The notes below the pieces were generated by a model, which was given only the letters and a program-made list of their open reading frames with translations, searched no databases and was not told the DNA's origin. From the NCBI GenBank assembly GCA_001770475.1, contig MERB01000007.1, forward strand, positions 202-41,357: a DNA stretch of 41,156 nucleotides, in the 5' to 3' direction. Shown piece by piece: positions 1 through 41,156 of this stretch. A program made the translations under genes and the position numbers. The stretch comes from Betaproteobacteria bacterium RIFCSPLOWO2_02_FULL_66_14 (lineage in GTDB: Bacteria > Pseudomonadota > Gammaproteobacteria > Burkholderiales > SG8-39). Within the stretch, counting starts at the first letter, position 1; the number at the start of each line of letters is the position of its first letter.

Positions 1-1099
1 TCAGCAAGTCCGCGCACAGCCGCAGGGACTCACCGCGCGCATCGGTCTTCACGCCGCGCGCCTTCAGTTGCGTCGCGAGGGCGCCCGCGCGAGGGTGAAC
101 GAAAGTGACGAAGGCGCCGTAATCCGGGCCTGCGCCCGTCACTGCGAGTCCACGCTCCTCCAGCATCGCGGCGAAACGTCCTTTTTGCGCGAGGTGAAAC
201 GCGCGCAGCCGCTCGACGCCGACCTCGAGCGTGAACTCCAGCCCGGCGAGCGCCTGCACCGGAGCGAGCACCGGCGGCGTGGACTCGAGCCAACCATCGC
301 CGCCAGGCGCAAAGCGCGGCGGGTCCGGGCGCTCGTAGGAAAACGGCGCTTCCTTGGCGAACCACCCCGTGTCGAGCGTGCGAAGTCCATGGTGCCGCGG
401 GTGCACATAGAGCCAGCAGGCGCCGGGTCCGCCGCGCGTGTACTTGTAGGAGCCGCCGACGGCGAAATCGGCACCAAGCGCTGCGAGATCGAGCGGCAAC
501 ACGCCCGCGTGGTGGTAGACGTCGAGCAGCACCTTGGCGTCGGCGGCGTGCGCGCGCCGGATGATCTCGTCGACGCCTTGCAGGATCTCGCCGCTGCGAA
601 AGAACACGGTCGAACAGACCACGACGTCCGTGGTCTGCGCGAGCGCGCCGAGAATCGCCTCGGCGCGCGGCGGCACCAGCGCGAGTTCGATTCGCCCGCG
701 CTCGCGGTAGCTGCGCAGCACGAAATCGAGCGAATCGAATTCGGCGTCGGTCGCGACCACCCGGATGCGATCGTCGTGCGCGTTCAGCACCGCTCGAAGG
801 CCCTGTGCGGCGCTCGTTTTCGGCACGATCGAGTCCGGCGTCGGCGACCCGGTGAGTTGCGCCGTGAGGACGCGGAACCGCTCGCGCGCCGCGAGCCAAT
901 CGCTCCAGGCCTCGCCCATGTCGCGGTACCAGGCCTCCAGGGCGCGCGCCACGTCGTCGGCCATGCGGTCGGGCGGCCTTCCGAGCGAGTGGTTCGCGAG
1001 GTAGATCGGCCGCCCAGGTGCGAGCGCCCGCGTGAACAACGGCCGTACGCGCCCTGCGATGAGCGCTTCGTCGAGCGGCGCCTCGGCGAGGTCGATCAC
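1..1099 (-). CDS. kynU: Kynureninase, 3' end truncated by window edge
   Basis: Manual minus-strand reading in one frame (codon low positions = 2 mod 3), e.g. [64 protein letters not shown]...[23 protein letters not shown]; no stop before position 1; GTG start at 1099 overlaps the tdo stop. Confidence 0.93.
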
Positions 1100-1923
1100 T
1101 TCTTCTCGATCGTGGTGCGCACTTCGATCAGCTCCGGAAACAGGGCGTGCTCGAGCGTCTTTCGCAGAAACGCCACGCCCGCGGTGCCTCCGGTGCCGCG
1201 CTTGAAACCGATCACCCGCTCGACCGTCTTGACGTGGCGGAAACGCCAGAGCTGGAAGTTCTCTTCGACGTCGACGAGCTTCTCGCACATGTCGTAGGCG
1301 TCCCAATGCTCGTTCGGGCTCTCGTAGATCGTGCGGAACACCGCAACGACCGCGGAATGATGCTGGTAGGGCGCAGTCCAGTCGCGCTCGATGCGTTCCG
1401 GGGGCACCGGCAGGCCGCGGCGCGCGAGCAGGCGCAGGAATTCGTCGTACAGGCTGGGCGCCTGCAGCAATTCAACCAGGCGCGCGTGGGCGCGCGGGTC
1501 GTGGCGGTGCAGTTCGAGCAGCCCGGCCGCCTTGTTGCCCAGCATGAATTCGATGGCGCGGAACTGAAACGACTGCAGACCGGAGGCCGGCCCGAGCACG
1601 TCACGGAACTGGACGTATTCCGTCGGAGTGAGCGTCTCGAGCACCGACCATTGCTCGAAGAGCTGCCGCTGCACCTGCTTGGCGCGTGCGAGGATCTTGA
1701 AGCACGGCGCAAGCTGGTCGGCCTGCACGTGCGCGATCGCGGCGGCCAGTTCGTGCACCAGGAGCTTCATCCAGAGTTCCGCGGTCTGATGCTGGATGAT
1801 GAACAGCATCTCGTCATGGTGCTTCGAGCGCGGCTGCTGCGCCGAGAGCAGCAGGTCGAGCCGCAGGTAGCCCCCGTAGGAAGTCTCGGGTGCGAGGTTG
1901 GTGTGGTATCCGGATTCGTTCAT
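1096..1923 (-). CDS. kynA: Tryptophan 2,3-dioxygenase
   Basis: 275 aa [45 protein letters not shown]...[26 protein letters not shown] typical of TDO. Confidence 0.97.
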
Positions 1924-1982
1924 GGCGGCTCCCTCAGTGAAGCGGCGACTATAATGCCACGCCCCCTGCGATCGGAGACGTC

Positions 1983-2639
1983 ATGCTCAAGTTGTGCGGT
2001 TTTCGCGTCAGCAACTACCACAACAAGGTGCTCATCGCGCTCTACGAGAAGGGCGTCGCGTTCGAGGAGGATTCGAACTGCTTTCCGTCGCAGGAGGACG
2101 AGTACCTCGCGAAAAGCCCGATGGGCAAGGTGCCGTATTTGTCGGTCGACGGAACGCTGCTCCGCGAGTCCGGGGTGATTCTCGAATATCTCGAGGACGC
2201 TTATCCGGAGCGGCCGCTCCTGCCGAAGGATCCGCTCGAGCGCGCGCGGGTGCGCGAGCTGCTCGCGTTCATGGAGCTGCACCTGGAACTCGTGGTCCGG
2301 CGTCTCTATGGCGGACTGTTCTTCGGCCGCCCGTATACCGACGAAACCAAATCTGAGGTCGAACGCGGCATCGCCAAGGGCGTACGCGCCTTCAAGGCCG
2401 TTGCGCGGTTCGAACCCTTTCTCGCGGGTCCGGCGCTGACGCTCGCCGATTGCGCCGCGTTCGTTCACCTGCCGATCGTCTCGATGGCGACCAGGCAGGC
2501 CTATGGGCGCGATGCGCTCGAGGACATTCCGCAGCTGAAGCCGTACCTCAAGATGCTCGGCGAGCGCCCGGCGTTCGCGCGGGTCAACGAGGGCCGCAAG
2601 GCTGCGCAGGCGGAGATGGCGGCTCGCGCAAAGAAATGA
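1983..2639 (+). CDS. Glutathione S-transferase family protein
   Basis: 218 aa; N-terminal thioredoxin-like GST domain (LKLCGFRVSNYHNKVLIALYEKGVAFEE...SPMGKVPYLSVDG..L.ES..I.EYLE). Confidence 0.93.
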   Translation: MLKLCGFRVSNYHNKVLIALYEKGVAFEEDSNCFPSQEDEYLAKSPMGKVPYLSVDGTLLRESGVILEYLEDAYPERPLLPKDPLERARVRELLAFMELHLELVVRRLYGGLFFGRPYTDETKSEVERGIAKGVRAFKAVARFEPFLAGPALTLADCAAFVHLPIVSMATRQAYGRDALEDIPQLKPYLKMLGERPAFARVNEGRKAAQAEMAARAKK

Positions 2640-2643
2640 CGGC

Positions 2644-3276
2644 GTGGCCGCGCTGACGGAGTATCTGCGGTTCATCGTCACGCTCACTGCGGTCGTCGAT
2701 CCGTTTCTCGCGATTCCGTTCTTCCTGTCGTTCACTGCGCGGTATGACGCCGCCGAGCGCGCGGCGCTCGCTCGCACCGTGGTGCTGACGGTATTCGCGG
2801 TGCTGGCGCTTTCGGCGATCCTGGGCGACGCGCTGCTCAACTACATTGGTGCGAGCCTGCCTGCATTTCGCGTCGGCGGCGGGCTGGTGCTGCTGCTGAT
2901 GGCGCTCGCGATGCTGAACGCGCAGGCGGGCGGCGTGCGCCAGTCGAAGGCCGAGGCGCGCGAACTCGAGGCGGGCGAAGTGCCGGGGGTCGTGCCGCTC
3001 GCGATTCCGCTCCTCGCGGGGCCGGGCGCGATCAGCACTTCGATCATCGCCGCGGGTGACGGCGGGATCGGTCACCAGACGGTGGTCGTCGCCTGCATCG
3101 GGCTGGTGTGCCTGCTCTCATGGGTCATTCTGCTACGCGCGCACCAGGTGGGGAGCCGCCTTGGCACGACCGGCCTCAACGTCGCGACGCGAATCCTCGG
3201 TCTGCTGCTCGCCGCCATGGCGGTGCAGACGATGGCCGACGGTCTGAAGGGCCTGTTTCCGGTTCTCGCGCGCTGA
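2644..3276 (+). CDS. MarC family integral membrane protein
   Basis: 210 aa multi-TM; VDPFLAIPFFLSFTARYDAAERAALARTVVLT...VPLAIPLLAGPGAIST. Confidence 0.93.
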   Translation: MAALTEYLRFIVTLTAVVDPFLAIPFFLSFTARYDAAERAALARTVVLTVFAVLALSAILGDALLNYIGASLPAFRVGGGLVLLLMALAMLNAQAGGVRQSKAEARELEAGEVPGVVPLAIPLLAGPGAISTSIIAAGDGGIGHQTVVVACIGLVCLLSWVILLRAHQVGSRLGTTGLNVATRILGLLLAAMAVQTMADGLKGLFPVLAR

Positions 3277-3327
3277 CCGGACGGGACGCGAAGCGGGCGC
3301 CTGCGGGAACCTTGCCGCCGGCGCAGC

Positions 3328-3741
3328 TTACGCGGCGCGGATGGGCCTCGGCTTGCCTTTGCCGTCGATCGCGACGTAGGTGAGCGTTGCTTCGGTGACT
3401 TTCACCACCCGCGTGTCCTCGCGGCCGCGCTCGGCGTACACCTCGACGTTGATCGTGATCGAGGTGTGTCCGGTCCGAACCACGTCGGCGTACAGCGAAA
3501 GCAGGTCGCCGATCTGCACCGGCTGCTTGAAGACGAAGGCGTTCACGGCGACCGTGGCGACGCGGCCGCGAGCGAGGCGTCCCGCGACGATGCCGCCCGC
3601 GATGTCCACCTGCGCCATGATCCAGCCGCCGAAGATGTCGCCGTTCTGGTTCGCGTCCGCCGGCATCGGCAGCACCCGGAGCGCCGGCTGGCGGTCTTCC
3701 GGCAGCGCGAGTCCGGGCGGTTGATGCGAGGCCCTGCCCAT
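3328..3741 (-). CDS. Acyl-CoA thioesterase (hotdog fold, YciA-like)
   Basis: 137 aa; RVLPMPADANQNGDIFGGWIMAQVDIAGGIVAGRLARGRVATVAVNAFVFKQPVQIGDLLSLYADVVRTGHTSI. Confidence 0.95.
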   Translation of the reverse strand: MGRASHQPPGLALPEDRQPALRVLPMPADANQNGDIFGGWIMAQVDIAGGIVAGRLARGRVATVAVNAFVFKQPVQIGDLLSLYADVVRTGHTSITINVEVYAERGREDTRVVKVTEATLTYVAIDGKGKPRPIRAA

Positions 3742-3743
3742 GC

Positions 3744-5669
3744 CTACTTGCGCGAGGCGAGGTAGTGCAGCGGGCCGCCGCGGAAGGGCGCGAATCCGGT
3801 GCCGAACACGAGGCCGGCGTCGATCAGATCGGCGTCCGCAACGATGCCCTGGGCGTGCACCGCCGACGCTTCCGTGAGATAGGGCTCGATCAGGGCCTCG
3901 GTCAGATTGCCGTCCGTGCGTGCCGCCGCCGCCTTCACCGGCTTACCGCGCTCCCAGCGATAGATGCCCTGGCCGCTCTTGCGGCCGAGGTGACCGAGGG
4001 CGACCTTGTTGAGAAGCGCTCGCGGGGCGTCGGGTTCGCCCGAGGCGCCTTTCCTTGCGAGTTCCTTTCCCGCGGCCAGGCAGATGTCGAGACCGACCGT
4101 GTCCGCAAGTTCCATCGGTCCCATCGGCATCCCGAACGCCTCCATCGTCGCGTCGATCGCTTCGGGCTGAATGCCTTCGTCGAGCATTCGAAAGGCATTC
4201 TGGAGGTAGGGCCCGAGAACGCGATTGACGAGGAACCCGGGCGAATCCTTCACCGGCAGCGGCAACTTGTCGAGGAGACGCGCGAAAGCCGCGGCTTTTG
4301 CGGCGAGTTCAGGCGCGGTGCGCTCGCCCGAGATGATCTCGACCAGCATCATCTGCGGCACCGGATTGAAGAAGTGGATGCCGACGAGCCGCGCGGGATC
4401 CTTGAGCGCGGCGGCGATGTCGGCGAGCTTGAGGCTGGAAGTGTTGGTCGCGAGCACGGCGTCGGGCCGCGCGGTCGCCTCCACCCGCTCGAACAACTCG
4501 CGCTTCGCAGCGAGATTCTCGAAGATCGCCTCGATCACGAGATCGGCATGCGCCACGCCGGCGCCGGAGACATCCGGAATCAGCCGGTCGAGCGCGTCGC
4601 GCACGCGGCGTCGATCCCGAAGCCTGCGCTCGAAGAGCTTCGCCGCTCGCTTCACCGCGGGCGCGAGCCGCTCGGGCGAGGTGTCCTGCAGCGTCACCTT
4701 GATGCCGCGCATCGCGCACACCGCAGCGATGTCGCCACCCATCACGCCGGCGCCGATCACGTGAACGTGCCCGGGATTGAATTCGGCGCCCTTGCCGAGC
4801 GACTTCAGGCGGTCCTGAAGAAAGAACAGCCGGATCAGGTTCGCCGTGGTCGGGTGCTCGAACAGCGCCTTGAGCGAACAGGCCGGATCGTCCTTGCAGG
4901 CGATGGGATCGCCGTCGTATTTCCGCCAGGCGTGCAGGATCGCGTACGGCGCCGGGTAGTGTTCCGGTCGCGCGCGTTTCGCAACCTGCTTGCGCGCCTG
5001 CGACACGACCAGCCCGCGCAGCGGCCCGAGCATCAGGCGCTGGAGCAAAGGCAGTCGCCTCGGCGCAGGTGCCGCGAGCGTCACCATGCGCACGGTGTTC
5101 TCGAAGATCCGCAGCGGCACCGCCTCCGTCACGAGGCCGATGCGCTTTGCCTTGCGCGCGTCCACGCTCTTTCCGGTGAGCAGCATGTCGAACGCGGCCG
5201 CCGGGCCGACCAGCTTCGGCAGCCACATCAGACCGTGCCAGCTTGGCCAGATGCCGAGCATCACTTCGGGGAACGCAAAGCGCGTCTTCGGATCGTCGAG
5301 CGCGACGCGGTAGCGGCAGCCGAGCGCGAGCTCAAGCCCGCCACCCATGCAGAAACCGTTCACCATCGCGGTGGTCGGAAAGGGCAGGTCGCGCAGTTTC
5401 TGCGTCGCGTCCCAGCCCTTCCGGTTGAACTCGAACGCCTCGTCCGCGGTTTTCAACTTGACGAATTCGTTGACGTCCGCACCCGCGATGAAGTTGTCCT
5501 TCGCCGAGCGGATCACGAGGCCCTTGGGGCGCTCGGCGGCGATCGCATCGAGCGCTCCGCTCAGCTCTTCGATCGCATCGCGCGAAAACGTGTTCGTCGA
5601 TTCACCCGCCTTGTCGAACGTCAGCCAGACGAGTCCCTGCGAATCCTTTTCCCAGCGCCAGTGTTTCAT
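3744..5669 (-). CDS. fadJ: Bifunctional enoyl-CoA hydratase / 3-hydroxyacyl-CoA dehydrogenase (FadJ/FadB-like)
   Basis: 641 aa; crotonase domain (IAGADVNEFVKLKT...GFCMGGGLELALGCRYRVA) then HAD NAD-binding domain (HVIGAGVMGGDIAAVCAMRGIKVTLQD) and HFFNPVPQMMLVEII. Confidence 0.95.
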   Translation of the reverse strand: MKHWRWEKDSQGLVWLTFDKAGESTNTFSRDAIEELSGALDAIAAERPKGLVIRSAKDNFIAGADVNEFVKLKTADEAFEFNRKGWDATQKLRDLPFPTTAMVNGFCMGGGLELALGCRYRVALDDPKTRFAFPEVMLGIWPSWHGLMWLPKLVGPAAAFDMLLTGKSVDARKAKRIGLVTEAVPLRIFENTVRMVTLAAPAPRRLPLLQRLMLGPLRGLVVSQARKQVAKRARPEHYPAPYAILHAWRKYDGDPIACKDDPACSLKALFEHPTTANLIRLFFLQDRLKSLGKGAEFNPGHVHVIGAGVMGGDIAAVCAMRGIKVTLQDTSPERLAPAVKRAAKLFERRLRDRRRVRDALDRLIPDVSGAGVAHADLVIEAIFENLAAKRELFERVEATARPDAVLATNTSSLKLADIAAALKDPARLVGIHFFNPVPQMMLVEIISGERTAPELAAKAAAFARLLDKLPLPVKDSPGFLVNRVLGPYLQNAFRMLDEGIQPEAIDATMEAFGMPMGPMELADTVGLDICLAAGKELARKGASGEPDAPRALLNKVALGHLGRKSGQGIYRWERGKPVKAAAARTDGNLTEALIEPYLTEASAVHAQGIVADADLIDAGLVFGTGFAPFRGGPLHYLASRK

Positions 5670-5709
5670 TTTTGGTTTTTCCAGAGGTTGGTGATTGCCC
5701 CGTCACTTC

Positions 5710-5743
5710 GATTCGGGCGCCAACTCGGCAGATCGGGGGAAGG
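5710..5743 (+). repeat. 34-bp direct repeat copy 1 (intergenic, between fadI-like and fadJ-like genes)
   Basis: gattcgggcgccaactcggcagatcgggggaagg; 28/34 identical to 5804-5837. Confidence 0.85.
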
Positions 5744-5785
5744 GCAGATTTTCGGCCGCGGCATCGGTTTCGGTGTTCATCAGGC

Positions 5786-5825
5786 CTGCCGACTTGGCGC
5801 GGTGATTCTCGCGCCAAGCCGGCAG
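5786..5825. repeat. Hairpin: ctgccgacttggcgc / gcgccaagccggcag (15-bp arms, 1 mismatch, 10-nt loop)
   Basis: Inverted repeat read directly; right arm is part of direct repeat copy 2. Confidence 0.88.
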
Positions 5826-5837
5826 ATCATGGGAAGG
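5804..5837 (+). repeat. 34-bp direct repeat copy 2
   Basis: gattctcgcgccaagccggcagatcatgggaagg. Confidence 0.85.
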
Positions 5838-5866
5838 TCAAAGTCGCGCCGTCGTAAACCCACGCG

Positions 5867-7171
5867 CTACACCGCCTCTACGAGCATCGCGCCGCCCAGC
5901 CCGCCGCCGATGCAGATCGCGGCCATGCCGCGCTTTGCCTTGTTGCGTTTCAGCGTCTTCAGCAGGTGGAGCACGATGCGCGCTCCGGAAGCACCCACCG
6001 GATGTCCGAGCGCTATCGCGCCGCCGTCGACGTTGAGCCGGGATTGGTCGAGTTCACCGAGCGCCGCTTCGAGGCCGAGTTGCTCGCGGCAGTAGGTATC
6101 GTCCTTCCACGCCTCAAGGCACCCGAGCACCTGCGCGGCGAAGGCCTCGTTGATCTCCCAGTACTCGGGATCGTTCAGCGCGAGGCCATGGCGCTTCAGG
6201 ATGGGCGTCGCTGCGTGCACCGGTCCAAGGCCCATCTGGGCAGGATCGAGGCCCGCCCACTCGGAATCGACGATGCGGCCGATCGGCTCGAGGCCATGGC
6301 GTTTCACCGCCTCGTCGGACGCGAGCACGAGCCAGGCGGCGCCATCGGTGATCTGAGATGAATTGCCCGGCGTGACGTTGCCGTACTTGCGGTCGAAGAA
6401 CGGCTTCAGCTTGGCGAGGTTCTCGACCGAGGAATCGCGGCGCACGCCGTCGTCGAGCGCATACGCATTGCCGTCGCGGTCATACACCGCCTCGACTTCG
6501 CCGCCGCCCGAGGCGAGCGCGCCGCCATCCTGCGCAGCGACCACACGCTGGTGGCTGCGCACCGAAAAGGCATCCATCTGCGCGCGCGTGATGCCGAAAC
6601 GGTGCGCGAGGTTCTCCGCGGTCTGCCCCATGAGCAGGCCGACCATCGGGTCGGTGAGCCCCTTCATGATGGCGATCACCGGTGCGAGCAGCGCCTTCAC
6701 CGGCAGCTTCGCGAAGTGCGCCGCCTTCTGTCCAGCGGTTCGCGCCTGCATCATGTTCGCGAACCACAGCACCATCGCGTCGGCATACAGCAAGGGGGCG
6801 CGCGAAAGCGCGTCGACGCCGCCCGCGAGCACCAGGTGGGAGCGGCCGGCGAGGATGTTGTTGATGCCTGAGTCGAGCGCCTGCATGCCGCTCGCGCAGT
6901 TGCGCATCACCGTCCAGCCCGGAACTTTCTGACCGCATCCCAGGCGCAGCGCCACCACCCGGCCGACGTTGACTTCGTCGACCGAAGGCGCGGCGCAGCC
7001 GAGAATCACTTCGTCGAAGTCCGTGGGTGCGAATTTCTGCCGCAACAGGAGCGCGCGCCCCGCCTGGGTCGCGAGATCGCCCCCGGAAAACGGTCCCGGG
7101 CGGTTCTTCGCTTTGATGAACGGCGTGCGTGCGCCGTCGACTACGTACACCGGTCTTGTCATGGCTGCCAT
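5867..7171 (-). CDS. fadI: Acetyl-CoA C-acyltransferase (thiolase, FadI/FadA-like)
   Basis: MAAMTRPVYVVDGARTPFIKAK...NCASGMQALDSGINNI...NVDGGAIALGHPVGASGARI...AAICIGGGLGGAMLVE; start taken at the internal Met rather than the 7222 ORF start. Confidence 0.95.
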   Translation of the reverse strand: MAAMTRPVYVVDGARTPFIKAKNRPGPFSGGDLATQAGRALLLRQKFAPTDFDEVILGCAAPSVDEVNVGRVVALRLGCGQKVPGWTVMRNCASGMQALDSGINNILAGRSHLVLAGGVDALSRAPLLYADAMVLWFANMMQARTAGQKAAHFAKLPVKALLAPVIAIMKGLTDPMVGLLMGQTAENLAHRFGITRAQMDAFSVRSHQRVVAAQDGGALASGGGEVEAVYDRDGNAYALDDGVRRDSSVENLAKLKPFFDRKYGNVTPGNSSQITDGAAWLVLASDEAVKRHGLEPIGRIVDSEWAGLDPAQMGLGPVHAATPILKRHGLALNDPEYWEINEAFAAQVLGCLEAWKDDTYCREQLGLEAALGELDQSRLNVDGGAIALGHPVGASGARIVLHLLKTLKRNKAKRGMAAICIGGGLGGAMLVEAV

Positions 7172-7239
7172 GCTGCATCTCCTCTTGTCCCTGCTGCCGT
7201 TCCGCCAAGGGCGGCGCGGCATCGCGGGTTTACCGATCT

Positions 7240-7285
7240 CTGCCGACTTCGAAGTTTCGCGCGCGCGAAACTTCGAAGTCGGCAG
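7240..7285. repeat. Perfect 46-bp palindrome in the fadE-fadI gap
   Basis: ctgccgacttcgaagtttcgcgc / gcgcgaaacttcgaagtcggcag, 23-bp arms, no mismatches; flanked by ACCGAT at 7232-7237 and 7286-7291. Confidence 0.95.
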
Positions 7286-7340
7286 ACCGATGGAGTCAAA
7301 ACCGCGTTATCGTTTCCAATGGAACGGTCTCATCCAACCT

Positions 7341-9827
7341 TCACGCCGCCTTCGCGGTTACCTCGTCCTGCGCCAGCCGCCGCACGATCTCGGCGCGGCC
7401 GAAATCGGGTTCGAAATCATCCACCTGGATCACGCGCTTGCGTAGCGTCTCCTTGCGCCGCCAGAGCGCGAGTTCCGCTTCGCTGATCACGCCTTGGGCG
7501 CGTGCCGTGGCGGCCGTGTCGACGCCCGACCGGGTGACGAGCTTGCCGCCTTTGACTGCTTCGCGCAGTTTCTTTTCGATCGGCTCGCATTCCAGCGTGG
7601 CATGGAACGCGGCTTCGAGCGCGCCCGTGATGTCGGCTTCGTTCTTGCCGACGTACATCCCCGCGGTCAGCCGGTCGCGCGCGGCCCCGGGCTCCAGCAC
7701 GATCTTCGCCGAGCGGTGGTTGTGCCGGTCCTTCGCGGGCCGGAACGGCGTGCCGAGCGGGAACACCACCCAGCGCAGCAGTCCGCGCAGCGCAGGGACC
7801 GGGAAATTGGCATAAATGGCGTCGATCGCCTGCTGCGCCTGCCACAGCGCATCGCGCACCGACCAGTGGATCAGCGGCAGGTCCTCGCGCGGGCGGCCCT
7901 GGTCCTCGTAGCGCTTCAGCGTGGCCGAGATCAGGTACATCATCGAAAGCACGTCGCCGAGGCGCGCGGAGGTCTTCTCCTTGCGCTTGAGTGCGCCGCC
8001 CATCGCGAGCATCGACATGTCGGCGAGGAACGCGAACGCCGCCGACAGGTGTCCGACGCGCTGGTAGTAGCGCGCCATCTCGGGGGCTGCCGCCTGCGGC
8101 ACCTGCGCGAGGCGCGAGCCCGTGAGGCTGTGAACGAAGGCGCGCACAGCGTTCGCGAGCGTGTGCCCGACGTGAGAAGTGAGCGCGTCGTCGAATTCGC
8201 GTGACGCCTCGCCGCCCGACATCTCCTTCGCGGCGCGCATCTCGCGCAGCACGTACGGGTGGCAGCGGATCGCGCCCTGGCCGAAGATGATGAGGCTTCT
8301 CGTCAGGATGTTGGCGCCCTCGACCGTAATGCCGACCGGCATCACCTGGTAGCCGCGGCCGATGTAATTGCTCGGCCCGAGGCAGATTCCCTTGCCGCCG
8401 TGGATGTCCATCGAGTGGTTGATGAGTTCGCGCGCGCGCTCGGTCATGTGGTACTTCACGATCGCCGAGATCACCGAAGGTTTCTCGCCCGCGTCCAGCG
8501 CACCCGCGGTCATGACGCGAGTGGCGTCCATCATGTAGGTATTCGCGGCGATGCGGCCGAGCGATTCCTCGACGCCTTCGAGCTTGCCGATCGGCGTCCT
8601 GAACTGGCTTCGCACGCGGGCGTAGGCGCCGGTGTACCGCGCGAGCGCCTTGGCGCCGCCGACCGAGGAGGCGGGCAGCGAGATCGAGCGGCCTGCGGCG
8701 AGGCAGTTCATCAGCATCATCCAGCCCTTGCCCGCGTATTCGCGGCCGCCGATGATCCACTCGATCGGCATGAAGACGTCCTTGCCGCGGGTCGGCCCGT
8801 TCTGGAACGCAGCGTTGAGCGGCAGGTGCCGGCGTCCGATCTCGACGCCCGGCGTGTGCGCCGGAACGAGCGCGCAGGTGATGCCGAGATCCTCGCGATC
8901 GCCGAGCAGGTGCTCGGGGTCATAGAGCCTGAAAGCAAGCCCGATCAGCGTCGACACCGGGCCTAGCGTGATGTAGCGCTTGTCCCAGGTCACGCGCATG
9001 CCGAGCACTTCCTTGCCCTGCCAGTGGCCCTTGCACACGATGCCGAAATCCGGGATCGAGGCCGCATCCGAGCCCGCTTCGGGGCTGGTGAGCGCGAAGC
9101 AAGGCACGTCCTGTCCGCGCGCCAGCCGCGGCAGATAGTGGTTCTTCTGCTCGTCGGTGCCGTAGTGCAGCAGCAGCTCGGCCGGCCCGAGGGAATTCGG
9201 CACCATTGCCGACACGGCGAGCGTGTTCGAGCGCGTGGAGAGTTTGGTGATTACGGCGGAGTGCGCGAGCGCCGAGAAGCCGAGGCCGCCGTAGCGTTTC
9301 GGGATGATCATGCCGAGGAAGCCCTTGTCCTTCAGGTATTGCCAGACGCGGGGCGGAAGGTCAAAGCGTTCGTGGGTCACCTCCCAGTCGTTCACCATGC
9401 CGCAGAGTTCCTCGCACGGCCCATCGACGAATGCCTGCTCCTCGGAGTTCAGTTTCGGTTCCGGCATCGCGAGCAGTTTTTCCCAGTCGGGGCGTCCCGA
9501 GAACAGGTCGGCGTCCCACCAAACGGTGCCGGCGTCGATCGCCTCCTTTTCGGTCTGCGACATGTCCGGGAGAATTCGCCGGTAGATGGCGAGAATCGGA
9601 TCGCTGATGAGGCGGCGCCGAAGCGCAGGGACATTGAGCACTGCCGCGACGATGACGAACAGCACCGCAAGCACCGTGTTGGTCGTGGCGCCGAAACCCG
9701 CGACCGCGCCGAGGTAGGCAGCAAGCGCGCCGCCGGCGACGGTCCAGGCGATGATCGGCGCCCGGAGGTACGCGAGCACGAAGAATGCCGCGATCGCGGC
9801 CAGAAATACGAGCAGGTATCCGAACAT
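7341..9827 (-). CDS. fadE: Acyl-CoA dehydrogenase (FadE-type, about 830 aa)
   Basis: 828 aa; N-terminal TM segments, KDKGFLGMIIPKRYGGLGFSALAHS...FALTSPEAGSDAASIPD...GGKGICLGPSNYIGRGYQVMPVGITVEGANILTRSLIIFGQGA. Confidence 0.97.
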   Translation of the reverse strand: MFGYLLVFLAAIAAFFVLAYLRAPIIAWTVAGGALAAYLGAVAGFGATTNTVLAVLFVIVAAVLNVPALRRRLISDPILAIYRRILPDMSQTEKEAIDAGTVWWDADLFSGRPDWEKLLAMPEPKLNSEEQAFVDGPCEELCGMVNDWEVTHERFDLPPRVWQYLKDKGFLGMIIPKRYGGLGFSALAHSAVITKLSTRSNTLAVSAMVPNSLGPAELLLHYGTDEQKNHYLPRLARGQDVPCFALTSPEAGSDAASIPDFGIVCKGHWQGKEVLGMRVTWDKRYITLGPVSTLIGLAFRLYDPEHLLGDREDLGITCALVPAHTPGVEIGRRHLPLNAAFQNGPTRGKDVFMPIEWIIGGREYAGKGWMMLMNCLAAGRSISLPASSVGGAKALARYTGAYARVRSQFRTPIGKLEGVEESLGRIAANTYMMDATRVMTAGALDAGEKPSVISAIVKYHMTERARELINHSMDIHGGKGICLGPSNYIGRGYQVMPVGITVEGANILTRSLIIFGQGAIRCHPYVLREMRAAKEMSGGEASREFDDALTSHVGHTLANAVRAFVHSLTGSRLAQVPQAAAPEMARYYQRVGHLSAAFAFLADMSMLAMGGALKRKEKTSARLGDVLSMMYLISATLKRYEDQGRPREDLPLIHWSVRDALWQAQQAIDAIYANFPVPALRGLLRWVVFPLGTPFRPAKDRHNHRSAKIVLEPGAARDRLTAGMYVGKNEADITGALEAAFHATLECEPIEKKLREAVKGGKLVTRSGVDTAATARAQGVISEAELALWRRKETLRKRVIQVDDFEPDFGRAEIVRRLAQDEVTAKAA

Positions 9828-9854
9828 GGGGGTCTCCCGTTGCGTGGACGGCGC

Positions 9855-10544
9855 TCAGGCCGCCTTCCTGACGGTGGATTGAACGCCGAGCGGAGCGAGC
9901 AACCCGGCTTCGAGAAACGCGGTGAGGCGCTCTTCCAGCAGCTTCGCGTCGTAGCGATCCTCTGGCTTGCAGCCGGCGATCAGCTGCACCGTGTCGGTCG
10001 CCGCAAGCGTGTACGACAGCGTGCCGAACATGAAATGCAGGCGCCAGACGAGTTCCTCGCCCGGCAGATTCGGCAATGCGCGCGCGAACGCCGCCTTGTA
10101 GCGCTCCATCACCGGTGCGTAGAGTTGTCCGATCAGCCCGCGGATCGGTTTCGACGGCTCGGTGTAGGCGCGGCCGAGCAGCCGGATGAAGTTTCGCCCG
10201 CCGCACCTGGAATCCTCGATCATCGCGAGCGAGGTCCGCAGGAAGGCGCGGATGATTTCCGCCGGCGCGAGCGGCGTGCCGCCCGCCGACTTTTCCAGGC
10301 GATCGAGCGCGACGATGCGCTCGGCGTTCATCGGGTCGAGGCGCCGCCTGAACACGGCTTCGATGAGCGCGTCCTTGGAGCCGAAGTGGTAATTGACCGC
10401 GGCGAGGTTGACTCCCGCTTTCGCAGTGAGCAGCCGCATCGAGGCACCCTCGAATCCGTGCTGCATGAACAGTTCTTCGGACGCATCGAGGATCCGGGTC
10501 CGGGTTTCGTGCGGGGGTTTCAGGGCTCGCAAAGTCTGTGTCAT
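9855..10544 (-). CDS. TetR family transcriptional regulator (PsrA-like)
   Basis: TRTRILDASEELFMQHGFEGASMRLLTAKAGVNLAAVNYHFGSKDALIEAVFRRRLDPMNAER; adjacent to fad operon. Confidence 0.9.
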   Translation of the reverse strand: MTQTLRALKPPHETRTRILDASEELFMQHGFEGASMRLLTAKAGVNLAAVNYHFGSKDALIEAVFRRRLDPMNAERIVALDRLEKSAGGTPLAPAEIIRAFLRTSLAMIEDSRCGGRNFIRLLGRAYTEPSKPIRGLIGQLYAPVMERYKAAFARALPNLPGEELVWRLHFMFGTLSYTLAATDTVQLIAGCKPEDRYDAKLLEERLTAFLEAGLLAPLGVQSTVRKAA

Positions 10545-10562
10545 GGCGATCTACCACCGAGT

Positions 10563-10576
10563 AAAACGAACGTTTG
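10563..10576. promoter_or_regulatory. Candidate PsrA-like operator AAAAC-N4-GTTTG
   Basis: aaaacgaacgtttg between the divergent TetR and ABC genes; close to the PsrA consensus (G/C)AAAC(N2-4)GTTT(G/C). Confidence 0.5.
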
Positions 10577-10659
10577 AATTGTACGCAGCTTGCCTTTTCG
10601 CGTCAAGGGGTTTGAACGCCTGATTGGCCGCGGGCATGGCAGTTAGAATGCGCCCTCTC

Positions 10660-12501
10660 ATGGCAACACACGGGCGTTCGGGACCTCCCCCGGAACCGGA
10701 TTCGGATCGCAGGCTTCGCGGCAACGAGTGGCGCGTGGTCGGCCTGCTCGTGCCTTATTTGCAGGAGTACCGCTGGCGGGTGCTGATGGCGCTCGCGTTC
10801 CTGGTCGCCGCCAAGTTCGCCAACGTCGGCGTGCCGCTGGTGATGAAGGAAGTCGTCGACGGCCTCGATCCGAAGATCGCGGTGGTCGCGGTGCCGGCGG
10901 CGCTGCTGGCGATCTACGGGCTGCTGCGGTTTTCCACGACGCTGTTCGCCGAGCTCCGCGATGTCCTCTTCGTTCGCGTGATCCAGCGCGCGATCCGGCG
11001 CGTCGCGCTGGGCGTCTTCCGCCACCTGCACAGCCTGTCGCTGCGGTTTCACCTGGAGCGGCAGACCGGCGGCATGACGCGCGACATCGAGCGCGGTACC
11101 CGCGGCATCTCGCAACTGCTGAATTACATGATCTTTTCGATCATCCCGGTGATCCTGGAGTTCACGCTCGTCGCCGCGGTTCTGATCGGGAAGTTCGACT
11201 GGCGCTTTGCCGCGATCACCTTCGGCGCGGTCGCCGTCTACATCACCTTCACGGTGCTGATCACCGAGTGGCGCACCGCGATCCGGCGCCGCGCCAACGA
11301 GCTCGACTCCACTGCCAACACGCGCGCCATCGACAGCCTGCTCAATTACGAGACGGTCAAGTATTTCGGCAACGAGGAATTCGAGGCGCTGCGCTACGAC
11401 GACAACCTGCGCCGCTACGAGAGCGCGGCAGTCAAGGCCGAGGCGTCGCTCGGGCTGCTCAACGTCGGGCAGGCGTTGATCATCGCCGCGGCGCTCACTG
11501 CGCTCATGTTTCTCGCCGCCGAGGGCGTGGTGGCGCAGGCGTTCACGCTCGGCGACCTCGTGCTGGTGAACGGCCTGCTGATCCAGCTGTACATCCCGCT
11601 CAACTTCCTCGGCATGGTGTACCGCGAGATCAAGCAGTCGCTGATCGACATGGACCGCATGTTCCGGCTCCTCGCCGAGAACCGGGAAGTGCAGGACGGT
11701 CCGGAGGCGCAGCCGCTGCCCGAGGGTCCTGCGACGGTGGAATTCCGCGGCGTCGATTTCCATTACGAGGCGGCGCGACAGATCCTCCACGGCGTGAGCT
11801 TCACGATTCCCGCGGGGAAGCGGGTGGCGGTGGTCGGACCCTCGGGTTCGGGCAAGTCGACGCTTGCGCGCCTGCTGTACCGGTTCTACGACGTCTCGGG
11901 CGGCGCCATCGTGGTGGATGGGGTCGACGTCCGGAATCTTCGGCAGCAGTCGCTGCGCGGCGCTATCGGCATCGTGCCGCAGGACACCGTGCTGTTCAAC
12001 GACACCGTCCGCTACAACATCCACTACGGCCGGCCCGAGGCCACCGATGCCGAAGTGGTCGCCGCCGCGCGCGCGGCGCACATCCACGATCTCATCGAGT
12101 CGCTGCCGGCGAAGTACGAATCCCGGGTCGGCGAGCGTGGCCTCAAGCTTTCCGGAGGCGAGAAGCAGCGTGTCGCGATCGCCCGCGCGCTGCTCAAGAA
12201 CCCTCGCATCCTGATCTTCGACGAGGCGACCTCGGCGCTCGACTCCAAGTCCGAACAAGCGATCCAGATGGAACTGGAGCGCATCGCAGTCGGGCGAACG
12301 ACGCTCGTGATCGCGCATCGCCTGTCCACGGTCATGGACGCCGACGAGGTGCTGGTCCTGTCGGCCGGGCGCATCGTCGAGCGCGGAACGCATCGCGAGC
12401 TGCTGGCGGCGGGCGGCGAGTACGCCCGCATGTGGGCCTTGCAGCAGCAGCAGGAGCGGGCCCAGGCGCTCGCCGCGCAGGCCGAAGCCGCCGCTGCATG
12501 A
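10660..12501 (+). CDS. ABC transporter ATP-binding/permease, Atm1/HMT1 type
   Basis: TM domain plus Walker A (GPSGSGKST), LSGGEKQRVAIARALL, Walker B (ILIFDEATSALD), H-loop (IAHRLST); GTRGISQLLNYMIFSIIPVILEF typical of Atm1. Confidence 0.94.
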   Translation: MATHGRSGPPPEPDSDRRLRGNEWRVVGLLVPYLQEYRWRVLMALAFLVAAKFANVGVPLVMKEVVDGLDPKIAVVAVPAALLAIYGLLRFSTTLFAELRDVLFVRVIQRAIRRVALGVFRHLHSLSLRFHLERQTGGMTRDIERGTRGISQLLNYMIFSIIPVILEFTLVAAVLIGKFDWRFAAITFGAVAVYITFTVLITEWRTAIRRRANELDSTANTRAIDSLLNYETVKYFGNEEFEALRYDDNLRRYESAAVKAEASLGLLNVGQALIIAAALTALMFLAAEGVVAQAFTLGDLVLVNGLLIQLYIPLNFLGMVYREIKQSLIDMDRMFRLLAENREVQDGPEAQPLPEGPATVEFRGVDFHYEAARQILHGVSFTIPAGKRVAVVGPSGSGKSTLARLLYRFYDVSGGAIVVDGVDVRNLRQQSLRGAIGIVPQDTVLFNDTVRYNIHYGRPEATDAEVVAAARAAHIHDLIESLPAKYESRVGERGLKLSGGEKQRVAIARALLKNPRILIFDEATSALDSKSEQAIQMELERIAVGRTTLVIAHRLSTVMDADEVLVLSAGRIVERGTHRELLAAGGEYARMWALQQQQERAQALAAQAEAAAA

Positions 12502-12613
12502 GGGTTTTCGGTCTCTTGAGAACATTTCTAGGATAACGAGATAGGGCTTTATTTTGGTTGCATTTTCCAAAACTGCTGTTTTACACTCGGACAAACTCGA
12601 AACCGCCGAGGCC

Positions 12614-13519
12614 ATGCAAGCCCCATCGCGCGAACTGCACCGCCTGGAAATCATCGTTGCCACGCTCGCACTGCTCGCGGTGCTCGCGTTGAGCATCGGA
12701 TTCGCGCAGGCCGGGCCGAAATCGCGAAAAGCGGAGGCGAATCCGTCCGACGCGCAGGCCAATCCCTCGGCGCTGCGCTCCTCCGTGGTGCTGGTGCAGG
12801 ACGTGGGCAACGGCGAAACCCTCATCGCGCGCAACGCCGCAGCCGTCATGCCGATCGCCTCGATCACCAAGCTGATGACCGCGATGGTGCTGCTCGACGG
12901 CAAGCTGGACCTCGGTCAGCGCGTGGCGATCAGCGGCGACGACCTCGATTACCTGAAGGGTACCCGCTCGCGCCTGCGTCCGGGCAGCGTGCTGACGCGC
13001 GACGAACTGCTGCTGCTCGCGCTGATGGCCTCCGAGAATCGCGCGGCTTCGGCGCTGGCGCGCACCTTTCCCGGCGGGACCGACGCCTTCGTCGCCGCGA
13101 TGAACGCAAAGGCGCGCGCGCTGGGGATGCAGGACACCCGGTTCAGAGATCCCACCGGTCTGAATTCCGCGAACGTCTCCAGCGCGCGCGACCTTGCGCG
13201 CCTGGTCACGGCGGCGCACGAGTATCCGCTCATCCGGGACTATTCGACGCGCTCGAACGCGACGGTGCAGGCGCTCGGAAAGCCGCTCGCCTACCGCAAC
13301 ACCAACGGCTTGGTGCGCAGCGCGCATTGGGACATCGAGTTGTCCAAGACGGGGTTCATCAGTGAAGCCGGACGCTGCCTCGTGATGCAGGTGCGCATGG
13401 CACAGCGGGACCTCGTCGTGGTGCTGCTCGATTCCTGGGGCAAGTACACCCGGATCGGCGACGCCAACCGCATCCGGAAGTGGCTCGAGAACCAACTCGC
13501 CGGCGCGCGCCCCGGCTGA
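12614..13519 (+). CDS. pbpG: D-alanyl-D-alanine endopeptidase / PBP7 (PbpG)
   Basis: SxxK (SITKLMTAMVLLD), SEN-type motif (ASENRAASALARTFPGG), KTG (LSKTGFISEAGRCLVMQ); N-terminal signal/TM segment. Confidence 0.93.
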   Translation: MQAPSRELHRLEIIVATLALLAVLALSIGFAQAGPKSRKAEANPSDAQANPSALRSSVVLVQDVGNGETLIARNAAAVMPIASITKLMTAMVLLDGKLDLGQRVAISGDDLDYLKGTRSRLRPGSVLTRDELLLLALMASENRAASALARTFPGGTDAFVAAMNAKARALGMQDTRFRDPTGLNSANVSSARDLARLVTAAHEYPLIRDYSTRSNATVQALGKPLAYRNTNGLVRSAHWDIELSKTGFISEAGRCLVMQVRMAQRDLVVVLLDSWGKYTRIGDANRIRKWLENQLAGARPG

Positions 13520-14472
13520 AGCGAGTCGCTCGCACCGCCACGGTTCCGGCGGAGGGCTTTCGCGACGACGTGATCGCGGGACTGTCGCAGCCGCAAAAGA
13601 CGCTGTCCCCGAAATTCTTCTACGACGCCGAGGGCAGCCGGCTGTTCGAGGCGATCTGCCGCTTACCCGAGTACTATCCGACGCGCTGCGAACTCGCGCT
13701 TACGCGCCGCCATCTGGAGGACGTCGCCCGGTTCGCGGGCCGCGGGGTCGCACTGGTCGAATACGGCAGCGGCGCGAGCACGAAGACGCGGCTGCTGATC
13801 GGCGCCCTGCGGCCGCGGGCCTACGTACCCGTGGACATCTCGGAGGCGGCGCTCGAGGGTGCACAGCGCCGACTCGCGCGCGAGTTTCCGTGGCTGCCGG
13901 TTCAGGGCGTCGCGGGCGATTTCATGCAGCCGCTCGAACTCCCGGTGTTCCGCGCGCGAAACGCGCGCCGCCGCGTCGTCTACTTTCCCGGTTCCACGAT
14001 CGGCAACCTGACCCCGGAAGAGGCGCACGCCTTCCTTCGCATGACGCGAGCGCAGGTCGGGGCGCGCGGCGCGATGCTGGTCGGCGTGGACCTGAAGAAG
14101 GACGCCAACGTGCTGCACGCCGCGTACAACGACGCGAAGGGGGTGACCGCGGCATTCAATCGAAACCTTCTCGCGCGAATCAACCGCGAGTTGGGCGCGG
14201 ACTTCGACCTGCGCCGTTTCGCGCACTACGCGTTCTACAACCTGAGGCGCGGGCGAATCGAAATGCACCTGGTCTCGCTTGCCAGGCAGACGGTGGCGAT
14301 CGGCCGGCATCGCTTCGGTTTCGACGTCGGCGAATCGATCCACACCGAGAATTCCTGCAAGTACTCGGTGGAGGAATTCCGCGCGCTGTCGCTGCGGGCT
14401 GGATTCCGCGCCGAGCGCGTGTGGCTGGACCCGAGGCGCTATTTCGCCCTGTTCGGACTGACCGCAGCGTAG
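13480..14472 (+). CDS. egtD: L-histidine N(alpha)-methyltransferase (EgtD family)
   Basis: GLSQPQKTLSPKFFYDAEGSRLFEAICRLPEYYPTRCELAL...LVEYGSGASTKTRLLI...VYFPGSTIGNL...HTENSCKYS. Confidence 0.94.
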   Translation: MAREPTRRRAPRLKRVARTATVPAEGFRDDVIAGLSQPQKTLSPKFFYDAEGSRLFEAICRLPEYYPTRCELALTRRHLEDVARFAGRGVALVEYGSGASTKTRLLIGALRPRAYVPVDISEAALEGAQRRLAREFPWLPVQGVAGDFMQPLELPVFRARNARRRVVYFPGSTIGNLTPEEAHAFLRMTRAQVGARGAMLVGVDLKKDANVLHAAYNDAKGVTAAFNRNLLARINRELGADFDLRRFAHYAFYNLRRGRIEMHLVSLARQTVAIGRHRFGFDVGESIHTENSCKYSVEEFRALSLRAGFRAERVWLDPRRYFALFGLTAA

Positions 14473-14488
14473 CCGAGAGCGGCTCGCC

Positions 14489-15277
14489 TCAGTGCGCGCC
14501 GATGCGTGCAGCCGGCCGGTGGCCGACGGCACGCGAGATGCGCTCGGCGGCTTCCTTGACCAGTGCCCCCCACTGCGGCTTCATGCGATCGGCGGGCGTC
14601 GAGATCGAGAGCGCGGCGATCAGTCGGCCCGAATCGTCGCGCACCGCGGCAGCGACGCAGCGCACGCCGATTTCGGCCTCCTCGTTGTCGGTGGCCCAAC
14701 CCTGGCGCTGCGTGCGCTCGAGGTCGCGCTCGAGCACCGGCAGGCTGGAGAGCGAATTGCGCGTGTGCGGCGAAAGGCCCGTGCGCTTGGCGTAGTCGCG
14801 CAGCTTCGGAAAACCTTCCTCGAGCAGGAAGAGCTTTCCGGAGGAGGTGACGTGCAGCGGGGCACGCGCGCCGATCATGTGCACGATGCGCATCGCCGAG
14901 CGGCCGGACGAGGTGCGTTCGACGTAGACGATTTCGTCGTCCTGTCGAACCGAGAGGTTCACCGTCTCGCCGGTCTGCGCATGCAGCTCGCGCATGAGCG
15001 GCAGCGCGTGCTCGCGCACGCTGATGCGCGAGCGCACCAGCGTTCCCAGTTCGAGCAGGCGCATGCCGAGGCGGTAGCTGCCGGGCTCGATCCGGTCGAC
15101 CAGCCGGTCGGTCGCCATCGCGGCGAGGATGCGGTGCGCGGTGGACGGATGCAGCCCCGTGTACTGCGCGACCTGCTTCAGCCCGAGCGGTTCCGGGTGC
15201 TCGGCGAGCACGTCGAGCAATTTCATCATCCGCTCGATCACCTGGATCGGGTTCCGGGGTTCGCTCCTGTCGGCCAT
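14489..15277 (-). CDS. IclR family transcriptional regulator
   Basis: RSEPRNPIQVIERMMKLLDVLAEHPEPLGLKQVAQYTGLHPSTAHRILAAM...GVRCVAAAVRDDSGRLIAALSISTPADRM. Confidence 0.95.
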   Translation of the reverse strand: MADRSEPRNPIQVIERMMKLLDVLAEHPEPLGLKQVAQYTGLHPSTAHRILAAMATDRLVDRIEPGSYRLGMRLLELGTLVRSRISVREHALPLMRELHAQTGETVNLSVRQDDEIVYVERTSSGRSAMRIVHMIGARAPLHVTSSGKLFLLEEGFPKLRDYAKRTGLSPHTRNSLSSLPVLERDLERTQRQGWATDNEEAEIGVRCVAAAVRDDSGRLIAALSISTPADRMKPQWGALVKEAAERISRAVGHRPAARIGAH

Positions 15278-15288
15278 GGTGCATGAGA

Positions 15289-15332
15289 TTCTATCTCGCG
15301 ATGTGAAATGCGCGCTATGATTCACAATAGAA
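15289..15332. promoter_or_regulatory. Candidate IclR operator / divergent promoter with nested inverted repeats
   Basis: TTCTAT(15289-15294)...TGTGAA(15302-15307)-N13-TTCACA(15321-15326)ATAGAA(15327-15332). Confidence 0.5.
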
Positions 15333-15345
15333 GCCGGGATCTTGC

Positions 15346-16080
15346 ATGCCTGCCCTGCGCGTCGGACTGTTCGTCACCTGCCTCGTCGACCTGATCCGGC
15401 CGCGGATCGGGTTCGCCGCGCTCGAGTTGCTCGAAGCCGCCGGCTGCGAAGTCGTGGTTCCGCCGACGCAGACCTGCTGCGGGCAGCCGGGCTGGAATTC
15501 GGGCGACCGTGCGTCGGCGCGCTCGCTCGCCGAGCGCGTAATCGCGGAATTCGAGGGGTTCGACTACGTGGTTGCGCCCTCGGGATCGTGCACCGGCATG
15601 ATCAAACGGCATTACCTCAAGGTGTTCGCGGGCGAGGGTGCGTGGCTCGCGCGCGCCGAAGCGCTCGCGGCGAAGACCTTCGAGCTGACGGATTTTCTCG
15701 CCAGCGTCATCGGCCTGGAGCGCGTGCCGGGACGTTATTCGGGCTCCATCACCTACCACGACTCGTGCGCGGGCCTGCGCGAGCTCGGAATCCGGGAGCA
15801 ACCGCGCGCGCTGCTCGCGAAAATGCCCGGGGTCCATCTCATTGAAATGAAGGACGCGGAGACCTGCTGCGGGTTCGGCGGCACGTTCTCCATCAAGTTC
15901 GGCGACATCTCGGCGGCGATGGCGCAGACCAAGTGCGAACGCATCCGCGCAAGCGGCGCGCAGGCGGTGGTGCTCGGCGATCTGGGCTGCATGCTGAACA
16001 TCGAGGGACGCCTGCGCCGCTCGGGCGACGAGACGACCCGCGTGCTGCACGTCGCCGAAGTGCTGACGGCGGGGACGTAG
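15346..16080 (+). CDS. lutA: (Fe-S)-binding protein, lactate utilization LutA-type (two CCG domains)
   Basis: VGLFVTCLVDLIRPRIGFAALELLEAAGCEVVVPPTQTCCGQPGWNSGD...CCGFGGTFSIKFGDISAAMAQTK. Confidence 0.94.
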   Translation: MPALRVGLFVTCLVDLIRPRIGFAALELLEAAGCEVVVPPTQTCCGQPGWNSGDRASARSLAERVIAEFEGFDYVVAPSGSCTGMIKRHYLKVFAGEGAWLARAEALAAKTFELTDFLASVIGLERVPGRYSGSITYHDSCAGLRELGIREQPRALLAKMPGVHLIEMKDAETCCGFGGTFSIKFGDISAAMAQTKCERIRASGAQAVVLGDLGCMLNIEGRLRRSGDETTRVLHVAEVLTAGT

Positions 16081-17502
16081 ATGCAGTTCGCGTCGATCCA
16101 CTTCAAGCAGCGTGCGGCTGGCGCGCTCGCGAACGAGCGCCTGCAGGGCAATCTGCGGCGCTTCGGCAGCGGGTTTGCCGACAAGCGTACCGCGGCGCGC
16201 GAAGCCTATGGAGCCGATGCGTTCGAGCAGCTGCGCGAGGCGAGCGCGGCGATCCGCGACCGCGCGCTCTCCGATCTCGATGCCTGGCTGCTCCGATTCG
16301 AGCTCGAGGCGACGCGCCGCGGCACGACCGTGATCTGGGCCGAGGACGCGGACGAGGCCTGCGCCCGCGCGCTGGAGATCTGCGCGCGGCACGGGCTGAA
16401 GAAGGCGATCAAGTCGAAGTCCATGCTTTCCGAGGAGGCCGCATTGAACGCGGCGCTCGCGGCCGCCGGCGTGCAGCCGATCGAGACCGATCTCGGCGAG
16501 TACATATTGCAACTCGCCGATGAGCCGCCCTCGCACATCATCGCTCCGGCGATCCACAAGGACCTGGGCGAGGTGTCGGAACTCTTCGCCAGGCATCACG
16601 GCAGCGCGCCCACCGACGACATCGCGCGCATGACGCGCGAAGCGCGCGACGTCTTGCGTACGCATTTCCTGTCGGCCGACCTGGGGGTTTCAGGGGGCAA
16701 TTTTCTCGTCGCGGAAACCGGCTCGGTCGCGATCGTCACCAACGAAGGCAATGGCCGGATGGTGACCACGCTGCCGCGGGTGCACGTCGCGATCACCGGC
16801 ATCGAAAAGGTGATCGCGACGCTCGAAGACCTCTCGACGCTCAACCGCATCCTCGCCCGCTCGGCGACCGGGCAGGAGATCTCGAATTACTTCTCCATCC
16901 TCACGGGACCGAAGCGCGCTGACGACACCGAGGGCCCCGAGCACAACTACGTGATCCTCGTCGACAACGGCCGCACGCGTTTCATCGGTGGCGAACTGCG
17001 CGAGATGCTGCGCTGCATCCGCTGCGGCGCGTGCATGAACCACTGTCCCGTCTACCAGACCGTGGGCGGACACAGTTACGGTTGGGTGTATCCGGGACCG
17101 ATGGGGTCGGTGCTGACGCCGGTGTTCCAGGGACTGGAGAACGCGCTCGATCTGCCGCAGGCGGCAACGCTGTGCGGCGCCTGCCACGTGGCCTGCCCGG
17201 TGAAGATTCCGCTGCCCGAACTGCTGCGCACGCTGCGCGAAATGCAGCTCGAGCGGCGGCTGCGGCCCTGGGGCGAGCGCGCTGCGTTCGCGGCATGGGC
17301 GTTCACTGCAACGCGTCCGCGGCTGTACGCCTGGATGACCCGGGTCGCGGCGCGGGTCCTGAAAGGGATGGGCGGACGCAAGGGTCGGATCGCCCGCCTG
17401 CCGCTCGCGGGCCACGGCTGGACCCTGGGCCGCGATTTCCCCGCGCCCGAGGGCCGAACCTTCCGCGAGCTGTATCGTGCCGGCGTTCGACGGAAAGCTT
17501 GA
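16081..17502 (+). CDS. lutB: Lactate utilization LutB-type iron-sulfur protein
   Basis: KSKSMLSEEAALNAALAAAGVQPIETDLGEYILQLADEPPSHIIAPAIHK...RCIRCGACMNHCPVY...CGACHVACPVKIPLPELL. Confidence 0.95.
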   Translation: MQFASIHFKQRAAGALANERLQGNLRRFGSGFADKRTAAREAYGADAFEQLREASAAIRDRALSDLDAWLLRFELEATRRGTTVIWAEDADEACARALEICARHGLKKAIKSKSMLSEEAALNAALAAAGVQPIETDLGEYILQLADEPPSHIIAPAIHKDLGEVSELFARHHGSAPTDDIARMTREARDVLRTHFLSADLGVSGGNFLVAETGSVAIVTNEGNGRMVTTLPRVHVAITGIEKVIATLEDLSTLNRILARSATGQEISNYFSILTGPKRADDTEGPEHNYVILVDNGRTRFIGGELREMLRCIRCGACMNHCPVYQTVGGHSYGWVYPGPMGSVLTPVFQGLENALDLPQAATLCGACHVACPVKIPLPELLRTLREMQLERRLRPWGERAAFAAWAFTATRPRLYAWMTRVAARVLKGMGGRKGRIARLPLAGHGWTLGRDFPAPEGRTFRELYRAGVRRKA

Positions 17503-18388
17503 GCGCTACGCCTGGCTCTCGATCGCGGCGGCGTTCGCGACCATCGGGATCAAGACTGCGGCCTGGTATGTCACCGGGTCGGTCGGGCTGCTCTCGGATG
17601 CGCTCGAATCGGTGGTCAATCTCGCAGCAGCGGTACTCGCGCTCTCCATGCTACGGCTTGCTGCAGCGCCTCCGGACGACGCGCATCCGTATGGGCGCTT
17701 CAAGGCGGAGTATTTCGCCAGCGGCATCGAAGGCGCGCTGATCGTCTTTGCGGCCGGCACCATCGCCTTCGCGGCGGTCCCACGGCTGATTGCGCCGCAG
17801 CCCATTGAGGCGGCCGGGTTCGGGATCGCGCTTTCGGTCGTCGCGTCGATCATCAACCTCGCGGTGTCGATCACGCTGGTCGGCGCGGGTCGCCGCGAGC
17901 ACAGCATCGCACTCGAAGCCGACGGCCGGCACCTGATGACCGACGTCTGGACGACTGCCGGCGTGGTCATCGGCATTGCATTGGTCTGGTTCACGGGCTG
18001 GCTGATTCTCGATCCGCTGATCGCGCTGGCGGTGGCGGTGCACATCGTCTGGACGGGCGTAGGACTGATGCGCCGTTCGTTCTCCGGCCTGCTCGATGCC
18101 GCGATCGCGCCCGAAGAGCGCGCCGAAATGGAAAAAATTTTCGCAGAGTACCGGCGGCGCTACGGGATCGAAATCCACGCCGTGCTCACGCGCCAGGCGG
18201 GCGCGCGGCGCTTCATATCGTTTCACCTGCTGGTGCCGGATCAGTGGCCGGTTGCGCAGGCGCACCAGCTTTCCGAGGAGATCGAGGAGCGAATCCGCAT
18301 GCTCGTGCCGAACGCGATTACGTTCACCCACCTCGAGCCGATTTCGCACCCCTCGTCCTACGACGACATCAAGCTCGAGCGCTGGTAG
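17477..18388 (+). CDS. Cation diffusion facilitator family transporter
   Basis: GSVGLLSDALESVVNLAAAVLALSMLRLAAAPPDDAHPYGRFKAEYFASGIEGALI...HSIALEADGRHLMTDVWTT. Confidence 0.93.
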   Translation: MPAFDGKLERYAWLSIAAAFATIGIKTAAWYVTGSVGLLSDALESVVNLAAAVLALSMLRLAAAPPDDAHPYGRFKAEYFASGIEGALIVFAAGTIAFAAVPRLIAPQPIEAAGFGIALSVVASIINLAVSITLVGAGRREHSIALEADGRHLMTDVWTTAGVVIGIALVWFTGWLILDPLIALAVAVHIVWTGVGLMRRSFSGLLDAAIAPEERAEMEKIFAEYRRRYGIEIHAVLTRQAGARRFISFHLLVPDQWPVAQAHQLSEEIEERIRMLVPNAITFTHLEPISHPSSYDDIKLERW

Positions 18389-20291
18389 CGCGCCGCAGCT
18401 CCCGCAGGCGGAATCGACCCGGGTCGAGCGCGTCGGCGAGCCGCGCTTCGAGCGGCAGCGGCTCGCCCCCGAGCTGGCTTGCTAGCAGCTCTGCACCAAG
18501 CGCAGCCCACAGCAGGCCGCGCGAGCCGAAGGCGAAGCAGCCGTACAGTCCGTCGAGGCGCGGCAGCGTCGCAAGGCGCGGATTCTTCGGAGCCGCCGCG
18601 TCCTCGTCGGCAAGCGGCCCGATGAGCGGCAGGCGATCGGGCGCCACCGCGCGAAATCCCACCAGCCCTTCGAGCGTCGCGGGGTCGAGTTCCGCCCCGG
18701 CGCCGGGAAGAATTCGCGCCAGCCGCTCGAGATTGCCGGCATGGCTGTCGGCGCGCGCCGCCGGATCGTCGTCTTCGAAATCGTAGGTCGCGCCCGCAAT
18801 CGTCTCGCCGTGAATTTCAGGCAGCACGAAGCCGCCACGCAGCACCACCACTTGCGGCGTCGCAACGCGGTCTCCCGGCAGAAAGCTGATCTGCCCGCGC
18901 ACGCGCCGGATGCGCAGCGCACGCGCCGGGGCGAGTTCCACCGCGCCGGCTGCGTTCGCGAGCACGGCGACCGGTGCTTGCGCGATCGCGCTGCCATCGC
19001 GGTCCAGCGCGACCCAACCGTCGTCAGTGCGCGCGAGCCGTGCAACTTCCCGGTCAAAAATTGGCTGCATGCGCGCTCCGGAGGCAGCGAGCAAAGCCGC
19101 GACGAGCGAGAAAGGCTTGATCCAGCCGCTCGTGGGAAACCACAACCCGCCGGCGGCGACCGGAACGCCGGCGTGCGAGCTCGCCTCCTCGCGCGTCGCG
19201 TACTGCGCGTACTCGGGCGGCAGGGCGAGGACGGCGAGCGCGCGGCGCTGGGCGTCTTCTTCGCGCGAATCGCGCGCAAGCTGAAGCACGCCGCTGGCAT
19301 CCCACACGGGCGAGGGCGCGGCCTCCTCGAGCCCTCGCAGGCGCGTCAGCACGGCGAGGAATCCGGCGCGCGTCAGCCGCGCGAAGAGGCTGTCGTCCGG
19401 CGTGACGACGGGGTGGAACACGCCGGCGTGGCGCCCCGGATCGCCCGCGACCGGTCGCGGGCGGCGTTCGATCAGCGCGACCTCCCAACCGCGGGCGCAC
19501 AGCCGTTCGCAGACCGAAGCTCCGGCGATGCCGGCACCGATGACGAGCGCCCGCCGCCGCGCCGCCGGCGGCTCGATGGCGCGCGAGACGCGCCGCAGGC
19601 GCGCGCTCAGCATGTCGCGCTTGCGCGCGAATCCCGGCTGCTTCTCGACCTCGTATCCCGCTTCGCCCAGCGCATCGCGGACCGAACCCGCCGCGCTCCA
19701 GGTCGCCGCGGTGGCGCCCGGCGCGCAGGCGCGCGCAACGAGCCGCAGCAGTTCTGGCGACCAGAGTTCCGGATTGTTGCGCGGATCGAATCCGTCCAGG
19801 AAAACCGCGTCGGCCGCCAGGCGCAGGTCGCGCAACGCGCGCAGCGCATCGGCCAGCGCGAGCGTGAGCACGACGCGCCCGCCTTCGAACTCCAGGCGGT
19901 GCACGCCCGGAACGAGCATCGGCCAGGCCGCGTGCAGTCGAGCCGAGAGTGGCGCGAGTTCCGGATAACGCGAATGCGCGGCTTCCAGGTCGCGACGGGA
20001 AAACGGATGTTTTTCGACCGACACGAAGTGCAGCCGCTCGCAGCGCGCCGCATCGTTCCGCCAGGCGTCCCAGGCGGTGAGAAAATTCAGCCCGAGACCG
20101 AATCCCGTTTCGAGCACGGTGAATGAAGGCCTGCCGCGCCAGCGCGCAGGCAGCCCGTTGCCGCCGAGAAACACGTGGCGCGACTGACCGGGACCGCCTT
20201 CGGCGCTGTGATAGACGTCGCCGAAGGCCTCGGAAAACGGCGTGCCGTCGGCGGCGAATGAAAGCCGCGCGGGGCGCAGGGGCTCGACCAT
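18369..20291 (-). CDS. mnmC: Bifunctional tRNA mnm5s2U biosynthesis protein MnmC
   Basis: N-terminal methyltransferase domain (FGDVYHSAEGGPGQSRHVFLGGNGLPARW...FTVLETGFGLGLNFLTAW; FLDGFDPRNNPELW) fused to FAD oxidoreductase (ALVIGAGIAGASVCERLCARGWEVALIER). Confidence 0.96.
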   Translation of the reverse strand: MVEPLRPARLSFAADGTPFSEAFGDVYHSAEGGPGQSRHVFLGGNGLPARWRGRPSFTVLETGFGLGLNFLTAWDAWRNDAARCERLHFVSVEKHPFSRRDLEAAHSRYPELAPLSARLHAAWPMLVPGVHRLEFEGGRVVLTLALADALRALRDLRLAADAVFLDGFDPRNNPELWSPELLRLVARACAPGATAATWSAAGSVRDALGEAGYEVEKQPGFARKRDMLSARLRRVSRAIEPPAARRRALVIGAGIAGASVCERLCARGWEVALIERRPRPVAGDPGRHAGVFHPVVTPDDSLFARLTRAGFLAVLTRLRGLEEAAPSPVWDASGVLQLARDSREEDAQRRALAVLALPPEYAQYATREEASSHAGVPVAAGGLWFPTSGWIKPFSLVAALLAASGARMQPIFDREVARLARTDDGWVALDRDGSAIAQAPVAVLANAAGAVELAPARALRIRRVRGQISFLPGDRVATPQVVVLRGGFVLPEIHGETIAGATYDFEDDDPAARADSHAGNLERLARILPGAGAELDPATLEGLVGFRAVAPDRLPLIGPLADEDAAAPKNPRLATLPRLDGLYGCFAFGSRGLLWAALGAELLASQLGGEPLPLEARLADALDPGRFRLRELRRATSARA

Positions 20292-20338
20292 GCGCGGCAG
20301 TATATCGAGCGTAGAATTTGCGCCAGCCAGGAGCTCGC

Positions 20339-21856
<1,518 letters not shown>

Positions 21857-21934
21857 GCCGCACCCGAACTTTCCGGCGGTCCCGCGTGCTGGCTCGAGGA
21901 TCTGGCGTCCTGAGTCACAAGTTCGCATACGGAT

Positions 21935-22090
21935 ATTCCCCGTTTCTGGTCCGATCTCGTGATTCCCTGCGCTTCTCGGCGTTGCGGGGAATCATGAGAC
22001 ACCGAAGCGACCCTCGGGCACGAACATGGCCCACGGCGCACCGCCGTGGCTGCAGTGTCTCGGGAGTTCGGCAACAACGGCCGAAGTCCC
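21935..22090 (+). ncRNA. Putative structured RNA / hairpin array between mmsA and the TA module
   Basis: Three consecutive stem-loops (21955-21999; 22031-22049; 22062-22090) plus competing pairings (21935-21942 with 21985-21992; 21996-22002 with 22055-22061); no convincing ORF. Confidence 0.5.
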
Positions 22091-22162
22091 GGGATCGAAG
22101 AAAACCATCACGGATTTCGGACTCGGCACGCTGGCGGGCCGGCGCGTACGCGTGCTAGCATA

Positions 22163-22182
22163 CCAACTGGTTGTCTAGTTGG
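22163..22182. promoter_or_regulatory. Candidate autoregulatory operator of the TA module
   Basis: CCAACT-N8-AGTTGG; right arm overlaps the GGAGG Shine-Dalgarno sequence of the antitoxin. Confidence 0.55.
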
Positions 22183-22190
22183 AGGTGGGG

Positions 22191-22448
22191 ATGGGCATCA
22201 CCGTGGGCGCCTTTGAAGCCAAGACCAAGCTGGCCGAACTGCTCGACAAGGTCGAGGCCGGCGAAACGGTCACGATTACGCGCCGGGGCAGGGCCGTGGC
22301 GCAGCTCGTGATCGTGAAACCGCAGGATGAACAGGAGCGGATGCGTAAGCTCATCGAGGAAATCAAACGGACGCGCGTGGGCCGGGACCGGGGCGCCGGT
22401 CCGGGCACCACGATCCGGGAACTGGTCCGGGCAGGGCGCAAGTACTGA
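22191..22448 (+). CDS. Phd/YefM family antitoxin
   Basis: MGITVGAFEAKTKLAELLDKVEAGETVTITRRGRAVAQLV; GGAGG 5 nt upstream; stop overlaps the next ATG. Confidence 0.92.
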   Translation: MGITVGAFEAKTKLAELLDKVEAGETVTITRRGRAVAQLVIVKPQDEQERMRKLIEEIKRTRVGRDRGAGPGTTIRELVRAGRKY

Positions 22449-22897
22449 TGTCGCTCGTGGTCGACTGCTCGGTGACCTTGCCGTGGTTTCTCGAGGACGA
22501 GCGCAGCAGATTCACCGATCGGCTGCTGGGCGCCATAGACCGGGCCGAGTATTGGGCGCCATCGGTTTGGCGACTCGAGATGCTCAACGGCTTGTTGATG
22601 GCGGAGCGCCGCAAGCGCATCGACAGGGCGTGGCGCATCGAGTCGGTCGACCAGATTGCGCGCTTGAACCTGCGCATCGACCCGACGCTGCCGAACGTGA
22701 TGGCGATCGGGGCCTTGGCGGAGCGCCATGGCCTGAGTGCATACGACGCCGCCTATCTCGAACTGGCGAAACGGCAGGGATTCGCGCTTGCCACGCTTGA
22801 CCGCGATCTCGTACGGGCCGGCGCTGCGGAGGGGATGGCAGTGCAGTCGCCCGGCCGTTCAGGCGTGGCGCAGAAGCCCCGGCGCTACAATATCTAG
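22448..22897 (+). CDS. vapC: VapC-type PIN domain toxin
   Basis: MSLVVDCSVTLPWFLEDE...WRLEMLNGLL...HGLSAYDAAYLELAKRQGFALATLDRDL. Confidence 0.93.
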   Translation: MSLVVDCSVTLPWFLEDERSRFTDRLLGAIDRAEYWAPSVWRLEMLNGLLMAERRKRIDRAWRIESVDQIARLNLRIDPTLPNVMAIGALAERHGLSAYDAAYLELAKRQGFALATLDRDLVRAGAAEGMAVQSPGRSGVAQKPRRYNI

Positions 22898-22926
22898 TAG
22901 AGCAATGAAGCACGCACACTAGATTC

Positions 22927-24900
22927 ATGGCCAAGCCGATCTACGACGCCTCAGCGATCCAGGCCCTGAAGGGACTGGAGCCGGTTCGCCGCATGCCGGG
23001 GATGTACACCCACACCATCCACCCGCTGCATGTGGTTCAGGAGGCGATCGACAACGCGGTCGACGAGGCGCTCGCCGGTTTCGGCAAGCGCATCACCGTG
23101 AGCGTGTTCAAGGACGGCTCCTACCAGGTCGAGGACGAGGGCCGCGGCGTACCGGTCGACATGCACCCGGTCGAGAAGAAGCCCGCAGTCGAAGTCGCGT
23201 TCACGATGCTGCACGCGGGCGGAAAATTTTCCAGGTCGGGCGACGCGGTGTACCAGATGTCGGGCGGGCTGCACGGCGTCGGTGTCGCGGTGTCGAACGC
23301 GCTGTCGACGCGCTGCGAGGTCACGGTCTACCGCAACGGCCGGAAGCACACCATCGCATTCGCCGACGGCGAACTGAAGCAGAAGCTGAAAAGCGAGAAG
23401 TCGAAGGATTCGCGCCGCACCGGCACCGTGGTGCGGCTCTGGCCGGACGCGAAGTATTTCGATTCGCCGAACGTGCCGCCCGCCGAACTCGAGCACCTGG
23501 TGCGTTCCAAGGCCTATCTGCTTCCGGGCCTCGCGACGGTGCTCCGGGCGGAGGGGCGCGAGGACCGCGTCTGGAAATACGAGCGCGGCATGGCGCAGTA
23601 CTTCGAATTCATGCTCGCCGGGCGCGAACTGGTGGCGCCGCTGTTCGCCGGGGAAAAGTACTTCGACGAAAGGAGCGCGGCCGATCTCGCCGACATCGAG
23701 GCCGGAGAGGGCGCGGCGTGGGCGATCGGCTGGGTCGCCGACGGCGAAGTATTCGCGGACAGCCACGTCAACCTGATTCCGACGCGCTCGGGCGGCACGC
23801 ACGAGGCGGGGTTTCGCAACGGCGTGTTCGATGCGCTCGTCAAGTTCATGGAAACGCGCAGCCTGACCCCCAAAGGCGTCAAGCTGATCGCCGACGACCT
23901 CTGGGGGCGCGCGTGTTTCACGCTATCGGCGCGCATCGTGCGCACCCAGTTTCACGGCCAGACCAAGGAAAAGCTCACCACCCGCCACGCCTCGAAACTG
24001 CTGCAGCTGTGCGTCAACGACGCCTTCGAGCTGTGGCTCAACCAGCATCCCGACGAGGGCCGCAGGATCGTCGATCTCGCGATCGAGCAGGCGATGGCGC
24101 GGCTTGCGCGCGGCAAGAAGTTCGAGCGCAAGAAAGGATCCGGCGTCGCCACGTTGCCCGGCAAGCTGGTCGACTGCGCTTCCGACGACACTTTGCGCAA
24201 CGAGCTGTTCCTGGTCGAGGGCGATTCCGCCGGCGGCTCCGCGAAGGAAGCGCGCAACAAGGAGACGCAGGCGGTGCTTCCGCTGCGCGGCAAGGTGCTC
24301 AACACGATGTCGAAGGATGCACGCACCGTGCTCGCGAACAAGGAGCTGCAGGCGATCGCGACCGCGATCGGCGTCGATCCGCATGGGCCCGAGGACCAGC
24401 CGGATCTCTCCGGACTGCGCTACGGCAAGGTCGTCGTCATGACCGACGCGGATGTCGACGGCGGGCATATCCAGGCGCTGCTGCTGACGTTTTTCTTCAT
24501 GCACGCGCCGCGGCTGGTCGAATTCGGGCGTCTTTACGTTGCGCAGCCGCCGCTCTACAAGGTCGAAGTGCCGGGGCAGGGCAAGAGCCGGCCGTCGCGG
24601 CGCCTGTACTGCCTCGACGAGGACGAACTCGAGGAAGCGCTCGGCGCGCTGCGCAAGGAAAAGGTGAAGGAAGGAAGCTGGGAAATTTCGCGCTTCAAGG
24701 GCCTGGGCGAGATGAGTCCCGAGCAGCTCTGGGAAACCACCATGAACCCGGACACGCGGCGACTGGTGCGGATGCAGCTCGATCCCTCGCGTCTCGCGAA
24801 AGTGCGCGCCGCGTTCGAGCTGCTCATGGATTCGGGCGAAGCCGAGGGCCGCCGCAACTGGATGCGCGATCACTGGAAAACGGTCGAGGCGGATGTCTAG
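22927..24900 (+). CDS. parE: DNA topoisomerase IV subunit B
   Basis: 657 aa; GHKL ATPase (VQEAIDNAVDEALAGFG, GLHGVGVAVSNALS) and TOPRIM (LFLVEGDSAGGSAKEARNKETQAVLPLRGKVLN; MTDADVDGGHIQALLLTFFF). Confidence 0.98.
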   Translation: MAKPIYDASAIQALKGLEPVRRMPGMYTHTIHPLHVVQEAIDNAVDEALAGFGKRITVSVFKDGSYQVEDEGRGVPVDMHPVEKKPAVEVAFTMLHAGGKFSRSGDAVYQMSGGLHGVGVAVSNALSTRCEVTVYRNGRKHTIAFADGELKQKLKSEKSKDSRRTGTVVRLWPDAKYFDSPNVPPAELEHLVRSKAYLLPGLATVLRAEGREDRVWKYERGMAQYFEFMLAGRELVAPLFAGEKYFDERSAADLADIEAGEGAAWAIGWVADGEVFADSHVNLIPTRSGGTHEAGFRNGVFDALVKFMETRSLTPKGVKLIADDLWGRACFTLSARIVRTQFHGQTKEKLTTRHASKLLQLCVNDAFELWLNQHPDEGRRIVDLAIEQAMARLARGKKFERKKGSGVATLPGKLVDCASDDTLRNELFLVEGDSAGGSAKEARNKETQAVLPLRGKVLNTMSKDARTVLANKELQAIATAIGVDPHGPEDQPDLSGLRYGKVVVMTDADVDGGHIQALLLTFFFMHAPRLVEFGRLYVAQPPLYKVEVPGQGKSRPSRRLYCLDEDELEEALGALRKEKVKEGSWEISRFKGLGEMSPEQLWETTMNPDTRRLVRMQLDPSRLAKVRAAFELLMDSGEAEGRRNWMRDHWKTVEADV

Positions 24901-24909
24901 GAGGGCGCA

Positions 24910-25146
24910 ATGGCTGCCAGAAAAAAGAGCAAGCCGTTCTGGGAACGCGGCTACAACGGGCACGTCTACTGGGCGGGCAAGGTGAAGCTCGGCAAGATCA
25001 CCTTGCACCTCGCGGGCGACGCGCCGCACAAGTACGCCTGGGAGGCGGGCAGCCGCAGCGGCGCCGCGGACGAACTCCACCGCGCCAAGCAGGCGGTCGA
25101 GACGGCGGTGGCGATCACCGACCGGCAGCTCGACCTGTTCCCGTGA
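24910..25146 (+). CDS. Hypothetical small protein between parE and parC
   Basis: 78 aa ORF with AGGAGGGCGCA ribosome-binding region; overlaps the next GTG start (GTGA); no family recognised. Confidence 0.75.
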   Translation: MAARKKSKPFWERGYNGHVYWAGKVKLGKITLHLAGDAPHKYAWEAGSRSGAADELHRAKQAVETAVAITDRQLDLFP

Positions 25147-25535
25147 ACCGCGCGGTGGTGTTGGCGATGCTGCTCGCCTCGGGCGGCGCGGCGGCGCAGA
25201 TGGAGTGCCGGAGCGATCCCAAGGACCCGGATCTCGCGTTCGCCGTAGGCGCTCGCGGCGACACGCTCGAATTCATCGGGCGCAACCCGGCGCGCCAGCT
25301 CGATCGCGTCTGCGTGCTGCGGCTGGACTGCACGCTGCGCGGGCCGCCGGTGCTGCTCGACTATTTCATGCGGCCGGTGCGCGCGGGCGAGCTGTCCTCG
25401 GTGTGGAGCATCCGCAGCGTTCGCGCGACCTATCCCGACAAGACGACGCAGGAATGCAGCGTCACCGCGGCCTCCGAGCCGCGGCCGCGCTTCGAGGAGC
25501 CACCGCCCTTCATCCCGCGGAAACGCGGGAATTAG
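25143..25535 (+). CDS. Hypothetical exported protein between parE and parC
   Basis: GTG start: VNRAVVLAMLLASGGAAAQMECRSDPKDPDLAFAVGARG...; signal-peptide-like N-terminus. Confidence 0.75.
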   Translation: MNRAVVLAMLLASGGAAAQMECRSDPKDPDLAFAVGARGDTLEFIGRNPARQLDRVCVLRLDCTLRGPPVLLDYFMRPVRAGELSSVWSIRSVRATYPDKTTQECSVTAASEPRPRFEEPPPFIPRKRGN

Positions 25536-25541
25536 GCTGAC

Positions 25542-27839
25542 ATGGACGACACCCGCACCTTCGATCTGTTCACCCCGGAAAACGGCGACGACGCGGCGCC
25601 GATCGAAAAGCACGCGGCGCAGGCCTACCTCAGCTACGCAGTCTCGACGGTCAAGGCGCGCGCGTTGCCGGAGATCGCCGACGGCCTGAAGCCGGTGCAG
25701 CGCAGGATTCTCTACGCGATGGGCGACGCCGGCGCGTCCGGCTTCGCCAAGTGCGCGCGCTACGTCGGCGAGGTGCTCGGCAAATACCACCCGCACGGCG
25801 ATTCCTCCACCTACGAGGCGCTGGTGCACCTGGCGCAGCCTTTCGCGATGCGCTATCCGCTCATCGAGGGGCAGGGCAATTTCGGCTCGCGCGACGGCGA
25901 CGCAGCAGCGGCATACCGTTATACCGAGGCGAAACTTTCGCGCTACGCGGAACTGATGCTCGCCGAAATCGGCGAGGGCACGGTCGACTTCGCCAGGAAT
26001 TACGACGGCAAGTTCGAGGAGCCGGTGCTGCTGCCGGCGCGCCTGCCATTCGGTCTGCTGAACGGCTCGTTCGGCATTCCGGTGGGGTTCTCTACACGCA
26101 TCCCGCCGCACAACCTGAAGGAAGTCGCCGAAGCCGCGGCGCTCGTGATCCGGCATCCGCGGACCGGGCTCGAGGAGGTCCTCGAGATCCTGCCGGGGCC
26201 CGATTTCCCGGGCGGCGGCCAGATCATTTCGCCGGCCGAGGAGATCCGGCAGGCCTACGAAACCGGCCGCGGATCGCTCCTGGTGCGTGCGCGCTGGATG
26301 GTCGAGCCGCTCGCGCGCGGCCAGTGGCGCATCGTCGCGACTGAACTTCCGCACGGCGTGTCGTGCCGCCAGGTGCTCGAGGAAATCGAAGCGCTGGTGA
26401 ATCCGAGGCCCGCGACGGGAAAGAAGGAAACGACACAGGAGCAGAAGCGCCTGCGCCAGTTCATCCTCGACCAGGTCGAGACGGTGAGGGACGAAAGCGA
26501 CCGCAAGTCGCGCATGCGCCTGGTGATCGAGCCGCGCTCCTCGCGCCAGAACCCGGAGGAGACGGTGAAGGCGCTGCTCGTGCACACGAGTCTAGAAACG
26601 CGCGTTCCGGTGAACCTCACCTGGCTCGGGCTCGACGGGCTGCCCGAGACGAAGGACCTCGTCGGCATCCTGCGCGAGTGGGGCGAATGGCGTCAAGACA
26701 CGGTGCGCCGGCGCACGCAGCACCGGCTGGAGCGCTGCGAGGAACGCCTGCACATCGTGCTCGGCCGCCTGATGGCCTACGTCAAGATCGACGAGATCAT
26801 CCGGCTGATCCGCGCCTGCGATGACCAGGGCGAGGCGAAGCGCAAGCTGCAGGAGAAGTACAAGTTCACCGAGCGCCAGGCCGAAGACATCGTCAATCTG
26901 CGCCTCGGACAGCTGACGCGGCTCGACGGGGTCAAGCTGAACGACGAACGCAAGCAGCTCGAAGCCGAGCGCAAGGACCTGAAGGCGATCCTCGGCGATG
27001 ACCAGGCGCTGCGCAAGCTCGTCATCCGGGAACTCGAAGCCGACGCGAAGCAATACGGCGATGCGCGGCGCACCCTCGTCAAGAGCGAAGAGCGCGCCGC
27101 GATCGAGCGCACGGTGGTCGAGGAGCCGGTGACCGTGATTCTTTCGAAGAAGGGCTGGGTGCGCGCGAGAAGCGGCCACGGCATCGACATGGCAGCCGTC
27201 GGCTTCAAGGACGGGGACGCGCGTTCGATCGAACTCGAATGCAAGACCACCGACGCGATCACCGTGTTCACCGCCGCGGGCAAGTGCTACACGCTCGATG
27301 CCGCCGCGCTGCCCTCGGGCCGCGGCGACGGCGCGCCGGTCAATACGCTGGTCAATTCCGGATCGGACGAAATCGTCTGGATCGCGGTCGGCAGCGCGCA
27401 GACGCAGCTGCTGTTGGCGAACGACGCGGGATACGGATTCCTCTGCCAGTTCGGCGACCTGGCCACCAAGACGCGCCAGGGCAAGGACTTCATGGCGGTG
27501 CCGGAAGGGGCGCGCGCACTCCCGCCCGTCGCGCTCGGCAGCGGCGTGCGGGTCGCGGCGCTTTCCTCGGATGCGCGGCTGCTGGTGTTCAATCTGGACG
27601 AACTGCCCGCGCGTCCCAACGGCGGCGTAGGCGTGCAACTCATCGCGCTGCCCGAGGGGATGTCGCTCGCAGCGGTCACGGTGTTCGACGGCAGGAACCT
27701 GACGGTATCGGGAATCCGGCGCAAGAACCGCGCGGTGGCGACGCTCGGCGCAGAGCAACTGGCGGTGCACGCGGGACGGCGCGCGCAGCGCGGAAAACTC
27801 TGCGACATCGCTTTCCGGCCCGACCGAATCGGCGCCTGA
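25542..27839 (+). CDS. parC: DNA topoisomerase IV subunit A
   Basis: 765 aa; [36 protein letters not shown]...[52 protein letters not shown]. Confidence 0.98.
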
Positions 27840-27852
27840 AGCGCGAGCGTTC

Positions 27853-29085
27853 GTGGCATTCAAGCTGCCCGAAGCGCTCGTTCCCGTCATCGCGCCGGCC
27901 GCGATCCTGCTCGTCGCGGTGCTCGCGCTCGCGGTCGGGCCGACGCTTCCGCCATCGCTTTCCGGACTGAAGGAACTGGGGCCGTACGCGGTGCTGCTCG
28001 CCGCGGCGGGCGTCGCCTTCGGATTCAACCGCGGCCGGGCGTTCGTCGCCGCCGCCTCGCTGCTTCTGGCCTACTTTGCCTACCGGCTCGCGCTCGACTC
28101 GGGCGCCGGCAGCTTCCCGGCGCGGGCCGTGTTCACCGCGATCGTGGTGCTGGTGCCGGTCAACGCGCTGGCGTCGCTATTGCTGCAGGAGCGCGGCGTG
28201 CGCCATCACCGCGATTACCGCTGGCTGCTCGCGGCGCTCGGCGAAGTACTGCTCGTGTTCTGGTTGGCGAGCGCGGGGCAGGGCGCGCTCGCAGGCAGCG
28301 CCTGGTTCGCAGTGCTCGATTACTGGCCGCTGCGCAGTCCGCCGACGCCGTGGATCGGGCGGCTGCTGTTCGCCGCGGCGATCGTCGCCGCGGTCTGGCG
28401 CGCCTGGCCGCGCGACGAACGCTACGCGGCGCCGCTCGAAACCGGAGTCGCCGCCGCGCTGGCGGCGTTCTTCATCGCCTGCGAATGGGCGTCGCGCCCG
28501 GGCGTTTTCGGCGTTTTCGCGGGCGCCGCGGGCGCGATCCTGATCGTTGCGGTCTTGCAGGAGTCGTATCGCATGGCGTTCCGCGACGAGCTGACGAGCC
28601 TTCCGGGGCGGCGAGCGCTGCAGGAGGCGCTTGCGGCGCTCGGGCCGGTGTATACGATCGCGATGGTCGACGTGGACCATTTCAAGCAGTTCAACGACGC
28701 GCACGGCCACGATGTCGGTGACCAGGTGCTGAAGCTCGTGGCGGCGCATCTGGCCGAGGTGCAGGGCGGTGGCCGCGCGTTCCGTTACGGGGGCGAGGAG
28801 TTCACGCTGCTCTTCGAGGACACGCCGCCGGCCGCGACCATGCCGCGTCTGGAAGCGGTGCGGGGCGCAATCGAGGAGCACGCGTTGGTGATCCGCGATA
28901 ACGACCGTCGCCGGCGAGCGGTACAGCCCGACGACCGGTCGCTCGATCAGGTGCTCTCGGTGACGGTCTCGATCGGCGTCGCCGCCCCGGGCCGGCGCGC
29001 GCGCACTCCGGCGGAGGTGATGAAAGCAGCGGACGAGGCGCTCTACCGCGCCAAGCAAGGCGGGCGCAACCGCGTCGCCCGCTGA
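27853..29085 (+). CDS. Membrane-anchored GGDEF-domain diguanylate cyclase
   Basis: N-terminal multi-TM region; DELTSLPGRRALQEAL...VDVDHFKQFNDAHGHDVGDQVLKLVA...FRYGGEEFTLLF. Confidence 0.95.
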   Translation: MAFKLPEALVPVIAPAAILLVAVLALAVGPTLPPSLSGLKELGPYAVLLAAAGVAFGFNRGRAFVAAASLLLAYFAYRLALDSGAGSFPARAVFTAIVVLVPVNALASLLLQERGVRHHRDYRWLLAALGEVLLVFWLASAGQGALAGSAWFAVLDYWPLRSPPTPWIGRLLFAAAIVAAVWRAWPRDERYAAPLETGVAAALAAFFIACEWASRPGVFGVFAGAAGAILIVAVLQESYRMAFRDELTSLPGRRALQEALAALGPVYTIAMVDVDHFKQFNDAHGHDVGDQVLKLVAAHLAEVQGGGRAFRYGGEEFTLLFEDTPPAATMPRLEAVRGAIEEHALVIRDNDRRRRAVQPDDRSLDQVLSVTVSIGVAAPGRRARTPAEVMKAADEALYRAKQGGRNRVAR

Positions 29086-29098
29086 AAAACGGAAAAAC

Positions 29099-29174
29099 GG
29101 GGACAGACCACGATTAATCGGATCTGGGTCTGCTCGCTCTTACCCCGCGATTTCCGGAAAACGTGGTCCGTCCC
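29099..29174. repeat. REP/MITE-like element with ggggacagaccacg ... cgtggtccgtccc ends
   Basis: 13-bp inverted termini with 1 mismatch in the gap between convergent GGDEF and NUDIX genes. Confidence 0.7.
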
Positions 29175-29189
29175 TGATTTTTTCTTCGG

Positions 29190-29612
29190 TCAGTTTCCGG
29201 TGATGGTGCGCCGCGCCCAGTCGAGTACGGGCGCAAGGCGCGGCGGCAACAGGTCCTCGGCCTCGTCGAAGGACGCCCAGCGCCATTCGTCATGCTCCGG
29301 ACGGCCGAGTTCGGGCGAGGGCGGCAGCACGATGATGGCCGTATCCGTTTCGGCGAGGTAATAGCGCGCGATCTTGTTGCCGGCGTAGGGCAGCGTTTCG
29401 TGGTGCGCGTCGCCAAACGGGTAGTCCAGATCGTCGAGGCCGGTTTCTTCGCGCACCTCGCGCTGCGCGCACTCGAAGTCGCCCTCGCCGGCTTCGCGCA
29501 ACCCTTTGGGGAAATCCCAGTTCGCGTAGGCCCGCAGCACCAGCAGTCGCACGCCGCCTTCGCCGCGGCGGAACACCACTGCGCCGGCGGCGCGAATCAG
29601 GTTGTCGACCAT
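29190..29612 (-). CDS. NUDIX hydrolase (diadenosine-polyphosphate-hydrolase-like)
   Basis: AAGAVVFRR...WDFPKGLREAGEGDFECAQREVREETGLDD matches the NUDIX box. Confidence 0.93.
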   Translation of the reverse strand: MVDNLIRAAGAVVFRRGEGGVRLLVLRAYANWDFPKGLREAGEGDFECAQREVREETGLDDLDYPFGDAHHETLPYAGNKIARYYLAETDTAIIVLPPSPELGRPEHDEWRWASFDEAEDLLPPRLAPVLDWARRTITGN

Positions 29613-29647
29613 GCGCGGGATTCTAGAGCCGTGGCTAGAATGCGCCC

Positions 29648-30193
29648 ATGCCGCGTCGCGCCTGCGACCCGTGGGAGCTGTTTCTGGAGGTGCTCGCCTT
29701 CGCCGCGCACAAGCACCGCGCGCAGCGGCGCAAGGACCGCCAGTCCTCGGCCTACATCAACCATCCGATCGCGCTCGCGCGCGTGCTGCACAACGACGGC
29801 GCAGTGGACGATCCGGTGACGCTGTGCGCGGCGATCCTGCACGACACGATCGAAGACACCGAGACCAGCTACGCCGAGTTGCGCCGCGCGTTCGGCCGCG
29901 AGATCGCGGACGTGGTGCTCGAAGTGACCGACAACAAGCGCCTCTGGAAGCGCACCCGGAAACGCCTGCAGGTGGAACGTGCACCGATGCTCTCGGGGCG
30001 CGCCAAGCTCGTCAAGCTCGCGGACAAGATCTGCAATCTGCGCGATCTGCGCGCCACGCCGCCGGTGGGCTGGTCGGCAAAGCGCAAACGCGAGTACTTC
30101 GACTGGGCCAGGCGCGTGGTCGACGGCCTGCGCGGGGCTCATCCGGGGCTCGAGCGCGCGTTCGACCGCGAGTACCGCGGCCGCCCGCGGTAG
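29648..30193 (+). CDS. HD-domain small alarmone hydrolase (MESH1-like / RelA-SpoT hydrolase domain)
   Basis: FAAHKHRAQRRKDRQSSAYINHPIALARVLHNDG...AAILHDTIEDTETSYAEL...LSGRAKLVKLADKICNLRDL. Confidence 0.9.
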   Translation: MPRRACDPWELFLEVLAFAAHKHRAQRRKDRQSSAYINHPIALARVLHNDGAVDDPVTLCAAILHDTIEDTETSYAELRRAFGREIADVVLEVTDNKRLWKRTRKRLQVERAPMLSGRAKLVKLADKICNLRDLRATPPVGWSAKRKREYFDWARRVVDGLRGAHPGLERAFDREYRGRPR

Positions 30194-30256
30194 AATCCGG
30201 TTTTCTTTTCGGCTGCGAAGCGTCATACTGCGCCCCCTGCGAACCAAGGATTTGCC

Positions 30257-30526
30257 GTGGCCAAGGAAGAGCTGCTCGAAGTCGAAGGCGTCGTTCAGGA
30301 AGTGCTGCCGAACACGCAGTTCCGCGTCGAACTCACGAACGGCGCGACGGTGCTCGCGTATGCCGGCGGCAAGGTCCGGCAGAACCGCATCCGCATCCTG
30401 GCCGGAGACCGCGTGACCCTGGAAATGTCGCCCTACGACCTGACCAAGGCGCGCATCAACTTCCGCCACAAGGACGAGTCGCCGATGGCGGCTCCAAGGC
30501 GCCGCCCGCAGTTCCGCAGGCGCTAG
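30257..30526 (+). CDS. infA: Translation initiation factor IF-1
   Basis: 89 aa, GTG start; [71 protein letters not shown]. Confidence 0.96.
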
Positions 30527-30587
30527 CCAACTCGGGAAGAGCCAACAGGGAAACCCGGGTTCCCCTGTTCCGAAGTGCATCGATTCT

Positions 30588-31757
30588 TCAAGCGGCGCGC
30601 GCGGTTTTCGGCGCAGGCACCGCGTGCGTCGAGGGCACGACCTCCGGCACGGTCGCAGCACGTCGCGCAAGCCAGTAGCGATACGGCGGCGGTACGATCA
30701 GGAAATCGCGATCCAGGCCCATCTTCTGCGCCGCATCCATTGCCCAACTCGGGTTGTAGAGCATCTCGCGCGCCAGCGCGACGAGATCGGCCTGGCCGTG
30801 ACGCAGAACCGCTTCTGCCTGTTCGTGATGCACGATCAGACCCACCGCCATGCTCATGATGTCCGCCTCGCGCCGGATTTTTTCCGCGTACGGCACCTGG
30901 TAGCCGTAGGCGGGCGGGGCGCCCGGCACCGCGCCGGCAAGGATGCCGCCCCCGGAGCAATCGATTACGTCGACACCCTTCGTCTTCAGGATTTTCGCGA
31001 GTGCGACGCTTTGCTCCGGACCCCAGCCGGCGCCGTCGTCGATCGACAAGCGCATGAAGAGCGGTTTCTCCGCGGGCCATGCGGCACGCACGCATTCCGC
31101 GACTTCGATCGCGAATCGCATGCGGTTGGCATCGCTCCCGCCGTACTCGTCGCTGCGCTGGTTGGCCGACGGATTGAGGAACTCGTGGATCAGAAAACCG
31201 TGCGCGCCGTGAATCTCCACCGTATCGAAACCCGCGACCTGCGCGCGCGCCGCTGCCTTGCCCCAAGCCTCGGCGATGGCGCGAATCTCGTTTCTCGCGA
31301 GCGCGCGCGGCACCGGCGACGCCGGGTCTGCAGGAATCGAGCTCGGCGCCACCAGTTCCCAGGCCTCCCAGTCGGTGATCGCGGCGCTGCGCACGAGCGG
31401 CTTTCCGCCCTCCCAGGGACGCTGGATGCGCGACTTGCGACCGGAGTGGCCGAGCTGGATCCCGGCGGCAGCGCCGCAGGTCTGCACCAGTTTCGCGATG
31501 CGGGCGAGTTGCGGCACGAATTCGTCGTCCCAGAGTCCGAGGTCGCCGACGGTGCCGCAGCCGCGCCGCTCGACCTTGGTCGATTCCAGGATGACGAGCG
31601 CGGCGCCGCCCGCCGCGTAGCGGCCGGCGTTCATCACGTGCCAATCGGTGGCAAAGCCGTCGACGCCCGAGTACTGGTGCATCGGCGCGACGACGATGCG
31701 GTTTCTGAGCGTGAGGCCGCGCAGGGCGAGCGGCGTGAACAGCAACGATTGCGACAT
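30588..31757 (-). CDS. NADH:flavin oxidoreductase/NADH oxidase (OYE family, NamA/YqjM-like)
   Basis: MSQSLLFTPLALRGLTLRNRIVVAPMHQYS...GIQLGHSGRKS...GFDTVEIHGAHGFLIHEFLNPSANQRSDEYGGS. Confidence 0.95.
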   Translation of the reverse strand: MSQSLLFTPLALRGLTLRNRIVVAPMHQYSGVDGFATDWHVMNAGRYAAGGAALVILESTKVERRGCGTVGDLGLWDDEFVPQLARIAKLVQTCGAAAGIQLGHSGRKSRIQRPWEGGKPLVRSAAITDWEAWELVAPSSIPADPASPVPRALARNEIRAIAEAWGKAAARAQVAGFDTVEIHGAHGFLIHEFLNPSANQRSDEYGGSDANRMRFAIEVAECVRAAWPAEKPLFMRLSIDDGAGWGPEQSVALAKILKTKGVDVIDCSGGGILAGAVPGAPPAYGYQVPYAEKIRREADIMSMAVGLIVHHEQAEAVLRHGQADLVALAREMLYNPSWAMDAAQKMGLDRDFLIVPPPYRYWLARRAATVPEVVPSTHAVPAPKTARAA

Positions 31758-31868
31758 TCGCGGTCTCTCGATCCTCGTGGCGTTGCGACGAAGGATAGCA
31801 GGCGGCGCCATGCCGCTTGCCGGCCGAGCCGCGATCGGCAATGATCGAGGTCAACACCGGAGAACATC

Positions 31869-32231
31869 ATGCCACGCCGCATTCTCGACGAAGCGCATCT
31901 TCACCCCGCGATCCGCGATCGGATCGCCGAGAACCACGCGGACATCGTGCGCGAAGTGCAGGCCGCGATCGCGGCCAACGACATCGTGGTCGTCGTCATG
32001 GCGCAGAACCCGGCGCCGAAACGAGCGCGCCGGTTGCTCGAGGACGCCGGGCTCGCCTTCAGGTATCTCGAGTACGGGAACTATCTTTCGCTCTGGCGGC
32101 GGCGCAACGCGCTCAAGATGTGGACCGGCTGGCCGACGTTTCCGATGGTGTTCGTGAAGGGCGTGCTGATCGGCGGCGCCGACGATCTGAAGCGCCTGCT
32201 CGAGCGCGGCGAGCTCGGCGCGCGCAAGTGA
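31869..32231 (+). CDS. Glutaredoxin-fold protein lacking all cysteines
   Basis: IVVVVMAQNPAPKRARRLLEDAGLAFRYLEYGNYLSLWRRRNALKMWTGWPTFPMVFVKGVLIGGADDLKRLLERGEL; Grx-like TGWPTFPMVFVKG..IGG motif. Confidence 0.85.
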   Translation: MPRRILDEAHLHPAIRDRIAENHADIVREVQAAIAANDIVVVVMAQNPAPKRARRLLEDAGLAFRYLEYGNYLSLWRRRNALKMWTGWPTFPMVFVKGVLIGGADDLKRLLERGELGARK

Positions 32232-32235
32232 GGCG

Positions 32236-32544
32236 ATGAAGGAATCCGAGTACCGCGAGCAGGCGCTGAAGATCCTCCCATGGGTGTGCGCGCGCTGCGC
32301 TCGCGAGTTTGCGGGCGCGCGGCTGCGCGAGCTGACCGTGCACCACAAGGACGGCGATCACCACCACAACCCGCCCGACGGCTCGAACTGGGAGCTGCTG
32401 TGCATCTACTGCCACGAGAACGAGCATGCGCGAATCGAGGACGCAAAGGCGGGCGGGGGCGGCGAGGAGGCGCAGGCCGCGCCCGCGACGCACAAGCCGC
32501 TCGCCGCGCTCGCGGATCTGCTGAAGCGCAAGGGCAAGACGTGA
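32236..32544 (+). CDS. HNH nuclease family protein (YajD-like)
   Basis: CARCAREFAGARLRELTVHHKDGDHHHNPPDGSNWELLCIYCHENEH. Confidence 0.93.
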   Translation: MKESEYREQALKILPWVCARCAREFAGARLRELTVHHKDGDHHHNPPDGSNWELLCIYCHENEHARIEDAKAGGGGEEAQAAPATHKPLAALADLLKRKGKT

Positions 32545-32584
32545 ACCGGTTGCCGGAAACCCGGCTGAAAGGAAACGCAACGCC

Positions 32585-33151
32585 ATGAGTCTGTCTGCAC
32601 CGGCATCGCGCCGCCATCTGCACACCCGAACCATCGCCTGCGAAGGCTTCGAGCGCGACGACGGCCTGTTCGATATCGAGGCGCGAATCGTCGACACCAA
32701 GACCTATGAAGTGACCGAGCCGTACCGCGGTCTGCGCAAACCCGGCCAGCACGTGCATGACATGCAATTGCGGCTCACGCTAGACCGCGAGATGGTCGTG
32801 CGCGGCATCGAGGTGGCGACGAACGAGGCGCCCTACGATCCCTGCTTCACCGTGGCGGACGCCTACAAGGGCCTGGTCGGCGCGAAGATCGGCGGCGGCT
32901 GGCGGCGCGCGGTGAACGATGCGGTCGGCGGCACCAAAGGCTGCACGCACCTGAGGGAACTCCTCCTGCCCGCGGCCACGGTCGCGTTCCAGACCATCGG
33001 CAGCTGGCCCAAGGCCGGCAAGGTTGCGACCGAGGCGTCGCCCGACAGCGACAAGAAGAAGCCGTATTTCATCGACGGTTGCAAGGCCTGGTCATCGAGC
33101 GGTCCGGTGGTCGAGCGGCTGTTCCCGCTGCACTACCGCAGGAGCGCCTGA
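32585..33151 (+). CDS. DUF2889 domain-containing protein
   Basis: RRHLHTRTIACEGFERDDGLFDIEARIVDTKTYEV...YRGLRKPGQHVHDMQLRLTLD...GGTKGCTHLRELL. Confidence 0.9.
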   Translation: MSLSAPASRRHLHTRTIACEGFERDDGLFDIEARIVDTKTYEVTEPYRGLRKPGQHVHDMQLRLTLDREMVVRGIEVATNEAPYDPCFTVADAYKGLVGAKIGGGWRRAVNDAVGGTKGCTHLRELLLPAATVAFQTIGSWPKAGKVATEASPDSDKKKPYFIDGCKAWSSSGPVVERLFPLHYRRSA

Positions 33152-33765
33152 TTCCGCACCAGTCCGATTCGCTCGTAGCACAGGTACAGTTCGCGGCACG
33201 CCCAGGCGTCGGTGGCGGCATAGACGACCTGCGCGGCCGAGAGTCGGGGCGCGGCCCAGTTCGAGGTGCGCGTCCCCTTGGGGATGCGGATGCCCAGAAA
33301 GATCGCGGCGAGATTGCGCAACCCGGTCTGGCGCAATCCGTGGTGCCTTGCCACGGCCCCCGCGTCGATCACCGACGCGACGTCGAGCGGATAGAGCTGC
33401 CTGAGCTGGCGCAGATCTTCGGCGACCGAAATGCCCACCTTGACGATCTCGCGCGCGCCGAGCAACTGCGCGATGGCGTGGGAGAAGTCCTGGCGCAGCA
33501 GCTGGAACAGGTACACCGCGCGCGCCGTGGCCACCTGCGCGAGGCACGGAGGATAACTCTCGCCTTTCCTGAACGAGGGCCGCGTCTCGGTGTCGAAACC
33601 GACGACGCGTTCGGTGCCGATGTCCGCGAGCGCGCGCTCGAGTTCCGCCGGTGTCGACACGAGCGCCACTTCGCCCTCGTACCGCCGGATCGGCAGCGCG
33701 ATCAGCTCCGCGCTTGAAATCTCGCGGCGGTATTCGGCAGGCAGGAGCGTGGCGGCGGAGTTCAT
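33133..33765 (-). CDS. RNase D-like 3'-5' exonuclease domain protein
   Basis: VVGFDTETRPSFRKGESYPPCLAQVATARAVYLFQL...KVGISVAEDLRQL...GLRNLAAIFLG...NWAAPRLSAAQVVYAATDAW. Confidence 0.92.
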   Translation of the reverse strand: MNSAATLLPAEYRREISSAELIALPIRRYEGEVALVSTPAELERALADIGTERVVGFDTETRPSFRKGESYPPCLAQVATARAVYLFQLLRQDFSHAIAQLLGAREIVKVGISVAEDLRQLRQLYPLDVASVIDAGAVARHHGLRQTGLRNLAAIFLGIRIPKGTRTSNWAAPRLSAAQVVYAATDAWACRELYLCYERIGLVRNQALLR

Positions 33766-33823
33766 GGGCGCGCCGCATCTTACCCGGCGAACGGACGCTG
33801 CGCGGCGCGCTCTACAATGCGCC

Positions 33824-34486
33824 ATGTCCCGGCTCCCGGAATCGATCGAACGCGAAACCGGCGCGCGGCCCGACGCCGCGGTGGTCTGGCTGCATGGCCT
33901 GGGCGCGGATGGCCACGACTTCGAGCCGCTGGTGCCGGTGCTTGGACTGCCCGCGCGGCTCGCGGTGCGCTTCGTATTCCCGCACGCGCCGCTGCGTCCG
34001 GTGACGATCAACATGGGCATGCGCATGCGCGCCTGGTACGACATCGTCTCACTCGGCGGCGGACAGGAGGACGAGGCTGGCATCCGCGATTCGCAATCGC
34101 TCCTTGAGGCGCTCATCGAACGGGAACGTTCGCGCGGCATCGAGGCGCGCCGGATCGTGCTCGCCGGATTCTCGCAAGGGGGTGCAATCGCGCTCCAGAC
34201 GGGGCTGCGTCACCACGAACGGCTCGCCGGCGTCATGGCGCTATCGACCTGGCTGCCGCTCGCCGGAACGCTCGAGGCCGAGCGCCACGCCATGAACCAC
34301 GACGTGCCGATCTTCTTCGCGCACGGCACGCACGACGAGATGATCGGTCTCGCGCGTGCGCAGCAGTCGCGCGCGCGGCTCGAGGCGCTCGGCTATGCGC
34401 CCGAGTGGCACGAATATCCGATGGGGCACGCCGTGTGCCCCGAGGAAATCGCGGCGATCGCGCACTGGCTCGGCCGCGTGCTTTGA
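33824..34486 (+). CDS. Carboxylesterase/phospholipase (alpha/beta hydrolase)
   Basis: VVWLHGLGADGHDFEPLV...FVFPHAPLRPVTINMGMRMRAWYDI...IVLAGFSQGGAIALQTGLRHHERLAGVMALSTWLP...HGTHDEM. Confidence 0.95.
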   Translation: MSRLPESIERETGARPDAAVVWLHGLGADGHDFEPLVPVLGLPARLAVRFVFPHAPLRPVTINMGMRMRAWYDIVSLGGGQEDEAGIRDSQSLLEALIERERSRGIEARRIVLAGFSQGGAIALQTGLRHHERLAGVMALSTWLPLAGTLEAERHAMNHDVPIFFAHGTHDEMIGLARAQQSRARLEALGYAPEWHEYPMGHAVCPEEIAAIAHWLGRVL

Positions 34487-34522
34487 TGCGTCAGTGCCGG
34501 ACCTGACCCCGCCGCCGGGAAC

Positions 34523-35458
34523 TCAGGCGAGCTTGGCGCCGCACTTGCCGCAGTAGCGGTCGGCCGAGCGGCGCGGTGCGCCGCAGCGCGTGCAGGCGCC
34601 GTGAGGCAGTGCGGTCGGCGCTTTCGGTTGGCGCTTCAGCGCGAAAAACAGGAGCGCCCCGCCGATCGCGAGCAACGCGACCACGAGCAGCGCGATCACC
34701 GATACGGGGAACGGTAGTCCGGCGCTCGCCGGCGCGCCCGGCGCCGGTGCGGCGGCGGCCGCGCCTGCCGCCGATTTCGGCTTCATGATGTCGACGGACG
34801 TGCGCAGGTCCGCCTTGGTGTAGCGGGCCGTGATCGGCAGCGCCTTGCCCGCCGGCTGGGCAGTGAGTTCGGCCGAGACGTAGCGCAAGCCGTCTTCGCC
34901 CGTGGCGCTGCGCTCGAGTTTCGGCTGCACCTCGAGGCCGGTGGACGCGGCGGGCTCCTGGACGACGAGCACGACGCGATCCGCGGCAAGGTCGCCCGGC
35001 CAGGTGTAGGTAAAGCTGCGCGCCGGAAGCACGGTCGGAAACGGCTGGTACAACTCGATGTGGAAGAAACGCTCCGGTATTTCGAACCGTAGGGTGATTG
35101 CGTCCGCCGCCTGCTGCTGCTCGAACTGCAGATTCATCAGCCCGCCGCTCGGAGTCCTGGAGAACGCGACCGCGCTCGGACCGCCGGCGCTCGCCGGGAT
35201 GCGAAGCGAGACGGTCGCCGGCAGTTTCACCTCTTGCGCGATCTCCGCTTTCAGGATCACGAGGGTGGCTCCGGCGCGGTCGTACTCGGGCCAGAGTTCG
35301 ATCCCGAGACTGGCGAGGCGCGGATTGGCCTTCGCCGCGCCGCCCGCCTGCGCGAGCGCCAGCGCCGGTGCGAGCAGCGCCGCAAGCGCGAACGCCGCGA
35401 TTCTCGCCGCGAAACCCGGACCCGCCGCCCGACCGAAAAACGCCTGGACCTGCTTCAT
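34523..35458 (-). CDS. Exported/membrane protein with C-terminal zinc ribbon
   Basis: Signal peptide (RIAAFALAALLAPALALAQA), C-terminal TM (FPVSVIALLVVALLAIGGALLFFALK) and CTRCGAPRRSADRYCGKCGAKLA. Confidence 0.8.
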   Translation of the reverse strand: MKQVQAFFGRAAGPGFAARIAAFALAALLAPALALAQAGGAAKANPRLASLGIELWPEYDRAGATLVILKAEIAQEVKLPATVSLRIPASAGGPSAVAFSRTPSGGLMNLQFEQQQAADAITLRFEIPERFFHIELYQPFPTVLPARSFTYTWPGDLAADRVVLVVQEPAASTGLEVQPKLERSATGEDGLRYVSAELTAQPAGKALPITARYTKADLRTSVDIMKPKSAAGAAAAAPAPGAPASAGLPFPVSVIALLVVALLAIGGALLFFALKRQPKAPTALPHGACTRCGAPRRSADRYCGKCGAKLA

Positions 35459-35638
35459 GAGTTGCCCCCCGCGTCGACGATGCCGATTGTCCGACGCGCG
35501 ATTGTCGCGCCGATTGATCCTGATCAGAAGCGACCGGATCCGCGCCTGCGTCCGGGACCTTGAGGCATACTGCGGATCCCTGCGGCCCTTGAATTGGCAG
35601 CGTCCGCCGCCATCTGGCGGGAAGCTACCGGAGGATCG

Positions 35639-36232
35639 ATGATTCACCGCCTACTCGCAGTACTTGCCCTCGCCGCGACGCTCGCGCTTTCGGGCTGCGG
35701 CTACAACACCCTGCAATCCACCGACGAGCAGATCAAGGCGTCGTGGTCCGAGGTGCTCAACCAGTACCAGCGCCGCAGCGACCTGATTCCGAACCTGGTC
35801 GCGACCGTCAAAGGTTTCGCCGCTCAGGAGCAGGCGGTGCTCCTCGGCGTGACCAACGCACGCGCCAAGGTCGGTTCGATCCAGGCGAGCCCGGAGCTGG
35901 TCAACGATCCGCAGGCGTTCCAGCGCTTCGCTGCAGCGCAGGGCGAGCTGTCTGGCGCGCTGTCCAGGCTGCTGGTGGTGGTCGAGAAATATCCGGATCT
36001 CAAATCGGATGCCAACTTCCGCGACCTGCAGGCGCAGCTCGAAGGCACCGAGAACCGAATCACGGTGGCGCGCAACCGCTACATCCAGGCGGTGCGCGAG
36101 TACAACGTCACCGTCCGCTCCTTCCCCTCGAATCTCACCGCGATGGTGTTCGGCTTCAAGGACAAGCCGCAGTTCACGGTCGAGAACGAGAAAGCCATTT
36201 CGCAGCCGCCCAAGGTTGACTTCGGCAAGTAG
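35639..36232 (+). CDS. lemA: LemA family protein
   Basis: Lipobox LALSGCGYN; LQSTDEQIKASWSEVLNQYQRRSDLIPNLVATVKGFAAQEQAVL. Confidence 0.96.
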   Translation: MIHRLLAVLALAATLALSGCGYNTLQSTDEQIKASWSEVLNQYQRRSDLIPNLVATVKGFAAQEQAVLLGVTNARAKVGSIQASPELVNDPQAFQRFAAAQGELSGALSRLLVVVEKYPDLKSDANFRDLQAQLEGTENRITVARNRYIQAVREYNVTVRSFPSNLTAMVFGFKDKPQFTVENEKAISQPPKVDFGK

Positions 36233-37085
36233 ATTCGCGGTTGCCCTGGCGGCGGCGGCGCTGCCCGCGCTCGCTGCGGGCGAGGTCGCGGTTCCGCCGC
36301 TCACCGCGCGCGTCACCGACCAGACGGCGACGCTCGACCCCGCGCAGCGCGCCGAGCTCGAAACGAAGCTCGCCGCGTTCGAAGCCAAAAAGGGCAGCCA
36401 GGTCGCGGTGCTCATCGTCCCGAGCACGCAGCCCGAGACGATCGAGCAGTACGCGATCCGCGTGGTCGATCAGTGGAAGCTCGGACGCAAAGGCGTGGAC
36501 GACGGCGTGCTGCTGCTCGTCGGAAAGAACGACCGCAAGATGCGAATCGAGGTCGGTCGCGGATTGGAGGGCGTGATCCCGGACGCGATCGCGAAGCGGA
36601 TCGTCGCCGAGTACATCGCGCCGCGCTTTCGCGACGGCGACTTCAACGCGGGGATCGCCGCGGGCGTCGACCGCATTCTCGCGCTCGCAGAGGGCGAGCC
36701 GCTGCCCGCGCCGGCGGAAACCTGGCAGGGCGGGAGCGGCGAGCGCGACTGGTTCGACCTGTTCGTCTTCGCGCTCATTGCGCTGGCGGTTCTGCACGGT
36801 TTGTTGCGGGCGATTCTCGGGCGCTTCGGCGCTGCCGCGGTCATCGGCGCCGCCGCGGGCGTCCTCATCTGGTTGCTGGCTAGCGTGCTCGTGCTGGCGT
36901 TTCTGGGTGGAATCATCGCCTTCGTCGTCTCGCTCTTTGCGAACGCGTCCACCGGGGGGCGACGCTCGGTCGGCGGTTGGGGCTCGGGCGGCGGCAGCTG
37001 GTCCTCGGGCGGCGGCGGGGGCGGCGGCGGATTCAGCGGCGGGGGCGGCGGGTTCAGCGGCGGCGGCGCCTCAGGGAGCTGGTGA
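36216..37085 (+). CDS. TPM domain-containing protein (YgcG-like)
   Basis: PPLTARVTDQTATLDPAQRAELETKLAAFEAKKGSQVAVLIVPSTQPETIEQYAIRVVDQWKLGRKGVDDGVLLLVGKNDRKMRIEVGRGLEG...; C-terminal Gly/Ser-rich tail; TTG start overlaps lemA. Confidence 0.92.
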   Translation: MTSASRFAVALAAAALPALAAGEVAVPPLTARVTDQTATLDPAQRAELETKLAAFEAKKGSQVAVLIVPSTQPETIEQYAIRVVDQWKLGRKGVDDGVLLLVGKNDRKMRIEVGRGLEGVIPDAIAKRIVAEYIAPRFRDGDFNAGIAAGVDRILALAEGEPLPAPAETWQGGSGERDWFDLFVFALIALAVLHGLLRAILGRFGAAAVIGAAAGVLIWLLASVLVLAFLGGIIAFVVSLFANASTGGRRSVGGWGSGGGSWSSGGGGGGGGFSGGGGGFSGGGASGSW

Positions 37086-37086
37086 G

Positions 37087-37593
37087 ATGGCGGCGAACCT
37101 CGTCCGAATCCTGAAGCACCTTGCGGTTCCGGATTGGGCCGTGCGGCGCGCGTTTCCGGTGAGGCTCGGCGACCTCGTCACCGCAGCCGTGCGCAGCCTC
37201 GAGCGCGCGCACGACGTCGAGCTGCGCGTCGTCGTCGAAGGCGGAATGCCGCTCGATGCATTGCTTCGCGGGCAGAGTTCGCGCGATCGCGCGATCGAGC
37301 TTTTTTCCCGGCTGCGCGTCTGGGATACCGAGCAAAACACCGGCGTGCTGATCTACGTGCAGTTCATCGACCGCAAGATCGAGATCGTCGCCGATCGCGG
37401 AATCAACACGAAGGTGCAGCAGGTCGAGTGGGACGCGGTGTGCGCGCAGATCGTCGAAGAGTTTCGCGCCGGCCGCTACGAAGACGGTGCGCGCGCCGGA
37501 ATCGCGGGTGTCACGGTGCTGCTGGACAAGTACATTGCCCCGCCGCCCGAGGACGACCGCGACGAACTGCCCGACCGGCCGCTGGTGCTCTGA
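37087..37593 (+). CDS. TPM domain-containing protein (short paralogue)
   Basis: 169-codon ORF; SSRDRAIELFSRLRVWDTEQNTGVLIYVQFIDRKIEIVADRGINTKV. Confidence 0.88.
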   Translation: MAANLVRILKHLAVPDWAVRRAFPVRLGDLVTAAVRSLERAHDVELRVVVEGGMPLDALLRGQSSRDRAIELFSRLRVWDTEQNTGVLIYVQFIDRKIEIVADRGINTKVQQVEWDAVCAQIVEEFRAGRYEDGARAGIAGVTVLLDKYIAPPPEDDRDELPDRPLVL

Positions 37594-37597
37594 AAAG

Positions 37598-37610
37598 GGG
37601 GTCAGACCCC
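37598..37610. repeat. REP-like palindrome GGGGTCAGACCCC
   Basis: GGGGTC-A-GACCCC between the TPM stop and the GIY-YIG-like ORF. Confidence 0.6.
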
Positions 37611-37618
37611 GTTTTCGC

Positions 37619-37948
37619 TTGAACCCGCGGAAGCCACACCACAACGTCTACGTCGTCGAGCTGGACAAGGCGGTGGTGTACGAAGCGAAATTTCGCAGGG
37701 CCAACCCGAACCAGGACCCGACCAAGCCCTGCGTGTACGTCGGCATGACCGGGCTCGCGCCGGAAAGACGATTCGCGAAGCACAAGCAGGGCGTGAAGTC
37801 GAACCGGTTCGTAGAGCGCTACGGGCTGCGCCTGCTTCCCGAGCTATACGCCTACGCCAACCCGATGCCCTACCAGGCCGCCCGGGAGATGGAAGTCGAT
37901 CTCGCGATTTCGCTCCGCGAGCAGGGTTACGGCGTGTGGCAGGCGTAG
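37619..37948 (+). CDS. GIY-YIG superfamily-like protein
   Basis: HHNVYVVELDKAVVYEAKFRR...CVYVGMTGLAPERRFAKHKQGVKSNRFVERYGLRL; only TTG (37619) is available close to the domain start, so start uncertain. Confidence 0.7.
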   Translation: MNPRKPHHNVYVVELDKAVVYEAKFRRANPNQDPTKPCVYVGMTGLAPERRFAKHKQGVKSNRFVERYGLRLLPELYAYANPMPYQAAREMEVDLAISLREQGYGVWQA

Positions 37949-37963
37949 CCGCGGCGCGCGCGA

Positions 37964-39208
37964 TCAGGCCTGCTGTGGACGCCGCGAATGGTCCGTCGGG
38001 CGGTTCCAGGGGCGCTTGCCGGAGGACGGCGGCCTCCCCGCCCCCGGACGTTCGCCCGAGGGGCGCGAGCGTTCGGCAGGCTCGAGCCCGGGAATCACCA
38101 TCACCTGGAGCACGTTGCCGGTAAAACGCTCGATCGAGCGAACCAGGTGGCGCTCGCCGCGGTTGAGGAACGTCACCGCGACGCCCGCGCGGCCCGCGCG
38201 GCCGGTGCGGCCGATGCGGTGAACGTAGTCTTCGGCACCGCGCGGCGCGTCGTAGTTCACGACCAGGTTGATTCCCGGCACGTCGATGCCGCGCGCGGCG
38301 ACGTCGGTCGCGACCAGCACCCGCATGCGGCCTTCGCGGAGCCTTTGCAGCGTCCTCGAGCGGGCGCTCTGGTGCATGTCGCCGTGCAATGCCCCCGCGA
38401 CGAAGCCCTGCCCGGTGAGCGAAATCGAAAGTGCCTCCGCGGCACGCTTGGTGCCGGTGAAGACGAGCGCCTGGTCGATGTCGGTGTCGCGCAGGAGCGT
38501 GTCGAGCAGCCGCCCCTTGTGCAATTCGTTGTCGGCGAAAAGCGCGTGCTGCGTGATGTCGAGTTTCTTTTGCGCCGCGTTGCCGAGCGCGACGCGCTTG
38601 GCGTTGCGCGTCACGCGCTCGGCGAGTCGCCCCACCACGCCGTCGAGCGTCGCCGAGAACAGCAGGGTCTGCCGGTGCGGCGGAATTCGCGCGACGATGG
38701 CGTCGATCGCCTCCTGGAACCCCATGTCGAGCATCCGGTCGGCCTCATCCAGGACCAGCAGTTCGACGCGCGCGAGATCGACCCTGCCGCGATCCATGTG
38801 GTCCTTCAGGCGGCCGGGGGTCGCGACGATGAGATCGACGGCCCTGCCAAGCTGCTTCAGTTGCGGGCCATAGGGCATGCCGCCCACGACACACGCGGTG
38901 CGAAGGCGCTGCCCGCCGCCGTAGGAATGCGAGGCCTTCTGCACCTGCAGCGCGAGTTCGCGCGTCGGCGCGAGCACCAGGATGCGCGGCCCCATGCCCG
39001 GCGTTGCGGCCGGCGCAAGCAGGCGCATGAGCGCGGGCAGCAGGAACGCGGCGGTCTTGCCGCTTCCGGTCTGCGAGGAAACGAGCAGGTCGCCGCCCGC
39101 GAGCACCGCGGGAATCGCGTCGCGCTGCACCGGAGTCGGTTCGGTGTAGCCGAGTGCGGCGAGGGTTGCGAGTAAGGACGAATCGAGGCCGAGCGTCGTA
39201 AAGCTCAT
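37964..39208 (-). CDS. rhlE: DEAD-box ATP-dependent RNA helicase (RhlE-like)
   Basis: MSFTTLGLDSSLLATLAALGYTEPTPVQRDAIPAVLAGGDLLVSSQTGSGKTAAFLLP...VLDEADRMLDMGF...LFSATLD...VATDVAARGIDVPGINLVVNYDAPRGAEDYVHRIGRTGRAG. Confidence 0.97.
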   Translation of the reverse strand: MSFTTLGLDSSLLATLAALGYTEPTPVQRDAIPAVLAGGDLLVSSQTGSGKTAAFLLPALMRLLAPAATPGMGPRILVLAPTRELALQVQKASHSYGGGQRLRTACVVGGMPYGPQLKQLGRAVDLIVATPGRLKDHMDRGRVDLARVELLVLDEADRMLDMGFQEAIDAIVARIPPHRQTLLFSATLDGVVGRLAERVTRNAKRVALGNAAQKKLDITQHALFADNELHKGRLLDTLLRDTDIDQALVFTGTKRAAEALSISLTGQGFVAGALHGDMHQSARSRTLQRLREGRMRVLVATDVAARGIDVPGINLVVNYDAPRGAEDYVHRIGRTGRAGRAGVAVTFLNRGERHLVRSIERFTGNVLQVMVIPGLEPAERSRPSGERPGAGRPPSSGKRPWNRPTDHSRRPQQA

Positions 39209-39252
39209 GAGTTTTCCCTGGTAGCGCCAACCTGAAAACCGCTTGGCCAAAC

Positions 39253-39344
39253 CGAAAGAAAACTTTCGACCGGGACTGCGAGAGGGCGGGCGGATCAAAA
39301 AATCCGCGCTGATTCGGTGAATCAGGCGGTTGCTGCAATGCAGC
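39253..39344 (-). promoter_or_regulatory. Hairpin-rich 5' leader of rhlE
   Basis: Four perfect stems: 39253-39268 CGAAAG/CTTTCG; 39290-39307 GCGGAT/ATCCGC; 39309-39325 CTGATTC/GAATCAG; 39332-39344 GCTGC/GCAGC. Confidence 0.6.
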
Positions 39345-39401
39345 GAGGGGCGCACTCTACGCAAGTTCTGGCCTAAAAGCGAGCGTTTTCTCGAATCCCG
39401 C

Positions 39402-40193
39402 TCAGGATTTCTTCTCGAACCCGCGTACGAGGCTCGCGCGCGCGGTGCCGGCCTGCATGAGGAGCGAAAAATCCGAGCCCGCGAGTACGAGTTGCACGCC
39501 CATCGCGATATGGCGTGCCAGCAGTTCCGGCGTGTACATCCCGCCCATGCCGGCAAATTTGCCGTGCTTGCGGCACGACGCGATGACCTTGCCGTAGGCG
39601 TCCGCGATGCGCGGGTCGTCGAACTCGCCCGGAATGCCGAGTTCGAACGAGAGGTCGTTGGTGCCGATGAGAAGCGCGTCGATGCCCGGCACCGCCGCGA
39701 TCGCATCGCAGTTCTCCACGCCTTGGGGCGATTCGATCATCACCACGACGAGTGTCTCCCCGTTCACAATCCGCGCCGCCTCGCCCACCGGCATCGTGGC
39801 GAAGCCGGTCTGCTGCAGCCCACCGCCCATCGAGCGGTGGCCGAGCGGCGGGAATCGGCAGGCGTCCGCGACGTGCTTTGCTTCCTCCGCGCTGTCCACG
39901 TGCGGCACCACGATCCCTTGAGCGCCGTTGTCGAGCATCCGCGAGGCGAGCCAGTGCTCCTTGCCGGGGACGCGCACGATGGGCGTCACGCCCACCGCGA
40001 GCGACGCCGAGGCGATCTGCGCCGCAGTGTCGGTGCCGAGCGCACCGTGCTCGCAGTCGATGAACAGCCAATCGAAGCCCGCGGTCTTCGCGATCTGCGC
40101 GATGTCCGCGGTGCGCGCCTGCCGCAGTCCCAGGCCGATGGCGAGCTTGCCCGCGCGCAGCGTGCGCAGGGCGTGGTTGGGGACGGTGCTCAA
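39402..40193 (-). CDS. HpcH/HpaI aldolase/citrate lyase family protein
   Basis: FDWLFIDCEHGALGTDTAAQIA...VPHVDSAEEAKHVADACRFPPLGHRSMGGGLQQTGFA...MIESPQGVENCDAIAAVPGIDALLIGTNDLSFELG. Confidence 0.95.
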   Translation of the reverse strand: MSTVPNHALRTLRAGKLAIGLGLRQARTADIAQIAKTAGFDWLFIDCEHGALGTDTAAQIASASLAVGVTPIVRVPGKEHWLASRMLDNGAQGIVVPHVDSAEEAKHVADACRFPPLGHRSMGGGLQQTGFATMPVGEAARIVNGETLVVVMIESPQGVENCDAIAAVPGIDALLIGTNDLSFELGIPGEFDDPRIADAYGKVIASCRKHGKFAGMGGMYTPELLARHIAMGVQLVLAGSDFSLLMQAGTARASLVRGFEKKS

Positions 40194-40231
40194 GGGAATC
40201 TCCTCTGGAATGAGTGGAGCCTACTATAGCT

Positions 40232-40690
40232 CTAGGCCGCGAACACGCGCTCCAGCAGCTCGGTCACGTAGTCGTAGATCTCCGGATCGGTAGAGGCGCG
40301 CGCTCCGGCGACGTTCAGCGTTCGGATGCGGTGGCGTTCGAGGAACGCGTGGATGATTTCCGGGTCGTCCGCACCCGGGTGTACGTGCAGGCACGGCTGC
40401 CCGAGGCGCTCGGCGCAGTGCGCGGTGAACGCCGAGCCGCCCGTGAGCGCAGCGCTACGCGAAATGATGAGCGTTCCGTCCGAGTCGCGCACGTTCCAGC
40501 GCGTGCGTTGCTCGTAGTCTCGCGAGGGCGTCTCGATGAGCGCATAGCGCGGCGCGATCGGGCCGTCCTCCGCGCGGCGGCCGTGTGGGCACCAGCCGCC
40601 GTGCGCGATACCGCGCGCGATCGCCCAGTCGAGTGCGGCACGGTCGGCGCCCGTCTGGCCGCCGGAGAGGATACGGGTGATTGGGGTCAG
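40232..40690 (-). pseudogene. Putative molybdenum carrier-like (SLOG-type) protein with no ATG/GTG/TTG start at its conserved N-terminus
   Basis: Manual reading: TRILSGGQTGADRAALDWAIARGIAHGGWCPHGRRAEDGPIAPRYALIETPSRDYEQRTRWNVRDSDGTLIISRSAALTGGSAFTA...; frame opens after a TGA near 40700 and the first start codon is an internal GTG at 40492. Confidence 0.75.
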
Positions 40691-40695
40691 AGTAA
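40683..40695. repeat. REP-like sequence ggggtcagagtaa at a gene junction
   Basis: Same GGGGTCAGA core as 37598; directly abuts the conserved start of the Mo-carrier-like gene. Confidence 0.55.
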
Positions 40696-40811
40696 GAGCA
40701 GGACGATCAGAGAGTCTTCAGCCACTGGGTCGCCTTGGCTGAAACACCGATCTCAGTGGCAATCCTTCGGCGTGGACGCCTACGACACTGGACGGTGATG
40801 GCGAGCAGGCT

Positions 40812-40973
40812 CTAGAAGGAGCGCAGCCCTTCACTGAATACGCCTTGCTTCTCAATATGCGCGTTGTAGGCGCGTAGCGCGCCTCGGTTCTTCCGCAGCC
40901 ATTCCAGACGCAACCGCTTGGCACGCTCGGCGCCACTTCGGCCGGTGCTCCGCTCGGGCATCTTCTTAGGCAT
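40812..40973 (-). CDS. 53-aa small protein resembling the C-terminal (toxin-binding) tail of CcdA-family antitoxins
   Basis: MPKKMPERSTGRSGAERAKRLRLEWLRKNRGALRAYNAHIEKQGVFSEGLRSF. Confidence 0.55.
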   Translation of the reverse strand: MPKKMPERSTGRSGAERAKRLRLEWLRKNRGALRAYNAHIEKQGVFSEGLRSF

Positions 40974-40981
40974 GGTTCGCC

Positions 40982-41156
40982 TTACGCCGCCTGTGCTGCC
41001 GGCGGCAGTTCGTCGTAAGTCCGCCCGTTCAGCTGCCGCCCGGTCAGGTCTTTGCGCACTCCACCCCATTGCTTGAAGAAGAACGGTACGCCGCCAGCGC
41101 GGCACTGACGGAAGATCGACTCCACCCATTCGCTGCGCAGTGGCCGCGCCCGCGGT
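40982..41156 (-). CDS. DUF5131 (phage Gp37/Gp68 family) protein, C-terminal fragment; 5' part lies outside the window
   Basis: Manual reading: PRARPLRSEWVESIFRQCRAGGVPFFFKQWGGVRKDLTGRQLNGRTYDELPPAAQAA*; VPFFFKQWGG and GR.LdGR..dE.P are typical of the family C-terminus. Confidence 0.85.
   Translation of the reverse strand, partial: PRARPLRSEWVESIFRQCRAGGVPFFFKQWGGVRKDLTGRQLNGRTYDELPPAAQAA

Follow-up and report, generated by a model that had tools for sequence, protein, structure and literature searches.

A hairpin array downstream of mmsA as a very probable IS630-type MITE carrying an older, clade-restricted pair of palindromes

The hairpin array located between mmsA and a Phd/VapC toxin–antitoxin module in Betaproteobacteria bacterium RIFCSPLOWO2_02_FULL_66_14 is very probably one copy of a non-autonomous IS630-type element (MITE) of approximately 233 bp. 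The window, i.e., the whole stretch of 41,156 nucleotides that was analyzed, contains one such copy, of which the parts and the flanking genes are listed in Table 1. The interior of the element, its cargo, is older than the MITE itself, but the role inferred for this cargo is much less certain than the identity of the MITE. Tentatively, the interior is regarded as a previously undescribed, clade-restricted palindrome pair that is under strand-symmetric selection for hairpins, either as a DNA cruciform or in both transcripts. It would have been held for a long time at orthologous operon positions, for example in the gap of an RND efflux operon across three genera, and would secondarily have been captured by IS630-type ends and spread. 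The way in which the two palindromes stay complementary in relatives favors folded DNA over a regulatory RNA made from one strand.

Table 1. Parts of the element in the window and its flanking genes.
Feature	Position	Strand	Basis
Whole non-autonomous IS630-type element (MITE, very probable), including flanking tetranucleotides	21902..22134	+	About 19 aligned copies with abrupt common ends; empty site at another copy
Left terminal inverted repeat GCGTCCTGAGTC	21905..21916	+	Matches the ends of IS630-family insertion sequences in L207 and L198
Right terminal inverted repeat GACTCGGCACGC	22120..22131	-	Copy alignment
Core double-palindrome unit, also in genomes without CTAG ends	21943..22104	+	Covariance models R1 and R2 (R2 match over these positions, 112.8 bits)
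Palindrome 1 (stem a), TCTCG-arm-loop-arm'-(C/T)GAGA	21955..21999	+	
Linker; contains copy-specific hairpin (b), 22031-22049	22000..22057	+	
Palindrome 2 (stem c, extended to the TCTCG base)	22058..22094	+	
CoA-acylating methylmalonate-semialdehyde dehydrogenase (mmsA), flanking	20318..21856	+	TIGR01722, 717 bits
Phd/YefM-type antitoxin, flanking	22191..22448	+	PF02604, TIGR01552
PIN-domain (VapC-like) toxin gene	22448..22897	+	PF01850

Outside the MITE, just before the start of the Phd-type antitoxin gene, the window holds an inverted repeat CCAACT...AGTTGG (22163-22182), which is a plausible operator of the toxin–antitoxin module.

The genome of origin (G000) is a fragmented bin of 2.43 Mb in 62 contigs, 87% complete. 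About 19 long copies of the element, at 86-92% identity, are dispersed over it together with fragments, and none of them carries a transposase of its own, the element being too short for one. In the alignment of these copies abrupt common ends are seen, with CTAGCGTnCTGAGTC at the left and its inverse at the right, and these define the limits of the element. In the window copy, 227 bp lie between the duplicated dinucleotides. The 15-bp inverted ends, CTAGYGTNCTGAGTC, are the same as those of a 1.17-kb insertion sequence of the IS630 family in relatives (L207, L198). The end motif occurs 16 times in the own genome versus 0 times for a reversed-pattern control, and in a search of 98 genomes of the family, pairs of it approximately 1.17 kb apart were found in two (G017 and G027). 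The segments of about 1.17 kb encode transposases of 361 and 378 amino acids (DDE_3) that match the IS630 model NF033545 (E 3e-84 in L207 and 1e-79 in L198). This transposase was found neither in the own genome, as far as its 87% completeness reaches, nor in four congeners, which leaves more distant relatives as the presumed source of the donor. An autonomous partner in the same genome is not strictly required, as mobilization may lie in the past. In one genome (G101; L195, L217) a different element of 189 bp has the same CTAGTGTCCTGAGTC ends and would seem to be a second MITE belonging to this IS630 group. At one position on contig C10 of the own genome (L016/L021), an extra partial copy of the right part of the element lies beside a full copy, with a run of N between them.

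It is the combination of IS630-matching ends with an empty CTAG site that identifies the element as an IS630-type MITE. ISY100, a member of the IS630 family, inserts almost exclusively into TA, which becomes duplicated (PMC2170065), and for IS630 itself the title of Tenzen and Ohtsubo (1991), as cited in PMC2170065, gives the TA of CTAG as the preferred target. The empty site belongs to a copy flanked by terC and an rsmB-like gene, not to the copy in the window. In three congeners (G002, G003, and G004) the joined flanks of this site align straight through, and a single CTAG forms the overlapping stop codons of the two convergent genes. In the own genome the element is present at this position with CTAG on each side (L013). 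At four loci (L004, L007, L013, and L014) the two CTAGs provide TAG stops to both convergent genes. The window copy itself is flanked by CTGG on both sides, which counts against the account of insertion into CTAG. At the left end, CTGG replaces CTAG in five copies (L003, L008, L010, L016, and the window copy), a number that random decay would not account for. The window has 16 CTAGs where 124 are expected, an about eightfold depletion, and 4 of the 16 lie at stop codons; this depletion and this position help to explain why surviving insertions are found at gene ends. An enrichment of TAG stops was also seen at the copies of another genome, G019, although it is modest only (13 of 21). In the mechanism proposed, an IS630-type transposase acting in trans would have transferred the element into the TA within CTAG by a cut-and-paste route. 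With CTAG being rare and often located at stop codons, insertions would survive at the 3′ ends of genes with their TAG stops intact. Targeting of CTAG at stop codons illustrates a way in which two overlapping convergent genes can receive a transposon between them and stay undamaged.

A preliminary description of this DNA had considered positions 21935-22090 a candidate structured RNA, with a palindromic repeat of high copy number, or the remnant of a mobile element, as a fallback. The copy number, the IS630-type ends and the empty site bear out the fallback. The hairpins are real, but the feature is larger than these positions. All quoted arms are present in the window, and no convincing open reading frame covers them, the overlying frames not being gene-like. 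Stem (a) (21955-21971 with 21983-21999) indeed has 17 pairs, three of which are G-U on the + strand; hairpin (b) is perfect in the window copy and hairpin (c) (22062-22090) has 10 of its 11 positions paired. Folding of the + strand from 21925 to 22100 yields -86.3 kcal/mol, with a z-score of -4.60 and none of 200 shuffles as good, and the - strand is structured as well (z -2.63), which indicates hairpin structure beyond chance.

When the same-genome copies are compared, these parts behave differently. Stems (a) and (c) are conserved across about 18 copies. Hairpin (b) is perfect in the window copy only, the other copies having CCACCGCG or CCTACGCG. Two mutually exclusive pairings with the right arm of stem (a) had been proposed as well. 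The first, between 21935-21942 and 21985-21992, is a coincidence because its left arm ATTCCCCG is nearly private to the window copy, the other copies having AATAGTCCGCG. The second, GAGACAC with GTGTCTC, is conserved among copies, and the CAC and GTG ends of the linker lengthen it. A conserved four-way junction in all copies was considered too. It had RNAalifold support on a near-identical set, but is not claimed, as only two hairpins are left on a diverse set and the outer stem and linker pairing are weak.

The three wobbles of stem (a), from which a switchable + strand RNA had been argued, consist of one that is common to most MITE copies, one that is private to the window copy and one that closes the loop; the argument rests on decay of the arms of MITE copies. 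A functional + strand RNA, be it an element of the mmsA 3′ UTR, a leader of the toxin–antitoxin operon, a small RNA or a switch, repeated by chance, would account for the strong fold of this strand (z -4.6) and for pairs with two-sided changes, and almost every copy is placed so that at least one transcript would read across it. It is nevertheless highly improbable. No Rfam family matches the window at the gathering threshold and none credibly matches the feature at a relaxed threshold, while a search of 12 other loci at the gathering threshold gave nothing credible either. Only the window copy has hairpin (b) and one of the two alternative pairings, and the arms of MITE copies decay one-sidedly. 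The window hairpins are not a stand-alone RNA gene, and any RNA hairpin that they form in the 3′ UTR of mmsA is probably incidental.

The 31 hairpin pairs, examined over 27 diverse copies, are paired in 98.8% of cases, and 21 of them show two-sided changes. Two-sided changes occupy 151 cells versus 52 in shuffles, counted as cells of related copies and not as independent events. Covariation amounts to 0.481 versus 0.139 in shuffles and is destroyed by sliding the partner. Covariation, which the preliminary description had proposed to look for, is strong for stems (a) and (c), yet it is strand-symmetric. Watson–Crick pairs occupy 798 of the 810 hairpin cells in the old copies, G-U occupies 3 and A-C 6. 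If only a + strand RNA required the structure, G-U pairs should be tolerated, which they are not in the old copies, and G-U is equally rare in operon loci that are read one way. Instead, the palindromes of the old copies are kept perfectly complementary, symmetrically on both strands, while their sequence drifts. This symmetry suggests that the constrained form is likely an extruded DNA hairpin, or else hairpins that both transcripts require where convergent genes end.

Complementarity of the arms was further followed at three orthologous positions, i.e., the gap of an RND (mexEF-type) operon (G001, G003, G005, and G123), a position next to a PEP-mutase gene (G000, G003, and G004) and the C24 locus (G000 and G003). 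The flanking proteins are 66-92% identical in full-length comparisons, and shared descent is a simpler explanation than independent insertion at the same place. In pairwise comparisons of hairpin cells at these loci, 71 two-sided Watson–Crick changes were counted versus 5 other changes. The MITE copies differ. Their departures from the consensus are one-sided rather than two-sided in a ratio of 13:1, versus 3:18 in the copies of G019 (Fisher p 5e-6, with cells and not independent events as the units counted), which indicates that a palindrome does not keep its arms perfect automatically. The arms of the MITE copies, including the one in the window, appear to be decaying.

These ratios also bear on the proposal that the interior palindromes are kept perfect without selection, by arm-to-arm copying through template switching at quasi-palindromes. 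The near absence of one-sided intermediates in old copies fits this proposal. Recent MITE copies, however, do gain one-sided changes (13 versus 1), so arm correction is not fast, and the variable positions are confined, the TCTCG feet and a mid-arm TTTC being conserved. Copying between the arms is thus considered rather unlikely to be the explanation, and strand-symmetric selection remains the preferred reading of the old copies.

The interior unit exists independently of the MITE. A covariance model detected homologues without CTAG ends in about a dozen genomes, all from a single uncultured family of betaproteobacteria, referred to as SG8-39 after one named member, LJTQ01. These homologues have two palindromes, inverted relative to each other, with TCTCG/CGAGA feet and a linker between them, and are located at the 3′ ends of genes. 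Among 399 sampled genomes of the order, model R2 detected none in the approximately 386 outside the family. In a scan of 85k genomes for the junction pattern, all true copies came from SG8-39-type MAGs of betaproteobacteria; the other matches have no complementary hairpin and look like chance. In G001, eight tandem units with a period of 170 bp, which differ from each other by two-sided arm changes, lie in an RND efflux operon, between its adaptor gene and its pump gene (L108 4104-5449, G001:C203). In G019, a fabI-ppiD-type convergent gene pair carries the unit, whereas in the eight relatives examined the genes abut without it, which means that core-only copies were also gained in the lineage of G019. 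The cargo can be described as an older, family-restricted REP-like unit of two inverted palindromes. Elsewhere in the window (7215-7312), a related solo palindrome (CGATCT...GCCGACTTCGAAGTTTCGCG/CGCGAAACTTCGAAGTCGGC...ACCGATGG) lies between codirectional acyl-CoA dehydrogenase-like and thiolase-like frames, with a DNA fold z-score of -7.8 and an R2 E value of 2e-5. It has one weaker relative, on G000:C37.

With regard to neighboring genes, 28 of 46 copies lie between convergent genes (2 of these 28 contexts resting on one called neighbor only, at contig ends), 17 between codirectional genes and 1 between divergent genes, versus 9:67:22 (convergent:codirectional:divergent) for background neighboring pairs without the unit (Fisher p 1e-10). 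A simple script based on codon bias was used to call the genes for this comparison, and the context of an individual copy may therefore be incorrect. The convergent excess is also found in non-MITE copies (13 of 25, p 8e-6). Many copies are within about 30 bp of stop codons, and each palindrome faces its own gene.

This placement is the basis of the main rival to the favored reading of the cargo as DNA hairpins or hairpins in both transcripts. The interior unit could be a pair of bidirectional 3′-end RNA hairpins, involved in protection of mRNA 3′ ends or control of read-through, both where genes converge and between the genes of operons, and selected in both transcripts, a possibility that carries appreciable but lesser weight. 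The convergent excess, the proximity to stops and the orientation of each palindrome toward its own gene all agree with it, and selection in both transcripts would also remove G-U pairs. However, codirectional loci, where mainly one strand is expected to be transcribed, are equally strand-symmetric. Moreover, the window copy has no T-run of the kind expected of an intrinsic terminator, and the placement near stops may partly reflect CTAG targeting.

Location at 3′ ends between convergent and codirectional genes is also what is described for REPs (PMC3733652). Together with the inverted palindrome pair and the tandem array of 170-bp period in G001, it could suggest a REP/BIME mobilized by a RAYT. 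This explanation is given hardly any weight, and the link was rejected on tag and transposase, though placement is REP-like. No Y1 transposase was found in the own genome, and the RAYT-like genes of relatives are not flanked by the double-palindrome unit. Many copies near RAYT or IS genes had been named as the sign of a REP or MITE; the many copies exist, the link with RAYT genes was not found. The feet are GATCTCG/CGAGAC in nearly all aligned copies, with a GTAG or CGTC tag in none, and the stems measure about 15 bp or more versus 5-13 bp. Near some RAYT-like genes of relatives (L138, L143, and L144), hairpins of the type GGGGTCAGA(C/G)CCC occur, which are probably the true REPs of the SG8-39-like family.

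A candidate riboswitch-like RNA is hereby turned into an explained mobile repeat, and a false call of an RNA gene is averted. In addition, the copies form a natural experiment in which one double palindrome keeps its arms in step at old orthologous loci and decays in recently spread copies. The ratio of G-U to A-C departures separates constraint at the level of DNA or of two strands from constraint on a one-strand RNA, and can be used on other debated REP-like repeats.

Several known repeats resemble the element in part. The intrastrand-triplex repeats (PMC4666352) were set aside, as their published consensus differs. RUP, the repeat unit of pneumococcus, is a MITE related to IS630-Spn1 (PMC2229807). 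Like RUP, the element is a small, gene-free intergenic repeat with inverted ends, which in RUP are proposed targets of an IS630-family transposase. In contrast to RUP, it is twice as long, is located at CTAG stop codons, has no transposase found in the same genome, and carries as cargo a double palindrome that relatives also have without the MITE ends. The GTAG and CGTC families of REP/BIME (PMC3733652) share with it the inverted palindrome pairs or arrays at 3′ ends of convergent or codirectional genes, close to stops. The unit described here differs by the lack of a GTAG/CGTC tag, by its longer stems, by arms that drift yet remain complementary and by the absence of an associated RAYT. The CIR repeats of Caulobacter, as presented in a review (PMC2229807), likewise consist of two long inverted repeats, forming two arms and a linker, in intergenic regions. 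However, CIR typically has a GANTC motif in its loop, which the present unit does not conserve, the host is a betaproteobacterial family and the length is about 160 bp versus about 110 bp. Finally, as with the ERIC and NEMIS (Correia) MITEs (PMC2229807), a transcript of the element would fold and could affect the neighboring mRNA, but those elements fold mainly end-to-end, whereas the element described here is dominated by two separate hairpins.
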